A stretch of DNA of 64,000 nt from Candidatus Nitrospira neomarina (lineage in GTDB: Bacteria > Nitrospirota > Nitrospiria > Nitrospirales > UBA8639): contig NZ_CP116968.1 of NCBI RefSeq assembly GCF_032051675.1, forward strand, positions 2,294,001 to 2,358,000, given 5' to 3'. Under the pieces are notes generated by a model. That model saw nothing but the letters and a program-made list of their open reading frames with translations, had not been told where the DNA came from and did not search any database. Positions 1 to 64,000 of this stretch are shown here, piece after piece; position 1 is the first letter of the stretch, and every line of letters starts with the position of its first letter. The position numbers and the translations under genes were made by a program.

Positions 1-303
1 ATCGAGCCCTACCAATACTTTTTCTGTGTTCGATAAATCTCCAATAATCTTTTTTAAGGGAAGCGGTAATTTTTTGACTAATGTGGGAATGGCCACAATC
101 TGGTCCAGTCTGGCCCTGTGGGGCTCCCGGAGAAGATCCACAATTTCCACAGTATACTTCGAGGAAAGACGGGTCTCACACAATTGCTTGAGATTACTCA
201 TGGCCAGTCGCGATTTGGGCGAATATCCCGCGACATAGAGTGTTAAGTGGTAGGGAGAATTCTTTGGAGATTGCCGCCTAGGCCTCTGAGATACTTTGTT
301 CAT
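1..303 (-). CDS. kaiB: KaiB-like clock protein (partial, 3' end outside window)
   Basis: The reverse strand gives 101 codons from an ATG at 303 to the window edge with no stop. The translation has the KaiB pattern: a first beta strand reading [13 protein letters not shown], a helix with NLKQLCE, a strand VEIVDLL, then [20 protein letters not shown], which matches the conserved 'ATPTL.k..P.P..riiGdl' block of the thioredoxin-like KaiB fold. KaiB binds KaiC and resets or reports its phosphorylation state. It lies 128 bp downstream of kaiC on the same strand, so the two are probably co-transcribed. The N-terminal 16 residues are basic and longer than in cyanobacterial KaiB. The C-terminus cannot be judged because the gene is cut off. 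Confidence 0.9.
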
Positions 304-431
304 GGTTGGAAGACCCTTCAAGAGTCATCTGACATTGTGTGACATCCCGGTGTTATGGTCCTTGACGATTTTTTCATCCAAGAATAATTGAAGCGATCCC
401 GTCCTGGTTTCGGCGATGGCCACAGAAACCC

Positions 432-1856
432 CTAAAATGAAAACCCCCGATGACTCATCGTATATTTCCGAACCTTATTAGAATGCGCCATGCCACGGGA
501 TTTTAAAATATACAATTGCCGATGGTGTTCGCCCTCGAATTCCAGATTTGACAGCAGTATCCAGGTATCAGCGAGGGAGGACACGCCGATCTCCGTCTCC
601 TGAATGAAATCCGCATGAGAGACGAGGCCTGTGCAAATCAACGTTATCTGATGAGACTTGAGGAAATCCACCATTCTCAAAAATAAGGACTTGATCTCCC
701 GGGTTGACCCGATGGAAAGAAAGTCGTTGATCGGGTCCATGATCACGAGACTCGGGTGATGGGTATTCACGGCATTGTAGAAATTCACAAGATGGGATTC
801 CAATCCGTATAAGGTCGGACGTGACGCTTCAATGTGCAGCAATCCCTTTTGCACCCATTTTTCCAGATTAAGTCCGATGGATTTCATGTTCCGGATGATC
901 TGAGGACTCGACTCCTCAAAGGCAAAATACAAGACATGCTCTCCCCGACGACAGGCGGCTTCAGCAAAATGCGAGACCAGACTCGTCTTGCCGGTCCCGA
1001 CTCCTCCAGTCACCAACACCGTCGACCCACAGAACACCCCTTCCCCCCCGAACATCTCATCCAATTGCGGAACCCCGGTCGAGATTTTTTCTTTGGAAAC
1101 GGTATGTTCGAGTTGTAAGGAGGTGATGGGCAACACGGACAATCCATGTTGTCCGATGAGAAAGGGGAATTCATTGGTTCCATGCATACTTCCCCGGTAT
1201 TTGACCACCCGCAGCCGGCGCGTGGACATCTGCTCATTCACTCGATGATCCAGCAGAATCACACAGTCCGATACATATTCCTCAAGTCCCTGACGGGTGA
1301 GGGACCCCTCTCCCCGCTCGCCGGTGACAATGGAGGTCATATTTTTGTCTTTCAGCCACTGAAACAAACGCCGCAACTCGGAGCGGATAATACCTTGATT
1401 GGATAACCCGCCGAACAAGACCTCGATGGTATCCAACACAATACGTTTGGCCCCGATAGCGTCAATAGACTCACCCAGTCGCACAAACAATCCTTCGAGA
1501 TCATACTCTCCGCTTTCCTCGAATTCGGTGGCTTCAATGGGGATCGTATCCAAAATCAATTTCTTATCTTTGATCAATTGGTCCAGATCAAACCCCAGGG
1601 ACCTGACATTTTGGGTCAATTCCTCTGCCGTTTCCTCGAACGCCAACATCACACCGGGTTCGTCCATGTGGAGGGCCCCGCGGACCAGGAACTCCATGCC
1701 TAATAGTGTTTTTCCACAGCCCGGGCTTCCGCAAACCAACGTGGTTCGTCCCCTGGGAAGCCCGCCAGACGTGATGTCATCCAGGCCTTGAATGCCGGTG
1801 GGCGCTTTTGGAAATTCCGAATGGACGATTTTGTTTGATGATTTTTTCCGTGGCAT
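432..1856 (-). CDS. kaiC: KaiC-family double-domain RecA-like ATPase
   Basis: 474 residues in two RecA-like halves. The first has Walker A GSPGCGKT (about residues 43-50), the catalytic Glu pair in AFEET and Walker B RIVLDT. The second has Walker A GGVGTGKT, FAFEESS and Walker B LVIMDP. Near the C-terminus the ETEIGVSSLADT segment aligns with the KaiC autophosphorylation region: residues matching T426, S431 and T432 are Thr, Ser and Ser, so phosphorylation is plausible. Length is a little below cyanobacterial KaiC (about 519), and the C-terminal tail that binds KaiA is short. kaiB follows; no kaiA is visible, as is usual outside cyanobacteria. Its role may be timing or stress signalling; the sequence cannot tell. 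The ATG at 1856 fits the start of the first domain. Confidence 0.93.
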   Translation of the reverse strand: MPRKKSSNKIVHSEFPKAPTGIQGLDDITSGGLPRGRTTLVCGSPGCGKTLLGMEFLVRGALHMDEPGVMLAFEETAEELTQNVRSLGFDLDQLIKDKKLILDTIPIEATEFEESGEYDLEGLFVRLGESIDAIGAKRIVLDTIEVLFGGLSNQGIIRSELRRLFQWLKDKNMTSIVTGERGEGSLTRQGLEEYVSDCVILLDHRVNEQMSTRRLRVVKYRGSMHGTNEFPFLIGQHGLSVLPITSLQLEHTVSKEKISTGVPQLDEMFGGEGVFCGSTVLVTGGVGTGKTSLVSHFAEAACRRGEHVLYFAFEESSPQIIRNMKSIGLNLEKWVQKGLLHIEASRPTLYGLESHLVNFYNAVNTHHPSLVIMDPINDFLSIGSTREIKSLFLRMVDFLKSHQITLICTGLVSHADFIQETEIGVSSLADTWILLSNLEFEGEHHRQLYILKSRGMAHSNKVRKYTMSHRGFSF

Positions 1857-2205
1857 ATTTTACAATTTCCTGAGCTGGGATAGATTGACGTCGAAATTTA
1901 ACACAATGCCCTAAAAAAGCCTATAACCTGACGACAGTCTGAGAAATTCAGACCACAATGGTTGGTGGACGATGTCCTAACAGCCACATCAATTCTCTGC
2001 CTCATCCCAGGTGTGTTTTAGCGGGAGGCAATCCTCTCCATGCGTCATGTTATAAGTTTGACAGACGCCCTATCAATTAATAGGAACAGAGACGAATGGA
2101 CAGAATAGACCGAAGGATGGCTCATTTGTCGACCAATCACCTCAATTTTTCCTCATGTGATACATTCCGTCTCAGTGTCACAATATCTTTGCCCTTCATT
2201 TCCTC
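1857..2205. other. Divergent intergenic region between kaiC and the TPR gene
   Basis: About 350 bp separates two divergently read genes and should hold both promoters. No gene, clear -35/-10 pair or strong hairpin was recognised. Confidence 0.5.
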
Positions 2206-2979
2206 ATGATGTGGAACAGGCATTCATATTTCCTTTTTCGGGCGTCCAGCTGCTATCAATCCATCCTCCTGCTGTTTCTGGTGGGATGGATCATGAGCCC
2301 ACCCCCTTCTCTTCGGCCGGAAGTCCTGCACATTGTTCCTGCAACCTCACCACCTTCAGAGACCTGCACCGCCCACGCCCCAGTCACGAACGAATGTGTC
2401 GAAGCCGGTCTTCGGAGGAAGCGTGAATTGCTCCGGGCGGAACCCGCATATCAGGTCAATTCTCCCGCTACTCATCTCAAATTGGCGGAAATACTCACCC
2501 AGCAGGGAGATCCGAACGGCGCCATTGAGGAATATCGGGCCGCGATTCAACTTAATCCCGATCTCGCCGGTGCGTTTCAGGGTCTGGGAGCCGTCTATCT
2601 TGATCAACACGAATGGAAACAGGCCGAAGTAGCCCTTGATAGAGCCGCACAATTAGAGAGAGGGAATAGTCAGACTGAATACTGGCTGGGACGGTCACGA
2701 TTGGCACAACAAAAATTTCACGAGGCTCAGCAGGCATTCAGCACCGCGACAAGATTGAATCCCAACGATGCGGAGGCCTTCTCCGATTTAGGCCTGACCT
2801 ACATGGCACATGGTCAACCCTCGAATGCCATCAAGGCTCTTCGTCAGGCCATTGGCTTGCGACCGGATTATTCAGAGGCCCATTCCCGCCTGGAGCTGGT
2901 GGAGGCCTTTAAACACCACCAGGATCAACTCGTCCTTGAGACCGAAAAAATTTTACATCTTCTCTTCCGAAGGGAATAG
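2206..2979 (+). CDS. TPR-repeat protein, membrane-anchored or exported
   Basis: 257 residues. A hydrophobic stretch near residues 17-31 (SCYQSILLLFLVGWIM) suggests a signal anchor or signal peptide. From about residue 84 there are four consecutive tetratricopeptide repeats with the usual A..G..Y spacing, for example GDPNGAIEEYRAAIQLNPD, HEWKQAEVALDRAAQLE, QKFHEAQQAFSTATRLNPN and GQPSNAIKALRQAIGLRPD. TPR units form a helical scaffold for protein-protein contacts, so the protein is probably an adaptor at the inner membrane or in the periplasm. No enzymatic domain is visible. It is transcribed away from kaiBC and nothing links it to a specific partner. The start is the first of two adjacent ATG codons. 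Confidence 0.75.
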   Translation: MMWNRHSYFLFRASSCYQSILLLFLVGWIMSPPPSLRPEVLHIVPATSPPSETCTAHAPVTNECVEAGLRRKRELLRAEPAYQVNSPATHLKLAEILTQQGDPNGAIEEYRAAIQLNPDLAGAFQGLGAVYLDQHEWKQAEVALDRAAQLERGNSQTEYWLGRSRLAQQKFHEAQQAFSTATRLNPNDAEAFSDLGLTYMAHGQPSNAIKALRQAIGLRPDYSEAHSRLELVEAFKHHQDQLVLETEKILHLLFRRE

Positions 2980-3055
2980 AGGTCTCTTTCGCCCCTGAGC
3001 TCAACCCTCATGTCAGGTGAAAGAACGACGCCTTCCGCCTTCTTTTCCATTAAGG

Positions 3056-3925
3056 CTAAAATCTCCACGAGATTCCCGCACCCGTCAGGAAATCATCGCT
3101 TCCATGAGTCAGGCCGCCTCCGACGAGTGCATCCAGTTGAAGATTGTATGTCAGTTGATAGAGCACACCCGTTTGAAGAAAATTTGCGCTCCCACTCGCC
3201 ACATCCCTGGGATACAATCCGAAATATTCCACAAATCCGGTTAAGCGATCACGAAGGATGGCGCTGAGCCCGAGCGACGAAGAAACTCGAACAAACCGCG
3301 TTCCCTGAGAAGTGGGACTGCCGATATTCACCGTCCCGAATATTCCCACTTGTTCATCCAACCCATACGTCAAAATCGTCCGGAATAGCGGGTCGACCCG
3401 ATCCGAAGAAAAATCCTTATCTCCCGTGGGAATCGACAGTCGGCCGACGAAACTCAACCGTGGCCTATACCCTTTTTGCTGCCAGACCTGCACTTTAAAT
3501 CCCAGGCCAAGATCATTAAACCCATTTACATCACGGCCATTGTCAATGTAAGTCAGGTTTGGCCATTCCACGCGAAACTCCACAGTCTCGGTCAATCCAA
3601 TACGGACGAGGGTCTCAGGGAAGTTATGCGTTTTGACATCGGGAGATGCCTTTTCAAGAGAAAAGGTATATCCCGTTTCGATTTGAATGCGTCCTGGAGC
3701 GATCGTGGCCGGACTCAGGCTGAATGTCGGCCGATCCGTCGCAATCGCCGCGGAAAAAGAGCTGGCCTGCCCCATGATCCACGGACGAGAGGAAGTAGCT
3801 TCGCCTCCATTCTCCTGCCCGAAACACCAGGACTGTCCGATCAGGACCATACACAGTGACCATCCTAAGACTCCAGGGAGCGATCGACCAATTCTTTTAA
3901 TGTTGGGAAAACAGGATATTCGCAA
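3056..3925 (-). CDS. Outer-membrane beta-barrel protein, Phenol_MetA_deg-like
   Basis: 289 residues starting with a typical Sec signal: basic n-region (NIKRIGR), hydrophobic core and a likely cleavage near CFGQ. The mature part is rich in alternating hydrophobic and polar strands and ends in the aromatic ISWRF, the usual C-terminal signal of an outer-membrane barrel. The segments TDRPTFSLSP, GRIQIETGYTFS, FPETLVRIGLTETVEFRVEW and GDKDFSSDRVDP resemble the 'MetA-pathway of phenol degradation' putative transporter family (PF13557). Members are common in Nitrospirota and Proteobacteria, and their substrates are mostly unknown. It converges with the TPR gene. The family assignment is from pattern memory; the barrel assignment is firmer. 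Confidence 0.75.
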   Translation of the reverse strand: MRISCFPNIKRIGRSLPGVLGWSLCMVLIGQSWCFGQENGGEATSSRPWIMGQASSFSAAIATDRPTFSLSPATIAPGRIQIETGYTFSLEKASPDVKTHNFPETLVRIGLTETVEFRVEWPNLTYIDNGRDVNGFNDLGLGFKVQVWQQKGYRPRLSFVGRLSIPTGDKDFSSDRVDPLFRTILTYGLDEQVGIFGTVNIGSPTSQGTRFVRVSSSLGLSAILRDRLTGFVEYFGLYPRDVASGSANFLQTGVLYQLTYNLQLDALVGGGLTHGSDDFLTGAGISWRF

Positions 3926-4169
3926 AGAATTTCGAATCCATTTAAAAGGCTCAAAGATACCGTGATTGCCGTGAGGGTTGTCGTCCAGAAAATGATGAAA
4001 TGGAGCCTTCCTTTAAACCAGGTCGTAGCCGGAGGCTCATCTATGAGATCCCGATAATATGAGAGAGCATTCCCAAGGATCAATTCGGCATTTTCTTACA
4101 GACTTTGCCTAGATGAAACCCGTCTATCCCACCTACGGGTGATTCTCGGAAAGCACGATACGAAAAGGC

Positions 4170-7100
4170 TTAGGAAATTTGATTCACGACCTGTCGGATG
4201 GCCTCGACCAGTTGGCTGGCGACACTCCCTTTGGTCACATACGTGGCGGCCCCGGCTTCGAGCAGCATTTTTTCGATCTGTTTGTCTTCATGAACCGACA
4301 ATCCGATGACCCTGATTGAAGGGTGTTTCCGGGTAAGCCACTTTGTCGCCTCAATGCCATTCATTTTTGGCATGTTGACATCCATGATCACCACATCGGG
4401 TAGGACCAGTTGGGCTACCGCTATCGCTTCTTCTCCATTTTTTGCTTCTCCCACGATGACGAAATCTTCATGGTTTTCCAACAGGGTTCGGATTCCTTCA
4501 CGAATCATGGCATGATCATCGACCAGAAGAATTCGAACAACTTTTTTCCTTGAACCACCTTGCGCGATTGGATCGAGAGGCTTTGGAATTCCTTTGGAAT
4601 CTGAGTTCGACGCAACCGTTGGTGAGACCGGCTGAAGCGGAACCACGAGGGTCGCCTGCGTTCCCTTCCCTGGCGCGGATTCGATGTAAAAGTGACCGCC
4701 TAGCGCTTCCGTTCGTTCTCGAATACTAAATAGCCCGAATCTTCCAGGTTTGGAATAATCTGTTGAAATCGGCGATGGGTGAAAGCCTTTCCCCGCATCC
4801 TCCACCTTTACGTGAAGTTCCTGGGATGCGGTCCTCTTGAGGGAAACGAGGGCTTCGCTCACTCCGGAGTGTTTAATGATATTAAAGAGCAATTCGCGAA
4901 CGGCCTGAAACACAAAAATAGCCTGATCCTCTGAAAGCTCTATGGCCTGGTCTCCATGCTGTACCTGCACACGCAGGTCATGGCGCTCCATCTGCTGACC
5001 CAACCATTTCAGCGCCGGAACGAGCCCGAGTTCATACAAAATGCTGGGACTCAGCTCGGCAATCAACGTGCGTGTATAGGAAAGGGAGTCGGAAAGGATT
5101 TGATCGATTTCATCCAGATTGGTCTTTAAGGCAGGCATGCTCCACTCATTGAGGGCTTGAGCCAGTTTCATCCGGCAGACCACAAGCAATTGCGCCAGAT
5201 AATCATGCAGTTCGGTGGACAAGCGTCGCCGTTCCCGTTGTTCCGTGACCACCAACTCGGAGGTCATGGCCCGCAGATTCTCCTGATAGACCAACAGATC
5301 ACGAGTCCGATCAGACACCCGTTGCTCCAAGGAATCGTTCAATTCCTGCAGGGCCTGCTCTGCCTGTTTTCTCGCGGTAATATCCGTTGCAATTCCACAG
5401 ATCGCATGGGGAATTCCTTGGGCATCGTATAAAGGAAATTTCACGGACAGATACGTATGCACCCCATCCGGCAGTTCTATCTGCTCTTCAAATTCTTTCG
5501 GGGTTCGGGAGTCGAGAATCTCCTGGTCATTCGCCCGTAGGCGTCGGGCATCAGCCGGGTTCATTAATTCATAATCCGTCTTTCCCAAAATGGCTTCCCG
5601 AGGCATTTGGAAAATGGTTTCAATCCGTTTATTAATCAGTTGATAGGTCCCATTCAAATCTTTCACAAATTTTGCCGTTGGAGAATTTTCCCATATCGCC
5701 TGGTGGCGGCTTTCACTCGATCGAAGGGCTTCTCCAATTCGTTTTTGCTCGGAAATATCCCGTTCAATCAAGGAGTGGCCAATCAGGTTTCCATCCACGT
5801 CCAGAATTGGAGAAATCGTCAAGGATACAGGAAACACCACACCCTCCCTTTTCATTCGGAGGGATTCCTGAAGCGTCGCCCCGGTTTGGTTTAAAAGAAA
5901 GGCTAAGTCTGAAAAGATGTCCTGTCGTGATTCCGGAGGAAGGAGAATGGAGAAAGACTGATCCACGATTTCGGAGGCAGCATACCCATACATCTTTTCC
6001 GCCCCATTGTTCCAACTGGTGATCATCCCGGCCCTATTGAGACTATAAATGGCATCCTGAGATGATTCCACAATTGAGGCCAATCGTCTCAGATTTTCCG
6101 AAACGTGTTTTCGCTGTTCAATTTCTTTCTGAGCGGATTGGTATAAACGGGCATTATCGATGGCAATCGCAGCCTGCGAAGCAATACCTATGAGAATGGC
6201 TTCACCCGTTTGGGTAAACATGTTGGGTTGTGAATGCCCGAAAAATAATCCCCCCAAAACTTCTCCGGAGCGGGATACGACCGGGACCGCCAGATAACTC
6301 TTGACGGGAAGATGCCCGGGGGGCATTCCGTGATAAGGAGGCATTTGTCCATATCGAGGGTCGGCCGTCACGTCGGCGATTCGAACAACCTCATCCCCAG
6401 AAAATGTCGGAGCGAAAATAGGCGTATTTCTCGGCATGGGAAACCCATCAAAGGCTTCGCGCGGAACACCGGAGATGGTATATAAGGCATAAGACTCTCC
6501 CTTTTCATTCACCATATTATAAAAAAACGCCCCGAATTCCGCTCCCGTTAATTCCCGACACGCATCCGTGACGGATTGAACCAGTTTTTCTAAATTCAAT
6601 TCGGCTGCCAACGAACTGCCGATTCGATTCACCACCTCCAGCGCATGTTTTTGCTGCAGAAGCCGTTCCTGAGCCTGCACTTTTTCAATGGCAATGGAGG
6701 CCGAATGCGCAAGAAATTCCAGATACTCTTTTTCTTCAGTGGAGGGTAACCGTAGAACAGGAGCATATAAGGCAAAGGTGCCGAGGACATGCCCATCACT
6801 CGCGAGAATCGGCGTAGACCAGCAGGCCTGTATCCCATGTCTCCCGGCTAATTCCTTAAAATGCACCCAATTCGGATGCTCGGAAATGTTTGCCACATAC
6901 ACAGGCTCTTTGAGATAGGCTGCTGCACCACAAGATCCTACCTCCGGACCGATTTCCAAACCATTTATTGCTTGACTATAGCTCTCGGGTAGAGAGGGGG
7001 ACGCAGCATGACACAGCCGACATCCATCCTCCAGCAGAAGGATAGAAGCCCGAACACCGGCCTTAAAATATTGCTCAATTTCCAGGCAAAGCTTTTCCAA

Positions 7101-7673
7101 TATAATGGAAAGAGGGTTGCCGGCAATAATATTTTCCAGCACGTCGTTATGGCGTTTGAGAATATATTCGCTATGGAGTAGTGGCCCGCTGTCGCCAAAC
7201 GTCATAATTGCGCCGATCACTCTCTGGTGTTCATCTTGTAGCGGGTGGGCACCGAACAGGACCTCGGCAAACGTTCCATCCTCTGTTGTCAGGCAGACGG
7301 CTTCGTTGTGCAATGATTCTCCGGCCAGAATTCGTGAGAGGTACTTTCTGCTCAGATTTGCTGAAGATCCAGCGGAAGGCTGCTTCATCCCGTGCGGAAG
7401 GGATAGATGAAAGATTTCATCAAATGGGCGATTCAAGCATTGAAGGTGATAGTAACGATTGACCGCATGGCTGGCGCGAATGATGTTTCCCGACGTATCG
7501 CACACAACCAGGGCTTCTTCAGCGTGAGCTAAGACTCCGAGGAGAATACGTTCCTCGAATCCTACGCTCTCACATTCCTTTGTCTCAGGTCCGACGGGAG
7601 CCATGGCCAAATCGGTGGCCTGGCCCGGCAAAATTTCTTCAGACTTGGTATGGGAGGCGTTCGGATTTTCCAT
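4170..7673 (-). CDS. Multi-sensor NarX-type histidine kinase with C-terminal receiver domain
   Basis: About 1167 residues from the ATG at 7673; a TTG three codons upstream also opens the frame. Order: PAS (about 45-165), GAF (190-335), a second GAF (355-515), two PAS domains (535-650 and 660-780), a coiled coil, a HisKA_3 dimerisation domain with the phosphoacceptor box RRLSTELHDYLAQLL, a HATPase domain (FNIIKHSG N-box, DAGKGF G1 box) and a C-terminal response-regulator receiver (RILLVDDH, phosphoacceptor Asp in VIMDVNMP near 1100, Lys in YVTKGS). The kinase core is of the NarX/DegS/LiaS group, whose partner regulators normally carry a LuxR-type DNA-binding domain. Here the receiver is fused and ends without one, so the output must be a separate protein or phosphotransfer. 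There are no clear membrane helices, suggesting a cytosolic sensor. Confidence 0.9.
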   Translation of the reverse strand: MENPNASHTKSEEILPGQATDLAMAPVGPETKECESVGFEERILLGVLAHAEEALVVCDTSGNIIRASHAVNRYYHLQCLNRPFDEIFHLSLPHGMKQPSAGSSANLSRKYLSRILAGESLHNEAVCLTTEDGTFAEVLFGAHPLQDEHQRVIGAIMTFGDSGPLLHSEYILKRHNDVLENIIAGNPLSIILEKLCLEIEQYFKAGVRASILLLEDGCRLCHAASPSLPESYSQAINGLEIGPEVGSCGAAAYLKEPVYVANISEHPNWVHFKELAGRHGIQACWSTPILASDGHVLGTFALYAPVLRLPSTEEKEYLEFLAHSASIAIEKVQAQERLLQQKHALEVVNRIGSSLAAELNLEKLVQSVTDACRELTGAEFGAFFYNMVNEKGESYALYTISGVPREAFDGFPMPRNTPIFAPTFSGDEVVRIADVTADPRYGQMPPYHGMPPGHLPVKSYLAVPVVSRSGEVLGGLFFGHSQPNMFTQTGEAILIGIASQAAIAIDNARLYQSAQKEIEQRKHVSENLRRLASIVESSQDAIYSLNRAGMITSWNNGAEKMYGYAASEIVDQSFSILLPPESRQDIFSDLAFLLNQTGATLQESLRMKREGVVFPVSLTISPILDVDGNLIGHSLIERDISEQKRIGEALRSSESRHQAIWENSPTAKFVKDLNGTYQLINKRIETIFQMPREAILGKTDYELMNPADARRLRANDQEILDSRTPKEFEEQIELPDGVHTYLSVKFPLYDAQGIPHAICGIATDITARKQAEQALQELNDSLEQRVSDRTRDLLVYQENLRAMTSELVVTEQRERRRLSTELHDYLAQLLVVCRMKLAQALNEWSMPALKTNLDEIDQILSDSLSYTRTLIAELSPSILYELGLVPALKWLGQQMERHDLRVQVQHGDQAIELSEDQAIFVFQAVRELLFNIIKHSGVSEALVSLKRTASQELHVKVEDAGKGFHPSPISTDYSKPGRFGLFSIRERTEALGGHFYIESAPGKGTQATLVVPLQPVSPTVASNSDSKGIPKPLDPIAQGGSRKKVVRILLVDDHAMIREGIRTLLENHEDFVIVGEAKNGEEAIAVAQLVLPDVVIMDVNMPKMNGIEATKWLTRKHPSIRVIGLSVHEDKQIEKMLLEAGAATYVTKGSVASQLVEAIRQVVNQIS

Positions 7674-8724
7674 CGGGTTCAATTTCAGGGAAAAATTTTA
7701 TCCAGTCGAATCCTTATGGATCCCATGACCAGATTTGAGATTTTTAAGTGAGTTGAGAAACGGCCTGAAGGTTCTTACTGCTGAGTTTTGGCATTTAGGC
7801 ACACCACGCCCTTCTCCTACACCAGGATCAAAAAACGTCTGCCATAAAAATGTACTTCCCATTATTTCAGTTTTCCGATGAATGGGAACCTATCAAAAAC
7901 CCTTGACGGTGAACCTCAAAGCTAGCGAGGGGAACAGATTTACCATAATACATTTCCATTTTAATAGAGGTACCCAGGGCCTGGAATCGGTGAAATGAAC
8001 GCTACTATATAGATAACCATTTATGAAAAATGAAGGGGGAAGGAATGAACACTCCCTAGCAATCCAACCATAGAGAGACTGGGCATGGCAGCCGAGGTCG
8101 CCCGGATTTTCAGGGGAGCGACCGCCGCGGCCTGCCCTCGAAAGTTTTTCAGGGGGCCGATTGTTCCCTGGAGGAGGATGCCTTGGGATATTTTAAATTA
8201 GAGTGGTCTCCTTATAGGAAATCACTAGCTATATATTGATATTTTTCGTTATAATCGCTCATTATTTATATAGTACATATTCTTAATGTTTTTTCATCCT
8301 CATATGCATACCTTTTTTACCCAAAATGGCGTATCTTGATAGACTAAACCTCTCAATTTTCTTTCATCCTTAAGTGCGGTGCATGCGAAGAAGTTTGCGA
8401 AGCTCGGATCTTCGTTCTTTCCCCCAAGTGCAGTGTCTTAACTCATTTTGGAAAGCCTTGTGGACATCGGTTTGATTGTGGACTGAGAGAATCAAAACGA
8501 CTGTACATCAATCGACGGATGTTCCCCTAAATTAAGGGCATTTAGAACCAGAGCAACAAAAAGTTGTTGCTCCATTTCCTGAATTATTATAACTATCACC
8601 TGTGTGGACTTGTTAAATAAATATAAAGCAGGGGGCAGGGAACCGGAAGATAAGAAAGTTGCATAAATTTAGGTTTCCACTTTTAAGCGAGCGATGCTCA
8701 GAAACGCAAAATTAGGAATAGGCG
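7674..8724. other. Long non-coding region upstream of the exopolysaccharide locus
   Basis: About 1 kb without a credible gene. It is mostly A+T-rich but contains a G+C-rich folded island (8087-8171, listed separately) and two AAGTGC motifs (8372-8377 and 8426-8431). It must hold the promoter of the kinase on the left and of the polysaccharide genes on the right. The ribosome site for the gene at 8725 is a modest TAGGA about 9 bases upstream of its ATG. Confidence 0.5.
8087..8171. promoter_or_regulatory. Two consecutive hairpins in the EPS leader region
   Basis: Hairpin 1: GGCA/TGCC (8087-8090 with 8133-8136), GCCG/CGGC (8091-8094 with 8128-8131) and GGTCGC/GCGACC (8096-8101 with 8118-8123). 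Hairpin 2 is CAGGG with CCCTG at about 8151-8171. The base composition contrasts sharply with the A+T-rich surroundings. It could be a structured leader, a small RNA or a decayed palindromic element; no known riboswitch consensus was recognised. Confidence 0.35.
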
Positions 8725-10995
8725 ATGTATTTTAATTTTTTCGGGTTACGGACCAAACCATTTAACACCACCCCGGATCCGGATTTTTTGTATCTCAGCC
8801 CCGGCCACAAACAGGCGTTGGGTTCGCTGATCTATGGAATAAAGGAAAAAAAAGGATTTATTGCCGTCACCGGCCAAGTTGGTCTTGGAAAAACGACGAT
8901 TCTCCGATCGTTTCTGAATCAAAATCCTCAGGCCAATCAGGAAACGGTATATCTCCTCAATCCTAACCTGTCATTTACCAACTTACTCAAGACCCTGCTG
9001 CGTGAACTGGGACACACCCCCATCGAGGGGGACGATGCCGAAGTGTTGGAACAACTGCATTTCGTCCTCATAGACAAATACCGGGAAGGCCGGACCGTGG
9101 TGCTCTTGATTGACGAAGCGCAAAATATGCCGGTGGACACATTAGAACATCTGCGGATGTTGTCAAATTTGGAAACCCCAAAAGACAAGCTCATTCAAAT
9201 TGTGCTCTTGGGTCAACCGGAATTAGATGCCCTTCTCGATCGGTATGAACTCCGGCAGTTACGGCAACGCATCGCCGTACGAGCCATCATTCAACCCCTC
9301 TCCAAGCCGGAAAGTTTTGAATATATCCGGCATCGGTTGGACAAGGCCGGAGGGGAAGGGAAAAAGATTTTTACCAAATCGGCCACAGCCCTAATTGTTC
9401 AGGAAGCCAAGGGAATTCCCCGGCGCCTGAATATTCTCTGTGATAATGCCCTGGTCACCGCCTTTGGGTACAACACAGCCTTGGTGACAGCTAAAATTGC
9501 CAAAGAGGTGATCGGTGACCTGACCGGCCGACCCGCTCACTCGCTCTGGAAATTAGTCCCCCTGATTGGCTTGGCTCTCATCCTTGTCCTTGGACTGGTC
9601 GCGCTCCTGCCCCTGACTGAGTCAAAACTTTCGGATATGTCTTCAATGCCTGGGGCTGGACAACTGGTTAAAGAAACGGAGAATCCGGATCAAGACCTCG
9701 CATCTGATCAAGATCTCCTCAGTGTAGAGGAATATACCCCATCCCCTACTCAAACAGGTCCGACCCTGACGGAAAGAGCACAGACCTTCGTAACGCAATC
9801 AGTATCTGAAGTCTTTGAGAAATTACGAAACCGGGTCAGCTCGAATGCCGAATTAACCACGACTCAACCCCCTGGCAAAACACCTATAAACCCTGACAAC
9901 CAGGAAGACCTCCTACTTGCCGGAATGCCACCGGAAAACTTCCAACATGAGGCACCTCCATTTTCAGATGAGCGAGAGGCACCCTCAACCTCAAAGACCG
10001 TATTGCCTGAAATCCTTCCCCTCCCACAAGAACACTTCGATCTCTCCACGCAGGAAGAGGTTCTAGTGAAGGCTGAAGCAGGCAGTCCGGAAAATGAAGC
10101 GAGCCTTGGTCAGGATGAAACAGCAACACCATTTATCCAGTCAGACCAACATGCACTCCCTGAGCTCTTGATCCAGGAAGAGGGTATAGCGACGGCTGAA
10201 GCAAGTAGTATGTTAGAAGGAAATCCGGTACTTCAGGATGAGGCAAAGACACTATCTGAGAATGTCAGTGAGGACAATCTGCTTGGAATGAGTCCTGAAA
10301 ACCTCAGTGAGCGTGCAGGACAAACCACAGTAGTCGCTGAAAAACAAATCAATCCACCTAGCCAAGATAGCCCTCCTTCGGTCCCTGTCGCACAATCACG
10401 TGTGACATCGCAGGAAAGTCCAAGTAAGCCAGAGGTGGGTTCCCCATCTTCACCCGTCACCAGGATCGTGAAAAAGGGTGACACAATGGCAAAATTATTG
10501 CATGATGTGTATGGGTCGGCTAGTCCATCTAGAGTTCAATTTGTTCTTGAACATAATCGTCACATTACGAGCGTGCGAAGAATGTATCCGGGACAAAAAA
10601 TTATATTTCCGCCCTTAAAAGTGTTCGAGAGCAAAAGAAAGGTGCCTGAGGCAGACGTGACTTTGGTGTCGGTTGAAGATAAGCAATTACCTTCTTCGAA
10701 AAAAATATTTGCCAGCTCTTCCGAGCAAACCAAACCGAATGAAACCAAGGTTGAGGCCAAACGCGAATCCCCCTATGCTGTGGCTACCGTACAAGAGGGC
10801 GATACGCTAGAAAAATTGGTCAAGGTTGTCTATGGGTCGTCTCATCCGAGCTATGTTCAACGTGTTTTGGAGTACAACCCCAAAATACAGAATCCCAAGA
10901 AAATCTTTCCGGGGCAGGACATTGCCTTTCCGAAAATTCCTAAGGATGTGAAAACGCAGACAGACCAGACATCTGAAGCCAATCCATCTGAATAA
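8725..10995 (+). CDS. ExeA/PrsK-type AAA ATPase with membrane helix and two LysM domains
   Basis: 756 residues. The N-terminal 260 residues are an ExeA/GspA-like ATPase: the family opening FGLRTKPFNTTPDPDFLYLS, Walker A GQVGLGKTT (50-58) and Walker B VVLLIDEAQNM (about 128-138). One transmembrane helix follows at about 273-296. A long acidic, Glu/Pro/Ser-rich linker with loosely repeated units (for example GMPPENF and GMSPENLS) leads to two LysM-like modules at about 578-632 and 685-738, each with a KGDT/EGDT start and a YPGQ/FPGQ end. The topology suggests cytosolic ATPase and periplasmic peptidoglycan binding. ExeA/GspA proteins help pass large complexes through the cell wall, and relatives accompany exopolysaccharide systems. 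Here it opens a three-gene operon with a BY-kinase homologue and a Wzz/GumC protein. Confidence 0.85.
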   Translation: MYFNFFGLRTKPFNTTPDPDFLYLSPGHKQALGSLIYGIKEKKGFIAVTGQVGLGKTTILRSFLNQNPQANQETVYLLNPNLSFTNLLKTLLRELGHTPIEGDDAEVLEQLHFVLIDKYREGRTVVLLIDEAQNMPVDTLEHLRMLSNLETPKDKLIQIVLLGQPELDALLDRYELRQLRQRIAVRAIIQPLSKPESFEYIRHRLDKAGGEGKKIFTKSATALIVQEAKGIPRRLNILCDNALVTAFGYNTALVTAKIAKEVIGDLTGRPAHSLWKLVPLIGLALILVLGLVALLPLTESKLSDMSSMPGAGQLVKETENPDQDLASDQDLLSVEEYTPSPTQTGPTLTERAQTFVTQSVSEVFEKLRNRVSSNAELTTTQPPGKTPINPDNQEDLLLAGMPPENFQHEAPPFSDEREAPSTSKTVLPEILPLPQEHFDLSTQEEVLVKAEAGSPENEASLGQDETATPFIQSDQHALPELLIQEEGIATAEASSMLEGNPVLQDEAKTLSENVSEDNLLGMSPENLSERAGQTTVVAEKQINPPSQDSPPSVPVAQSRVTSQESPSKPEVGSPSSPVTRIVKKGDTMAKLLHDVYGSASPSRVQFVLEHNRHITSVRRMYPGQKIIFPPLKVFESKRKVPEADVTLVSVEDKQLPSSKKIFASSSEQTKPNETKVEAKRESPYAVATVQEGDTLEKLVKVVYGSSHPSYVQRVLEYNPKIQNPKKIFPGQDIAFPKIPKDVKTQTDQTSEANPSE

Positions 10996-11056
10996 ACGGT
11001 GAATTAATTTTGCCAAAGTAGCAAAACCTTGAATATTACTGTATGAGAATCGCCAA

Positions 11057-11803
11057 ATGAGTAAAGTATACGAGGCCTTGCAACAGGCCTACGAAAATCA
11101 ACTAGAAGTCATCAAGATCCATCCAATAGAAGAACGCCCACGTTCGCAGCCGGTCGTCGTTTCCAATTTACCTCCCCTAAAAATGCGCCGAGAGATGGTG
11201 CAACTGGAACAACGCCTTGCCGGCCTTCTTCCTGATCCCCAACACAACATTATTCAATTTATCAGTAGCAGAAACCAGGAAGGGGTCTCGACTATTGTTC
11301 AGGAGTACGGAAGAGTCCTGGTTGAAACACAGGGGAAGTCCGTGTTGCTGGTGGATGGAGATTCTCAAAAAATAACACAACATCAATTCTTTGGGATTCC
11401 TCCAAAAATCTCGTTGCAATATATTATGCGTAATGGAGGGGATTTAGATCAGGCCATCACACCTGTTCAACATTCCCGCTTGTTCCTCGCCATGCTTTCT
11501 GGAGACAGTTCAGAAAGCTTGCAACACGAGGTCATCACAAATAAGCGGGATTTGTGGAACCATATACGAAAACAATTCGACATGATTCTCATAGATACCG
11601 CACCGATCGATATCTCTGATGAGGGCTTGGAATTGTGTGCAGCCGCTGATGGGGTGGTGATGGTGGTGGAAGCAGAAAAAACCCGCTCACAAGTCATCTC
11701 AAATCTCCGAGACCGGATTTCGCACAGTGGTGGAAATCTCCTAGGTATAGTCTTCAATAAGCAGCGTTATTACATTCCAAAGTGGGTCTACAGGCGAATA
11801 TGA
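11057..11803 (+). CDS. CpsD/BY-kinase-like ATPase with degenerate P-loop
   Basis: 248 residues resembling the cytoplasmic tyrosine autokinases of exopolysaccharide systems. The opening MSKVYEALQQA is typical of the XrtA-associated kinase group. The Walker A' strand VLLVDGD (about 96-102) and Walker B MILIDTAPI (about 175-183) are present. The Walker A loop reads SSRNQEGVST where active members have a PGEGKST-like loop: the Lys that contacts the phosphates is Val. The C-terminal tail has only three tyrosines (YY and Y) rather than a long cluster. BY-kinases phosphorylate themselves and control the oligomeric state of Wzz/Wzc; with this P-loop the protein may bind nucleotide weakly or act as a structural partner. 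It lies 61 bp after the LysM ATPase gene and 77 bp before the chain-length gene. Confidence 0.8.
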   Translation: MSKVYEALQQAYENQLEVIKIHPIEERPRSQPVVVSNLPPLKMRREMVQLEQRLAGLLPDPQHNIIQFISSRNQEGVSTIVQEYGRVLVETQGKSVLLVDGDSQKITQHQFFGIPPKISLQYIMRNGGDLDQAITPVQHSRLFLAMLSGDSSESLQHEVITNKRDLWNHIRKQFDMILIDTAPIDISDEGLELCAAADGVVMVVEAEKTRSQVISNLRDRISHSGGNLLGIVFNKQRYYIPKWVYRRI

Positions 11804-11880
11804 CCTTACCATTGAGTCAACTGGTAATTGAACGTCTATCTCCTCCCAGATAATCAAAGAAAAATTTAGCGTCCATTATA

Positions 11881-13368
11881 GTGAACATGAGCAATCTTCC
11901 CTCCCAACCAACCCGCCTCAATCAAGAAAGTGGGTTTTTTAGTCTACGGGATATCCTCACGATTCTATTCAAACACCAGTGGGAAATCATCGCGATCTTC
12001 GTATTTTGTACAATGCTTTCCTACATTGTTCCGATGAAGATGACACCGATTTATCGAGCAGAATCAAGTCTTATGGTGAAAATAGGAAGAGAGCACATGT
12101 ACAATGCGGAAGTAGGAGACCATTCCCCGAAAATGGCTTTTGATCTCCAAGCAGTTGTTGAGCCTGAAATTAAAATTCTCACCAGTCGAGATCTCATCAA
12201 AAAGGTTGTGGAGACCATTGGGGTTAAAAGTTTATATCCCGAAATTTTTGAAATGGATAAATTAACCATTTCGCCTCTTGAGGTTGCATTAACGTACTTC
12301 CCGGGAAATCTATCTGTAGATAGACCAGGAAAATCGAATGTGATTGTGGTTGGCTTTGAGCACCAAAATCCCCAGGTAGCTGCACAGGTGGTGAATTTAC
12401 TCGGTGATTTTTTGAAAGAAAAGCATCTTGCCATTTTCAGTAATCCGCAGACCTCCTTTTTGGAAGAGCAGGTGCAAACACTTCGTAAAAATTTGGAACA
12501 ATCCGAAACCGCTCTGCAAGAATTCAAGAGAGAGCATGGGATTTCTTCCATATTAGATCAACGAAATCTCCTCTTTGACCAACGGCAAACGATAGACAGT
12601 AGATCAAAAGCTAATGAGGACCAAGTCCAGGGCTTAAGCTCAAAAATAAACTCCTTAAAAAGGCAGTTACACGATATTCCTCAATACATTCCTATTTCGA
12701 CTGAAACCGAAAGCGAACACCCGACCATCAATGCCACACGAAACGAGTTGCTGGCTCTCAGGCGAAAAGAACAACAACTTTTAGGAAAATATCAGGAAAG
12801 CAGTCGAATGGTTACTGATGTTCGGGAGGAAATAGCTCTAATTCAGACATTAATTAATAAACAAGAAGCCCAAGCCAAAGAGCAGATAAAAACAGTCAGA
12901 AACCCTGTCTACCAAGACATTCAGCTAGAGCTTTTGAGTTCAGAATCTGAGTTAACTTCGCTCAAGACCAAGCAAGGAGTCTTTTTGGGACAAATTGTAG
13001 AAATTGATAGTCACATTTCACGACTCAATCAATTAGAAAAACAGTTTGACGGACTCCAACGTGAGGTCAACAAAGATAAAGAAAATTTAAAAATTTATGT
13101 GGAAAAACTTGAAATGGCAAATATCTCCACAGAGATGGATAAGAAGCAACTTGCAAATGTGAGCGTGATACAATCCGCCTCACCACCAATTTCACCGATT
13201 AAACCGAAAAAGTCTCTCATCTTGTACTTCGGTATCGCTTTTGGGTTGCTAAGTGGAGTGGCTTGGGCATTTGTGTCGGAATTCTTCAAGGGCGGATACA
13301 CAAGACCAGAACAACTCTCGCTTGAGCAGGGAATCCCTGTCCTTGCCAGCATTAATTATAAAAAGTAA
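11881..13368 (+). CDS. Wzz/GumC-type polysaccharide chain-length determinant
   Basis: 495 residues. A first membrane helix (about 33-53) follows the short cytosolic segment SLRDILTILFKHQWEI, then comes the Wzz periplasmic start MTPIYRAESSLMVKIGRE. The central part (about 195-410) is a long Gln/Glu/Lys-rich coiled coil, and a Pro-rich segment (SPPISPIKPKKS) precedes the second helix (about 440-465). This is the polysaccharide co-polymerase architecture: the protein oligomerises in the inner membrane and sets polymer length with the Wzy polymerase. There is no fused kinase; the separate BY-kinase homologue sits immediately upstream, as in split CapA/CapB-type systems. The frame opens at GTG 11881, and ATG 11887 is an equally good start. 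Confidence 0.85.
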   Translation: MNMSNLPSQPTRLNQESGFFSLRDILTILFKHQWEIIAIFVFCTMLSYIVPMKMTPIYRAESSLMVKIGREHMYNAEVGDHSPKMAFDLQAVVEPEIKILTSRDLIKKVVETIGVKSLYPEIFEMDKLTISPLEVALTYFPGNLSVDRPGKSNVIVVGFEHQNPQVAAQVVNLLGDFLKEKHLAIFSNPQTSFLEEQVQTLRKNLEQSETALQEFKREHGISSILDQRNLLFDQRQTIDSRSKANEDQVQGLSSKINSLKRQLHDIPQYIPISTETESEHPTINATRNELLALRRKEQQLLGKYQESSRMVTDVREEIALIQTLINKQEAQAKEQIKTVRNPVYQDIQLELLSSESELTSLKTKQGVFLGQIVEIDSHISRLNQLEKQFDGLQREVNKDKENLKIYVEKLEMANISTEMDKKQLANVSVIQSASPPISPIKPKKSLILYFGIAFGLLSGVAWAFVSEFFKGGYTRPEQLSLEQGIPVLASINYKK

Positions 13369-13519
13369 GAAAAGTGAATTAAGAACTAGGCCAGGAGATT
13401 AAGAAGAAGAAACCAGAGACGTGTTAGCCTATGGTCCCAAACGATAACATGTCGATGGGTAAAGGTCCCAAGTTTCTTCTCTGCCGCATTCTCTGGACAG
13501 TTGCCTTCAAATATTATGG

Positions 13520-14287
13520 CTAATTTTTATGTATAAAATGTCCAATATATTGCTTCCCCAAATACCATATGAATTTAGGGTTGGTCGTAGCGTATCGCTT
13601 CCATAAACGTTGAGGTTCAGAAATTAACCTAAAAAACCATTCCATTCCTATTGCACGTATCCACTCCGCGGCCATAGGTTTCTCACCACTGAGAAAATCA
13701 AAGACAGCACCAACTCCTACAAGGGTAACATTCAGGTGCTTCACATTAGCGGCCATCCAACGCTCCTGTTTAGGGCATCCTAATCCAACAAAAAGCAATT
13801 GCGTACCTGATTCATTTATGAGCCTTATGTCATCAGCAACCTCAAACTCTGTCAAGGCTCTAAACGGTGGTGAAATCATGCATCCTATTTTTATGCCGGG
13901 ATAATCCCGATTGAGAGTTTCCCGTATACGTGCCAAGGCCGTTTCCGTTCCACCATAGAAACCAATCACAGCGTTTTTGGAATCAGCATACTTTAAAATT
14001 TCTTCGGTCAGATCCGCGCCACGAATTTGCTCGACAGATTCATGGCCCAAGAGCTTGAGTGCCAGGGCTATTGGCTTCCCGTCTGGCACAACTAGATCAG
14101 CATTTTTAACTACATCTGCAAATGTGGCATTATCCAGACATTCCATGCACATATGCACATTGGAAACGCAAATGTAGCGACCCTTTGCTTCGTTTATCCA
14201 CTTGAAAACTAGCGAGCTTGTATCATCAAAGGTACCAGTATCAACCCACATTGCAATCACTCTCTGGCGGATAAAGGAACTACCCAT
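13520..14287 (-). CDS. WecG/TagA/CpsF-family glycosyltransferase
   Basis: 255 residues with the full GT26 signature: VSNVHMCMECL near the N-terminus, the acceptor-side VVPDGKPIALALKLLG, FLFVGLG-type motif LLFVGLGCPKQERWM, GVGAVFDFLSGEKPMA and AEWIRAIGMEWFFRLISEPQRLWKRY. Family members (WecG, TagA) add the second sugar, often ManNAc or its uronate, to undecaprenyl-diphosphate-linked sugar at the inner membrane. The gene converges with the chain-length gene and is transcribed towards it. The donor sugar cannot be deduced from sequence. Confidence 0.9.
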   Translation of the reverse strand: MGSSFIRQRVIAMWVDTGTFDDTSSLVFKWINEAKGRYICVSNVHMCMECLDNATFADVVKNADLVVPDGKPIALALKLLGHESVEQIRGADLTEEILKYADSKNAVIGFYGGTETALARIRETLNRDYPGIKIGCMISPPFRALTEFEVADDIRLINESGTQLLFVGLGCPKQERWMAANVKHLNVTLVGVGAVFDFLSGEKPMAAEWIRAIGMEWFFRLISEPQRLWKRYATTNPKFIWYLGKQYIGHFIHKN

Positions 14288-14411
14288 AAAAATTTCCCAT
14301 GCAACTTGTTAGCGACGGGGGTAAACTCATCAACGCTCTAACCTTTCTTCGTTGAAAACCTCCCTACTGGCGAAGGGCCCTTTATTTGCAAAAAGAGTTA
14401 GGAAACTAATC

Positions 14412-15248
14412 ATGACACAATTCATACACATTTTGGCAAGAACTCCATTTTTAGGGCGTTTTGTGATCTTCTTATTTCGTATCAAGATAGCGTCCACCTA
14501 TCTTTTGGGGGAACTGAACAAAGTGCTTCGCTGGCTGTATGGATCCAGGGAAACCACCAATCTAACCTATGACTTAACGGAATTGAATAAGAAGCATCTT
14601 GTGTCTTTCCTTGCAAATGTTACACAAAAAAGTTTCGATGAACTGATGGGCTATGTAAATGAAATTGAACAAGATACACATCTTAAGTCTCATATTGAAA
14701 ATCAAACGGCTAAAAGTTCTTGGTCTATCATCGCAGACAAAGAGGCTCGATACGGTCGCAGAGTTGGCTGGTATGCATTGATTAGGGCCTTTCGTCCGCA
14801 AGTCGTTATCGAAACTGGGATTGATAAAGGACTTGGCTCGTGTGTAATCACTGCAGCATTAATGAAAAATTGCAAAGAGGGGCTCCCCGGATTTTATTAC
14901 GGCACTGACATAAATCCTAAGGCAGGATACTTGTTGTCAGGTGAGTATAAAAAATATGGAGAAATCTTGATCGGAGACTCAATCGAGAGTCTTAATACCT
15001 TTAGCAAACCCATTGATCTATTCATAAATGACAGCGCCCATTCTGCGGAATATGAATTGAGGGAATACCACACAATCCAGAATAAACTGACTCAAAATGC
15101 GTTTATACTTGGTGACAACTCTCATTGCACCGATAAGTTATTTCAATTTTCGCGAATGACCGGACGAAACTACCTTTTCTTTCAGGAAGTTCCCAAGGAT
15201 CATTGGTATCCCGGCGCAGGGATTGGAGTGGCGTTCAAAGCTTTTTGA
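14412..15248 (+). CDS. SAM-dependent methyltransferase (Methyltransf_24-like)
   Basis: 278 residues from the ATG at 14412, which has AGTTAGGA about 8 bases upstream; a TTG at 14352 would add 20 residues. A hydrophobic N-terminal segment (FIHILARTPFLGRFVIFLF) may be amphipathic. The methyltransferase core begins near VVIETGIDKGLGSCVIT, the glycine-rich SAM site, followed by FYYGTDINPKAG (acidic residue binding ribose), LIGDSIESL and the catalytic-domain strand IDLFINDSAHSAEYELRE. It resembles methyltransferases in polysaccharide clusters that act on sugar hydroxyls, but the substrate is unknown. It is an isolated plus-strand gene among minus-strand transferases. Confidence 0.75.
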   Translation: MTQFIHILARTPFLGRFVIFLFRIKIASTYLLGELNKVLRWLYGSRETTNLTYDLTELNKKHLVSFLANVTQKSFDELMGYVNEIEQDTHLKSHIENQTAKSSWSIIADKEARYGRRVGWYALIRAFRPQVVIETGIDKGLGSCVITAALMKNCKEGLPGFYYGTDINPKAGYLLSGEYKKYGEILIGDSIESLNTFSKPIDLFINDSAHSAEYELREYHTIQNKLTQNAFILGDNSHCTDKLFQFSRMTGRNYLFFQEVPKDHWYPGAGIGVAFKAF

Positions 15249-15275
15249 ATACCTCACCCTAAAATCCGAGTTAAA

Positions 15276-16454
15276 TTATTGGACTATTACCTGCATATAG
15301 ATGCTTAGCAGCTGAGCATAGTTTACTTCAGGAGAAAATTTCTCCACGTATCTATTGCGAGCATTTCTCCCCATACGCCGACACTCTCCGGGCCGTTCCA
15401 GCAACCAACAAGCCTTGAGTGCAAGATCCCTAGCATCACCAGGCTCAAAAAATAGCCCGGTTATCCCATCTTCAATAATTTCTCCCATGCTTCCCAATTT
15501 CGATGCCAGCACCGGCAGCCCATGCGCAAATGCCTCCACAATGACCATTGGGAAACCTTCATACCATTCAGAGGGTACAACCAGGAAGAGAGCCTGGTTC
15601 ATCAAGGAACGGATATTATCCTGCTCCTGAAAGCCAAGACCCACAATATTGGCCTGCTCTGGCATCTCAGCTTCAAGAGGACCGCAGCCGGCTACCTTGA
15701 GGTCATAAGGAGTGTCCAAGGTGGTCCATGCTTTAAAAAGAGTTCTGAGTCCTTTTTCCGGACTGAGCCGTCCAACAAAAAGAGCAAATGGTTCACGAGT
15801 TTTCCAATCATCCCGGTTCTTAGGATCAGTAGAGGGTCGTGGATCGACTATGAAGTTGGGCTTCACACTAATCTGGTCTTCAGAAAAGCCGGCCTGAGTG
15901 AATTTTGATTTTGAAAATTCTGTGCATGCAATAAAGTGATTCACTTTTTTCGCCCAGGTTCCTAATCGCCGGTGGGTTGAAACCATATGGGCAACAGCCA
16001 AACTGCCCAGTTTTGAATTACGATAACAGCCATAAACCGCAGCCTGGTAGGGTGAACCCGTAATACATAGTTCACAAATATTTCCATCTCGCATGAGCAA
16101 AGCACCAGGGCAAATGAGTCGATAATTATGGAGGGTCTGCACAACGGCAACACCTTCATCGGCACAAGCATCGTAAATTGATGGACTCAACTGCGGAAAG
16201 AAATTGTGAACATGAACAAGCTCGGGGCGAAAGAAGTTTATTGCCTCTCGCAGCTTTGCGCGCCCAATCCTAGAGTAAGTTGCTGTGAAAGCAGTTTTGA
16301 TCTGCGTGAGAACCCCATTGGGAAGATCCCTATTATCAACAAGCAAAAGTTCAACATCATGACCATGTTGTGTTAATAGAGCATGCTCAGCTTCGACGAC
16401 ATTATCTTCGCCACCGGCCTGCTGATAACGATTATGAACAATCAGGATTCTCAT
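15276..16454 (-). CDS. Glycosyltransferase family 4 (GT-B fold)
   Basis: 392 residues. The N-terminal Rossmann half opens with MRILIVHNRYQQAGGEDNVV and contains LVHVHNFFPQLSP. The C-terminal half has FALFVGRLSPEKGLRTLFKAW, LKVAGCGPLE and the donor-binding segment SEWYEGFPMVIVEAFAHGLPVLAS, the E-x7-E motif of retaining GT4 enzymes. It is probably cytosolic, transferring a nucleotide sugar to the growing lipid-linked repeat unit. It is the last gene of the leftward run of transferases. The linkage and sugar are not predictable. Confidence 0.9.
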   Translation of the reverse strand: MRILIVHNRYQQAGGEDNVVEAEHALLTQHGHDVELLLVDNRDLPNGVLTQIKTAFTATYSRIGRAKLREAINFFRPELVHVHNFFPQLSPSIYDACADEGVAVVQTLHNYRLICPGALLMRDGNICELCITGSPYQAAVYGCYRNSKLGSLAVAHMVSTHRRLGTWAKKVNHFIACTEFSKSKFTQAGFSEDQISVKPNFIVDPRPSTDPKNRDDWKTREPFALFVGRLSPEKGLRTLFKAWTTLDTPYDLKVAGCGPLEAEMPEQANIVGLGFQEQDNIRSLMNQALFLVVPSEWYEGFPMVIVEAFAHGLPVLASKLGSMGEIIEDGITGLFFEPGDARDLALKACWLLERPGECRRMGRNARNRYVEKFSPEVNYAQLLSIYMQVIVQ

Positions 16455-16664
16455 ACGAAATTCTTATTAATGAAACAATATTTCTGCTGCATGGTTCCTA
16501 TCAATAAAAAATACCGTTAGTACTGTTTTTATTTTTTCGATATGCATGTAGGGCAATCAGTGTAAGCTTACCGGCTCGGACGATGCGACCATTTTTCTCC
16601 TAGCCCGGCTCTAAGCACGAACCAACACCCGGAAGACGGCTTATTTTTTGAAATCCTAATGGTT

Positions 16665-17354
16665 TTACTCTTTGGTTGCCACCCACTGGACGCCACCACT
16701 TAATAGATTCGGCCAGAAATTATGCACCACACCGAAACGACCATAGCCGACTTTTTTAACCATCTTAAAACCGAACTTCTCTAGCAGCAAGCGCAGGGAT
16801 CGAAAAGTAAAATAGTGAAAATGCCCGCCATCAAAAAGAATATCACTTCCCAGCCCTTCATTCATTTGGGATGTCGACGGAAAGCGGCCTGCCATAAGCA
16901 GAACTCGCTTCTTGAGAAAAGCGATGTTGGGTGTGTTGATTACCAGTAACCCACCCGGTCTTAGCACCCGGTGCATCTCCTCTGCCGCTTTGTAGACATC
17001 TGGTATATGCTCGATGGTATCGGCTGAAACGACACGATCGATGGAATTTGATGCAAGCTGAGATAAATCCTCCGCCGTCCCCTGAATCGGCAGGAAACAA
17101 AAATCTGCAAGGTTTATTTCTGCATGCGCGAGTCTGTGCTGGGAGTACTCCAAACCAATCAACTTATTAAAACGATGTCTGAACTGATATAAAAGATAAC
17201 CAGAGCCGCACCCAATATCGAGAATGGCTTCCCCCTTTCCTTCGATCGCCGTGATGGCTTCAAGTCGATTCTTGGGCCAGCTACCAAGGGAAACATCGCG
17301 GAAGTTTTCTTTTTGGAGGGATAAATGATAAAACTGATCATACTTGTCTTTCAT
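16665..17354 (-). CDS. Class I SAM methyltransferase (Methyltransf_11-like)
   Basis: 229 residues with a clear SAM-binding motif I ILDIGCGSGYLLYQF, motif II acidic residue in LIGLEYSQHRL, RVVSADTIEHIPDVYKAAEEMHRVLRPGGLLVINTPN as motifs post-II and III. The pattern is that of small-molecule or sugar methyltransferases found in polysaccharide clusters. The N-terminus (MKDKYDQFYHLSLQKENF) is usual for this group. Likely partners are the flanking glycosyltransferases, so methylation of the repeat unit or capping of the chain is reasonable inference only. Confidence 0.82.
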   Translation of the reverse strand: MKDKYDQFYHLSLQKENFRDVSLGSWPKNRLEAITAIEGKGEAILDIGCGSGYLLYQFRHRFNKLIGLEYSQHRLAHAEINLADFCFLPIQGTAEDLSQLASNSIDRVVSADTIEHIPDVYKAAEEMHRVLRPGGLLVINTPNIAFLKKRVLLMAGRFPSTSQMNEGLGSDILFDGGHFHYFTFRSLRLLLEKFGFKMVKKVGYGRFGVVHNFWPNLLSGGVQWVATKE

Positions 17355-17406
17355 ATGCGCTTCTTATCTATCCTAAAAATGGGTCAGCACCAGCTACGGT
17401 AACCAT

Positions 17407-18579
17407 TCATCCTGTAGTCACAGTGTCAGAGTTTCCTTTCCTGTAAACTGGACCCTCTAGCCATGCTCGAATCCCTGCGGTGAAATGATCAACCATATTC
17501 TCTAACGAATACTTTTTGGCACTCTCCTCGCAGCCTCGTTGCATGAGTGTTTGCATTGATTCAGAGGTCAAGTATTCGACGACAGCATTTGCATACGCAT
17601 CTGTCGAATTTGGTGTGATACCACCATTCACTCCATTCACCAGATAAGCAATTTCTGGACTGTGTATGGGTATATCGGTCGTAAACAGTGGCGTGCCGGC
17701 AACAAAACTATCGACGACCGCGAGGCCAACCATTCCTGGCATTAACAAGGCCTTACTCATTAAAAAAAATGGAACACGATCCACCCCATGTTTAGGCCCC
17801 ACGTAATGAAGCCAATGTGTTGTTCTTGCAGCTGTTTCGACGAGATGTTGGTCAGGCCCATCTCCCACAATGATCATCTCAAAATCCGGCAATAAATATT
17901 TTATTTTCAAACATGCTTCAAGTAAAAAAAGTATGCGTTTTTCAGAATAAATTCCTCCACAATACAAACACACATTTTTCCCCTTGAGTCCTAAATTGGT
18001 TTTAAGTCTCGCTATGGCAGCTTGATCCGTTCTCTCCTTTGCTTCGGAAAATTCGAGGACATCAATGGTGTTCTGAACATTGGTGATTCTATCTTTTGAA
18101 AAACCTGCGCCCGCCACGACCTTTGCGCTGATGGAGGTATAGGCAAACCACCAGTCGGCTTGACCTAAAAGGCGGTGCTTAAGACGTTCCCTTGAGCTGT
18201 GTTTGTTCTTGGCCTGGAGATTTTTGCCATGTCCCCAATAGGCAATTTGTGGCCGATTTGTGAACTTTCGACGAAGAAGAAGACAATGATTAACAAGCAA
18301 TCGATTTGCCTGTTCAACAATAATAGAGTCAACACCTAATACGTACTTCAGTACCGGTTGCCAAACAAGCTCTTGCTTCCCGAGTGCCCAATACTGGTTT
18401 TCCACTCGCACCGCCCATGGCTCGTCGATGTGTTGGGTCCGGGGCACCGTACCCATTTTTTCCTGTCCATAAATTAATTTAAGACTGATACCATGGAGAG
18501 CAAGTTTGTGACGCAACTGACAAAATAACTTTATCCTATAATACGGAAGGATCCTCTGAATAATTAATACGGTTTGCAT
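17407..18579 (-). CDS. Glycosyltransferase family 4
   Basis: 390 residues from the ATG at 18579, chosen because the protein then opens with MQTVLIIQRILPYYRIKLF, typical of GT4 N-termini; upstream TTG 18636 or ATG 18627 would add up to 19 residues. The C-terminal half has VCLYCGGIYSEKRILFLLEACLKI, MIIVGDGPDQHLVE and a donor-site segment SKALLMPGMVGLAVVDSFVAGTPLFTTD. In the last motif the first acidic residue of the usual E-x7-E pair is replaced, as in some GT4 subgroups. Part of the leftward transferase block of the exopolysaccharide locus. Confidence 0.87.
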   Translation of the reverse strand: MQTVLIIQRILPYYRIKLFCQLRHKLALHGISLKLIYGQEKMGTVPRTQHIDEPWAVRVENQYWALGKQELVWQPVLKYVLGVDSIIVEQANRLLVNHCLLLRRKFTNRPQIAYWGHGKNLQAKNKHSSRERLKHRLLGQADWWFAYTSISAKVVAGAGFSKDRITNVQNTIDVLEFSEAKERTDQAAIARLKTNLGLKGKNVCLYCGGIYSEKRILFLLEACLKIKYLLPDFEMIIVGDGPDQHLVETAARTTHWLHYVGPKHGVDRVPFFLMSKALLMPGMVGLAVVDSFVAGTPLFTTDIPIHSPEIAYLVNGVNGGITPNSTDAYANAVVEYLTSESMQTLMQRGCEESAKKYSLENMVDHFTAGIRAWLEGPVYRKGNSDTVTTG

Positions 18580-18873
18580 GAGTTCATATTTGAGGGGAAA
18601 AAAGTGATAAGTAATTGAAAAATCCATCAAAGGCAATACGTTCCCAGGCAGGAAAACTTTCGCAGACTACCTTGTCGAAACAATTCGTCAGTCTACCAAA
18701 ATATCGGGATACCTACCAAAAGTTTTTGTATCCAAAAACTTCGAATTATTGAACGAAAATATCAAATTCCCTAAGGTAAGTTTTTCAGAAATTAAATTTC
18801 ACTGCTACCATCAATGCTGTCTGTTCCAACAACTTAATTAGGATGTAGTTTCAACAAGGGTTACCAGCCAAGG

Positions 18874-20157
18874 TTATCCAACTACATATTCCTGTTGTTC
18901 GGCGGTGAGGATTGCCACTTGTCTCTCAAGTAAGATGACGAATAAAAAAATATGTGTGCCGGACCCCACAAGCGATCCTTGCTTAAAAGACAACAAAAAG
19001 GCAAAAACAAAACTGGCGACAAGCGTGGCCCAAATGCCCCGTTGAATAGGATCGTGCTTTACAAGACTATATGCGTTGCGTATTGTCCGAATGGATACCC
19101 ATAAAAGTCCAAGAAAAATTCCCAAACCGAAAATTCCTTCTTCCCCTAATACTTCTATCGGAACCATGTGCGGATAAAAGCCCACAATGTTACCTGCAAA
19201 TGAAGCCGAATTCCCGAGGCCCAAAATAAGCGCTGCAGGATCGCCTGATGATGCCCTCCACCAATGATGGAGTAATTGCGAAGCCATTTGAACCCGTCCC
19301 TCCCAATCCGATTGAAATGTAGATGACGACCAACGGTCCTCAATTGCAGTAAAGGAATTGAGAGCATAGAGAGACAGTGAAGCCAAGCCTATCCCCAGAA
19401 GAGCCCAAACCACATATTGCTTCAGGTTGGATACTGGTCTGCTAAAGGGCAAAAACACAAGCGGAATAGTGACCATCAGGATAAATTGTCCGCGAGTCTC
19501 AGATTTCATTACCAGAATGATACTTGCTACTATCGCGATAAGTTTTATTCCCGTCCATTTCCAACTTTTTTCATGATTGAGCAAGATCGCCGCCAATGTG
19601 ACCAACCCTGCCATTTCAGGGAATGCCAGTGGATCCCAGATCGTTTCGCTGGGATCCCAAAATGTCCCAATGAACCGATTGTCCCAATCCACAAATAAAT
19701 CAACGAGAGTCGCTAATACAGCACCAAGGTATAGAATTGCAGATAAACCATCTTGTAAATCGGTTGGGTGTCGGAATAACAATGGTAACAGGAGCACATT
19801 AAGGACCATATAGGGCCAGCTGTAATTCCACTGCTCCATCCCTTTTTCAAATGCCGGGGACCAGGAGAGGGAGATTGCGGCATAAAGAAACAGGCAGATC
19901 GTTATTATCTGCACCCAAGGGAGCCTTTGAGTCGGCCGAAAGGCAAATGGCTGAGCACGAAATATACCCAGCCCAACCAAGGCAACCATGAACAAGTTGG
20001 TGAATTTTTCATAATGGAAGAAGAAGGGGTGGGCCATCTGTCCCCAGAAATCAAGAACCTTCACGCATATCAGACTGGCCAAAGCAATCGCTGGACGGAG
20101 CCAGGTTCCTACAAGTAGTGCAATGAGGATGCAAACATATATACCGAGGGTAACCAT
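18874..20157 (-). CDS. O-antigen ligase/Wzy-like polymerase membrane protein
   Basis: 427 residues with about ten to twelve hydrophobic segments and a large periplasmic loop in the second half (roughly WSSSTFQSDWEGRVQMASQL to GFYPHM). The sequence MKSETRGQFILMVTIPLVF carries the Arg-Gly pair typical of the O-antigen ligase domain (Wzy_C), and HMVPIEVLGEEGIFGLGIFL matches the downstream conserved region that follows the loop. Such proteins polymerise or ligate undecaprenyl-diphosphate-linked repeat units on the periplasmic face. With a flippase and chain-length protein in the same locus it is the best candidate for the Wzy polymerase. Confidence 0.8.
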   Translation of the reverse strand: MVTLGIYVCILIALLVGTWLRPAIALASLICVKVLDFWGQMAHPFFFHYEKFTNLFMVALVGLGIFRAQPFAFRPTQRLPWVQIITICLFLYAAISLSWSPAFEKGMEQWNYSWPYMVLNVLLLPLLFRHPTDLQDGLSAILYLGAVLATLVDLFVDWDNRFIGTFWDPSETIWDPLAFPEMAGLVTLAAILLNHEKSWKWTGIKLIAIVASIILVMKSETRGQFILMVTIPLVFLPFSRPVSNLKQYVVWALLGIGLASLSLYALNSFTAIEDRWSSSTFQSDWEGRVQMASQLLHHWWRASSGDPAALILGLGNSASFAGNIVGFYPHMVPIEVLGEEGIFGLGIFLGLLWVSIRTIRNAYSLVKHDPIQRGIWATLVASFVFAFLLSFKQGSLVGSGTHIFLFVILLERQVAILTAEQQEYVVG

Positions 20158-20428
20158 ACAGTCAGCTTAGATAATCTCAATTCGAAATAACTGCGGAATA
20201 GACATCGGATCTAATTCACTTGAAGACTGCGTAGATAGAGGATAAGTAAAGTTTGAGGTCATACTTATGAATGGCATTTTTTCAGGAAGGCTGATTTGGT
20301 TTTTACCAATTTTCCTGTATGGAATATCCTTCCCCTTCTGGAGATGGTCACACTCAATACACGATTTTGATTTCAAAATTTTGAGCTTTAATGCCTAAAA
20401 CCTTGGATAGAACTAGATTTCCTTGGGC

Positions 20429-21631
20429 TCACCCCTCAACGGATTCGACCAGGATTCTTGAAAAGTTTTCCAGATTATGTGAGGCGTAGGCTAAACGGCC
20501 GTTTTCCCCGTATTGTTGTGCGATGTTGACATTCCGACTTAGCTCTCCAATGGCAGTGGCAATTGCCGTGGCATTAGAGGCAGTCACAACAATGCCGGAG
20601 CTGAATCGTTCGGTTAAAAACCCGATTAAACCCTCATCACTCGCAATAACCGGTAGTCCCATGACACCCGCTTGCACGAGCACCCCGCTCATGTGGTAAT
20701 GCCCTTGATAGCCAAGCCAAACCACATCAGCAGCTGAGAATACCATATTTTCCTCATCCACACTTAGATATCGGTTCATTTGATGAATCCGACCACTCAT
20801 TTTTAAATTATTGGCCAACGGAGACAAAAGAAATTTCTCTACTTCTTCATCCTGCTTTCCTGCCAACAACAAGCATCCTTCGGAAGGAAAGCTCCGGTCC
20901 TCCATTGCCCGTATTAAAACTTCAATCCCTTTACGTAAGGATAGCGCCCCGTAAACCAGGACGATGAACCCATGTTTCGAAATTCCTAATTCCTGCCTTG
21001 CCTGCTCTCGGCTCATTGAACGTTTTGTTTCCGTACTGTCTGGAATAAAAACCAAACGGGAGCCTTGAAGGAGCGACAGATTTTCAGTGTACTCCTTCAG
21101 TGTCACATCAATCGTAAATAGGGCTTGCAGGAATGAATTCCGAAGGAGTCGAAAAAACAATCGTTCTTTAACCGAATCCAAACTACCAGGGGGAGCTTTG
21201 ACACCACATGCAGAATGATGGAATCCTGCCCTCATTACGAGCCCCGCCCAGGGGGTTTTGGCAAAAGGCGAACCGAGAATCGCAAAGGCGTAAGTGCAAT
21301 AATCCAGGTAAGGCAGCATAACGAAATCAATCTGACAATTTTCTAATCCCCGCTTGTATAAATCCTGAAAAATCCTTCTAAATTTGATCATTTTATGTAT
21401 CATCTTAAAGAAATTTCTGTCGGAGGTGTCGAATCTTTGGAGGTCACAGGTAATGAACGAAATATTTTTGTCCTGTGTCGATAACATCGCTTGAACTGTC
21501 GGATGATGAAGACTCTCCTTGAACGTGCCAACCTGTACTTGATGTCCTTTTTTGATAAGGGCATAAACCATCCATTGAAGATAGATACCGTGATGCCCAC
21601 TCACAAAAGGTTCTATAATCAGAATATTCAC
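20429..21631 (-). CDS. Glycosyltransferase, GT-B fold (family 4-like)
   Basis: 400 residues read from a GTG at 21631, giving MNILIIEPFVSGHHGIYLQW. The second half shows FIVLVYGALSLRKGIEVLIRAM, LLLAGKQDEEVEKFL, VDEENMVFSAADVVWLGYQGHYHMSGVLVQA and GLPVIASDEGLIGFL, the usual GT4 C-terminal layout with a degenerate donor motif. The first half (TLKEYTENLSL) is less conserved. The start lacks a good ribosome site, so the exact N-terminus is uncertain. It is inside the leftward exopolysaccharide block, and a roughly 500-bp spacer precedes it. Confidence 0.8.
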   Translation of the reverse strand: MNILIIEPFVSGHHGIYLQWMVYALIKKGHQVQVGTFKESLHHPTVQAMLSTQDKNISFITCDLQRFDTSDRNFFKMIHKMIKFRRIFQDLYKRGLENCQIDFVMLPYLDYCTYAFAILGSPFAKTPWAGLVMRAGFHHSACGVKAPPGSLDSVKERLFFRLLRNSFLQALFTIDVTLKEYTENLSLLQGSRLVFIPDSTETKRSMSREQARQELGISKHGFIVLVYGALSLRKGIEVLIRAMEDRSFPSEGCLLLAGKQDEEVEKFLLSPLANNLKMSGRIHQMNRYLSVDEENMVFSAADVVWLGYQGHYHMSGVLVQAGVMGLPVIASDEGLIGFLTERFSSGIVVTASNATAIATAIGELSRNVNIAQQYGENGRLAYASHNLENFSRILVESVEG

Positions 21632-22137
21632 AGGCTTTGGACCAATGTGTTATTTACTGACAATTTGCTGGATGGATTTCAAATACAATTTTTGAAATTC
21701 CCTAATCCCAATGGGCTTTTCGCAATCAGAAATCTCAAATGCGTTTCATTGAATGCTGTCAGGTGAAGTTATCAATCATCATCTGGAAATTTATCGACAC
21801 CCATCAGGAAATTGTAAATCGAATTCTGGATACAATTGAGAATTTATAATATTTAACTTATGAAAGCAGCTCATGCTGCAAAAACTACTTTTCAAACTTG
21901 TTTTGAAGGGAAAATAGATGAAATTGTTGGACCAATGCTTTCAGTCACCGCTAAAAGTCTCTAATGCAAGCAGCATGGCATTCAGCGAATCCACCATTTA
22001 AATTTCTTTGAAGGTCATCTCTTAGCAAACTATGGGGAAATGGAGTCATAAAAATTAAGTTTTATACGCTTGATAGGTTCCCCTGTAACGGAAAAGAAAA
22101 TGCAATGACCTTTATTTCGCAAAATTAATTATCGTTG
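21632..22137. other. A+T-rich spacer inside the EPS locus
   Basis: About 500 bp between a glycosyltransferase and the pyruvyl transferase gene. No gene, hairpin or recognisable remnant was found; it may hold a promoter for the leftward genes. Confidence 0.4.
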
Positions 22138-23316
22138 TCAGCTATTCTCTTTAAGGTAATGCTGAAAGCAGGAAGCAACGTCCTGCCACATTTGTTCATT
22201 GGGTAAGACCATTTCCTTTTTGAAGTTTTGCAAAGTCTGCCTGATAGTCGCATTGTGAGTCTCGTTCAAACATTCTGCAATAAGATCGAGGAGTTCTTCG
22301 CTTGTTTGATCGGGATCGAAGTTTAAATTGGGAATGCCGAAATCCAATAAAAGATGGGAGTATTTGTGGGCCCAACCAATTGCAATAGCAGGCACACCAG
22401 ACGATAGCGCTGCAACCAACGCATGAAATCTTGATCCGACAACTAAATCGGCGTTTGAAATAATTCCTTTTGCGCGTTTTGGAGTCACATTGGTGACAAC
22501 TTCAACACGCGGTGAATCGAGTCTGTCGGCGAGTTGATGCGCAATAGCAAGATCGCCACCACCTGGCGCATGGCTTAGAAGGACAATGTCACGATTTAGT
22601 GCAAGCGCTCTTTGCCCAGCTTGAGTCAATAATTGAAGGTAACGTGAACCCCACTTTTTGGCTCCCTTATCGAACATTCGTTCATTTGGAATAATGCAAG
22701 CGAAGGGGGGTCGGGCTTCAACGAATTCTCCAGACGAGAAAATGGTAATGTCTGGTGCGAGCTTTACCTTTGCTTGGTCCTCAAGGATTTCATTAATCGC
22801 CAAAAGGGAACTTCTATCTCGAACATAAATGCGATCGATGTACGGCAAAAAATTCAAGGTTTCTCGCTTGACTTTCTCATTTTCAAATGGTCCCATCATT
22901 TGGGGAAGCATGATTACTGGTTTGCCGCGATCATGTAAAAAGCGAAATCGACGCCCACAAACTCTAGAAATATCCGGTCCCCAATGATCCCCAAATGCAT
23001 AGCCGGAGATGTCAATCATGGCATCGACTTTGTGGCGAGGAACGATTCCAAGAATGCGCTGCAATTCGTCCGGTATCAATCGTTCGAAGAACGGTGCGGT
23101 AAGGTATTTGATGGGATTTCGCCGCCAAGTTTGTGGCAAGACGGTTTTTAAATTATAGGTTGCGGCTATTTCGTAAGTCGTACCGGGGCTCGGTAGTGCG
23201 CAGAATTCAATCGGGCCAAGATGAGATAGGCGACTCGACAGTTCTGAAATAACTGTTTCCAGCATGAGCCAAGCACCGTAATTATGGAAACCAGCGCCGT
23301 GAATTTGAATGATCAT
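22138..23316 (-). CDS. Polysaccharide pyruvyl transferase family protein
   Basis: 392 residues. Family features: MIIQIHGAGFHNYGAWLML at the start (the conserved G..N.GD/A segment), AMIDISGYAFGDHWG, PVIMLPQMMGPFEN, IYVRDRSSLLAINE, LAPDITIF, and the C-terminal ADLVVGSRFHALVAALSSGVPAIAIGW, which is the most diagnostic block of the PS_pyruv_trans family. Members transfer pyruvate from phosphoenolpyruvate to form ketals on exopolysaccharide sugars, though some homologues have other roles. The ATG at 23316 overlaps the upstream nitroreductase stop codon by an ATGA, indicating translational coupling. Confidence 0.88.
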   Translation of the reverse strand: MIIQIHGAGFHNYGAWLMLETVISELSSRLSHLGPIEFCALPSPGTTYEIAATYNLKTVLPQTWRRNPIKYLTAPFFERLIPDELQRILGIVPRHKVDAMIDISGYAFGDHWGPDISRVCGRRFRFLHDRGKPVIMLPQMMGPFENEKVKRETLNFLPYIDRIYVRDRSSLLAINEILEDQAKVKLAPDITIFSSGEFVEARPPFACIIPNERMFDKGAKKWGSRYLQLLTQAGQRALALNRDIVLLSHAPGGGDLAIAHQLADRLDSPRVEVVTNVTPKRAKGIISNADLVVGSRFHALVAALSSGVPAIAIGWAHKYSHLLLDFGIPNLNFDPDQTSEELLDLIAECLNETHNATIRQTLQNFKKEMVLPNEQMWQDVASCFQHYLKENS

Positions 23317-24398
23317 TGGGCGTAGATTCGGATTTCGTCAAGAGCCTTTTTTTGAGAGTAGGGAACTTGTCCTTTAGGGTCCGCGTAGCCGAAAGAAATT
23401 GAAAGTATTGGGCGTTCGTGCTTCGCAAGGCCAAGACGTTTTTCCATCAACTTTTCTCTTGCCTCAATATCTGGCCAATTAATGCAACATGAGCTTACAC
23501 CTTGTACCTCTAATGCGAACTGAAATGCCATGGCCGCAAGTGCAGAATCGATGTAAATCACATGTCTGTCGCGGTCGTCCGAAAAAGCATCCAATTGGCC
23601 AACAATAACGGCAATGGCAGGGAAATTTTGGCTGAATCCAATCGTACCCATTGGTATGCTGCCAACGTCGGAAGCTGACAGCTGGTTATCAAAAATTATA
23701 AAGCGGAATGGTTGTCGATTGCAGGCGCTTGGTGAGAGCATTGCAACCTCCATAGCCTGATCAATAATGGCACGAGACACAGGTTTTTGTAGATACCAGC
23801 GGCAACTTCGTCGATATTGTGCGAGCTTATGTAATTGATTAATAGAAATATCGGGAATGTCCTCACTCTTTCTGGTGTAGGGGCAAAAAGGAGAAGAATC
23901 GTCCCTGTCGGTGCTTTTAAGCAGGTTTATTGTTCTGAATTTTTTTTTGCAAGTAACTATGGTTGGATGCTCCCTAGTTATTGAGAAATAATGATCGAGA
24001 ACGTCGTGAGCCCATTTGAGCAACAGTTCATTTTCTTTCTTGATTTTTTGTCGTTGACGATTGGAAAGTGCATCGAAAATAACAACCGTTTCAGCAATAT
24101 AATCTAAAGCAAAATCGTCCCGCCTAGGCCTCATAATCAGACCTTTTTCTAAGCGATGTATGTTTCGTCTTAATTTGAATTCAGCACCATGACTTTGGCT
24201 TCGTTCAACTTCATCCATATGTTTGTACCTGCCCGCAAAGATTGCGCCATGATCGCGACGGAATCGTCCGCTTAGAAAACACCAAAGATCGGCAAATATA
24301 GGTACTCGTGAACAAAAACCAATCAGTTCTCTGTAGAAGACTGATTGCTCATAACGATTGAGCAAATAGCGGAAGATGCGTTTGAAAAAGTAAATCAC
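23313..24398 (-). CDS. Nitroreductase-family protein of a polysaccharide cluster
   Basis: 361 residues from the GTG at 24398, 10 bases after the flippase stop; the open frame extends upstream to 24542 inside the flippase gene, but that part is unlikely to be translated. The C-terminal 200 residues are nitroreductase-like: RRSCRWYLQKPVSRAIIDQA, MLSPSACNRQPFRFIIFD, IAVIVGQLDAF and SALAAMAFQFALEVQGVSSC, with the Arg-Ser-x-Arg FMN phosphate-binding signature. The N-terminal region carries LRRNIHRLEKGLIMRPRRDDF, which I associate with nitroreductase homologues of capsule loci. Oxidoreductase activity on a sugar, cofactor or lipid is possible; the substrate is unknown. Coupled to the pyruvyl transferase by ATGA. 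Confidence 0.8.
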   Translation of the reverse strand: MIYFFKRIFRYLLNRYEQSVFYRELIGFCSRVPIFADLWCFLSGRFRRDHGAIFAGRYKHMDEVERSQSHGAEFKLRRNIHRLEKGLIMRPRRDDFALDYIAETVVIFDALSNRQRQKIKKENELLLKWAHDVLDHYFSITREHPTIVTCKKKFRTINLLKSTDRDDSSPFCPYTRKSEDIPDISINQLHKLAQYRRSCRWYLQKPVSRAIIDQAMEVAMLSPSACNRQPFRFIIFDNQLSASDVGSIPMGTIGFSQNFPAIAVIVGQLDAFSDDRDRHVIYIDSALAAMAFQFALEVQGVSSCCINWPDIEAREKLMEKRLGLAKHERPILSISFGYADPKGQVPYSQKKALDEIRIYAQ

Positions 24399-24408
24399 TT
24401 TTGTTGCG

Positions 24409-25896
24409 CTAATTTTTCCCGAGAACGAAAGCGAAGCGTTTTGGCATGACGCTTTGCACAAAGTCCCGCAAACCAAGTCTAAAATAATTGTCCAGCCAGA
24501 GGGATCCCAAAGAAAAAGTAGACAGCAAAACACACCCACCAATCATTAGACGCAGAGCATATAGGTGGGGGGTAATTACTGACATCGAAATCCACGCAGC
24601 AACTCCCGAAAGTGTGGCAATACAAATTGGAATGATTAGGCATTTAAAAATTTCACGGCCGGAAATGTTGACGACATGAATAATCAAGAAATACCGAAGT
24701 GCTTGAGCGGAAAGGCCGATCAACGCTAATGAAAGAACAGTCCCCATGATTCCGTAACGAATGGATATTGGAATTAGTCCAACTAGGAACAAGATCAACA
24801 TAAAAAACTGAAAGACGGTTGCAATTGCCGGCCTGCCGATCCCAAGAAATAGTACACTATTTGACGCTCCTAAACCTCGACAGGCTCCCCATATGGCTAA
24901 AGGAGGTAACAGAGTTGCCATCATTTTGTACTCCGGTCCAAAGAATAATGCCGTGAAATCCTCGGCAAGAATTGCAAATCCTACAATCGAAAGTGAAGCA
25001 AGAAAACTTGAGGAGGCCAGAATTCGAAGAAATGCCGAAGAAAGTCTTGTATGTTGGTGTTGCAGCTGGCTGTAGGCAGGAAGCGCTGTTCCTCCAATTA
25101 CGGCCATAACCTCCATAATTGGGCCACAAGCCAATGCATAAGCAATCTGATAAACAGCTAGATCTTCAAGTGTAAGTAATTTACCGATAACTATATCGCC
25201 TCCTCTCACTAGGGTAAAGCTTAAGATTGCTGAAATGAAAACCCATACACCAAAGGAGAATAGCTCGTAAGACTTGGACATTGAGAACGAAAAATTACCC
25301 CAACGTTTTTCTAAAACAAAACTGGCTATTGCCGTAAATATTGCAGCACCTACCCGACCCCAAACTAAAGCAATAGCAGAAGGTGTTTGAAGCGCAACTA
25401 GCAAAGATAGAATTAAATCAACGAACGCACTACCCACTTGGATTCCGACTACCTTACTAAACCGAAGCTCTCTATGAAGCAACACCAAACCAATGTTTTG
25501 AATGCCAAAGCAAACTGGTACGAGTGCCAGAATGTAAAGTAGACTGGCAACACCAGCTTTATCAAAGAATACTTCAAAATTATCAGCGAGAAGTAGAGTT
25601 GCAATGCTGAGGATAATTCCACGCACCACCTGAGTTACCCATGCAGTTCCTAGGTATTCTTGAACATTCCCTTTTCGTTGAATTAATGCGGTCTGCATGC
25701 CAGTTTGTGAGAGCGTCTCTAGCAACTGCATTACAACGGCAGCCAAGCCAAATAGACCAATCTGGTCTTGTGGTAAGATAGCAGCGAGAAGAATTAGTCT
25801 TACGGTTGTGAGCAGCCGAGCGAAAACCTTGGCACCAGCCAACCAGAGAGCACCCATTGCGACCTGCTTGCCGAAATTCTTTCCTATTTCATCCAT
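24409..25896 (-). CDS. Wzx-type polysaccharide flippase
   Basis: 495 residues, strongly hydrophobic with about twelve to fourteen membrane segments. The opening KQVAMGALWLAGAKVFARLL and LLAAILPQDQIGLFGLAAVVMQLLETLSQTG matches the N-terminus of the polysaccharide synthase/MOP flippase family, including the conserved MQTALIQRKG. These proteins move undecaprenyl-diphosphate-linked repeat units from the cytosolic to the periplasmic leaflet. It lies directly upstream of the nitroreductase-like gene in the leftward operon. Base composition is visibly A+T-richer than the flanking regions of the window. Confidence 0.88.
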   Translation of the reverse strand: MDEIGKNFGKQVAMGALWLAGAKVFARLLTTVRLILLAAILPQDQIGLFGLAAVVMQLLETLSQTGMQTALIQRKGNVQEYLGTAWVTQVVRGIILSIATLLLADNFEVFFDKAGVASLLYILALVPVCFGIQNIGLVLLHRELRFSKVVGIQVGSAFVDLILSLLVALQTPSAIALVWGRVGAAIFTAIASFVLEKRWGNFSFSMSKSYELFSFGVWVFISAILSFTLVRGGDIVIGKLLTLEDLAVYQIAYALACGPIMEVMAVIGGTALPAYSQLQHQHTRLSSAFLRILASSSFLASLSIVGFAILAEDFTALFFGPEYKMMATLLPPLAIWGACRGLGASNSVLFLGIGRPAIATVFQFFMLILFLVGLIPISIRYGIMGTVLSLALIGLSAQALRYFLIIHVVNISGREIFKCLIIPICIATLSGVAAWISMSVITPHLYALRLMIGGCVLLSTFSLGSLWLDNYFRLGLRDFVQSVMPKRFAFVLGKN

Positions 25897-26232
25897 ATTT
25901 TGTAAAAATGAGACGCTGCGATTTCTTGAAATAGGGGTCTAGTGCCCCCCAACAACGTAGCGGTACCCAGCGCTGCTTCCTTTAATCTACCGTTTCGATT
26001 AGACTATTCGCATGTTCAGACGAGTTGCTTTTCAGGTAGGGTGTTCGTAAACACAACTCTCATTAATTAGTTTTTGAGCTGAATTGGTTGAGAAACTTGT
26101 CCTATTGTCGTACATTTTGCCTGACATAATCGACAAGATTCCGCGACACAAGCACTCCGGAAGGTCGGTTCCAAGTACTTTAGGAATATTAGGTGAATGC
26201 ATTTTCAACCGGTTCATTGGTGTCCACTAATT
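25897..26232. other. Intergenic region upstream of the flippase
   Basis: About 340 bp. A 61-codon minus-strand frame lies inside but has no family resemblance or ribosome site. No hairpin or repeat was recognised. Confidence 0.4.
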
Positions 26233-27432
26233 CTAATAAACTGTCACACAGAGATATTTGAAAATTTTAGAAAGGTCTAGCCTAAGTTTCAGTGCCTGCC
26301 ATATCCTAACCCCACAATATTTGATCCATGTTTGCACCGGTAAAGAAATTCTGTAGAAAAAAACAAAATTCCGAAATTCATCTCTAGCGGTCTGTGGTAA
26401 TTCAGAAACATCCTCTTTCCTACAAAGCCCGATATCTTCCCCCTTTATACCCATAATTACATTCATCTCCGCTGGTCTTAATTCAAGGGCAAAGCCTTGC
26501 ACCCGCTTCTTTGCTGCCTTGGATGTTAGAATGTAACTTTTTGCAACTCTTTTTAAATTTTTTGTTCCATATATATCTACTTCAAAATCGTAGCACTGCA
26601 GCTCCTTACATAATCTAGAAAGTCGATCACTTGATAGTTCACAGTAGGTATCATACACAGCAATGGAGTCATCAATGTCCCCAAATTCAAATTTCCTCCT
26701 ATTTAACTCTAAGGGAACTTGGAATGATGAGTTTTTCAACATATTCGTGCCGCTTTCACCAAAGTTTGTGGTCAGTGAAATGTATGGATAGACGAAGTAT
26801 TTGTCCTGAGCAATCATGTATGAATTGAAATATTTCTTCCACGAGGATTCTGGCCACGCGGCTATTTTTTCTGGGAGGTTTCGTAAACCATCTCCATTTT
26901 TATTTTTCGCATACCACTCCATAAACCGGCTCCATTGCTTATCCGTCCAGGCCTGCCCAGAGGATGCAGGGTGCTGCATAAAATACACATCCCATTTATC
27001 CTTAATTGGGTTAAATGGGAATCGATCTGCACTCGTTTGAATAAAACCATGGGCATATAAAGAGATACCTGAAATACGGCTATCATTTTGATAAAAATTA
27101 ATGGCTTGAACTCCATATTGGTAGAAGCAAGGTGAAATATATAAATCATCCTCAAGCAATATAATCGATCCATATTCATCAGTCAGTTGCCCACATGCAA
27201 GTATATGTTTATGGAGGCCGAGATTTTCATCCCTCAGGATGACCCTCTTCTTGCCATACTTCCAAATAAAAGAAGTAGCAATTTCAGCTACCGAAGAGGG
27301 CCCTCCATAGTCCACACTCAAAACAAGATCGACTGCTTCTGCCTGTAAATCTGCATTTAATGATTCAAGTAGCCTTTGCAATGCATTGGGACGATTAAAG
27401 GCCACGACGACTACAGCCGGTTTATAGTTCAT
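26233..27432 (-). CDS. GT2-like (GT-A fold) glycosyltransferase
   Basis: 399 residues. The N-terminal domain opens with PAVVVVAFNRPNALQRLLESLNA, has LVLSVDYGGPSS, LRDENLGLHKHILAC and the metal-binding acidic motif IILLEDDLYISPCFYQY (an EDD version of DxD). GSGQAWTDKQW-like downstream sequence (SSGQAWTDKQW) probably holds the acceptor or catalytic residues. The C-terminal 130 residues are less conserved. It is expected to be cytosolic and to act on the lipid-linked repeat unit. Similar proteins are annotated as glycosyltransferase or hypothetical protein in polysaccharide clusters. Confidence 0.8.
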   Translation of the reverse strand: MNYKPAVVVVAFNRPNALQRLLESLNADLQAEAVDLVLSVDYGGPSSVAEIATSFIWKYGKKRVILRDENLGLHKHILACGQLTDEYGSIILLEDDLYISPCFYQYGVQAINFYQNDSRISGISLYAHGFIQTSADRFPFNPIKDKWDVYFMQHPASSGQAWTDKQWSRFMEWYAKNKNGDGLRNLPEKIAAWPESSWKKYFNSYMIAQDKYFVYPYISLTTNFGESGTNMLKNSSFQVPLELNRRKFEFGDIDDSIAVYDTYCELSSDRLSRLCKELQCYDFEVDIYGTKNLKRVAKSYILTSKAAKKRVQGFALELRPAEMNVIMGIKGEDIGLCRKEDVSELPQTARDEFRNFVFFYRISLPVQTWIKYCGVRIWQALKLRLDLSKIFKYLCVTVY

Positions 27433-27451
27433 AAAACTCGTTTCAAATCAA

Positions 27452-29488
27452 TTAATATTTACCGATTTCATGAAACGGTATTTGGTTAAATCCAAATTCT
27501 AATGACTTAGATTTTGAATCGACTTGAAAATTAGATTTCATAACAGTATTAAAGTTTGGCGTACCTTCTTCAAAATTCTGATTGAATTCAATCAATCCTT
27601 CTGCTTCAGGAAGAATCAGCAATTTTCCTGATTTAAGAAATAGATTATGTTCAACAAGATTTCCAAGTGGGTGCCCAGGCTTTTCATTCAAAATATTCAC
27701 TAATTGAGGATAACGAGTGCTCCATGGCGGCTTCTTGTATGGCATTGCAAGAAGTGCTTTCATCGTTTGACCGTTAGGCTGGATATGGGAACTTTTTGGT
27801 TTAGCTCCACGGCCATCTATATACACATTAAGATTGGTATTAGAAAAAATGTTGTTAACAATTCGATTATCCCTACCACCACCTAATAGTATCCCCCTTT
27901 GTACATTGTGAAATATATTTCCCTGAATCAAAAATCCGCTCGCCAAATCGTCAAGATACACTGCTTGAATGGCTCCTCCAGCAATTGGGACTAAATCATG
28001 GAAATAATTATATCTCACAATATGCCCACGTTCTGTCCAATCTCTTCCAATATAAATAGCACCGGAATCGCTTGTTTCTTTGACCACATTATAAATTTCG
28101 TTGTATTCAACAATATGATCATTCCCGCCGAGTTTTATAGCATTATGAGGCATGTCGTAGAGTTCATTATGACTAATCGTGACTCCAACACTCTTGCTGA
28201 GAACAATACCGGGGCTTCCGGATTGAATCACTCCAATATGGTGAATGACATTGTTATCAATAATATGGTTCGCCGGGGTTAAAGTGAGTCGGTCGCCGGC
28301 CTTCCTAATCAGAATCCCACCCTGCCCAGCGTCCTTAATCTCTGAATTTTTAATTTCATGATTGAACCCTCGTTCAATATTCACCGCATACCCAGCACTA
28401 TTACGGAAGGTATTTTTCGCAAAAAGAACTCTTTTCCCGTCTTTTATGGACACCAGAGTGTTTCGTGATTCTTCAATGAAGATATCTTGAAATGTTACCC
28501 ACGAGGTATCATTAAAGGAAAGGACAAGTGGAAGAATGGATAATTCCACCGTCTGAGGTTCCAGCGGTCCTGGAGGATAAAAATATATTTTCTTTGTGTT
28601 TCTATCGAAAAACCATTCACCAGGCGAATCAATTTCTGAAAGGAGATTTAAGGCAAAATAGCGTTGGCCGTCCCGATGTCCATATTTATGAAAAGAGTAA
28701 GGAGTTGGGTGTAGGATATCTGGGGATTCAGGGGCGGCCTTGATTGTCTTCGTTACAGTATCAATCGTTTCAATTTTTTCGAACGCATTCGCCCAATCCC
28801 AGAAAAAGAAGCCATTGAGATAAATATCGGCTTCAGCAAACCATCGCTCTGGGCGTGAGCCGAAATAGGTGAAATGGGCTTCAACGGTTCCCGTTTTTCT
28901 ATGGCTTGTAATTTTTGTAGGTCCTACAGCGCGATCAATATTTGTATAGCCTGCATTCGGCCACCGAGATAACGGCATTCGCTTACTGTCATAAAACAAC
29001 TCTAACAGGTTTGCATTATTGGCCTGTGGCCATTGACCTTGGAGAAATACCGGAACAGGTTCTCCAAAATCTACGTCTTTCCAACCATTGAGATCAGCTT
29101 CAACAATATGTGGACGAGCAGAGCTTTCTAAACGCGAAAGGATAGCCTCATCCGTAACCGGAACAAATCCATTAACTTTTCGCCCACCGGAAATACTTAC
29201 CGTCTCCCCAGGCTTGCTTCGATAGATAATCGGAAATTTCTCACTCCCAGAATCCTTCTCATCAAATTCAACAGGTGCATCCAAATAATACGTTCCCTTT
29301 TCAAGCCAAACCGTTATGGATTCTTTGGGAGGCAACCCCTTTTTATATTCCCTTACCGCTTGCCTAACCTCATTTAATGATTGACCAGCATGCGTCACAA
29401 AAAATTCTGCTGCATAGGCACCAGGAGTAACAATGAATACGAATAAACCCAGAACAACGAAAAAACGCATATTAGTAATCGATCTCAT
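27452..29488 (-). CDS. Exported right-handed parallel beta-helix protein
   Basis: About 678 residues from the ATG at 29488; a TTG at 29527 and an ATG at 29470 are alternatives. A Sec signal peptide (MRFFVVLGLFVFIVTPGAYA) is clear. The opening domain has KGTYYLDAPVEFDEKDSGS and YRSKPGETVSISGGRKVNGF, seen in GH141-like and related beta-helix glycosidases. After a beta-sandwich-like insert come repeated coils with N/I/V ladders, for example NHIIDNNVIHHIG, VTISHNELYDMP and NHIVEYNEIYN. The fold is used by polysaccharide lyases, hydrolases and epimerases. In this locus it may trim or modify the exported polymer in the periplasm or outside; no catalytic residue assignment is possible here. Confidence 0.75.
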   Translation of the reverse strand: MRSITNMRFFVVLGLFVFIVTPGAYAAEFFVTHAGQSLNEVRQAVREYKKGLPPKESITVWLEKGTYYLDAPVEFDEKDSGSEKFPIIYRSKPGETVSISGGRKVNGFVPVTDEAILSRLESSARPHIVEADLNGWKDVDFGEPVPVFLQGQWPQANNANLLELFYDSKRMPLSRWPNAGYTNIDRAVGPTKITSHRKTGTVEAHFTYFGSRPERWFAEADIYLNGFFFWDWANAFEKIETIDTVTKTIKAAPESPDILHPTPYSFHKYGHRDGQRYFALNLLSEIDSPGEWFFDRNTKKIYFYPPGPLEPQTVELSILPLVLSFNDTSWVTFQDIFIEESRNTLVSIKDGKRVLFAKNTFRNSAGYAVNIERGFNHEIKNSEIKDAGQGGILIRKAGDRLTLTPANHIIDNNVIHHIGVIQSGSPGIVLSKSVGVTISHNELYDMPHNAIKLGGNDHIVEYNEIYNVVKETSDSGAIYIGRDWTERGHIVRYNYFHDLVPIAGGAIQAVYLDDLASGFLIQGNIFHNVQRGILLGGGRDNRIVNNIFSNTNLNVYIDGRGAKPKSSHIQPNGQTMKALLAMPYKKPPWSTRYPQLVNILNEKPGHPLGNLVEHNLFLKSGKLLILPEAEGLIEFNQNFEEGTPNFNTVMKSNFQVDSKSKSLEFGFNQIPFHEIGKY

Positions 29489-29883
29489 CTTACGAAGGGT
29501 CCACAAAAAAACTTCCCTAAGATCCAAACTTCCTTCGCTCTGATCGGATGCACTTTCAGTGGCCCTCTTTCGGACACCTCGTCAAAAATTCCAATGCCTT
29601 TTTATGCATTTTCCCTGTTTTGTTAATAGCTACACCGGCTAAGAGTGCGCGATGTTTCCCACGAATCGATCACCATTAAAGGTTGATTTCTCCGACATTG
29701 GATTTGCCCACCCCTTTGAAACTCTCCTTGGGAGAATTTCCTCGTTCAACCACTAGAGTCGATTCCCCCTTCAACTCCTGCTTCCATTTCTACGCATTCT
29801 CATAACACACCTCTTACCTATTGTAGCCACTTTCAGATGTGTTCATGTGCCAGTCTACCGGCTCAAAAGAGATCCTGAGCTGA
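29489..29883. other. Intergenic region between beta-helix and SGNH genes
   Basis: About 390 bp with no credible gene. No strong terminator or repeat was recognised. Confidence 0.4.
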
Positions 29884-31077
29884 TTAAGGCTTTTGCTTGA
29901 TGGAACGATATAAAAGCTCCGCCACGACTTGAGACCCGTGCTCATTGAGATGACCTTCTCGTGGGAAGAACATGGGGATTTCTTTTCCGGTTTCTTGAAG
30001 TGCGGGGGAAGCATCAATAAACGGAATTCCAAGTTCATCGCAAAATTTTCTCAGTAAGTTTTGGGGTCTCTCTAAATCTTCTAGAAAGGTCTCATATCTT
30101 GGATCTTTTTCCCGTTTATTGGCCAGGATTGCCTTATGAATTCCTGAAGCCTGAAAGGGTGAAGGTATGAACAATATAGAAAGATCTGCACCATACTCAT
30201 TTCTGGTGAGCTTAGCCAGGTAAATAAGTAGATCTCGCGTTACCGCCCAACGCTCTTCCCAACCAGGGTTATACCACCCTGTAATAATACCGGGGACGCG
30301 CGGTAGATCAGGAGCAATGCCGAATATCTCCAGGTAGTCTAGTAATTCAGAATTGGCAGCGATTAAAATTTCAATTCGCGAACGAACAAAGTTAAAAAAC
30401 AAGGACCTCTCAAGAAAGCTCCTCCTTGTTTTTCTGATTTCAGGTTTCTCAGGAACGCTATGGTCGATTTCTCCCCGGTTATTGATAGTAAATACCGGCT
30501 TTATGGTGGAGCGTTTGAGTGAATAGTCAAGTCCGAGGTTATCAAGGATATCATTTGTGAAAAATGCCAAAATAAGTTTGTTGCCAATTTGGTATCCATG
30601 ATCCACTAAATCTTTAATCAAAAGTATTTCTTGTCCCGTACCATATCCTGGTGTGGATACATTGATAAACTCAAATTGTTCTTCACCAAGTTTTTGGAGT
30701 TGGTCCGTAAGATGCTCTCCATCGTTTAAGGCCTCACCAAACACAAAGGAATCACCTAGGATTGTGAGACGCTCTTTGTCAGCCGGTAAGGCAAACGAAA
30801 ACTTATGGTTTCGAAGCCCATCCTCATTGACGGTGAATTCCACTTCACGAAATGCTCTGAAATTGAAATGACGGTAATTCCCAGGACGTAGCGCCCAACC
30901 GCGACTTTCATTATACATCTTAAAGTCGCCTGACAACCCAGATGCTTCTGTCTTGATAGAAAGCCTAAAATAAGTTTCTCCAATAACAAAAATAAAGAAG
31001 ATCCCCAAAAAGGTTCCCAGACCGATTAGCCCAAGATTGATAAGCCTGCTGTTGGTATTTATAGCCGTTACATTCAC
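29884..31077 (-). CDS. Membrane-anchored SGNH/GDSL-like hydrolase
   Basis: 397 residues from a GTG at 31077. One N-terminal membrane helix (about 15-34: GLIGLGTFLGIFFIFVIGE) anchors a periplasmic domain. SGNH blocks: LTILGDSFVFGEAL (nucleophile Ser in GDS), FINVSTPGYGTGQEI (Gly block), ILAFFTNDILDN (Asn block) and a C-terminal HLNEHGSQVVAELL containing the catalytic His. The Asp normally three residues before that His is replaced by Asn or Glu in this stretch. Such proteins in polysaccharide clusters are often O-acetyl transferases or esterases. Nothing shows which one applies here. Confidence 0.75.
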   Translation of the reverse strand: MNVTAINTNSRLINLGLIGLGTFLGIFFIFVIGETYFRLSIKTEASGLSGDFKMYNESRGWALRPGNYRHFNFRAFREVEFTVNEDGLRNHKFSFALPADKERLTILGDSFVFGEALNDGEHLTDQLQKLGEEQFEFINVSTPGYGTGQEILLIKDLVDHGYQIGNKLILAFFTNDILDNLGLDYSLKRSTIKPVFTINNRGEIDHSVPEKPEIRKTRRSFLERSLFFNFVRSRIEILIAANSELLDYLEIFGIAPDLPRVPGIITGWYNPGWEERWAVTRDLLIYLAKLTRNEYGADLSILFIPSPFQASGIHKAILANKREKDPRYETFLEDLERPQNLLRKFCDELGIPFIDASPALQETGKEIPMFFPREGHLNEHGSQVVAELLYRSIKQKP

Positions 31078-31463
31078 GTGTAAATCTGAAATTTATTTTA
31101 TAGGTTGCATTACTTAGGGAAGCACACATTGCTGAATAAGCCGATTTGCCATTAAAGTTTTGGTTGTAATTTCCTAAAAAATGTTTTTCCAAAAGAACCA
31201 ATCAACATCGGTAAAATGAATGGGCACATATTTTTTTGGGAACACTTATGTTTCCATATTTTATAAATGCTTTGAGTCCTATTTTTCACAAAACCTAAGG
31301 GGGAAAAAGCAAAATGCGTCCCCTAACCGTAGGGAGCTAACGAATCCAGCGCTCGTAATTAGATTCAATGCATAGCTGCCAGCAGGAATGAATTTTGAAA
31401 AATTTTATATAGAATTCATCATTTTCATCTATCCTTCATCACAAGTTAGACACGAGCCTTAAC
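31078..31463. other. Divergent intergenic region in the EPS locus
   Basis: About 390 bp, A+T-rich, between the SGNH gene (leftward) and the GT39-like gene (rightward). It probably holds promoters for both; no specific element was recognised. Confidence 0.4.
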
Positions 31464-32780
31464 TTGAGTGCTCCTATTTTCTACGCCCGTTGGATCATTA
31501 TCGGAGGCCTGATACAGATCCTTTTTCTGTTCCTTGTTATCCCAGGTATTACGGAATTTTTTCCTGGGATTTATATGATTAACAGTTTTCCGGATGACTA
31601 TGACAAAATAGCGTCAAACCTTCTTGCCGGCAACGGGTATAGAATTTTCCCTGACACTTCCGAGACACTCCTGCGACCCCCCGGCTACCCACTCTTTTTG
31701 ACACTCATCTTCTATTTTTTTCCCAACAGTTTGATTGCGGTGAAGATAGTCAATCTGACTTTAGGCCTCTTCACGGCCTGGATTGTGGCTCACCTGACCT
31801 GGCGACTTACCGATCACAAAGCGACCGCAACATTGGCTGCATTTTTATTTTTGACCCACCCGGCTATCCTTTTTGCTCAAAGCAGAAGTGGCACGGAATC
31901 TTTGTTTACTCTCCTTACCACTGGGTTTGTTCTCGCACTATGCAAAGCTTTTGGCCGAACGAAGATGCTCGACTTCGGTATTGCGGGAATCTTATTAGGA
32001 ATGGCCACGATGGTAAAAAGCACAACCATATTCTTTCCCGCATTTCTCTTTGGTTTTGTGTTGTTAAAAAAACAATGGCACTCAATCTTCAAAATTTGGG
32101 TGCCCAGGTTGGCGTTAATGGGCCTGGGCATGCTCCTTGTGCTGGCCCCCTGGATTGCCCGGAATTATTTGCTGGTCCATCAATTCATCCCAACCATGTC
32201 GGTAACGGGAACTTCAGCAACCCACGGCCTATATGTCTGCAAAAAATTTTCATTCGAAGCGAATATGGGTCAGCAATATTCTGAGGCAGCCAAACAACTC
32301 AATGCGGTTGCCGCGCAACTACAATTACCTCACCGTGAAATGTTTTTCCAATATTTTTATAACGCTGAGGATGAGGTACGTTTCAATCAGTATCTCTTGC
32401 AAACCGTTTACGATGAATATCGAAAATCACCTGAATTGCTGGTTCGATGTTCCTTGCAAAATGTTTTCAATTTTTGGTTTGCGGGTCGGACCTGGAAGTC
32501 GACCATACTCAATGTTTTAGTCCAAACCCCTTATCTCATTTTGGCTGCTCTTGGCGTGTACTTCTGTATTCGAAATGGCTACTTCAAACAAATAGTTCCA
32601 ATTCTTATATTTGCAGGGTATTTCTATATCATCCATTTACCGATTATTGCTTTAGCCAGGTACTCCGTGCCCCTCATTCCATTTCTCGCAATTTTTTCCG
32701 GAATTGCGATCGAGGAATTGCGACTGAGATGGGGCAACCGTTCTGTCTTTAAATCCCAGACCCGCCAGGACGTGAAATAA
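31464..32780 (+). CDS. GT-C membrane glycosyltransferase (GT39/ArnT-like)
   Basis: 438 residues with about ten hydrophobic helices. The first periplasmic loop has DDYDKIASNLLAGNGYRIF and TLLRPPGYPLFLTLIF, the acidic and RPPGYP motifs typical of the dolichol/undecaprenyl-phosphate-sugar-dependent GT39 and related GT-C enzymes. A soluble-looking region follows at about residues 240-330. These enzymes use polyprenyl-phosphate sugars on the periplasmic face to modify polymers, lipid A or proteins. It is one of the few plus-strand genes in the locus. The frame opens at a TTG and no ATG nearby is better, so the start is uncertain. Confidence 0.8.
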   Translation: MSAPIFYARWIIIGGLIQILFLFLVIPGITEFFPGIYMINSFPDDYDKIASNLLAGNGYRIFPDTSETLLRPPGYPLFLTLIFYFFPNSLIAVKIVNLTLGLFTAWIVAHLTWRLTDHKATATLAAFLFLTHPAILFAQSRSGTESLFTLLTTGFVLALCKAFGRTKMLDFGIAGILLGMATMVKSTTIFFPAFLFGFVLLKKQWHSIFKIWVPRLALMGLGMLLVLAPWIARNYLLVHQFIPTMSVTGTSATHGLYVCKKFSFEANMGQQYSEAAKQLNAVAAQLQLPHREMFFQYFYNAEDEVRFNQYLLQTVYDEYRKSPELLVRCSLQNVFNFWFAGRTWKSTILNVLVQTPYLILAALGVYFCIRNGYFKQIVPILIFAGYFYIIHLPIIALARYSVPLIPFLAIFSGIAIEELRLRWGNRSVFKSQTRQDVK

Positions 32781-33013
32781 AACTCCCATCTCGGTTGAGG
32801 CCTCGGAACAAGACAATTTTATTGGCGAGATTACTTTGCCTTGCGCGCTTTCTGTCGCTTGCGCATGTCGTTGTGGCCAGCAGGAACAACGTTCAAATAA
32901 AACTTTCCCTCTCCGTCAACCATGGGGGAATAGTCAAGGAGACATCTCAAGCCAAATGAACAACAAGTTGATGGAACAAAAAATAGGAGAATATTTCTTG
33001 CATTTTTTAGAAT

Positions 33014-33967
33014 TCATTTTAGCCGGAGATACCAGTCATATGTATCCTTGATACCTTTTTCTAGAGAAATTGAGGCCTTCCACCCTAACTTCTGAAGTCG
33101 GGTAATATCTAATTTACGCTTTGGAGTGCCATCCGGCTTGGTAAAGTCCCACTGGATCTCACTTTCGTCTCCCACAACCTTTCGGGTTATGTCGGCTAGC
33201 TCTCGAATCGTGATGTCCTCTCCGCAACCCACATTAATCAGTGGGCCTGCCGAATAATTTATAAGTTCAGCAAAACGATCCTCAGGTAAATTCATCAGGA
33301 AGATTGAAGCTTGGGCACAATCCTCTACATGAAGGAATTCTCTTTTAGCCAAGCCGGTTCCCCAGAGTGTGACAGGTGTCCCCTTCGTTTTGGCTTCATG
33401 AAATTTTCGAATGAGGGCCGGTAACACATGGCTGGTTTGTAAATCGAAATTATCCCCAGGGCCATAAAGATTTGTGGGCATGGCACAGAGAAATTGCGTC
33501 CCATATTGCCTGTTGTAGGATTCGCATAACTTGATTCCAGCAATTTTCGCGATGGCGTAGGGCTCGTTGGTAGGTTCCAATGGGCCGGTCAGGAGGTAAT
33601 CTTCCTTAATGGGTTGTGGGCAATGCTTGGGATAAATGCAGACACTTCCGAGAAACAGCACGCGCTTAACTCCGCATCGATACGCTTCATGTAACACATT
33701 CGTCTGAATAGCCAAGTTTTGGTAAATGAACTCAGCAGGAAAAGAATCGTTGGCTAATATTCCTCCCACTTTTGCGGCAGCAAGGAAGACATAGTCAGGG
33801 GTTTCTTTCGCAAAAAAATCTTTCACCGCTTGTTGATTAGTCAGATCCAGCTCACCGTGAGTTCTGGTAACAAGATCGGAATATCCCAGGATTTGAAGCT
33901 GATGGAGAATAGCAGCTCCGACCATTCCCCTATGCCCGGCGATGAATATTTTACCTTTAGGTTCCAT
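33014..33967 (-). CDS. fcl: GDP-L-fucose synthase
   Basis: 317 residues of the extended SDR type. The NADP-binding motif is GHRGMVGAAI, and the sequence continues with TPDYVFLAAAKVGGI. The active site includes the Ser block LFLGSVCIYP and the Y-x3-K pair in PYAIAKIAGIKLCE. MPTNLYGPGDNFD, LWGTGLAKREFLHVEDCA and GCGEDITIRELA are family hallmarks. It epimerises and reduces GDP-4-keto-6-deoxy-mannose to GDP-L-fucose. The dehydratase gmd lies upstream on the same strand, 171 bp away, so the pathway from GDP-mannose is complete apart from GDP-mannose supply, which is not in this window. Confidence 0.95.
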   Translation of the reverse strand: MEPKGKIFIAGHRGMVGAAILHQLQILGYSDLVTRTHGELDLTNQQAVKDFFAKETPDYVFLAAAKVGGILANDSFPAEFIYQNLAIQTNVLHEAYRCGVKRVLFLGSVCIYPKHCPQPIKEDYLLTGPLEPTNEPYAIAKIAGIKLCESYNRQYGTQFLCAMPTNLYGPGDNFDLQTSHVLPALIRKFHEAKTKGTPVTLWGTGLAKREFLHVEDCAQASIFLMNLPEDRFAELINYSAGPLINVGCGEDITIRELADITRKVVGDESEIQWDFTKPDGTPKRKLDITRLQKLGWKASISLEKGIKDTYDWYLRLK

Positions 33968-34138
33968 AGAGTTTAGTTATTTCAATTTGATGGTAATGTG
34001 TGTATAAAATTCAGCCTACTTCACTAACTATCTGATGTGTCAGGACCAGAATCGTTAGAGGCTGACAGATTGGCAAAATTTCAGATCACTTATTTGGAGT
34101 CAATCCGTTCGACTAGATTGTTGATTCCAGATATAACT

Positions 34139-35185
34139 TTAATCCCCGCTCCACCATTTATCGGGAAATTTCGCTTCGAGAATGGCGTCTCCGTCGCCCC
34201 TTGATGCCAATCCAATCTTCCGTAGATCAGCATCAACCATGATTCTGACTAACTCTTGAAATGTAATGCGGGATTGCCATTTGAGAGAGTCTCGAGCTTT
34301 TTCTGGATTGGCGACCAAAATATCGACCTCCGTGGGCCTAAAGTATTGCGGATCTTCCTTAACAAAATCCCGCCAGTCAAGTCCTACATACCCAAACGCT
34401 TCTTCTACCAATTCCCGAATCGTATGGGTTTCTCCCGTACCAATGACATAGTCGTTGGGTCCGGCCATTTGCAACATCTGATACATCCCCTCTACGTATT
34501 CCGGAGCATACCCCCAGTCACGTTTGGCCTCGAGGTTACCCATATACAGATTTTTTTGCTTGCCGGCTACAATATTGGCCACGGCACGGGTAACTTTGCG
34601 AGTGACAAATGTTTCTCCCCGCCTGGGGGATTCATGATTGAACAGAATTCCATTGCAGGCAAACAGATCATGACCTTCTCGATAGTTTACCGTGATCCAA
34701 TAAGCATAGACTTTGGCTGCACCGTAAGGGCTACGCGGATAAAACGGGGTATCCTCAGACTGCGGAGGAGGGGAATTGCCAAACATCTCACTTGATGATG
34801 CCTGATAAAATTTACAGGAAACCTGGCTTCGCTTGATGGCTTCAAGAATTCTCGTCGTCCCTAGCGCCGTGACATCACCAGTATATTCCGGAGTATCAAA
34901 ACTCACTCTCACGTGGCTTTGGGCACCTAAATGATACACTTCTTGCGGTTGCGTGTGATAAATGAGATTAGTGAGTTGTCCAGAGTCACTCAAATCTCCA
35001 TAGTGAAGAAATAACTGGGCATTAGCCTCATGAGGGTCTGTATAAATATGGTCAATCCGACTCGTATTAAAGGTGCTCGCACGTCGAATGAGCCCATGCA
35101 CTTCATATCCCTTGCTGAGGAGAAGTTCAGCCAGGTACGAACCATCTTGTCCAGTAATACCGGTGATGAGCGCTTTTTTTTTCAT
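34139..35185 (-). CDS. gmd: GDP-mannose 4,6-dehydratase
   Basis: 348 residues from the ATG at 35185, preceded by AGGAAG at a good distance; an upstream frame to 35209 is less likely. Rossmann motif [31 protein letters not shown] holds the active-site Ser/Glu, and [12 protein letters not shown] the Tyr-x3-Lys. [17 protein letters not shown] and [19 protein letters not shown] are strongly conserved in this enzyme. It converts GDP-D-mannose to GDP-4-keto-6-deoxy-D-mannose using bound NADP. It sits between the initiating transferase (upstream) and fcl (downstream) in a leftward operon. Confidence 0.96.
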
Positions 35186-35216
35186 GAACGTTCTTCCTAT
35201 AGATCTCATGTGATGA

Positions 35217-36656
35217 CTATGTCGCGCCGGTTCTTCGGAGAACCACGGGAATAGTTTTCAGCAAAATTTTCCAATCCAGCCACAACGACCATTGGTCAAT
35301 ATATTCAAGATCCAGCTCCATCCATTGCTCGAATGAGAGTGCGCTTCGACCATTTACCTGCCAGAGACAGGTCAAACCTGGCGGGACGCTGAATCGACGA
35401 CGATGCCCGTCTTGGTAAAACGCTTCGAAATCACGCACCTGAATGGGTCGGGGCCCTACCAGACTCATGTCTCCCTTGAGGACATTAAACAGCTGCGGAA
35501 GTTCATCGATACTTGTTTCCCGCAGAAATTTTCCAATGCGAGTAACTCGTGGATCATCTGAGATCTTAAAAGCGGCTCCCGTGGCTTCATTGAATGGTTC
35601 AAGACTCGGGAGTAGAGCTTCCGCATCAGGCACCATTGAGCGAAATTTATACAGGTTAAATGGACGTTTATTAATTCCCAACCGCTTTTGAACAAAAAAG
35701 ACGGGACCGGGCGATGTCACTTTGATACATACCGCAACAAGCCCCAAAAAAGGGAGAAGCAGGATGAATGCCGGGAGGGCAATGAGGATATCAATTACTC
35801 GCTTGATGAAAATAGCTTGGTCCCCGATCGCTCCAGTTTGAAGGGTAAGGGTGGAGTGTGCCTCAAGTTGATCGGCGAAATGCTTAGCCAATTTCGGACT
35901 AAACAAATCGCCCTGAAATCTGACCAATATGCCTTGCTTCTCACAATGTGAAACAATTTCCGAAGCTTGTTCATAATAAGACCGGAGCGGTAACGTCATG
36001 AATACTTCGTCGACAGCAAACGTTCGCAGAAAAGCCGGGAGCCCTTGGAGGTTTGCCACAAGCGGGAACTGGTTGCCCTCCCACTGGCCAAGACCTTCCC
36101 ACTGTTCATCCGCAAAACCAATGAGCCTGTATCCCAACTCAGGGTGGGTCAGAATATCGTGTGCAAATCGTGTGGCTCGCGAATTGGTCCCAACGATCAA
36201 AACATTTCGTGAATTCCTTCCCTTTCGCCTGATCCAGCGCAAAGAGGTTCGTAAGCACACACGGCTCAGACAGGTCAGAAGAGTTACAACTATCCAAAAA
36301 ATGGGAAGAAACCATTGGGAAATCATCTGTATCTGAAAGATAACGGACACGGTTCCTATCAAAAGGGTTCCTACCGTGGTGGCCTTTATGATGTCCTGCA
36401 ACTCATCTTTCAGCGAGGAAAGACGTTTCGATTCATAAAGCCGAAAAACCAAAAAAATGATGTACCAGGCATACAGCATGCCCACGACCAATATCGCGTT
36501 GTGAATTGAAATGCGAATACTAAGAAATTCTTCAAACTCAAAGAGGGAGGTGGAAGGAGCATACAGAAGGCAGGTGACGAGCATAAAAGAAATGCCCATC
36601 AACAACACATCGATTAATTTACTGGCCTGAATTAAAACAACGCGTCGAAATGACAT
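35217..36656 (-). CDS. Undecaprenyl-phosphate sugar phosphotransferase (WcaJ/EpsB type)
   Basis: 479 residues. Four or five N-terminal membrane helices are followed by a CoA-binding-like domain ([19 protein letters not shown]) at about 150-250. A further helix precedes the catalytic bacterial sugar transferase domain: [50 protein letters not shown] and [14 protein letters not shown]. These enzymes transfer glucose-1-P or galactose-1-P from UDP-sugar to undecaprenyl phosphate, the committed first step of repeat-unit synthesis. The gene heads the leftward run gmd-fcl and faces the long spacer 36657-38042, where its promoter must lie. Confidence 0.92.
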
Positions 36657-37193
36657 TTAATAATCTCAAGAGAAAAAGACCATGATGTTGAAAAACCAGG
36701 TTGGTTTAAACACATCAAAGGGCTATTTACTTCACTACAATTAATAAAGATCCTTCACCCCCTCAGCAAGAATACCTTTAATCTTAAAATCTGCACTTCG
36801 AGCAATTGCTGTGGGGGAGAGCAAGCAAAAGCTAAGAATTCTTCATGAGCACGAATTAGTTAGGCATTCAATTCCAAGGCATCAAAAGCAAAGATTGCGC
36901 CCAAGGCTTGAGAATAATTTTCACGCCAAACGGCACAACTCCTTGTCCCTTCAAGAAGGTTTTCTGGTTTCTCTAGGTAGGGTTCATGACTCACTGGGAA
37001 ATGCATAAACAAATTCGCCCGTAGCCAAAACAGTCGAAGTCCTGCACTGATTAAAAAACAAATTTAGACCGAATTACCTAACCACGTTGCAATTTCGGTA
37101 ACACATCATCAGTTCTACAAGGATTTGAGTTGGAAAAGGTGGAGATGAATTGATGCAGATGAAAAGAATGGTAAGAAATTAGGATTGAATCCA

Positions 37194-37249
37194 TTGCACT
37201 TATGAAAGTAAAAAATAAAGGATATATAAGATTAAATAATTAAGTGCAA
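37194..37249. repeat. Perfect 9-bp inverted repeat, TTGCACTTA/TAAGTGCAA
   Basis: Arms at 37194-37202 and 37241-37249, separated by 38 very A+T-rich bases. This could be a pair of operator half-sites; it is too widely spaced and weak for a terminator. Confidence 0.35.
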
Positions 37250-37911
37250 CTTCTGATCAAACATACACAAATTGAATCGCACAAAACAACCATTAACTAA
37301 AATGAAGGTGCACTAACTTTCAATAGAGCAAAATATGGACCGAATACGAAACGAGAAAACCATACCAAAATTTTTACATTAATTACAAATAGTTAGATAA
37401 AAATTTTAGAAATAGATACTCTGAAATACCCAAGTAGTATGTATTAATAATATAACAGTAATACTACGTACACATCGCATGCACGCGATTAGCTTTAGAC
37501 ATATGTCTAGTGTTTTCAATGTTTTTTGGCCATTGTCAGGAAGATTTAGGCTGCGCAGGCTTTTTCCTACAATAAAACTTTAAAATCTCGCTCTGACAAC
37601 AAATTATCGTCGAAAGGAAATGCATATTTTAGGAAACATCATCCGACAGGTAGCTAATTTTTCATCTACCAACTAAATCGAGGGCTGGATAGAAAAATTC
37701 CATGAGATGCCTCAGGCTTTTTCTCAGGAAAACAAGGAAGGCTTCTCAATGCGGTGCCCTTAAGTCACCGTTTGCCAAGATCTGAACGAAATCAAAGAAT
37801 ATCTGGTGCTGCTGTGCTTGTCAGGAACAGACCAAGACCACGGAAAGGGTTGTTATGAGGGGCTGCTAGAAAACCATTGCCGGCACCATTTGTTGGGCCG
37901 ATGCCGAAAAG

Positions 37912-37933
37912 GTGCAATCGAAATTTATTGCAC
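37912..37933. repeat. Perfect 7-bp inverted repeat, GTGCAAT/ATTGCAC
   Basis: Arms at 37912-37918 and 37927-37933 with an 8-base spacer. It shares the ATTGCACTT core with the repeat at 37194. It is downstream of the RND outer-membrane gene and far upstream of the WcaJ-type gene. Confidence 0.35.
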
Positions 37934-38042
37934 TTTCATTTATGAAGTCTGGTTTACCTACTTTTTTGTGACACATGTTGTGAGATTTTTGTCACATCTA
38001 TACCTCGATCATGATCCGGATCTGAAACTTTAACCTTCCCAG

Positions 38043-39473
38043 TTATGGTGTGTGCTGTGATGAACTGGAAATGGCGATAGTTTCTTCAGGAGATTCCGGG
38101 GACCATCCTCCACCCAACGCTTTATAAAGTTGCACCATCGACACTAAATGCAGCCGATGGGTGGACGTGAGTTCGAGTTCGGCAACGAACAAGTCCCGTT
38201 TGGCGATGAGCACATCAACATAACTGGTCAGGCCGCCTTTATAACGAAGATCGGCCAAACGTAATGCCGACCGGAGTGCCGTCACCTGTTCCTGCTGGGC
38301 AATCCGTTGAGACTCGGCCGTGCGCACCGCCACCAGAGCATCCTCTACTTCTTTGAATGCCACAATAACGGTTTGCTCATAATGCGCCAAGGCCTGTTTC
38401 GCCTGAGCCACGACAGCCTCTTGTTGAAATCCCAGAATTTGCGCATTGAACACAGGGCCGGAGAGTCCAAGGCCGGCTTGTCCAAATTCACTGCCGGAAC
38501 TGACCAGACTTGAAAGTTGGGGGCTTGCGAGGCCAAGAATCCCCGTAATCGAGAACTTGGGAAACCGTTCCGCTTTCGCAACACCAATACGGGCGGTCGC
38601 CGCGGCCAGTTCGTGTTCGGCTTGTACGATATCCGGACGGCGCTGGAGCAATTCCGAAGGCAGGCCGGGCGGGACGGTTGGGGGAAAAATCTGCTCGGTG
38701 AGAATCCGGCCTCGTGGAATCCTGAAGGGGTTCCGGCCAAGGAACACACTCAGTTCGTTTTCTTTCTGTACCATTTGCCGCTCGAATTGGGCGACCCGGG
38801 CCGCCGCATTGGCCCGTTCCGACTCGAACTGGTCGGCATCAAGTTTGGAAGTGATTCCCTGTCGTAATCGCGCACGGGCAATTTTCACCGATTCTTCCCA
38901 GGAATCAAGCGTGCGTTTGGCAATATCCAACTGCATGTCGAACTGCAACAGATCCAAATACGCCGCCGCCACACCACTGACCAACTGAAGGATGACGGCC
39001 CGTCGATTTTCTTCGCGGGCAAGCAGATCGCCAAACGCCGCTTCATTTGACCGACGAATGCGTCCCCAGATATCAATCTCCCAATTCAGATTCCCGATTC
39101 CAAAAAAACTAAAGTTGCTGGGAAAGCCCTGTACAGCGAAACCGCCAAACTTCCCTAAGACCGGAGCATTGAGTTGCGTGCTTAATTGAGGCGCAAAATC
39201 CATTCGTTCGATGAACACCCGAGCTTGAAATTCCTCGACACTGGCGGCGGCTTCCTGAAGATTTTTATTTTCCTCCAACGCCACACGAATGAGTTTTTGC
39301 AATTCCTCATCGTGCAGTAATTCCCACCAGGGAAGATTGGCGATCGATTCCCCTTCGGTTTCGGACATGCGAAACTGGTCAGCCGTTTCGATAACGGGCC
39401 GTGAATAGTCCGGTCCCATGGCACAGGACATAAGGAACACGGCTGATAGGAAGAGGCCACAGACCGAACGCAT
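38043..39473 (-). CDS. RND outer-membrane channel lipoprotein (OprM/NodT family)
   Basis: 476 residues from the ATG at 39473, one base after the pump stop codon, with GGAG upstream; longer frames to 39530 overlap the pump gene. A lipoprotein signal ends in the lipobox LMSC, followed by AMGPDYSRP, the classic NodT-family start. Two TolC-type repeats follow, with LPWWELLHDEELQKLIRVAL, NLNWEIDIWGRIRR, RQGITSKLDADQFES, LPSELLQRRPDIVQAEHELA and RYKGGLTSYVDVLIAKRDL all conserved. The trimer forms the outer-membrane duct of a tripartite efflux pump. It is the last gene of the adaptor-pump-channel operon. Confidence 0.93.
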   Translation of the reverse strand: MRSVCGLFLSAVFLMSCAMGPDYSRPVIETADQFRMSETEGESIANLPWWELLHDEELQKLIRVALEENKNLQEAAASVEEFQARVFIERMDFAPQLSTQLNAPVLGKFGGFAVQGFPSNFSFFGIGNLNWEIDIWGRIRRSNEAAFGDLLAREENRRAVILQLVSGVAAAYLDLLQFDMQLDIAKRTLDSWEESVKIARARLRQGITSKLDADQFESERANAAARVAQFERQMVQKENELSVFLGRNPFRIPRGRILTEQIFPPTVPPGLPSELLQRRPDIVQAEHELAAATARIGVAKAERFPKFSITGILGLASPQLSSLVSSGSEFGQAGLGLSGPVFNAQILGFQQEAVVAQAKQALAHYEQTVIVAFKEVEDALVAVRTAESQRIAQQEQVTALRSALRLADLRYKGGLTSYVDVLIAKRDLFVAELELTSTHRLHLVSMVQLYKALGGGWSPESPEETIAISSSSQHTP

Positions 39474-39474
39474 C

Positions 39475-42400
39475 TTACCGTTCTCCATCCAGGACGGACT
39501 CGGTCGGGTCCTCAGCGGGAGAGGACGCAAACCTCCTCCGCATTCGTTGAGCGAGCCTCCTGATCAGCACAAAGAACAACGGCACAAAAAAGATCGCTAA
39601 AAATGTCGCCGCCAACATTCCGCCGAAAACGCCTGTCCCGATGGACTGACGACTGGCCGCGCCCGCGCCGGACGCAATCACCAACGGCACCACGCCTAAA
39701 ATAAATGCCATGGACGTCATAATGATCGGCCGAAATCGAAGACGGACGGCCTCTAAGGCTGCCTCCACCAGGGGCATCCCTCCCTCGTAGCGATGATTCG
39801 CAAATTCGACTATGAGGATTGCGTTTCGTGCGGCAAGGCCGATTAAAGTTACTAAGCCGATTTGAAAGTAGATATCATTGCTCAACCCCCGAATCCAGAC
39901 GGCAGAGAGAGCCCCGAAGAGACCGAACGGCACGGCCAGAATCACCGCAAAGGGCACCGACCAGCTTTCGTAGAGGGCGGCAAGCACCAGGAACACCATC
40001 AACAGACCAAAGGCAAAGGCAAAGATGGACTCCGTGCCGGTCTTCCGTTCCTGATAGGAAATCCCGCTCCAATTAATATCATACCCTTGTGGTATCAGAA
40101 TCTCCTGCGCCAGTCGTTCCAACGCATCAAGGGCGGCCCCTGAACTATACCCCGGAGCCGCGGCACCCAAAACGGATGCGGTATTAAATCCGTTAAAATG
40201 CGTCACGGTATCCGGCCCGCTCGTAAATTCCGTACTGACCACCGCATCCAGCGGAATCATCGTCGAGCCTTTGGCATTCCTGGCCCGCACATAAATTTTC
40301 GAAATATCATCCGGACTCGATCTAAACTCCGCCAAGGCCTCAGTCTGCACCCGATAGACCCGTCCGAATTTAATAAAATCGTTGATGTAAAGATTACCGA
40401 AATAGGCTTGCAGCGTATCGAATACTTCGGAAATGGGGACACCCAGGGCTTTGGCTCGTTCGCGGTCGACCCGGGCATACAGTCGCGGTGCCGTCACGCG
40501 AAAACTTGTGCCGATCGCACCAATGGCCGGATCTTGTTGCGCCTTGTTCACAAATTCGTGCGTCATCGCGGCAAATTGTTTGAAATCCCCCCCGCTCGGA
40601 TCCTGTAATTGTAATGAAAATCCTCCGGTGGCCCCCAACCCCCGGATAGAGGGCGCATTAAAGGCCAAAATCAACGCTTCAGGAATTTCGGCAAACTTCT
40701 TGAAGGCGTTTCCAATCAACGCTTTCACATGTTGCTCAGGTCTGGTGCGTTCATCCCAGTGATGCAGGGGGACAAACATCGTCGCTTGATTCGCCCCTCG
40801 AGTATTAAACACAAAGTTCTGCCCGGCAAGAGCATCAGTTGAATGCACCTCAGGCACGGAAAGAAAATAGTTTTCCACCTTTTTGAGGACTTCAATCGTG
40901 CGTTGTTTGGAGGCACCATCCGGCAATTGAATGATCGAAATAAAGTATCCTTGATCTTCTTCGGGCAAAAAACTGGATGGCAAGGCTTGAAACAGTCCCC
41001 AACTGACAAAAAGCAGGACCCCAAAGATCGCAAGCGACAGCACCGCATGCTTGAGAATCGTCCCAACCGTCCCCACATATCGACTCTGCGTCCAATCAAA
41101 TCCTTCATTGAATTTTTTCCAAAACCGGTTCTCCCCATCCTGTTCCGGCTTGAGAATTAACGCACAGAGCGCAGGGCTTAAGGTCAGGGCCACCACTCCG
41201 GAAAGAACCACAGCCAGCGTGATGGTGATCGCAAATTGCTGATAGAGTTCTCCGGTAATACCTCCCAGAAACGCCACCGGCAGGAATACGGCTGCCAGCA
41301 CCACGACCAGCGCAATGACCGGTCCGGTCACTTCCGTCATGGCCAGCTTCGCGGCTTCCTTTGGCGGATGTCCGTTCTGAATATGACGGGCGACGTTTTC
41401 CACCACCACAATGGCATCATCCACCACAATCCCGATGGCCAACACCATGCCGAACAGGGTCAAGGTATTAATAGAAAATCCAAGGGCGACCATACCCGCA
41501 AACGTGCCGATCAGTGACACAGGAACAGCCACCGCAGGAATGACCGTGGCACGCCAGCTTTGAAGAAAGAGGTAGACCACTAGAATGACCAGGATCAAGG
41601 CTTCGCCCAGGGTCTTCACCACTTGTTGAATGGATACCTCAATGAATCGGGTCGTATCGTACGGGATGTCGTATGAGACTCCAGCCGGAAAAATATTCGT
41701 GAGGCTCTTCATCTCGTCCTTGATTCGTTTCATGGTTTCAAGGGCATTGGCTCCCGGGGAAAGAAAGGTCAACAGAAAGACATTCGGCTTGCCATTCCAC
41801 CGGCCCTCAAGGTCATAGGACTGCGCGCCCAGTTCCACTGTGGCCACTTCGCCCAGACGCACCATGGAACCATCCGGATAGGCCCGGACAATCATCTCCT
41901 CAAATTCTTTGGCCTCGCTCATTCGTCCCTGCGTGATCACGGGAATGGTCATCTCAGTTCCACTGGGGGCAGGCTCACGTCCGATCCGCCCGGCCGGAAA
42001 ATCCCGGTTTTGTTCCCGCACGACATTCGCAATGTCGGTGGGCGTCACATCCATTTGCGCCATGCGAATGGGGTCCAAAATAAGACGCATGGAATAATTC
42101 TGTCCTCCGAAAATCGTGGCATCCCCCACGCCTGGAAGCCGTTTGATATTGTCCACAATCCGAAGAATCGCAAAATTGGAGAGGAAGACCGTATCCTGCC
42201 GGGGATCACTGGAACTCAACGCCACCACCGCCAGCAGATCCGGGGAAACCTTCTTGACCGTGATGCCCTGCCGGACGACTTCCGGCGGCAGTTGGGGCTC
42301 CGCCAACCGTTGACGGTTCTGAGTTTGGACCTGTGCGATATCGATATCGGTCCCGATTTCAAAGGTCAACCGAATGGTCATATGACCATCGTTGGTACTG

Positions 42401-42645
42401 GAGGAATCGTAATACAGGAGATTGTCGATACCAGGGAGTTGCACCTCAATCGGCCGCGCCACGGCTTCGGCCACGACTTCTGCGCTAGCGCCAGGATAGT
42501 CGGCTTCAATTTGGACCACGGGCGGAGTGATTTCCGGAAATTGGGCGATGGGAAGAACCTGAAGAGACACCAGCCCCACCACCACAATCACAATGGAAAT
42601 GACGGTGGCAAAGATAGGTCGGTCGATAAAAAAATGAGAACTCAT
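39475..42645 (-). CDS. RND efflux pump permease (HAE1 family)
   Basis: 1056 residues of the AcrB/MexF class with twelve membrane helices and two large periplasmic loops. MSSHFFIDRPIFATVISIVIV opens the protein; IEVQLPGIDNLLYY, TDIDIAQVQTQNR, GIVVDDAIVVVENV (the proton-relay Asp pair in TM4), FLPEEDQGYFISIIQLPDG and GLAARNAILIVEFA (TM10) are family blocks. In the TM10 block the position of the AcrB relay Lys is Arg. Probable function is proton-driven export of hydrophobic toxins or antibiotics. Its ATG overlaps the adaptor stop by ATGA, so translation is coupled. Confidence 0.95.
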   Translation of the reverse strand: MSSHFFIDRPIFATVISIVIVVVGLVSLQVLPIAQFPEITPPVVQIEADYPGASAEVVAEAVARPIEVQLPGIDNLLYYDSSSTNDGHMTIRLTFEIGTDIDIAQVQTQNRQRLAEPQLPPEVVRQGITVKKVSPDLLAVVALSSSDPRQDTVFLSNFAILRIVDNIKRLPGVGDATIFGGQNYSMRLILDPIRMAQMDVTPTDIANVVREQNRDFPAGRIGREPAPSGTEMTIPVITQGRMSEAKEFEEMIVRAYPDGSMVRLGEVATVELGAQSYDLEGRWNGKPNVFLLTFLSPGANALETMKRIKDEMKSLTNIFPAGVSYDIPYDTTRFIEVSIQQVVKTLGEALILVILVVYLFLQSWRATVIPAVAVPVSLIGTFAGMVALGFSINTLTLFGMVLAIGIVVDDAIVVVENVARHIQNGHPPKEAAKLAMTEVTGPVIALVVVLAAVFLPVAFLGGITGELYQQFAITITLAVVLSGVVALTLSPALCALILKPEQDGENRFWKKFNEGFDWTQSRYVGTVGTILKHAVLSLAIFGVLLFVSWGLFQALPSSFLPEEDQGYFISIIQLPDGASKQRTIEVLKKVENYFLSVPEVHSTDALAGQNFVFNTRGANQATMFVPLHHWDERTRPEQHVKALIGNAFKKFAEIPEALILAFNAPSIRGLGATGGFSLQLQDPSGGDFKQFAAMTHEFVNKAQQDPAIGAIGTSFRVTAPRLYARVDRERAKALGVPISEVFDTLQAYFGNLYINDFIKFGRVYRVQTEALAEFRSSPDDISKIYVRARNAKGSTMIPLDAVVSTEFTSGPDTVTHFNGFNTASVLGAAAPGYSSGAALDALERLAQEILIPQGYDINWSGISYQERKTGTESIFAFAFGLLMVFLVLAALYESWSVPFAVILAVPFGLFGALSAVWIRGLSNDIYFQIGLVTLIGLAARNAILIVEFANHRYEGGMPLVEAALEAVRLRFRPIIMTSMAFILGVVPLVIASGAGAASRQSIGTGVFGGMLAATFLAIFFVPLFFVLIRRLAQRMRRRFASSPAEDPTESVLDGER

Positions 42646-43898
42646 GAGTTCTCCTGCGTGGCTTCAGGAGGTGTCGGATTCTCAGGGCTCGGGCTTTCCG
42701 ATGTGGCCTCTCCATTCCGGAACGGCACCGGATTGACTTGCACTCCCGGTTGGATTCTATGAAACCCTTCGACGACAATCCGCTCTCCCGGCTGAAGGCC
42801 TTCTTCAATGAGCCAATCGCCCCCACGCCAACCGGTGGCATCCACTTCACGCACTTCAACTTTATCGTCGGGTCCGATCACATTCACAAACGTGCCTTTA
42901 GGACCCTGTTGAACCGCACGCTGAGGAATCAAAATCGCATCGGTCCGGATATATCCCTTTAGCCGGATGCGGACGAATTGTCCGGGATACAAATAGGATT
43001 TACCGGGAGAAAGATCGGCCTCAGGATTGGGAAAGGCAAAACGTCCCTGTAAGGTCCCCGTCTCCGACCGGATGGCCACATCGGCAAAATCCAACTTCCC
43101 TTCGTGGGGATAGACACTGCCATCTGCGAACGTCATAACTCCGCGTAATTGAAAGAGATCGGGCCTCTGGACTCTGTTGGCCGCCAGTTCACGCCTCCGT
43201 CGCAACAAATAGGTTTCTGGAACCGATACATTCACATACATGGGATCCAACTGATCGATGGTGGTCAGCAAATCTGTCTGGGCAGACACCAGACGTCCTT
43301 CATAAAATCGACTTTTCGAAATACGTCCCCCGATCGGAGCGACGATCAGGGTGTTACTCAGATCAAACCTGGACTTGACCAGATCGCCCTGCGCCGCTTC
43401 CAAGGCGGCTTTGGCGGCTAATCCTTCAGCCACAGCATCGTCCACATCCTTTTGACTGACCGCTTGTTCTTCCAGAAGCGGTTCGACGCGAGCGAAGTCC
43501 TGCCTCGCTTGTACCAGTCGAGCCTGCGCTTGTGTTACCTTGGCTTTGGCACTTAGATACGCCGCTTTAAAGGGCACGGGGTCAATGAGATACAGCCGGT
43601 CACCTTGCTTGACATTCCTGCCTTCGGTGAAAAACACTTTTTTAATGATGCCCGTCACCTGAGACCGGATCTCCACCGGACGAAAGGCCTCGGTTTGTCC
43701 GATGAATTCGGGTTCATCGGGAAGATCCTGGGTGGTCACCGTCACCACTTCCACCATCGGCGGTGGAGGATCCGGAGGAGAGGTTGCTCCCTGGCCACAT
43801 CCTGCAAGAACAATCAGCAATAATCCGACACTCCTCCGAATCACAGCGTTCCCATTGCCAAAGTGCGCTGAAACGAACCTGAGTATGGCTCCATTCAT
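42642..43898 (-). CDS. RND periplasmic adaptor subunit (membrane fusion lipoprotein)
   Basis: 418 residues from the ATG at 43898, with GGGA upstream; the open frame begins with a TTG at 43916. The signal ends in the lipobox LAGC. The lipoyl half-motifs VEIRSQVTGIIKKVFFTEG and NTLIVAPIGGRISKSRFYEG flank a helical hairpin (ARLVQARQDFARVEPLLEEQAVSQKD). A beta-barrel and membrane-proximal domain follow. It links the inner-membrane pump to the outer-membrane channel. It is the first gene of the operon; no divergent regulator is adjacent. Confidence 0.93.
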   Translation of the reverse strand: MNGAILRFVSAHFGNGNAVIRRSVGLLLIVLAGCGQGATSPPDPPPPMVEVVTVTTQDLPDEPEFIGQTEAFRPVEIRSQVTGIIKKVFFTEGRNVKQGDRLYLIDPVPFKAAYLSAKAKVTQAQARLVQARQDFARVEPLLEEQAVSQKDVDDAVAEGLAAKAALEAAQGDLVKSRFDLSNTLIVAPIGGRISKSRFYEGRLVSAQTDLLTTIDQLDPMYVNVSVPETYLLRRRRELAANRVQRPDLFQLRGVMTFADGSVYPHEGKLDFADVAIRSETGTLQGRFAFPNPEADLSPGKSYLYPGQFVRIRLKGYIRTDAILIPQRAVQQGPKGTFVNVIGPDDKVEVREVDATGWRGGDWLIEEGLQPGERIVVEGFHRIQPGVQVNPVPFRNGEATSESPSPENPTPPEATQENS

Positions 43899-44186
43899 CT
43901 GGTTGGTTCCCACCAATTCCGGTTAATTCCATCCACGGCATTCATACCGGAATTTTCAAATTGTGCTGTTCTCTGAATCATTGGCTCATCCATAAGGGTT
44001 GTCTTTCCTTGTCTTCATTGCAGGCATCATCATCTTTAAAGGTGTAGACGAAAGTTCGCCACTATTATTACGGCGGAACTCAATCATCACATGTTTGACA
44101 AACACATTCTTCTTCCACCGTTCATCTCTTTCCCACTTAGCTCCACACATGCCTTCACATGAGAGTCAAAGAACTCGAATATCAGC

Positions 44187-45059
44187 TTACTCAAGTCGCC
44201 CCATCCTTCCCGCACGATAATCGTTCACAGCCTGCACGAGTTCTTCCTCCGTGTTCATGACAAAAGGGCCCATGCGGGCGACCGGTTCCAGGATTGGTTC
44301 TCCACTCAGCACCAACACCCTCGTTTCCTCCGTGGCCTCAAGATCCACCTGCGTCCCCTGCGGGTCACAAAGGGCCATTTCGGCCTCCCCGACTTTCTGT
44401 GATCGATTCAAAACCACTCCTCCACTCAACACAAATAAGCCGGTATTATATCCAACCGGAAGACTGAGCTCACTACGATGTCCGGCAACCAATTTCAGAT
44501 CATACAGGTGCACGGGGGTGAACGTCTTGGCCGGCCCTTTGAGTCCCTCATATTCCCCGGCGATCACACGGAGCACACTACCTTGTCCCCCAAGATTGGC
44601 TTGAGGAATGTCTTCATTGAGCACGGTCTGGTAGCGAGGCGCGCTCATTTTTAATGACTTCGGAAGATTGACCCAGAGTTGAATCATTTGTAGCGTGCCG
44701 CCCTCCCTGGCCCAGGCTTGCTCATGAAGTTCTTCATGGACCACGCCCGAAGCGGCCGTCATCCATTGCACATCACCCGGTCCGATGGTTCCTCCGTTTC
44801 CGGCTGAATCCCGATGCGCGACTTTTCCCTGATAGACGATGGTCACGGTCTCAAACCCACGATGAGGATGCTCCCCGACCCCCCGCCGTTGATTCGTCGG
44901 AGGAAACGATGCCGGGCCCGCATAATCCAAGAGCAGAAAGGGACTGATCTCTTCGGTCAGATTTTGGCTTGGAAAGATATTCCGTACCGGAAACCCGTCC
45001 CCGACCATGTGGGTGGACCCCGGTTTATAGATTTCTGTCACCGATTTCAGTTGCGCCAT
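44187..45059 (-). CDS. Pirin family protein
   Basis: 290 residues with a bicupin layout. The N-terminal cupin has FLLLDYAGPASFPP, GVGEHPHRGFETVTIVYQGKVAHRDSAGN and GDVQWMTAASGVVHEE; the His-x-His and Glu/His ligands for iron are all present. QLWVNLPKSLKMSAPRYQ follows, then the second cupin with LPVGYNTGLFVLSG. Bacterial pirins include quercetinase-like enzymes and redox-responsive modulators; function here is open. It has AAAGGAG upstream of the ATG and overlaps the end of the STAS gene by 13 bp, suggesting one operon. Confidence 0.9.
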   Translation of the reverse strand: MAQLKSVTEIYKPGSTHMVGDGFPVRNIFPSQNLTEEISPFLLLDYAGPASFPPTNQRRGVGEHPHRGFETVTIVYQGKVAHRDSAGNGGTIGPGDVQWMTAASGVVHEELHEQAWAREGGTLQMIQLWVNLPKSLKMSAPRYQTVLNEDIPQANLGGQGSVLRVIAGEYEGLKGPAKTFTPVHLYDLKLVAGHRSELSLPVGYNTGLFVLSGGVVLNRSQKVGEAEMALCDPQGTQVDLEATEETRVLVLSGEPILEPVARMGPFVMNTEEELVQAVNDYRAGRMGRLE

Positions 45060-45373
45060 GGTGGACTCCTTTCTTCACTCGTTCCCTCAACGCCTTCTTT
45101 ACACGAACGCGTAATTTCCTCAACATAAGCCCGGGTCAGACAGCCGGAAGAGAGAAAACTCGCTCCCTGCTGAAAGACCCGTTTCAAAAATGCTTTCCCT
45201 TCCTGATCCAAAAACGTCACCCCCCGCAGATCCAATCGACGTGGTCGACCCGGATTCTCCACGCATGTCACCTGCCAACACCGTTCAGCTTCGATAACGG
45301 CAGGCCCGGCAAGACGGCCTTCCAACTGCAAGGTGACCATCGTGTCATCTATGTGCGTGGTAACTCGGAGCAT
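45047..45373 (-). CDS. STAS-domain-like protein with non-phosphorylatable core
   Basis: 108 residues from the ATG at 45373, chosen over a longer frame to 45448 because the STAS fold begins at MLRVTTHIDDTMVTLQLEGR and AAGGA lies upstream. The core RRLDLRGVTFLDQEGKAFLKRV aligns with the 'vDlsgvtfiDSsG' block of anti-sigma-factor antagonists, but the position of the phosphorylated Ser is Gln. Stand-alone STAS proteins bind anti-sigma kinases or scaffold complexes. The C-terminal 20 residues are basic, polar and probably disordered. It precedes the pirin gene and overlaps it. Confidence 0.65.
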   Translation of the reverse strand: MLRVTTHIDDTMVTLQLEGRLAGPAVIEAERCWQVTCVENPGRPRRLDLRGVTFLDQEGKAFLKRVFQQGASFLSSGCLTRAYVEEITRSCKEGVEGTSEERSPPWRN

Positions 45374-45486
45374 GACCTCATTCCTTCTCAAACCAGTTAA
45401 GGACAGAGAATCTGAATCTCCCAGGCTCATGGCCTTGGGAATGTACAACGACCGTGGACACTTGTGTTTCAGCCAACAGGAATTCT

Positions 45487-45834
45487 TTACCCATGATAAA
45501 AATCTTCCCGAATAACTTTTCCATCCTTCCAGGTTTGAACGGCCACCTGCTGCATCTTCACCCGATTTCCGCCTTTAAAGGTCAGGTCAAACGTCCATTC
45601 CACTGCGGCATGATCCCCGTCAACGATCGTCCGTCCGACCTGAGCTCCGTGAAATTCCTGAATATTCCCTAAAAACTTTTGTTCGTATTCTCGATTAGCC
45701 GCTTTTCCGACTCGCTCGTCCTTTAGGTTTTCGCTCATCACGACGTTGTCAGCGTAATACTTGTCAAAAGTTTCCAAAAGCTTCCCGGCCAAAACCCCAT
45801 CGATCACCGCTTGAACCTGTTGTTGAATACTCAT
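45487..45834 (-). CDS. SnoaL/NTF2-like protein
   Basis: 115 residues from the ATG at 45834, which has AGGAG at good spacing; a longer frame begins at 45852. The sequence QAVIDGVLAGKLLETFDKYYADNVVMSE, the conserved small helix EYEQKFLGNIQEFHGAQV and the strand HAAVEWTFDLTFKGGNRVKMQQVAVQTWKDGKVIREDFYH match the SnoaL-like cone fold. Some members are isomerases or cyclases, many are of unknown activity. It follows the SDR gene at about 85 bp and may be co-transcribed with it. Confidence 0.8.
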   Translation of the reverse strand: MSIQQQVQAVIDGVLAGKLLETFDKYYADNVVMSENLKDERVGKAANREYEQKFLGNIQEFHGAQVGRTIVDGDHAAVEWTFDLTFKGGNRVKMQQVAVQTWKDGKVIREDFYHG

Positions 45835-45918
45835 AAGAAATTCTCCTTTCAATAAATAAAAATTTATCCTTCACACCTCGAATTGAAACATCAACCAATT
45901 CATCCAACATCATTCCTA

Positions 45919-46599
45919 TCATGACCCGATAGGAATGAGTGCCCCATTCAGGGCCTCAGCCTCATCAGAGGCGAGAAAAGAAAGAAGCGCGGCAATCGCT
46001 TCCGGCTTCACCCATTCGTTGGGATCGGCGTCGGGCATGCTTTGTCGATTAGCAGGCGTATCAATAGTGGATGGCAGCACCCCGTTTACCTTCACTCCCG
46101 AACCAACTAACTCCAGCGCCAGCACCTTGATCAGCGCGAGAAGACCGGCCTTAGAAACAATGTACGCCCCGGCGCCAGGAAATGGATCAATAGCGGCCTG
46201 AGCGGCCATATGAATGATCCGGCCAGAACCTTGCTTTGACATAAGGCGAGTCGCCTCCCTCGACAGCAAAAAGGCTGACGTCAAATTAAGGGATACCATT
46301 CTGGACCACACGGATATGTCCGTCTCCGAAAGGCGACCCATGGCAAACCCTCCAACGAGATTAATCAAACAATCAATGCGTGTAGTGTTTTGCACGGCCT
46401 CCTTCATCAGCCGCTGAACCTCAGCCTCATCGGTGACATCCGCTGAAATGCCCAGCAGCCCTTCTGCAAGCTTTCCAGGAAGTTCCCGACCCACCACCAC
46501 TACCTTGGCACCCGCTTGGGAGAACTTCTCGGTCACCGTCTGACCCAAGCCACCCAAGGCCCCTGTGATCATGACAACTTTCCCGTTGAGGTCTATCAT
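45919..46599 (-). CDS. Atypical short-chain dehydrogenase lacking the catalytic Ser
   Basis: 226 residues. The nucleotide site is VVMITGALGGLGQTVTEKF, and the NAG-equivalent is INLVGG. The active-site Tyr-x3-Lys is present in GAYIVSKAGLLALIK, but 13 residues before the Tyr, where the catalytic Ser is expected, the sequence HMAAQAAIDPFPG has Ala. Dihydropteridine reductases also have Ala there and share the AAxDxxPG pattern, so a quinonoid pterin or related quinone substrate is possible. Good GGAG site upstream. It is probably followed by the SnoaL-like gene in one transcript. Confidence 0.85.
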   Translation of the reverse strand: MIDLNGKVVMITGALGGLGQTVTEKFSQAGAKVVVVGRELPGKLAEGLLGISADVTDEAEVQRLMKEAVQNTTRIDCLINLVGGFAMGRLSETDISVWSRMVSLNLTSAFLLSREATRLMSKQGSGRIIHMAAQAAIDPFPGAGAYIVSKAGLLALIKVLALELVGSGVKVNGVLPSTIDTPANRQSMPDADPNEWVKPEAIAALLSFLASDEAEALNGALIPIGS

Positions 46600-46930
46600 T
46601 TTTCAGCTCCTTCTCCGTTTCTCTGCTGGGTCTGTTGAAAAAGGCCGCCAGCGGCGTTCTCGCCATTTTTCCGTGCTCACGTACTAAACGTATGCTCCGC
46701 GCGTAAAAACGGCTGCGGCCTCCCCTTCGGCATGACTCAGGGCAGGACTGGACGGACTTTTTGGAACCGACCCTGAGCCTTTGATGAGTAATCTAATCCT
46801 GGGCAAATTTGCCCTTGAACATCCTTATTTTTCAACACTCCTCTGCTTTTTTCATCCGCACTCTCATCTAGATCAGACAATGGGCCCGATCTCTCACCAT
46901 CCGGCAAGAGATCGAGCCAGCGCGACTTCC
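46600..46930. other. Intergenic region carrying a palindromic element
   Basis: Upstream of the SDR gene and downstream of the duplicated-domain secreted protein gene. Most of it is occupied by the inverted-repeat element at 46624-46778. Confidence 0.5.
46624..46778. mobile_element. MITE/REP-like element with imperfect terminal inverted repeats
   Basis: The left end (GCTGGGTCTGTTGAAAAAGG) and the reverse complement of the right end (GCTCAGGGTCGGTTCCAAAA) are similar, and inside them both arms carry AGGCCGC/GCGGCCT. The element is about 155 bp, G+C-rich, non-coding, and flanks the SDR promoter side. The 'GTTGAAAAAGgCCGCCAGCGGCGTTCTCGCC' style of left arm resembles intergenic elements I associate with Nitrospira genomes; that is from memory, not a search. 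Confidence 0.5.
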
Positions 46931-47473
46931 TTATTCAATCGCCTTCGAGACAGTTACATTGTGCTCATCATAACTCGCCCGATGAAGATCAATGACGGTA
47001 CCGGCTTCATTCACTTCTACCGTCACCATGGCGCCTTCCTCGATAGGCTTGGTTTTGATCTCCAGTCGACCAAGCGGAAACACTTTCTCACCCTCGGAAG
47101 TTTCCAGTTTGATCTCCTTGTTCATTTTCCCCATGTACACCAACTTCCCGGTATAGAACTGATGGATGCCTTCCTCGCCTTTGGGATGGGCCTCTATGAC
47201 GGCATTATTCTCGTCCAGCACAATGGTCATTTCATCACCAACCTTTGGGACGGCTTGTCCATGCCGACGGGCGTCGTTCGGATTAAGCTGGAGATTGCCT
47301 GTTGGCGTATTGACTGTGATGCTACCGCCTTTATCCGTTGTCACGACTCCAGTGACCTGCTTATGCCCATGGCTGACACTCTTAGAGTCCGCGTGTCCGA
47401 TACCGGACATAAGAAGAATTATGCCCATCACCGCTGGTAATATCATCACGTGAACATTCATTGCACGGTTCAT
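46931..47473 (-). CDS. Secreted protein with internally duplicated beta-domain
   Basis: 180 residues from the ATG at 47473, which has a strong AGGAGG site; the longer frame to 47569 is unlikely. A signal peptide ends near GIGHADS. The mature protein has two similar halves: VTGVVTTDKGGSITVNTPTG...GDEMTIVLDENNAVIEAHP and YTGKLVYMGKMNKEIKLETSEG...GAMVTVEVNEAGTVIDLHR. Each looks like a small beta-barrel ending in V.v.E...VI..H. I do not recognise a named family, though the pattern recalls DUF5666-type domains. It lies 126 bp downstream of doxX-1 and may be read from the same sigma-54 promoter. Confidence 0.75.
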   Translation of the reverse strand: MNRAMNVHVMILPAVMGIILLMSGIGHADSKSVSHGHKQVTGVVTTDKGGSITVNTPTGNLQLNPNDARRHGQAVPKVGDEMTIVLDENNAVIEAHPKGEEGIHQFYTGKLVYMGKMNKEIKLETSEGEKVFPLGRLEIKTKPIEEGAMVTVEVNEAGTVIDLHRASYDEHNVTVSKAIE

Positions 47474-47599
47474 CACTTCCTCCTTTATGGTTATTGAGAG
47501 TGTTCTGCTTCTATCCTGACGGGTTGTTCCGCTGTTCATGTCTTGACTCCTTTCCATAAAATTATTCATTTCTTATATCTATGATTAGTCCTATACCAC

Positions 47600-48094
47600 T
47601 TAGGCTGCCGCAGTCCGACGAGTCCCATCAGCGTGGGTTGATTCCTGCCGTGCAAGCCACTTCCCAATCACCTGATCAACCGACCACTTGCCGGCGCCCG
47701 TCAGCATTAACGAAAGCCCCATGCCAATGACGAGCAAGTGATACTCAAATCCTTCCCCGGCCTGTTGGCCAGACCAATTCATAAAAAACCCACTGGACCA
47801 GTGCACCATTGCGATGGCCCCCAGCATGATGATGCCCAAACTGGCCGCGGTGAACCGCGTCATGAATCCGGCAGCCAGTGCGAGCGCGCCAACCGATTCT
47901 CCCATGATGACCAGAAATGCAATCAGCCACGGCAAACCCATCTGTTGGGTAAAGAATCCCATGGTGCCTTCAAACCCGTTTCCTCCATACCATCCCAATA
48001 ACTTCTGAGCCCCATGAGGAAAAATGACCAGCGCCAACATCACTCGCAAAATCACCGGTGCCCACCGCTCTTCTGTTTGAAAAAATGTTTTCAT
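47600..48094 (-). CDS. DoxX family membrane protein (doxX-1)
   Basis: 164 residues with four membrane helices. The conserved start VILRVMLALVIFPHGAQKLLGWYGG, FLVIMGESVGALALAAGFMTRFTA, MLGAIAMVHW and LVIGMGLSLMLTGAGKWSVD are DoxX family blocks. DoxX proteins were named from thiosulfate:quinone oxidoreductase, but most members, such as this, are linked to redox or stress roles of unknown chemistry. AAAGGAG precedes the ATG. A -24/-12 promoter lies at 48187-48201, giving a leader of about 80 bases. Confidence 0.9.
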   Translation of the reverse strand: MKTFFQTEERWAPVILRVMLALVIFPHGAQKLLGWYGGNGFEGTMGFFTQQMGLPWLIAFLVIMGESVGALALAAGFMTRFTAASLGIIMLGAIAMVHWSSGFFMNWSGQQAGEGFEYHLLVIGMGLSLMLTGAGKWSVDQVIGKWLARQESTHADGTRRTAAA

Positions 48095-48186
48095 GGCTTA
48101 CTCTCCTTTGTGAATGAATAAATGTGATTGTTTTGTCGTTGTGTGTTCTCACCAAAGCTTTGTTGAACTCTTACCTCTTACATATG

Positions 48187-48201
48187 GCAAGAGCCGTTCC
48201 A
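48187..48201 (-). promoter_or_regulatory. Sigma-54 (-24/-12) promoter of doxX-1
   Basis: The minus strand reads TGGAACGGCTCTTGC: GG and GC are ten bases apart with TGG and TTGC intact, as in the consensus TGGCAC-N5-TTGC. Transcription would start about 80 bases before the doxX-1 ATG. The same arrangement occurs before doxX-2. Confidence 0.7.
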
Positions 48202-48229
48202 GCTTGCCGGATGGAAAAATACTCACATA

Positions 48230-48248
48230 ACTCATTGAATAAATGAGT
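48230..48248. promoter_or_regulatory. Candidate activator-binding palindrome upstream of doxX-1
   Basis: ACTCATT-gaata-AATGAGT is a perfect 7+7 inverted repeat 29 bases upstream of the -24 box. Its core ATTGAATAAAT recurs as ATTGAATTAAT at 49228-49238, at almost the same distance from the doxX-2 promoter. This would suit an enhancer-binding protein site, though it is nearer the promoter than usual. Confidence 0.4.
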
Positions 48249-48666
48249 TTTTCAAGGAGAGCTCTTGTGACTCAGCAGATGTGTGTCGAATCAAAAAATG
48301 ACGAGATATCGACTCGTGACGAGGGAACGTCAGCAGGACAGACGAGAGGCTTTGGACCAAAAGGCATTTTCGTAGATCTCCACACAATTATGTACAGAGG
48401 CATTCCGTAAAGACCGGCGATAAAAATCAAGAATTTCAATGAATGGGGCCGTGAAAAAAGTGAAAATTAACCAATGGGATCTACCGGACGGCCCCCACGG
48501 AAGGTGGGCCAGGAGGTCCAACCCAGAAACTAAGGATGATGGAATTGGAAGACAAACACCTAGACAAGGGGAAAGTTCGTGCCCTGCGACTGCCTAGTCT
48601 AGACCTAAAATTTTCCGTTCGTGAATGGGCGGGTATGGTGACTTCTTGTTTCCCGGTTCCTCAAAA

Positions 48667-49059
48667 TCATGAGGAGTTCCTCATGGAATTATCCACACTC
48701 CATATTCCCGAACCCTGCGTAGAAATGAACAGAAATACAAAACAATACAGGGCAGCAAGTTCTCCGCCGTTTTCGAGAGGAAGCAATGCTTTCATGCCAT
48801 GCGCCATCCAATAGGCTGCTGCCATAAGCCCGCTCGAAAGAAATGCGGCCCACCCGGTGAATAGTCCGATCATGATGAGCAACCCCCCGACCAGCTCGAT
48901 CGGTCCGGCGACGTAGATGATAAATGCGGGAGCTTCCATTGGCATAGCCGTTGGAAATCCAAATAGTTTTTGTGTTCCATGCCACAGAAACAAAAACCCT
49001 GCAACCATACGCATAAGCGCGTAGGCTTGTGGTGCAAAGGCATTCATGAATGTCCGCAT
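48667..49059 (-). CDS. DoxX family membrane protein (doxX-2)
   Basis: 130 residues from the ATG at 49059, placed 8 bases after a GAGGAGGG site; a further ATG at 49077 is less suitable. Four helices with ALMRMVAGFLFLWHGTQKLFG, IYVAGPIELVGGLLIMIGLFTGW, LSSGLMAAAYWMAHG and YCFVFLFISTQGSGIWSVD. It is related to doxX-1 but clearly diverged, lacking the long loop after helix three. Its sigma-54 promoter at 49182-49196 is similar to that of doxX-1. Confidence 0.88.
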   Translation of the reverse strand: MRTFMNAFAPQAYALMRMVAGFLFLWHGTQKLFGFPTAMPMEAPAFIIYVAGPIELVGGLLIMIGLFTGWAAFLSSGLMAAAYWMAHGMKALLPLENGGELAALYCFVFLFISTQGSGIWSVDNSMRNSS

Positions 49060-49181
49060 GCGTCTTTCCCTCCTCATGTGAATGATTAGATATCTCTCTT
49101 CCTGGCTAAGATGAGTCAGCCGGTGATGTATTCATGATTATTTCTTCCGAAGCCGTTATGAAACTCTTACATTTTTATATC

Positions 49182-49196
49182 GCAAAAGCCATTCCA
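49182..49196 (-). promoter_or_regulatory. Sigma-54 (-24/-12) promoter of doxX-2
   Basis: The minus strand reads TGGAATGGCTTTTGC, with TGG and TTGC at exact consensus spacing. The start of transcription would be about 110 bases before the doxX-2 ATG. Downstream GTAAGAGTT and upstream ATTGAATTAAT are also shared with the doxX-1 promoter. Confidence 0.7.
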
Positions 49197-49325
49197 GTTT
49201 ACTGAAAGAATGTGTGACGGGAAGCCGATTGAATTAATAAGCATTCGACATGGAGGCAGGGAATCCTGAGCGCATACTAAATTGCCTTGGTCTTTATTCG
49301 GCCGTCTTATAATTATCGAGAGTGG

Positions 49326-50936
49326 TTAATTCTTTATGAGGATGTCGTCCACCGTCGCCGGCGCCGACACTCTGCCGCGTCGTTGCAGGTGCGCTTCGAC
49401 GATGTGAGTGATAAGACGATCGCTCCGCCGGATGTTGCGGCCATTGGCAAATGTTGAATAGCGGTGAATGCCGGCCACCATGCCGCTGTGCGTGGCCACC
49501 CGATAGAAAACCCCAGCCGCGAGAGGTTTGCCATTGACGGTCACATCCATAATCCGATTGCCCGAAGTGCGCCGGTAATCCACCGTCCACCCCATCCCCG
49601 CTGTTTGGATTAAGCCACCAACCTTATCTAGCGGATCAGCGGGTTTCTGGTTGGTCGCGCTTTGTTCGAGAATCTTGAGGATCTGCGCACCGCTCAGCTC
49701 TAAGGTAACCAGTTTTGATGAGTGCGGCAGAAGGGTGTAGAGGGTTTCGCGGGTGATCGGCCCCGCACGAAGAGTCACCCCGTATCCGACACCCGGCAGC
49801 AACGCCACATCGGCGCCGGTCTCCTGACGCAGCATCTCGCCCACCAGTTGGTCGAACGGACTGGCTGCCTTGTACTGCCGGCCAATATTCTCCACGGCCG
49901 TGCCCAATACCGCTTCAAGTTGTTGACGATGCGGTTCGCGCAGCTTATCAATCAGCGCGGACACGTCCGGAGCGGGCTGACATTGATCATTCCACAGCAC
50001 GTGCAGGGTTTGGGCGACACCGGCAACCTGGTTGTCATTCATCCGGACACGTAATTCATTGACCAGCACCCCATTTGAAAATGCCTCCACCAACCACGTG
50101 TCGCCAATTTTCTCCGGCGGTTCGGTCCAATTGTGCGAATGTCCACTGAGAATAATGTCGATACCTTTGACCTCTCGCGCCAGTTTCCTGTCAACGGCCA
50201 TTCCCTGGTGTGATACCACCACCACAACATCACTCTGTTCTCGTAGTTCCGGCAGATACCGGCGAGTCGCATCAATGCCACTGGAAAAAGACAGGGGCTG
50301 AATGTTTTTGGGGTTGGTGGTATGGCCGGTATTGTGGTAGCCGAGCGCCAGAAATCCGACTTTGACGCCCCCGAGGGTCACCACCCGCCAAGGCTGACCG
50401 AATAACGGCTCACCGGTCTCGCGTAACGTGACATTGGCCGCCAGCATGGGGAATTCGGCCAGGGCAGCCAGTTCGCGGGTTCGATCCAACCCGTAGTCAA
50501 AATCGTGGTTCCCGAGGGCAAGAAAATCGTAACCCAATACGTTCATCAGCCGGATCATCGCTTCCCCCTTCGTGAGATTCCCCAGGAGATCATCAGAAAA
50601 GGTATCGCCGGCGTGAACCGTCAATAGATTCTCATCACCGCGAGATTCGCGAAGTTGCCGGAGCAACGTGGCCTGACACGCAAAACCGCCTGCCCGCCCG
50701 GTTCGTGTAAAGCCGGTAGCCCTTTCGCCCGAACCACCGGTCTGCGCCGTCATATTGTCGGGCGCTACTTCGATGGGATAATAGCGACCGTGAAAATCGT
50801 TCGTATGGACGAGGGTAAATTCTTTCGAAAAGACCACACCCTCATTTAAGCCTGGCACAACCATTGCCAACATGGCTACCAGAAATAACAGACTCCGCCG
50901 CTGTACACTGATGAGGATTTGTCCGCTGCTTGCCAT
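49326..50936 (-). CDS. Exported 5'-nucleotidase/SoxB-like metallophosphatase
   Basis: 536 residues. A signal peptide (SLLFLVAMLAMVVPGLNEG) is followed by a dinuclear metallophosphatase domain: LVHTNDFHGRYYP, TVHAGDTFSDDLLG, FLALGNHDFDYGLD, VVVVSHQGM and IDIILSGHSHNWTEPP supply the Asp, His and Asn metal ligands. The C-terminal 5'-nucleotidase domain (LPHSSKLVTLELSGAQIL and ATHSGMVAGIHRYSTF) binds substrate. Relatives are UshA nucleotidases and SoxB thiosulfohydrolases. Because it sits 36 bp downstream of a periplasmic DsrE gene, a sulfur-linked SoxB-like role deserves consideration, but sequence alone does not decide. Base composition is higher in G+C than its neighbours. Confidence 0.85.
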   Translation of the reverse strand: MASSGQILISVQRRSLLFLVAMLAMVVPGLNEGVVFSKEFTLVHTNDFHGRYYPIEVAPDNMTAQTGGSGERATGFTRTGRAGGFACQATLLRQLRESRGDENLLTVHAGDTFSDDLLGNLTKGEAMIRLMNVLGYDFLALGNHDFDYGLDRTRELAALAEFPMLAANVTLRETGEPLFGQPWRVVTLGGVKVGFLALGYHNTGHTTNPKNIQPLSFSSGIDATRRYLPELREQSDVVVVVSHQGMAVDRKLAREVKGIDIILSGHSHNWTEPPEKIGDTWLVEAFSNGVLVNELRVRMNDNQVAGVAQTLHVLWNDQCQPAPDVSALIDKLREPHRQQLEAVLGTAVENIGRQYKAASPFDQLVGEMLRQETGADVALLPGVGYGVTLRAGPITRETLYTLLPHSSKLVTLELSGAQILKILEQSATNQKPADPLDKVGGLIQTAGMGWTVDYRRTSGNRIMDVTVNGKPLAAGVFYRVATHSGMVAGIHRYSTFANGRNIRRSDRLITHIVEAHLQRRGRVSAPATVDDILIKN

Positions 50937-50972
50937 GGCGGTCTTCCGAAAAAGGCGGGACGATTCCGGGGT

Positions 50973-51545
50973 TCATTTTTTGAAGGAAATGTATGCGTAA
51001 TTGTCCATTTGCAAATTGATGTTCACGGTTGCGGCAGACACCGCAATTTTTACCTCCGGAGCGATGTCACTCGTGGCATACCCGTGGTGCGCCGCGGCTT
51101 GTCCACACACATAAATTTCTACACCTGCTTTTTTCAGCTCTCGAATTAATGCCAGATCCGGATTCTGCGTCTTTCCCAAATCCTTCATGTAGGAATTGGT
51201 ATGTTTGGCATAGGCTTCATGCGACAAAGCCGCCTTGGTGGCTGCCCCATGCAGGATGACCGCCATTTTGAAACCATGTTCGATCCCTGCAGACGCCTGG
51301 GTATATTGATTGAGGATCAATGCCGCCCGGTCGAATCCCTTGAGCACACCACCCGATTTTTCATCTGAGGTAATGTCAATGATCACTTTTGAGTTTTTCT
51401 GTGGCGGAAGCGCGGCGTCGGGTAATGCCACGATTCCGCCATGGTCTTTAATCACAGGATGGCGATATTCGGGATTTCCGATCGGATCGGCAAAAACGGG
51501 AGTGGCCATCACCATTGCTACAATGCTCAGGAGAATAATTTTCAT
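50973..51545 (-). CDS. Periplasmic DsrE-family protein
   Basis: 190 residues from the ATG at 51545 with AAAGGAA upstream; a longer frame reaches 51596. Signal peptide MKIILLSIVAMVMATPVFA. The DsrE core shows KVIIDITSDEKSGGVLKGFDRAALILNQY, GFKMAVILHGAATKAAL, LIRELKKAGVEIYVCGQAAAHHGY and the end NINLQMDNYAYI. The single conserved Cys of the DsrE family is in VCGQAA. DsrE/TusD proteins carry sulfur as persulfide; exported relatives are of unknown function. It is upstream of the SoxB-like gene, in one operon. A degraded second copy lies at 53650-53769. Confidence 0.87.
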   Translation of the reverse strand: MKIILLSIVAMVMATPVFADPIGNPEYRHPVIKDHGGIVALPDAALPPQKNSKVIIDITSDEKSGGVLKGFDRAALILNQYTQASAGIEHGFKMAVILHGAATKAALSHEAYAKHTNSYMKDLGKTQNPDLALIRELKKAGVEIYVCGQAAAHHGYATSDIAPEVKIAVSAATVNINLQMDNYAYISFKK

Positions 51546-51891
51546 GAAATATTTCCTTTGTGAGTGAGGTGTGTGTATTCGTCGGGGAATTTTCACATTG
51601 AATACTCACACCATACCACTTCATGCCGTCGTCAAAACTCTCTAAAACCCTTGAATGATGGGCGAAAGTCGGACTAAAGGAGAAGGCATGCGGCAGGTTC
51701 CAACCAAAACCCTGCTACACCCGGAATGAGGAATTGTTTCAGATGGTCGAAACCCGATTGACGAAATTTCAAATCGTAACTGGGGAAAAAATAATGAGAA
51801 GCGCTGGGTTGTGCAAAAGGCCGGTCTGGCCCAACCAACAAGGCGTGTATGCGAAGAACGGCAATGCCGGATTATGACACCAACCGCATCC
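51546..51891. other. Intergenic region upstream of dsrE-like gene
   Basis: About 350 bp with no gene. A small GGTTG/CAACC hairpin near 51808-51835 is the only visible structure. No sigma-54 match was found in front of dsrE. Confidence 0.4.
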
Positions 51892-52332
51892 TTATGACCC
51901 TAATAAACATTTTTTGTCACGATCATCCTCGGAGTAAAATCTAGCCTCGATGGTATTTCCCTCGGGATCAGAAAAATAGATCGAGGTCCCGGTTCCCCGG
52001 GCGCCCCATCGTTGGACCGGACCATCTGTGATGGCGACATGATGCTCGAGCAGGCGACTATGCAACTCCTCCCAGTCTTTCCGGGAAAGAGAAAGACAAA
52101 AATGATTCAGGGTGTTGAATCCCCTGCCTGATAGAGTATGTTTTTCCCACAACTTTTTGGGAAATAAATCGATCACGGTATCCTCGTTAATGCGTACAGA
52201 AGGAAAAGGAGCATCGCCGGCACGGTACTCTTCGAGACGTTCCGCCTCCAGCCTGAGCACGTTCGTGTAAAAATCCAGCATGGCCTCATCGTCTTCGATA
52301 TTCAGCACAATGTGATCGAGAAAACCTTGCAT
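51892..52332 (-). CDS. VOC-family (glyoxalase fold) protein
   Basis: 146 residues from the ATG at 52332, preceded by TTGGAGA; a longer frame reaches 52362. Two beta-alpha-beta-beta-beta units: FLDHIVLNIEDDEAMLDFYTNVL and FNTLNHFCLSLSRKDWEELHSRL, ending in STSIYFSDPEGNTIEARFY-like sequence. The first His, the second-half His and the Glu in IEARF are the three usual metal ligands. VOC members include glyoxalases, dioxygenases and antibiotic-resistance proteins. Assignment beyond the fold is not possible. Confidence 0.87.
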   Translation of the reverse strand: MQGFLDHIVLNIEDDEAMLDFYTNVLRLEAERLEEYRAGDAPFPSVRINEDTVIDLFPKKLWEKHTLSGRGFNTLNHFCLSLSRKDWEELHSRLLEHHVAITDGPVQRWGARGTGTSIYFSDPEGNTIEARFYSEDDRDKKCLLGS

Positions 52333-52991
52333 AAACTCATTCTCCAATAATTTCTGTACCATAAGCGAAGCGTCTTATCATCTTATTGCACCCACTCAAA
52401 ATATTCCATGAACTATTAATCGGCGGAAAATGGTTTAAAAGCAACTCTGCCCTGAAAAGACAAACCAGAGGGATTTGTGAGTTGCCTTCGGCTATTCTCC
52501 TTTTTTTCTCTCCCCTCCCCAACATTCAATCAACCAAGCCGGCCTATGACCTGCTATCTGCACAGAACCCTCACCACTTCGGGTTCAATTCTGGACTCCT
52601 ACTATGAGAAACTCTAAAAAGTGGGTTCGGCATGTTCACCATTGAATTTTCGAAACTTTGATTCGAAATCTAATAAGAAATGTTCCTTTGCGATCAAGGA
52701 AAGACCTGTCCAAAGTTTTTCTTGAATTAATTTATTTCTCGAAGTATTTATAATCCCGGCTGGTCGTCCTAGTACATGAAGTATGAAGCGACTGAAAAAT
52801 GCAATAAGACTCATTTACCTGGCATTCTTGATAATTTTGACAGGGATGTTTTGTCTTTAATTGTAAGCTTTTAATGGCATTAAGGGACGTGGTAGATTTG
52901 GAAAAATACGCCAAGAGATAGAAGGTCTCATACGAGGCATGTGGGTTTCTTTGCCAATAAATATCAACTTTATATTGAAAGGATACAAACC
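52333..52991. other. A+T-rich intergenic region before ycaC
   Basis: About 660 bp. Short overlapping minus-strand frames (52614-52814 and 52732-53001) show no family resemblance or good ribosome sites. No sigma-54 match with correct spacing was found upstream of ycaC. Confidence 0.4.
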
Positions 52992-53618
52992 ATGGCATCA
53001 ACCTACCAATACAAACGGCTTTCCAAAGACGATGCCGCCTTATTGCTCGTGGATCATCAGTCGGGACTTATCTCTCTCGTTCAGGATTTCACGCCCAGTG
53101 AATTTAAAAACAATGTCCTGGCAGTCGCTTCCTGCGGGGCCTATTTCAAACTACCAGTCATTCTGACCACTAGCTTTGAAAATGGTCCCAACGGCCCCCT
53201 TGTCCCCGAGCTCAAAGAGATGTTTCCAAAAGCCCCATACATTGCGCGCCCGGGAAACATCAACGCATGGGACAATGAGGATTTTGTCAACGCCGTTAAG
53301 CAAACAGGACGCAAACAACTCATCATTGCTGGAGTAGTAACTGAGGTTTGCGTTGCCTTCCCTGCACTCTCTGCGATTGAGGAGGGCTACGATGTATTCG
53401 TTATCACAGACGCCTCCGGGACCTTCAACGAGGTTACCCGTCACAGTGCGTGGTTACGGATGCAAGCCGCTGGCGCGCAACTGATGAACTGGTTTGGGAT
53501 GGCTGCTGAGCTTCATCGTGATTGGCGAAATGACATCGAAGGATTGGGTGCGTTATTTTCTAAGCACATCCCCAATTACCGCAACCTCATGACAAGTTAT
53601 TCCGCTAAGAACAGCTAG
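52992..53618 (+). CDS. ycaC: YcaC-type isochorismatase-family hydrolase
   Basis: 208 residues from the ATG at 52992 (AAAGGA upstream), the same length as E. coli YcaC and very similar to it as I recall that sequence: KDDAALLLVDHQSGLISLV, LPVILTTSFENGPNGPLVPEL, YIARPGNINAWDNEDFV, KQLIIAGVVTEVCVAFPALS and FGMAAELHRDWRNDIEGL. Asp in VDHQ and the nucleophilic Cys in TEVCV are present. YcaC forms octamers; its physiological substrate is unknown. Such high conservation across phyla suggests either recent transfer or strong constraint. Confidence 0.92.
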   Translation: MASTYQYKRLSKDDAALLLVDHQSGLISLVQDFTPSEFKNNVLAVASCGAYFKLPVILTTSFENGPNGPLVPELKEMFPKAPYIARPGNINAWDNEDFVNAVKQTGRKQLIIAGVVTEVCVAFPALSAIEEGYDVFVITDASGTFNEVTRHSAWLRMQAAGAQLMNWFGMAAELHRDWRNDIEGLGALFSKHIPNYRNLMTSYSAKNS

Positions 53619-53649
53619 GACCGACAGGGAAAGTTACGACGTGGTTTGG

Positions 53650-53769
53650 CCGGTACGAGTCGGCCAAGGCTTCGTGCGAAAGAGCCGACTTGGTGGGTAC
53701 ATTATATTCGATACCTTTAATGACGTTTCCCGCTTTTTCTTCTCAGCTTGCAAGGTGTGCGAAGACCGA
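53650..53769 (-). pseudogene. Remnant of a second dsrE-like gene
   Basis: The minus strand reads EEKAGNVIKGIEYN, then PTKSALSHEALADSY, matching DEKSGGVLKGFD and ATKAALSHEAYAKHTNSY of the intact DsrE gene at 50973-51545. About 25 residues between these blocks are missing, and a TGA stop precedes the first block. The nucleotide resemblance is also visible: GCTTCGTGCGAAAGAGCCG here against GCTTCATGCGACAAAGCCG there. It lies between ycaC and the sigma-54 activator gene. Confidence 0.7.
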
Positions 53770-53782
53770 AATTAAGCACCAC

Positions 53783-55837
53783 TCAATGCGTCGGGCGGGA
53801 AATTCCAAGCTTTTTCATTTTGGAGATCAATGTGGTGCGTTTCATCCCCAGCCGTGCCGCCGTACCTCCAGCGCCGCCGATCACCCATTTGGTATCCTGC
53901 AGCGCACGGAGGATGTGATCCCGTTCAGCTCCTTCTAATGTTGTAATGGGCTGAGGCGACCGCTGAACGGCAGCTTTGAGGTCCAATAACGGTACAGCCA
54001 GCTCGGACCCCTGGGAAAGAATAACCGCGCGCTCAATCAGGTTTTCCAGTTCACGAATATTCCCGGGCCAGGGATAGCCTGCCAGACGTTCCATCGTCCT
54101 GGTAGGAATGGTCTCGATGGGCTTTTTCATCCTGGTGGCATACCGCTGAGTAAAATACCGAACGAGAATCGGGATATCCTCCTGCCGGTCGCGAAGAGGC
54201 GGAATCGTGATGGGAAAGACATTCAACCGGTAATACAGGTCACGACGAAATTCGCCGGCTTCCACCATCTGCATTAAATCGCGGTTGGTAGCCGCCGACA
54301 GACGAACATCGACACGGATCGTGCGCGTCCCACCCAGTCGTTCAAATTCCTGTTCCTGGAGCACCCGGAGCAACTTGGATTGCAGTTCCAACGGCACTTC
54401 CCCGATTTCGTCCAAAAAAATCGTGCCGCGATGGGCAAGCTCAAAGCGTCCGACCTTTTGTGAAATCGCCCCCGTAAAGGCACCTTTTTCGTGGCCGAAT
54501 AGTTCGCTTTCCAAGAGACCTGTGGGAATGGCCGCACAGTTAATTTTGACGAAGGCCTGATCGTTTCGCGTGCTGAGTTGGTGGAGAGCCCGGGCAATGA
54601 GTTCCTTGCCTGTGCCCGTCTCACCCAGAATCAGCACAGTCGAATCGGTCGGGGCGACAATTTCCAATTGTTGAAGGACACGCTTCAAGCCCGTACTCTC
54701 GCCGACAATCTCCTCAAAGTTGGCTTCTGTCCGGATTTCATCCCGGAGATAGACATTCTCCTTTTCCAGCTTTTCTTTTAATTCGGTAATTTCCCGATAG
54801 ACAAGGGCATTCTCGAGCGCAATCGCCACTTGTCCGGCGACCTGCGTCAGCAGGTCGGCATCCGCCGTGGAAAAGGCTGAAGGACGGGTGCTGCCGACAT
54901 TCAACGTCCCCAACACCCGATCGGGCAGCATGAGTGGCACACAGCACCCGAATTTCACACCCTCCGCGATCAACTGTCGGGCGGTAACGGAATGAAATTG
55001 TTGCAGATCGGCTTCCTGCCAACACACCGTTTTTCGTGATCGAAACGCTTCTCCGGCCGGCGTGTCATCAAGCGCAATAGAATGGCTTCCTCCCAACAAG
55101 CCTTTCCCTGAAGGGAAATTCAGCACTTGTCGATGAAAGTTCTTCGCATCCGGATTATAGAAATATAAGCTGGTGGCTTCATGCGGAATCACCCGTCGCA
55201 AGGACGTGACCATGGTCGAAAACAAAACCCCAAGTTCCAGCTTCGACACAATTGCATTGTTCACGTCCAACAAAACCTGCAGACGATCCCGCTCGCGGCT
55301 CAGTTCTTCCTGATGCAGGACATTGTCCACCGCGACAGCCACTTGGTTGGCGACCTGCAGCAGAAACGTCAATTCCGACTCTTGGTAGGTGTCCTTTTCA
55401 ACACTCGCGAAGTCGAGTGATCCCAGACGACGCAAGGCGGTGGTCAGCGGGACCGTGCATAACGACTGCACGCCGTCTTCGAGCATGAGTGGGAGGACCA
55501 TGGGGAACCGGGAATCCTGAGTCAGGTCGGAAATAATTAACGGCTGTTGGGCTTGCCACACCCAGCCACTCGGATGGGTATCCAACGCCCACTCCTTCCC
55601 GCCCTGAATATCCGCAGGAATATTGGCCTGAATAATATAATCCTGGATAGTGTTTCGCTCGGGCCGATGGAGAGCCAGCCCGATGAAATTCAGGGGAACG
55701 ATACGGGGAAGGCGCTGAGCCAGGTCTTGTATCAGGTTGGTGAGGTCCCGGTGAACCGCGATCGCCTCGGAGACCTCGAGCAGGGCTTGATAGCGCGACG
55801 ATTGATCTCCTAAAACAGGCTGAGTGCGTTTATCCAT
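53783..55837 (-). CDS. Sigma-54-dependent transcriptional activator (FhlA-like, two GAF domains)
   Basis: 684 residues. GAF domains at about 25-165 and 190-340 are followed by a short coiled coil and the AAA+ domain: Walker A GETGTGKE (405-412), the sigma-54 contact loop GAFTGA (452-457), Walker [10 protein letters not shown], and [31 protein letters not shown] ends the AAA+ part. A Fis-type helix-turn-helix is at about 635-680 ([20 protein letters not shown]). There is no receiver domain, so it probably senses small ligands or redox state by GAF, as FhlA and NorR do. Sigma-54 promoter matches occur at three nearby genes, making this the likely activator. Confidence 0.93.
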
Positions 55838-55903
55838 AGGGGTACAGTATCGCCGATTTCCCCTAACAAAACAAAGCGATCTTCCCCTTTGTGCCTCAGG
55901 TCG

Positions 55904-56326
55904 TCAAATTTTAGAAGGCGAGGCAAATGTGATCCCGGTATCCTGGACCTCCCGGTAAGGAAGGAGCCAGACCAACGATTCATCATGCAGATCTCCGACT
56001 TGGATCCGATTGCCCCAGGGATCCCGGAAATCACAACGAAAATCCGGATGGACCTCCAGTCCGTATTTCTTGGTGATTTTTTCCCGTACTTCCTTTACCT
56101 GAGCGTCATCCCGGACCATGATACCGAAATGTTTCGTGCGATCCGGTTGCAGGGTTTTCACTTCGAAGATGGCCAAAAACTGATGCTCTCCCATTTTGCA
56201 CCAGGCAGCCCCCTCACCGCCTCGTAGCATCTCAAGATTGAAGACATCCGCATAAAATTCGACGGCTTTCTGCGCATCGTCAACTTCGATCACCACATGA
56301 TTGACTCCATAGACTTGTACCGGCAT
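55904..56326 (-). CDS. VOC-family protein
   Basis: 140 residues. VYGVNHVVIEVDDAQKAVEFYADVFNL begins the first half, GEHQFLAIFEVK ends it; TKHFGIMVRDDAQVKEVREKI and FRDPWGNRIQVGDL form the second. The His in NHVVIEV and in KHFGI are possible ligands, and the terminal Glu is replaced by Gln (RIQVGDL), so metal binding may be changed. AAAGGAG lies upstream of the ATG. It lies 66 bp from the start of the sigma-54 activator gene, read in the same direction. Confidence 0.85.
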   Translation of the reverse strand: MPVQVYGVNHVVIEVDDAQKAVEFYADVFNLEMLRGGEGAAWCKMGEHQFLAIFEVKTLQPDRTKHFGIMVRDDAQVKEVREKITKKYGLEVHPDFRCDFRDPWGNRIQVGDLHDESLVWLLPYREVQDTGITFASPSKI

Positions 56327-56419
56327 AACGATTTCTCCTTTTCCCTATTAGGTTCATCAGGCTTTTACGTGGGGCACTCGCATTCTCGTGCTCTTTTTTC
56401 GGCATGAGGCACCTTTGAA

Positions 56420-56552
56420 TTCCTCTCCTTTGTAAGGAGAGGGTAGGTGAGGTAGAGTCCGATGCCTATTAGTAAAACATCCCAGGGCAATCATTGAAGG
56501 CCCCGCAGAGGCTACCTCCCCTTTGCCCCTCCTTACAAAGGAGGGGGACTCT
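56420..56552. repeat. Pair of inverted hairpin repeats (REP/MITE-like)
   Basis: Arm 1 (56420-56456) contains the perfect hairpin CCTCTCCTT-tgt-AAGGAGAGG; arm 2 (56512-56552) contains CCCCTCCTT-aca-AAGGAGGGG. The arms are inverted copies, including their flanks (GGTAGGTGAGGTAG and CTACCTCCCCTTTGCC), with 55 bp between. It lies between the O-methyltransferase 3' end and a VOC gene, so it could also serve as an RNA processing or termination signal. Confidence 0.6.
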
Positions 56553-56601
56553 CTAGCGTTCACCCTTTAATATGTCCCCATGCGAATGTCGGAAGATTCC
56601 C

Positions 56602-57624
56602 CTATTTTTTGGTGATGATCACCCGTTCATTGGAGGCTGGAATATCCTGCATGATGCTCTCGCCAAATCCGGCATGGCGGAACATGCGGTCATATTCACT
56701 GAAGACATAGGCATCCCCGGCTGGAGTCGTCGCTAACATAATGAGACAAAACTCTGCCATGGCAGCAGGGGAGATCCGATCTTCATTGGGAATAAATTCC
56801 ACCGTTATGACAAATCCCCCGGCCTTGAGCGAGCCATAAACCTTGTTCAAAAAGGTGTCACAAGTAGCGACATCGAAATGATGCAAAAAATTCGTGAGAA
56901 GGATCACATCATAGTCCTTCTCGAATTCCACATCAAAAGCACTCCCCGGCAATTCATGGAAACGCTTGCCAATCCCGGCTGCTTGAGCATTCTCTCTGGC
57001 GACCGTCAACACATTGGGCCAGTCCTGAGCGGTAATGTCAGCCTCTGATAATGTGCGAGCGATTTCGATGCCGAACACCCCATGACCGGCTGCCACATCC
57101 AGGACCTTGCGGGTATCGGGGGCATTCTCTTTCACCCAGGAAGCTATCCACTCCGCCGGACCTTTCATCAATGGCACCATGGAACGGGCAAAGGTCACCC
57201 AATCCGGATGTTCCGGCGCCAGGGTTCCTTTCTCCCCGACCACTGTTCCCCCTTTTTTTACAGCACCAGTGAGTTGTTTGAATCCTTCCACGAGAGGAGA
57301 TGACAACATAAAATTCAGAGTCGGCCCTAAATAGGCAGGCGATGTCTTGGTTAAAAATAATTCCGAATCAGGAGTCAACTGATATTCCTCCCCCTGTTTG
57401 GTCAGAAAACCTCCCACTGTCAGATAATCTCCCAACATTCTCAGCCCTCGTTCAGAACCCTCGCATCGTTGAGCTAAAGCCTTGGGGGTATGGTGGCCTT
57501 CCGCGATGGCGGAAAACAGTTCCAGTTCGATGGCGGATTTCAGCGCCGCCGTTCGCATATGCCCATTGACGGTTTGAAAAAACAATGCCGGTGAGGGTCC
57601 TTCAGTGGATTTCGTTGTTGTCAT
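56602..57624 (-). CDS. O-methyltransferase family protein (Methyltransf_2 type)
   Basis: 340 residues. The N-terminal winged-helix dimerisation domain runs to about residue 100 (AALKSAIELELFSAIAEGHHTPKALAQRC, a typical 'DLGLFdal..g..t..elA' block). The SAM domain has KVLDVAAGHGVFGIEIA (motif I), DITAQDWPNVLTVARENA, HELPGSAFDVEF and DVILLTNFLHHFDVATCDTFL, ending with GGFVITVEFIPNEDR. Homologues methylate small aromatic or polyketide hydroxyls; the catalytic His is in LHHFD. Good GGAG site. A VOC gene lies 129 bp upstream on the same strand. Confidence 0.88.
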   Translation of the reverse strand: MTTTKSTEGPSPALFFQTVNGHMRTAALKSAIELELFSAIAEGHHTPKALAQRCEGSERGLRMLGDYLTVGGFLTKQGEEYQLTPDSELFLTKTSPAYLGPTLNFMLSSPLVEGFKQLTGAVKKGGTVVGEKGTLAPEHPDWVTFARSMVPLMKGPAEWIASWVKENAPDTRKVLDVAAGHGVFGIEIARTLSEADITAQDWPNVLTVARENAQAAGIGKRFHELPGSAFDVEFEKDYDVILLTNFLHHFDVATCDTFLNKVYGSLKAGGFVITVEFIPNEDRISPAAMAEFCLIMLATTPAGDAYVFSEYDRMFRHAGFGESIMQDIPASNERVIITKK

Positions 57625-57753
57625 GATATGCTCCTATTTTTGAAATTGTCTTCTTCATCATAATTCGTGGGAATTGCCACGCTCCCTCGAATAGCCCTGT
57701 ATTTCAGGGCTGTGCGCCCATCTGTACGACGACGAACAACAACTGGGAGAAGA

Positions 57754-58200
57754 TTACAACTCCAGGGGTTTGATCGGCGCCAGCACCAATGTCGGGTCAT
57801 GCTTCCAATCCACATCCGGGTTGTCCACATAAAGCTCCACTTCGTTCCCATCGGGATCATGAAGGTACAGACTTTGACTGACCGTATGGTCACTCATACC
57901 TCCAATTGTGATACCGGCCCGTTCCAGGTCCCGTTTGGCAGCCCGAAGGTCATCCAGACTCTCTCCAACTTTAATACCAATGTGATAGAGGCCCCGCCTC
58001 ATTCCCGATGGTGGTCCCGGCACGTCGCCGACCTCAATTAACAACAGTTCATGATGAGTCCGACCAGAAGAAAGCGCCGCCGCTTTTCCTCCGAAAATCT
58101 TTCCGACTTCCTGAAACCCCACCACATCACGATAGAATTTCAAAGACTGTTCGAGGTTTTTGACGTAAAACACCACATGTCCTAAATATTGGGCTTTCAT
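57754..58200 (-). CDS. VOC-family (extradiol dioxygenase-like) protein under a sigma-54 promoter
   Basis: 148 residues from the ATG at 58200 with AAAGGAG upstream; a longer frame to 58332 runs through the promoter and is unlikely. First half: YLGHVVFYVKNLEQSLKFYRDVVGF, RTHHELLLIEVG; second half: GLYHIGIKVGESLDDLRAAKRDL and LYLHDPDGNEVELYVD. The ligands His (GHVVF), His (YHIGI) and Glu (VELYVD) are all in place, as in catechol-dioxygenase-like VOC proteins. Probably followed by the O-methyltransferase. A -24/-12 match lies at 58284-58298. Confidence 0.87.
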   Translation of the reverse strand: MKAQYLGHVVFYVKNLEQSLKFYRDVVGFQEVGKIFGGKAAALSSGRTHHELLLIEVGDVPGPPSGMRRGLYHIGIKVGESLDDLRAAKRDLERAGITIGGMSDHTVSQSLYLHDPDGNEVELYVDNPDVDWKHDPTLVLAPIKPLEL

Positions 58201-58666
58201 CTGGTATAGCTCTCCTTTCACTCCGAACGTATTTCTCGCATGTCCTCCGGTCTTTCGATTTTCTCTAATCATTGACATGATTGGCAAAAAGCATTCCCCA
58301 TATTTATTGAACAGGGCTGAGAACCACACCACATCGATTTCATGCGGGAATTAGGCGGATTAAGAGGATGAAGAGATTTATAGCGTGAGAAAGAGCCTGG
58401 AAAATGGTTGGCGACATATCGGCACCTGACGAATGCTCAACACTCATGATGTCTCATTATCTGTTTTCCTTGCTTGGAAAGTTTTGTCCAAAGCTTTCCG
58501 GCCTTTTGTGCTGATGACATTTTGCAAGGGATAAGAATGATGTTCCAATGTGGGAGTGCGACATTTTCCTCAATTTATACCGCTCTTTGTATGTACTATA
58601 AGTCGTCTCTCCTGCCTTACAGTGAATTGATTATTCAAAGAATGAATTTCACAGGAGGTGCGTCTA
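58201..58666. other. Divergent intergenic region with a sigma-54 promoter
   Basis: About 470 bp between a leftward VOC gene and a rightward membrane-protein gene. It contains the sigma-54 match at 58284-58298 and no credible gene. Confidence 0.5.
58284..58298 (-). promoter_or_regulatory. Sigma-54 (-24/-12)-like promoter of a VOC gene
   Basis: The minus strand reads GGGAATGCTTTTTGC: GG and TTGC have the exact spacing and the sequence is very close to the doxX-2 promoter TGGAATGGCTTTTGC. The leader to the VOC ATG at 58200 would be about 70 bases. Confidence 0.6.
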
Positions 58667-59662
58667 ATGGCTATCGTTACCACTCAAGAACCGAGGGATT
58701 ATTTAGGGGCTGCGGTAAAACGAATTTCATGGGCTGCAATTTTTGCTGGGATTATTACTGTCCTTGTGGTCCAACTCTCCCTTAGTTTGTTTGGTATCGG
58801 GATTGGCGCGAGTACCATAGACCCGTTGAGCGGGGAGACACCTGCGGCAGGCAGTTTTAGCATAGGTGCGGCCATCTGGTGGGTCGTCGTGAGCATCATC
58901 GCTCTCTTTGCCGGCGGCTGGGTGGCAGGCAGACTTGCAGGCATGCCCAATCAAACCGATGGATTGCTCCATGGGTTTATTACGTGGGGGGCCGCAACCC
59001 TCGTGGCCGTATACTTCCTGATCAGTACGGCAGGCAGTATTCTCGGCGGTACCTTTGGAGTATTAGGCGATGCTCTTAGCGCCACCGGGCAGGGAATGGC
59101 TGCTCTAGCTCCCAATGTCTCGGATTTCGCAACTAAGCAGCTTTCCGGCACCGATATGACGTGGGATGATATCAAACAGGAAGCTCAACTTCTTCTTCAG
59201 CAAACCGGGAAAGAGGAGTTACAACCCGGGACCCTCAAGACGAAGGCCATGAATACTTCAGAAACGATGGAGGAATCCGTCCAACAATCTGCGACCAAAC
59301 CACAACAAACCGACGAAGAGTTGATGACCATCCTGGACCGAATCATCGGGAAAGGTCAAGACGTGGTGTCGGAAGTTGACAAGAAAGCCCTGACAAACGT
59401 TCTGGTTGCCCGGACGGATATGAGTCGCCAGGAAGCGGAACAGACGGTGCAACGATGGATGGATACATACCAGACAGCCACGACAAAGCTTACCGAGCTT
59501 CAAGGCCAGGCACGGCAACAGGCTCTCGAAGCCGCAGACGCCACGGCTGAAGCAGTTTCTCAAGCTTCCATCTGGACATTCATCTCATTGGTATTTGGGG
59601 CGTCTGCCGCAGCGATTGGTGGAGTCGTTGGTGCCCCACGGGACATTGTGACCCGTGTGTGA
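58667..59662 (+). CDS. Membrane protein of unknown function
   Basis: 331 residues from the ATG at 58667, with GGAGG eight bases upstream. Three N-terminal helices (about 18-42, 65-85 and 97-125: ISWAAIFAGIITVLVVQLSL; AIWWVVVSIIALFAGGWVAG; GFITWGAATLVAVYFLIST) are followed by a soluble helical, Gln/Thr/Glu-rich region (about 150-300) and a C-terminal helix with Gly/Ala residues. The internal region has MTILDRIIGKGQDVVSEVDKKAL and RTDMSRQEAEQTVQRWMDTY. Similar proteins are sometimes labelled PhnA-like without evidence for that function. It ends just before a strong hairpin and stands alone as a transcript. Confidence 0.8.
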   Translation: MAIVTTQEPRDYLGAAVKRISWAAIFAGIITVLVVQLSLSLFGIGIGASTIDPLSGETPAAGSFSIGAAIWWVVVSIIALFAGGWVAGRLAGMPNQTDGLLHGFITWGAATLVAVYFLISTAGSILGGTFGVLGDALSATGQGMAALAPNVSDFATKQLSGTDMTWDDIKQEAQLLLQQTGKEELQPGTLKTKAMNTSETMEESVQQSATKPQQTDEELMTILDRIIGKGQDVVSEVDKKALTNVLVARTDMSRQEAEQTVQRWMDTYQTATTKLTELQGQARQQALEAADATAEAVSQASIWTFISLVFGASAAAIGGVVGAPRDIVTRV

Positions 59663-59690
59663 CCAACCCTGAAACAAGAAAATGATAGAA

Positions 59691-59736
59691 ACCCTCGCTG
59701 CCCTTGTGGGCAGCGAGGGTCCAATTTTCCCTTTAT
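59691..59736 (+). terminator. Strong intrinsic-type terminator hairpin
   Basis: ACCCTCGCTGCCC (59691-59703), loop TTGT, then the exact complement (59708-59720), followed by CCAATTTTCCCTTT. A perfect 13-bp stem 28 bases after the stop of the membrane-protein gene; the T-tract is interrupted, so it may act as a terminator or transcript stabiliser. Confidence 0.8.
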
Positions 59737-59943
59737 GATCTGAAGAGTTCGTATTTCCCCAGGATGATTCGGTCGTTGGTACCCTGACTAGGTCCAGGAT
59801 CTCGTCAGATTATGGGCCAGAGGGAAAAATTCCGAGTACACTTTATGGTGGGTTTGACAGGTCAAATCACTCTTTATTTCCAGGACGGCCATACCAAATG
59901 TAAGGCTGGTCCGTCGGGTTCAATTATGGCAGCGTCCACGTAA

Positions 59944-61056
59944 ATGCCTCAACAGGTCCTCACAGTCGCTTTTCTGATTTTCTGTTCCCTTTTGCTTTAT
60001 CTGTTGGGTGTGATGTTTGCTCCGTTCTTTACCTCCATCATGTGGGCGCTCATATTGGTGAAGCTTTTTTATCCGATGTATCAGCGCATGACCGGAGCCC
60101 TCCACGGCCGGTCCACATTATCCGCTGCTTTCAGCACAATCAGCGTCACCCTACTGGCCGTCCTCCCCTTCGCATATCTTTTATTTCTGGTCATTAGTGA
60201 AACCATTCATGCGTATCAAGCTGCCGTCGCGTGGGTGCAGGCTGACGGCCTGAACCGGCTGCCGGAATATATTGGCCGATTGCCGATCATCGGCCATCTT
60301 TCCCAACCGCTGCTGGGCCGGTTTATCATCGCCTATGGAGATGTTCAAGCCTCCATTATTGAAGGAAGCAAGGCCGTCAGCGGGGTCCTCTTCACGAGTG
60401 TGAGCGGCCTGGCCAGAAATACCATTTCACTCATCACCAATTTCTTTATCATTATTTTTACGTTGTTTTTCCTCTTCCGCGACGGCCATCGGCTGTATCG
60501 TGCGTTTTATGATGCTATACCCATCGAAGAGAGCTATAAGGCGGTAATCTTTGAACGCCTTGACCACGTGGTTGTTGCCGTCGTTCGAGGTACCCTGTTG
60601 ACTGCCTTAGCCCAAGGTTTCACGGCAGGACTGGCTTACGCAGCTCTCGGCGTACCTTTTCCCGTGTTTCTGGGTGCGTTGAGCGCCCTTTTTTCTCTCT
60701 TGCCTGTCGGCGGCACGGCCCTCGTGTGGGGACCGGTGGCCGTCTACCTTTTTTTCACGGCTCCGGTTTGGAAAGGGCTGGTGATGATCGGTGTGGGAGT
60801 CGGATTGGTGGGGCTCATGGATAATTTTCTGCAACCCCTTCTGGTGGGATCGAGCGCAGATTTACCGGTCCTGTTTCTGTTTTTTGCCACACTCGGCGGT
60901 CTAGCCTACTTTGGCTTCCTCGGGTTGTTTCTCGGACCGATCCTCCTTGGAATTTTTGTGGCGGTTTTTCAAATCTACCGGGAAAATTATCAATCATCCT
61001 GCCTTTTGGTGAAACCTGAATCGGTGCGCACCTTGGAAACTACGCTAAAATTATAG
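59944..61056 (+). CDS. AI-2E/PerM-family transporter-like membrane protein
   Basis: 370 residues with about eight helices. Opening VLTVAFLIFCSLLLYLLGVMFAPFF, and the family hallmark in the second half: FERLDHVVVAVVRGTLLTALAQGFTAGLAYAALGVPFPVFLGALSALFSLLPVGGTALVWGP. DNFLQPLLVG and GFLGLFLGPILLGIFVAVFQIY complete the pattern of the PF01594 family (YdiK, TqsA, PerM). Members export small molecules or ions; substrates vary. The soluble central loop (AVAWVQADGLNRLPEYIGR) matches relatives. The GlsB-like gene follows 11 bp after the stop, so the two are co-transcribed. Confidence 0.9.
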   Translation: MPQQVLTVAFLIFCSLLLYLLGVMFAPFFTSIMWALILVKLFYPMYQRMTGALHGRSTLSAAFSTISVTLLAVLPFAYLLFLVISETIHAYQAAVAWVQADGLNRLPEYIGRLPIIGHLSQPLLGRFIIAYGDVQASIIEGSKAVSGVLFTSVSGLARNTISLITNFFIIIFTLFFLFRDGHRLYRAFYDAIPIEESYKAVIFERLDHVVVAVVRGTLLTALAQGFTAGLAYAALGVPFPVFLGALSALFSLLPVGGTALVWGPVAVYLFFTAPVWKGLVMIGVGVGLVGLMDNFLQPLLVGSSADLPVLFLFFATLGGLAYFGFLGLFLGPILLGIFVAVFQIYRENYQSSCLLVKPESVRTLETTLKL

Positions 61057-61067
61057 GAGACATGATC

Positions 61068-61313
61068 ATGAGTATATTGGGATGGATCGTATTTGGACTC
61101 ATCGTGGGAATCGTTGGAAAGCTGCTGATGCCCGGGAAAGATCCCGGTGGATTTTTTGCAACGGTTGCCATCGGCATCATCGGAGCACTCTTCGGTGGCT
61201 TCATTGGCCGATTGATGGGACTTTACGGGCAGGATGACCCCGTTGGATTTGTGATGGCGGTGATCGGAGCTATTCTGTTTCTCTGGCTCTATCGAATGAT
61301 CACCAGTCGTTGA
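61068..61313 (+). CDS. GlsB/YeaQ/YmgE-family membrane protein
   Basis: 81 residues from the second ATG (61068), which is better spaced from TAGGAGA than the ATG at 61062. Three short helices with the Gly-rich pattern WIVFGLIVGIVGKLLMPGKDPGG, IGIIGALFGGFIGRLMG and VMAVIGAILFLWLYRMI. This family (formerly transglycosylase-associated protein) is induced by acid and other stresses in several bacteria; the molecular function is unknown. It follows the PerM-like gene closely. Confidence 0.9.
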   Translation: MSILGWIVFGLIVGIVGKLLMPGKDPGGFFATVAIGIIGALFGGFIGRLMGLYGQDDPVGFVMAVIGAILFLWLYRMITSR

Positions 61314-62048
61314 GTGTGGCTGTCAAAAGATAATGCTTATCCGTCACGTCCCAGAAGGAGTCTGGAAATCCCGCCGCAGACCGGCAGCCTTGGCTAACAT
61401 GAGCGGATCGTCAGAAGTCACTTTTTTGGCGGCATGAATAGAGGGAAAGGCGCATGGACTTGAACCTCTTTTATTATCAAATGATTGCGGGAAATCTTCA
61501 ACCCAGGGCTACAGCGACCTATTGACCAGAAATAATACGACGCGCATGCTGAACTGAATAATTTTCCCTTGGCAATGGAAAATTCGTCTGTTCCTACAGA
61601 GTGTGGTGCGGCGTAATCTTATCAGCTAGCTTTTCGGGAAGGGACGAAAGACGGTCTTCCGATCGGTGGTTCACTTGCCTGTCGGATCCTTCCCGACCAA
61701 AACCAGCTCGACACTTTTTGAGCATCCAGCCCTCTTTTTGATATAGTGCCCGTCGGTTCTTTCAGCCGATGCCGTGTTGTCCAGGACCGGAAATGCGCTG
61801 ATGCTTTTCCTATTTGGCCAGTGCTTCAGCCATGGAATCGAACTGAGAGACCCGGGCATTCGACTTCAACGGAAGCCTAACTCTTAATGACATATTATCT
61901 TTTTGGACGAGTAGGCCATCAGATGACGACACGCTAGGTGTTGGACTATGTGGATCGCTCCCCGACCTGCCTGTCAAATCTCGTTCACCTGCCAATATAC
62001 AGCGGCCGGGACTGCAGCCGTGCGTAACCATCAACCTGGTCACGAGCA
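61314..62048. other. Intergenic region before the terminal histidine kinase gene
   Basis: About 735 bp. Two overlapping minus-strand frames (61671-61859 and 61810-62049) lack ribosome sites and resemblance to known proteins. No tRNA, repeat or promoter could be assigned. Base composition rises in G+C towards 62 kb. Confidence 0.4.
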
Positions 62049-64000
62049 ATGAGCAACCCCGAAAAAAGTCAGGCTGGTGGCGACTGGCTCACAGGCGGCG
62101 GGGAGATGGGAAAGCTCGTCCGCACGAAGGACTGGTCCAAAACACCATTGGGTTCAATCGATTCCTGGCCTCAAAGTCTGCGTACGACTGTCAGTCTTGC
62201 CCTCGCGTCAAATTTTCCCATCAGTATTGCCTGGGGACCGCAACGCACCCAGATCTACAATGACGGCTATTGGCCGATTTGCGGTGATAAGCATCCCCAT
62301 TCGATGGGCCAGGATTTTAAAGAATGCTGGTATTCCGCATGGCCTGCGATCGGCGAAGCTTTTGAAAGCGCCGCCAACGGCAAAACAGCCTTTCTGGTGA
62401 ACCAGCGCATGTTTCTCGATCGTCTGGGCTTCCTCGAAGAAACGTTCTTTACCTTCTCCTTCAGTCCGATCCGCGATGAGTCCGGCGGCATTGGCGGCCT
62501 CTTTCACCCGGTCACGGAGCTCACACAACACACGCTGGCCGAACGACGGCTCCGCCTCCTACGCGAACTGGCCGAACGGAGTGGGAAAACAACTTCAATC
62601 GACGAGGCCATGAGGGTGATCGGCGACTCAATCGCAGCCGCCGAACTCGATGTCCCCTTTGCAATACTCTACCAATTGGAGGAAGACGGCAATGGAGCCC
62701 GGTTGGCGCATTGCACAGGTGTCAAAGCCGGAATACCGGTCACTCCGCCAAACATCAGCTTCGATTCATCTGAACCAATGATCTGGCCGCTCCAGGAGGG
62801 ACTGGAAACTCAAAGCATTGTTGTGAACGGGTTGAGGCAATATTTTGGAGGAACACCCTGCGGGCCGTATGAGGAAAGTCCTGACACAGCCGTCGTCCTG
62901 CGAATCATCCTGTCAGGCCTGGCCCAGCCCTTTGGTTTTTTGATTGCCGGGGTCAGTTCGCGACGTCCTCTCGATGGGTCATACCGGACATTTTTTGACC
63001 TCCTGGCTGAGGCCGTCGCAAATGCCTTGAACAAGGCACGTTCGTATGAGGAGGAACGCAAACGTGCCGAGGCGCTGGCGGAACTCGACCGCGCCAAGAC
63101 CGCCTTCTTCTCCAACGTCAGTCATGAATTTCGCACGCCACTGACGTTGATGCTGGGCCCGCTGGAAGATGCCCTGGGGAATGTGCATGGCGTTCTTCCA
63201 TCGGAAGCCGCCAACGCTGTCGGCATTGCGCACCGAAACAGCCTCCGGCTGCTCAAATTGGTCAACACCCTGCTGGACTTCTCACGCATCGAGGCGGGAC
63301 GCATCCAGGCCAACTATGAACCGACCGATCTTGCGGCACTGACGGCGGATCTCGCCAGCGTATTCCGCTCAGCCGTTGAGCGGGCCGGCCTGCGGTTGAT
63401 CGTGAACTGCCCTCCTCTTCCTGAACCGATATATATCGATTGTGATATGTGGGAAAAAATCGTGCTGAACCTGCTGAGCAATGCCTTTAAATTCACCTTC
63501 CAGGGCGAAATCGAGGTGAGCCTGAAAACGGGGGATCAGTGCACATTACACTTACACAGTGGGGAGAGGAACGTAGAGCCATCAGGTATTCAAGACCCCG
63601 CAGAGCCTGATCCAACCAGGTATGTCGTCTTGGAAGTCCGGGACACGGGCACAGGCATCCCTCCCGAGGAATTGCCCCGTATCTTTGACCGGTTTCACCG
63701 CGTCCAAAACTCCCGTGGCCGCTCTCACGAAGGTTCAGGGATTGGGTTGGCCTTGGTGCAGCAACTGGTCAGGCTGCACGGCGGAGTCGTGCGTGTGGAA
63801 AGCCAGATCGGCCGTGGGAGTCTTTTTACGATTTCCATCCCCCGGGGAGAAGGCCACCTGCCCGCCGACCGCATCAATGCGGCCCGCACGCTGACGTCTA
63901 CCGCGGTGCGCGGCGAGGCCTATGTCGAAGAAGCATTACGGTGGCTGCCGGGAACTATCACTACACGGGAACGAGGTGAAACCGTCATTTCACAGGGCAG
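62049..64000 (+). CDS. PAS-GAF sensor histidine kinase (partial, 3' end outside window)
   Basis: 650 codons are open from the ATG at 62049 to the window edge. The PAS domain has the family opening DWSKTPLGSIDSWPQSLRTT and SIAWGPQRTQIYNDGYWPI, then FTFSFSPIRDESGGIGGLF. A GAF domain follows (about 180-330), then a coiled coil and HisKA with FFSNVSHEFRTPLTLMLGPL, where the phosphoacceptor is His359. HATPase boxes: LLSNAFKFTFQG (N), RDTGTGIP (G1), IFDRFHRV (F) and GSGIGLALVQQLV (G2). The frame continues about 70 residues past the kinase core (EGHLPADRIN onwards), so receiver or phosphatase domains could follow. No membrane helix is visible. The gene is notably G+C-richer than most of the window. 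Confidence 0.93.
   Translation, partial: MSNPEKSQAGGDWLTGGGEMGKLVRTKDWSKTPLGSIDSWPQSLRTTVSLALASNFPISIAWGPQRTQIYNDGYWPICGDKHPHSMGQDFKECWYSAWPAIGEAFESAANGKTAFLVNQRMFLDRLGFLEETFFTFSFSPIRDESGGIGGLFHPVTELTQHTLAERRLRLLRELAERSGKTTSIDEAMRVIGDSIAAAELDVPFAILYQLEEDGNGARLAHCTGVKAGIPVTPPNISFDSSEPMIWPLQEGLETQSIVVNGLRQYFGGTPCGPYEESPDTAVVLRIILSGLAQPFGFLIAGVSSRRPLDGSYRTFFDLLAEAVANALNKARSYEEERKRAEALAELDRAKTAFFSNVSHEFRTPLTLMLGPLEDALGNVHGVLPSEAANAVGIAHRNSLRLLKLVNTLLDFSRIEAGRIQANYEPTDLAALTADLASVFRSAVERAGLRLIVNCPPLPEPIYIDCDMWEKIVLNLLSNAFKFTFQGEIEVSLKTGDQCTLHLHSGERNVEPSGIQDPAEPDPTRYVVLEVRDTGTGIPPEELPRIFDRFHRVQNSRGRSHEGSGIGLALVQQLVRLHGGVVRVESQIGRGSLFTISIPRGEGHLPADRINAARTLTSTAVRGEAYVEEALRWLPGTITTRERGETVISQG

Follow-up and report, generated by a model that had tools for sequence, protein, structure and literature searches.

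Introduction

The pyruvyl transferases CsaB, WcaK and Pvg1, which form pyruvate ketals, belong to the Pfam family PF04230 and have the GT-B fold. Ketal formation is, to our knowledge, the only reaction shown for PF04230 enzymes, and we know of no documented enolpyruvyl intermediate released by them. A different route from PEP is taken by MurA and MurB in the synthesis of UDP-MurNAc, a peptidoglycan precursor. Here enolpyruvyl transfer from PEP is followed by flavin-dependent reduction, in which MurB converts the enolpyruvyl ether to a lactyl ether. Such 1-carboxyethyl (lactyl) ethers are present in capsules and O-antigens as well as in exopolysaccharides of marine and cyanobacterial origin; outside peptidoglycan, we know of no biosynthetic enzymes assigned to them. 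The FMN nitroreductases (PF00881) include BT_1316, iodotyrosine deiodinase, BluB and the C-terminus of FbiB.

The Klebsiella capsule types K8, K22, K37 and K66 are reported to have pyruvyl-transferase genes but no pyruvate. K22 is reported to contain 4-O-[(S)-1-carboxyethyl]-D-glucuronic acid, and K37 to share its sugars and cps genes. A survey of 79 Klebsiella capsule clusters counts "nitroreductase (n = 2)" and one F420 hydrogenase. O-antigens are known to contain ether-linked acids other than lactyl, 2,4-dihydroxypentanoic acids for example.

Here we analyze a stretch of 64,000 nucleotides (the window) from Candidatus Nitrospira neomarina, in which a two-domain nitroreductase-like protein (NTR) is encoded between a flippase and a PF04230 protein (P).

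Results

Three-gene arrangement in the window

The three minus-strand frames, which the sequence-only reading had described as a coupled trio, were confirmed, each with a Pfam match (Table 1). The flippase also matches the NCBIfam MOP flippase model PRK10459 (2e-51), below its curated cut-off. Its TAG stop is at 24409-24411, and the GTG start of NTR (24398-24396) follows after 10 nt, the distance claimed earlier. The claimed ATGA overlap between NTR and P is also present; an overlap of exactly 4 nt is seen in 13 of 69 same-strand downstream NTR-P pairs elsewhere. An earlier TTG start (24542) within the flippase gene, present in the ORF list of the window, would give NTR 409 aa. Because the longest possible frame is 340-390 aa in 69 of 80 relatives (median 363; the best 80 of 533), the GTG start is favored. 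The GC content is 0.41-0.44 at 12-32 kb of the window and 0.49-0.54 at both window ends. Given its recurrence across these 80 loci, the arrangement of flippase, NTR and P is beyond chance.

Table 1. Features of the flippase-NTR-P locus (positions in the window)
Feature	Position	Strand	Evidence
Surrounding polysaccharide cluster	15276..31077	-	Glycosyltransferases, weak Wzy_C-like protein, methyltransferase-like frame (by eye), beta-helix protein, weak SGNH/AlgX-like protein
PF04230 polysaccharide pyruvyl transferase, P (P0002), GT-B fold	22138..23316	-	Pfam PS_pyruv_trans 3.4e-28
NTR stop/P start overlap ATGA	23313..23316	-	NTR TGA ends at 23313, P ATG opens at 23316
NTR, two-domain nitroreductase-like protein (P0001), GTG start, 361 aa	23313..24398	-	Pfam Nitroreductase 2.2e-22
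NTR C-terminal nitroreductase-fold domain, about residues 186-358	23325..23843	-	PF00881; PDB matches
NTR motif SPSACNRQP, residues 222-230	23709..23735	-	16-row alignment
NTR N-terminal helical domain, about residues 1-180	23859..24398	-	Eight helices before residue 157 in AlphaFold2 model
NTR signature HxxEKG[LM], residues 81-87	24138..24158	-	Alignments of 69 and 16 rows
MOP-type oligosaccharide flippase (P0003)	24409..25896	-	Pfam Polysacc_synt_3 1.9e-48

Domains and motifs of NTR

NTR belongs to the nitroreductase superfamily (80.5 bits against PF00881, cut-off 23.5), and no NCBIfam model came close to its cut-off. The AlphaFold2 model (mean pLDDT 90.9) and the PDB matches agree with the earlier description of an N-terminal segment and a nitroreductase-fold C-terminus. 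FMN nitroreductases come first among the PDB matches (for 8cqt, TM is 0.85 by target length). All 50 PDB matches listed are nitroreductase-fold chains of 163-249 residues with at most 225 columns aligned, and none of these 50 was seen to cover the N-terminal domain.

This additional domain with its HxxEKG motif distinguishes NTR from the FMN nitroreductases, whose fold is shared by its C-terminal domain. H81, E84, K85 and G86 are invariant both in a 69-row alignment and in a 16-row alignment in which ten rows are only 18-24% identical to the NTR of the window; H..EKG was found in 85 of 85 NTR loci tested. In the C-terminal domain, P223, C226, N227, R228 and Q229 are invariant and R196, S198 and R200 conserved among the 16 rows, and CNRQ is present in 84 of 85 loci. 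R196, S198, R200 and CNRQ presumably serve FMN, which fits the predicted FMN binding. NTR represents an unnamed subfamily, with a helical N-terminal domain on a nitroreductase-fold domain. It is not homologous to MurB, having the nitroreductase fold and no MurB match in profile searches. Split matches at L202 and L203 turned out to be ordinary short nitroreductases without the motif, outside the NTR family; L101 and L102, which match the nitroreductase domain only, were left out of the counts.

The pyruvyl transferase P

P is a member of PF04230 (99.8 bits, cut-off 25.3). Its model has a mean pLDDT of 94.4, with GT-B chains among the PDB matches. It scores below the cut-offs of the NCBIfam equivalogs for ketal enzymes (CsaB, 67.8 against 213.1 bits; WcaK, 33 against 727.1). 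An [SD]RxH stretch of Pvg1 aligns with P, but not significantly (E 0.36). Pfam bore out PF04230 in 45 of 45 NTR-associated P proteins tested. Within this 45-row alignment the P sequences diverge strongly, with 20-38% identity to the P of the window. In the tree, from which five rows with doubtful frame choice were left out (L164, L166, L167, L170 and L172), 36 NTR-linked P sequences including that of the window form a separate clade (SH-aLRT 98), where the latter groups with Planctomycetota members.

Co-occurrence of NTR and P

The best 80 of 533 NTR relatives by similarity to the query, a dozen of them from Pseudomonas, were opened as loci. P lies inside the fetched locus in 79 of these 80, across many phyla, within 1,600 nt of NTR in 76 and downstream on the same strand in 69. 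The gene order is flippase-NTR-P in 37 loci and NTR-flippase-P in 15, and in 17 no flippase was found beside the pair. Environmental organisms with the pair include Calothrix sp. PCC 7716 (L012) and Pseudomonas straminea (L055). Glycosyltransferases make up most of the other neighbors, and none of the 25 families listed per side, which cover 70 and 67 of the genes, is a constant partner.

Genomes were also drawn regardless of P, with the draw centers (including G512 and G513) excluded. The NTR family was found in 5 of 368 other genomes in the class draw, 21 of 393 in the order draw, 2 of 285 in the family draw and 1 of 394 in the phylum draw. P was present in every case (5/5, 21/21, 2/2 and 1/1); one class-draw case is the contig of L084, which is also that of L095, and one family-draw case had been counted before. 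In the order draw, P is within 600 nt of NTR in 19 loci, and in two it is 5.6-6.0 kb away on the opposite strand.

In 26 genomes, PF04230 occurs within 5 kb of 27 of 28 NTR family members, whereas all 68 remaining PF00881 genes lack it at that distance (Fisher p 5e-23, on the assumption that genes are independent; one PF04230 row under the cut-off was left out). Two genomes carry two NTRs, each adjoining its own P. The single exception is G509, where the two genes are 65 kb apart; in the tree, its P shares a clade with the NTR-linked P sequences of its relatives. NTR loci without P nearby were seen in Ruegeria (L003) and Halocynthiibacter (L021). These data establish the partnership of NTR and P; the co-occurrence that the sequence-only reading had proposed as a check is strong, and its absence would have spoken against that reading. 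Within the class of the window, NTR is present in 1 of 269 genomes, and among 40 relatives of the window's genome it was likewise found in this genome only.

Other flavin reductases beside P

A second, distant lineage of P has a flavin reductase adjoining or one gene away in all 12 tree rows: NTR in nine, a MurB-like protein in two and FrhB in one. The partner swap is thus seen at three sampled loci. The MurB-like proteins (147.7 and 90.3 bits, murB cut-off 144.5), from the cyanobacterial loci L177 and L178, occupy the place of NTR as judged by gene position at these two loci. The MurB_C family carries the name UDP-N-acetylenolpyruvoylglucosamine reductase. FrhB adjoins or is fused to second-lineage P in all five plasmid loci opened, of 84 records with FrhB; the FrhB-P pairs of Paracoccus and rhizobia are outside any evident polysaccharide cluster. 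NTR-linked and other rows are intermixed in this lineage, and one long branch, the NTR-linked P of L098, belongs to neither lineage. In contrast to these loci, 18 other PF04230 loci contain no such flavin reductase frame. FrhB or MurB accompanying NTR itself was ruled out (0 of 107 NTR loci with such a frame; phmmer, 1e-5).

Enterobacterial loci

By DNA similarity, 17 of 5,426 E. coli genomes have NTR, and P is found in exactly these 17; in every case the genes belong to an O146 O-antigen cluster. These were reached with a second query from the enterobacterial locus L148. The first L148 query hit an E. coli capsule locus (L151) through its glycosyltransferases; no reductase adjoins the PF04230 gene there. 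Queries from L005, L144, L146 and L150 found no NTR in E. coli, L144 matching secB only and L146 an acetyltransferase. A search for an Enterobacteriaceae draw center found none through WzyE in 94 genomes and none through rpoB in 58; an rpoB search of 38 further genomes led to G1057, 93% identical to E. coli. Klebsiella K22 primer sites are absent from the 20 kb of L148, which gives no support for assigning this locus to K22. Searches of open-licence literature yielded no structure of the O146 O-antigen.

Discussion

We propose, with a probability of about 0.58, that NTR serves P as a dedicated flavin reductase and that the two enzymes form a module which makes lactyl ethers on surface polysaccharides. 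P would move the enolpyruvyl group of PEP onto one sugar hydroxyl of a lipid-linked repeat unit. A hydride from the FMN of NTR would then reduce the enolpyruvyl ether to a 1-carboxyethyl ether, without closure of a pyruvate ketal, and the modified repeat would be flipped by the flippase, often that of the same cassette. The predicted logic is the same as that of MurA and MurB, but the folds are unrelated, and most of the NTR-P loci examined belong to the synthesis of capsules, EPS or O-antigens and not to that of peptidoglycan. Weighing against the proposal are ketal formation as the one reaction known to us for PF04230 enzymes, the small number of loci behind the partner swap, the NTR loci with no P nearby and the FrhB-P pairs outside polysaccharide clusters.

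That a redox step is coupled to the pyruvyl transferase, as suggested earlier, is strongly supported by the co-occurrence. In full-text searches of open-licence papers, the Klebsiella count quoted above is the sole relevant mention, given with no function, in line with the suggestion that the step is undescribed; these searches likewise brought up no enzymes that make 1-carboxyethyl ethers outside peptidoglycan. The partner was probably misjudged as a ketal-forming enzyme: the replacement of NTR by MurB-like proteins or FrhB, and the absence of pyruvate from Klebsiella capsules whose clusters have pyruvyl genes, point to the 1-carboxyethyl ether as the reduced product.

It is unlikely that P is an ordinary maker of pyruvate ketals, with NTR acting in a different step, on a sugar, a lipid carrier or a nucleotide precursor, and with the pair kept as an exchange cassette. 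The cassette-like spread, with NTR so rare in the class, the low GC content of the cluster, and flippases and glycosyltransferases as the usual neighbors are in its favor. However, NTR and P stay together wherever the flippase lies, be it ahead of them or between them, and also where there is none, P is retained even at the distance seen in G509, and unrelated reductases fill the place of NTR beside the same P lineage. The NTR-P mirror correlation of 0.39 exceeds the maximum of 2,000 permutations (0.35), although shared ancestry alone can yield part of it.

Quite unlikely, too, is that NTR and P act on one residue to give another reduced product, such as a different ether-linked hydroxy acid, or that P uses another enol donor. 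The dihydroxypentanoic acids of O-antigens and the strong divergence of P would be consistent with this, whereas the MurB-like proteins in the position of NTR suggest enolpyruvyl chemistry and K22 is reported to carry a lactyl group. It is highly improbable that NTR oxidizes the decorated sugar, as an oxidase, a dehydrogenase or an enzyme resembling flavin destructases, types that albonoursin synthase and BluB represent in this superfamily. Albonoursin synthase ranks second among its PDB sequence matches, and there are weak BluB matches, but these matches are at the superfamily level, those to BluB are far under the cut-off, and MurB, which takes the same position, is a reductase.

Returning to the lactyl-ether module, there is about an even chance that one scheme accounts for lactyl-ether sugars outside peptidoglycan, in which a PF04230 enolpyruvyl transferase is combined with any of three unrelated flavin reductases (NTR, MurB-like or FrhB), and the presence of the reductase tells a lactyl-ether cluster from a ketal cluster. 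If true, the enzymes of 1-carboxyethyl ethers would be named, and a sequence rule would split two kinds of clusters that are both annotated "pyruvyl transferase" at present. It would also account for Klebsiella types that lack pyruvate despite their pyruvyl genes. K22 and K37 are compatible with it by gene counts and paper titles, and K66 presumably has a lactyl ether; K8, in which we know of no lactyl group, counts against it. The same two-step chemistry would then have been built from different folds.

The locus in the window

The sequence-only reading proposed a coupled trio of flippase, nitroreductase-like protein and pyruvyl transferase. These frames are real: all three are minus-strand genes, the first two 10 nt apart and the last two sharing an ATGA overlap. 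Below, NTR denotes the two-domain nitroreductase-like protein P0001 and its subfamily, P denotes the PF04230 pyruvyl transferase P0002 and its NTR-linked relatives, and the cassette is the flippase, NTR and P genes together. The trio is embedded in a polysaccharide cluster, with GC below that of the window ends. NTR was observed in one of 269 genomes of the same class, which is the source genome itself, and in 2 of 395 genomes of the phylum draw, source genome counted. Due to this rarity, the cassette was probably acquired by this genome. A beta-helix protein in the cluster (window 27452-29527) shows a NosD-like match and a weak GH141-like match below the cut-off; it is possibly a polymer-modifying enzyme.

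The predicted nitroreductase-fold C-terminus of P0001 is borne out, and the N-terminal part is a helical domain, based on the predicted structure and structure comparison. P0001 and five relatives are all under every NCBIfam cut-off. In an alignment of 16 NTR rows, ten of which are merely 18-24% identical to P0001, H81, E84, K85, G86, R196, S198, R200, P223, C226, N227, R228, Q229, G251, R278, C304, N307, G337 and S348 are invariant. The H..EKG motif is conserved in 85/85 NTR loci tested as well as in these divergent rows; thus, this N-terminal motif is a family feature within the NTR members sampled. Our guess is that this domain probably gives the sugar site its shape.

Co-occurrence of NTR and P

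A genome-collection scan revealed at least 533 NTR relatives. The best 80 were kept, and they come from Planctomycetota, Cyanobacteriota, Bacteroidota, Pseudomonadota and other groups. The fetched locus contains P in 79 of these 80. In 69 of them P follows NTR on the same strand (downstream), in 5 it precedes NTR on that strand, and in 5 it is on the opposite strand. It is absent only from the Halocynthiibacter locus L021; in that genome, P is 65 kb from NTR and groups with P of Roseivivax, Rhodophyticola and Qipengyuania in the PF04230 tree. The gene orders among the 69 downstream loci are flippase-NTR-P (37), NTR-P (17) and NTR-flippase-P (15). Nineteen of these pairs overlap, the overlap being exactly 4 nt in 13 of them, and another 19 are separated by 0-50 nt. 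Among 67 neighbour genes scanned immediately upstream of the cassette, six match the S-layer protein family Slr4.

Since the best 80 were picked by similarity to the query, draws ignoring P were also used. Leaving out the centres, which had been selected for carrying NTR, the family was found in 5/368, 21/393 and 2/285 genomes of the class, order and family draws, counts that overlap in part (G873 and L084 belong to one genome, and two draws share G1187). Every holder has P in the fetched stretch. In the order draw, P is within 600 nt of NTR in 19/21; in L128 and L136 the distance is 5.6-6.0 kb and P is on the opposite strand.

Twenty-six genomes were searched whole for PF04230 and nitroreductases with a neighbour limit of 5 kb. 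PF04230 was near 27/28 NTRs, but near 0/68 other nitroreductases, and NTR was near 27/50 PF04230 genes. Second NTR copies in G501 and G523 were verified as family members, and two split matches as non-members. Co-occurrence was the check that the sequence-only reading suggested, and the NTR-P link holds in the best-80 loci, the draws and the 26 genomes. We regard the association as nearly certain, supported as well as genomic data allow.

No PF04230 was found in the 29.6 kb of L003, a plasmid locus of Ruegeria sp. B32. L003 (1-29635) is a polysaccharide cluster in inverted duplication. Two copies of one NTR protein flank a gene annotated as methionyl-tRNA formyltransferase, and an ATP-grasp gene and a HAD gene adjoin NTR.

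By DNA similarity, a search blind to more divergent NTR, 17 of 5,426 E. coli genomes have NTR, and exactly these 17 have P. O146 wzx is among the features beneath the match in 17/17 rows, and the order in three loci viewed is rfbBDAC - NTR - wzx - P - GT - wzy - GTs. In the O146 cluster of the laboratory strain E. coli ATCC 8739, an IS1 element separates two glycosyltransferase pieces (L152:2274-3862), which may deprive the strain of full O-antigen.

Two P lineages and exchanged reductases

In a quick ML tree built from 68 PF04230 proteins, with SH-aLRT support only and several long branches, 36 NTR-linked P, that of the window among them, form one clade (SH-aLRT 98). A second lineage contains 12 rows (SH-aLRT 100), nine of which are distant NTR-linked P. 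The P of L098 is on a long branch outside both. In the remaining three of the 12 rows, which have no NTR, another flavin reductase is the next gene (L177 to L179).

Coordinates of the window genes and of reductase frames adjoining or fused to PF04230
Feature	Position	Distance from P	Remarks
Pyruvyl transferase P0002	window 22138-23316		
NTR P0001	window 23313-24398		
Flippase P0003	window 24409-25896		
MurB-like frame	L177:7035-7889	47 nt	NCBIfam murB 90.3, below cut-off 144.5
MurB-like frame	L178:6829-7689	1 nt	NCBIfam murB 147.7, above cut-off 144.5
FrhB frame	L179	6 nt	
PF04230-FrhB fusion, 1018 aa	L199:3429-6485		Marinibacterium plasmid; UDP-glucose 6-dehydrogenase gene adjacent

Both MurB-like genes are within polysaccharide clusters, and no peptidoglycan genes were recognised by eye in the stretch. 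None of these reductases was found at 18 other PF04230 loci (L180-L196, L151), and no MurB- or FrhB-like frame at any of the 107 NTR loci examined. When plasmids were searched with the FrhB protein, 84 records matched; in 5/5 plasmid loci opened, picked via FrhB and not at random, a P of the second lineage adjoins FrhB or is fused to it (Marinibacterium).

By annotation, the Klebsiella aerogenes plasmid p35_D (L197, 13 kb) encodes a lipopolysaccharide biosynthesis protein, an FrhB, a pyruvyl transferase and two glycosyltransferases; it looks as though a portion of a surface-polysaccharide locus had moved onto a plasmid. The FrhB-PF04230 pairs of Paracoccus (L198), Sinorhizobium (L200) and Rhizobium (L201) have a gene for inositol-3-phosphate synthase close by, which is annotated in the first and assigned by eye in the others; the pair may thus also work outside polysaccharides.

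Proposed lactyl-ether formation

In the MurB reaction, the enolpyruvyl ether on UDP-GlcNAc is reduced, and the product, UDP-MurNAc, carries a lactyl ether. Because a MurB-type reductase occupies the slot of NTR, enolpyruvyl reduction by the reductase in that slot is the most economical reading. P with PEP would act on a sugar of a lipid-linked repeat, NTR would carry out an FMN-dependent reduction to the lactyl (1-carboxyethyl) ether, and, as the cassette suggests, flipping and then polymerisation would follow.

Pan et al. 2015 (PMC4616057) list 46 Klebsiella capsule types without pyruvate, four of them with pyruvyl genes (K8, K22, K37 and K66). In their 79 capsule clusters they count two genes for nitroreductases and one for an F420 hydrogenase. 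According to a title cited in PMC7246685 and PMC3857182, K22 contains 4-O-[(S)-1-carboxyethyl]-D-glucuronic acid; these papers give K37 the same sugars minus acetyl and the same genes save one frameshift. These capsule data independently support the lactyl-ether reading. The residue also occurs in K66. Beyond Klebsiella, PMC5983295 reports lactyl-GlcA for Nostoc commune and Vibrio alginolyticus.

A GumK-type glucuronosyltransferase is the next gene in L143; this and the dehydrogenase gene of Marinibacterium are in line with GlcA being one acceptor. The rml genes of O146 suggest that other acceptors are also used. We consider the lactyl-ether mechanism the best explanation of the NTR-P pair, with a probability of about 0.58.

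No paper on the pair was found in the open-licence literature, the range of the search, and the main text of a review of pyruvate substitutions (PMC6801904) contains no words beginning with nitroreductase or reductase. Which enzymes make lactyl-ether sugars is now a directly testable question.
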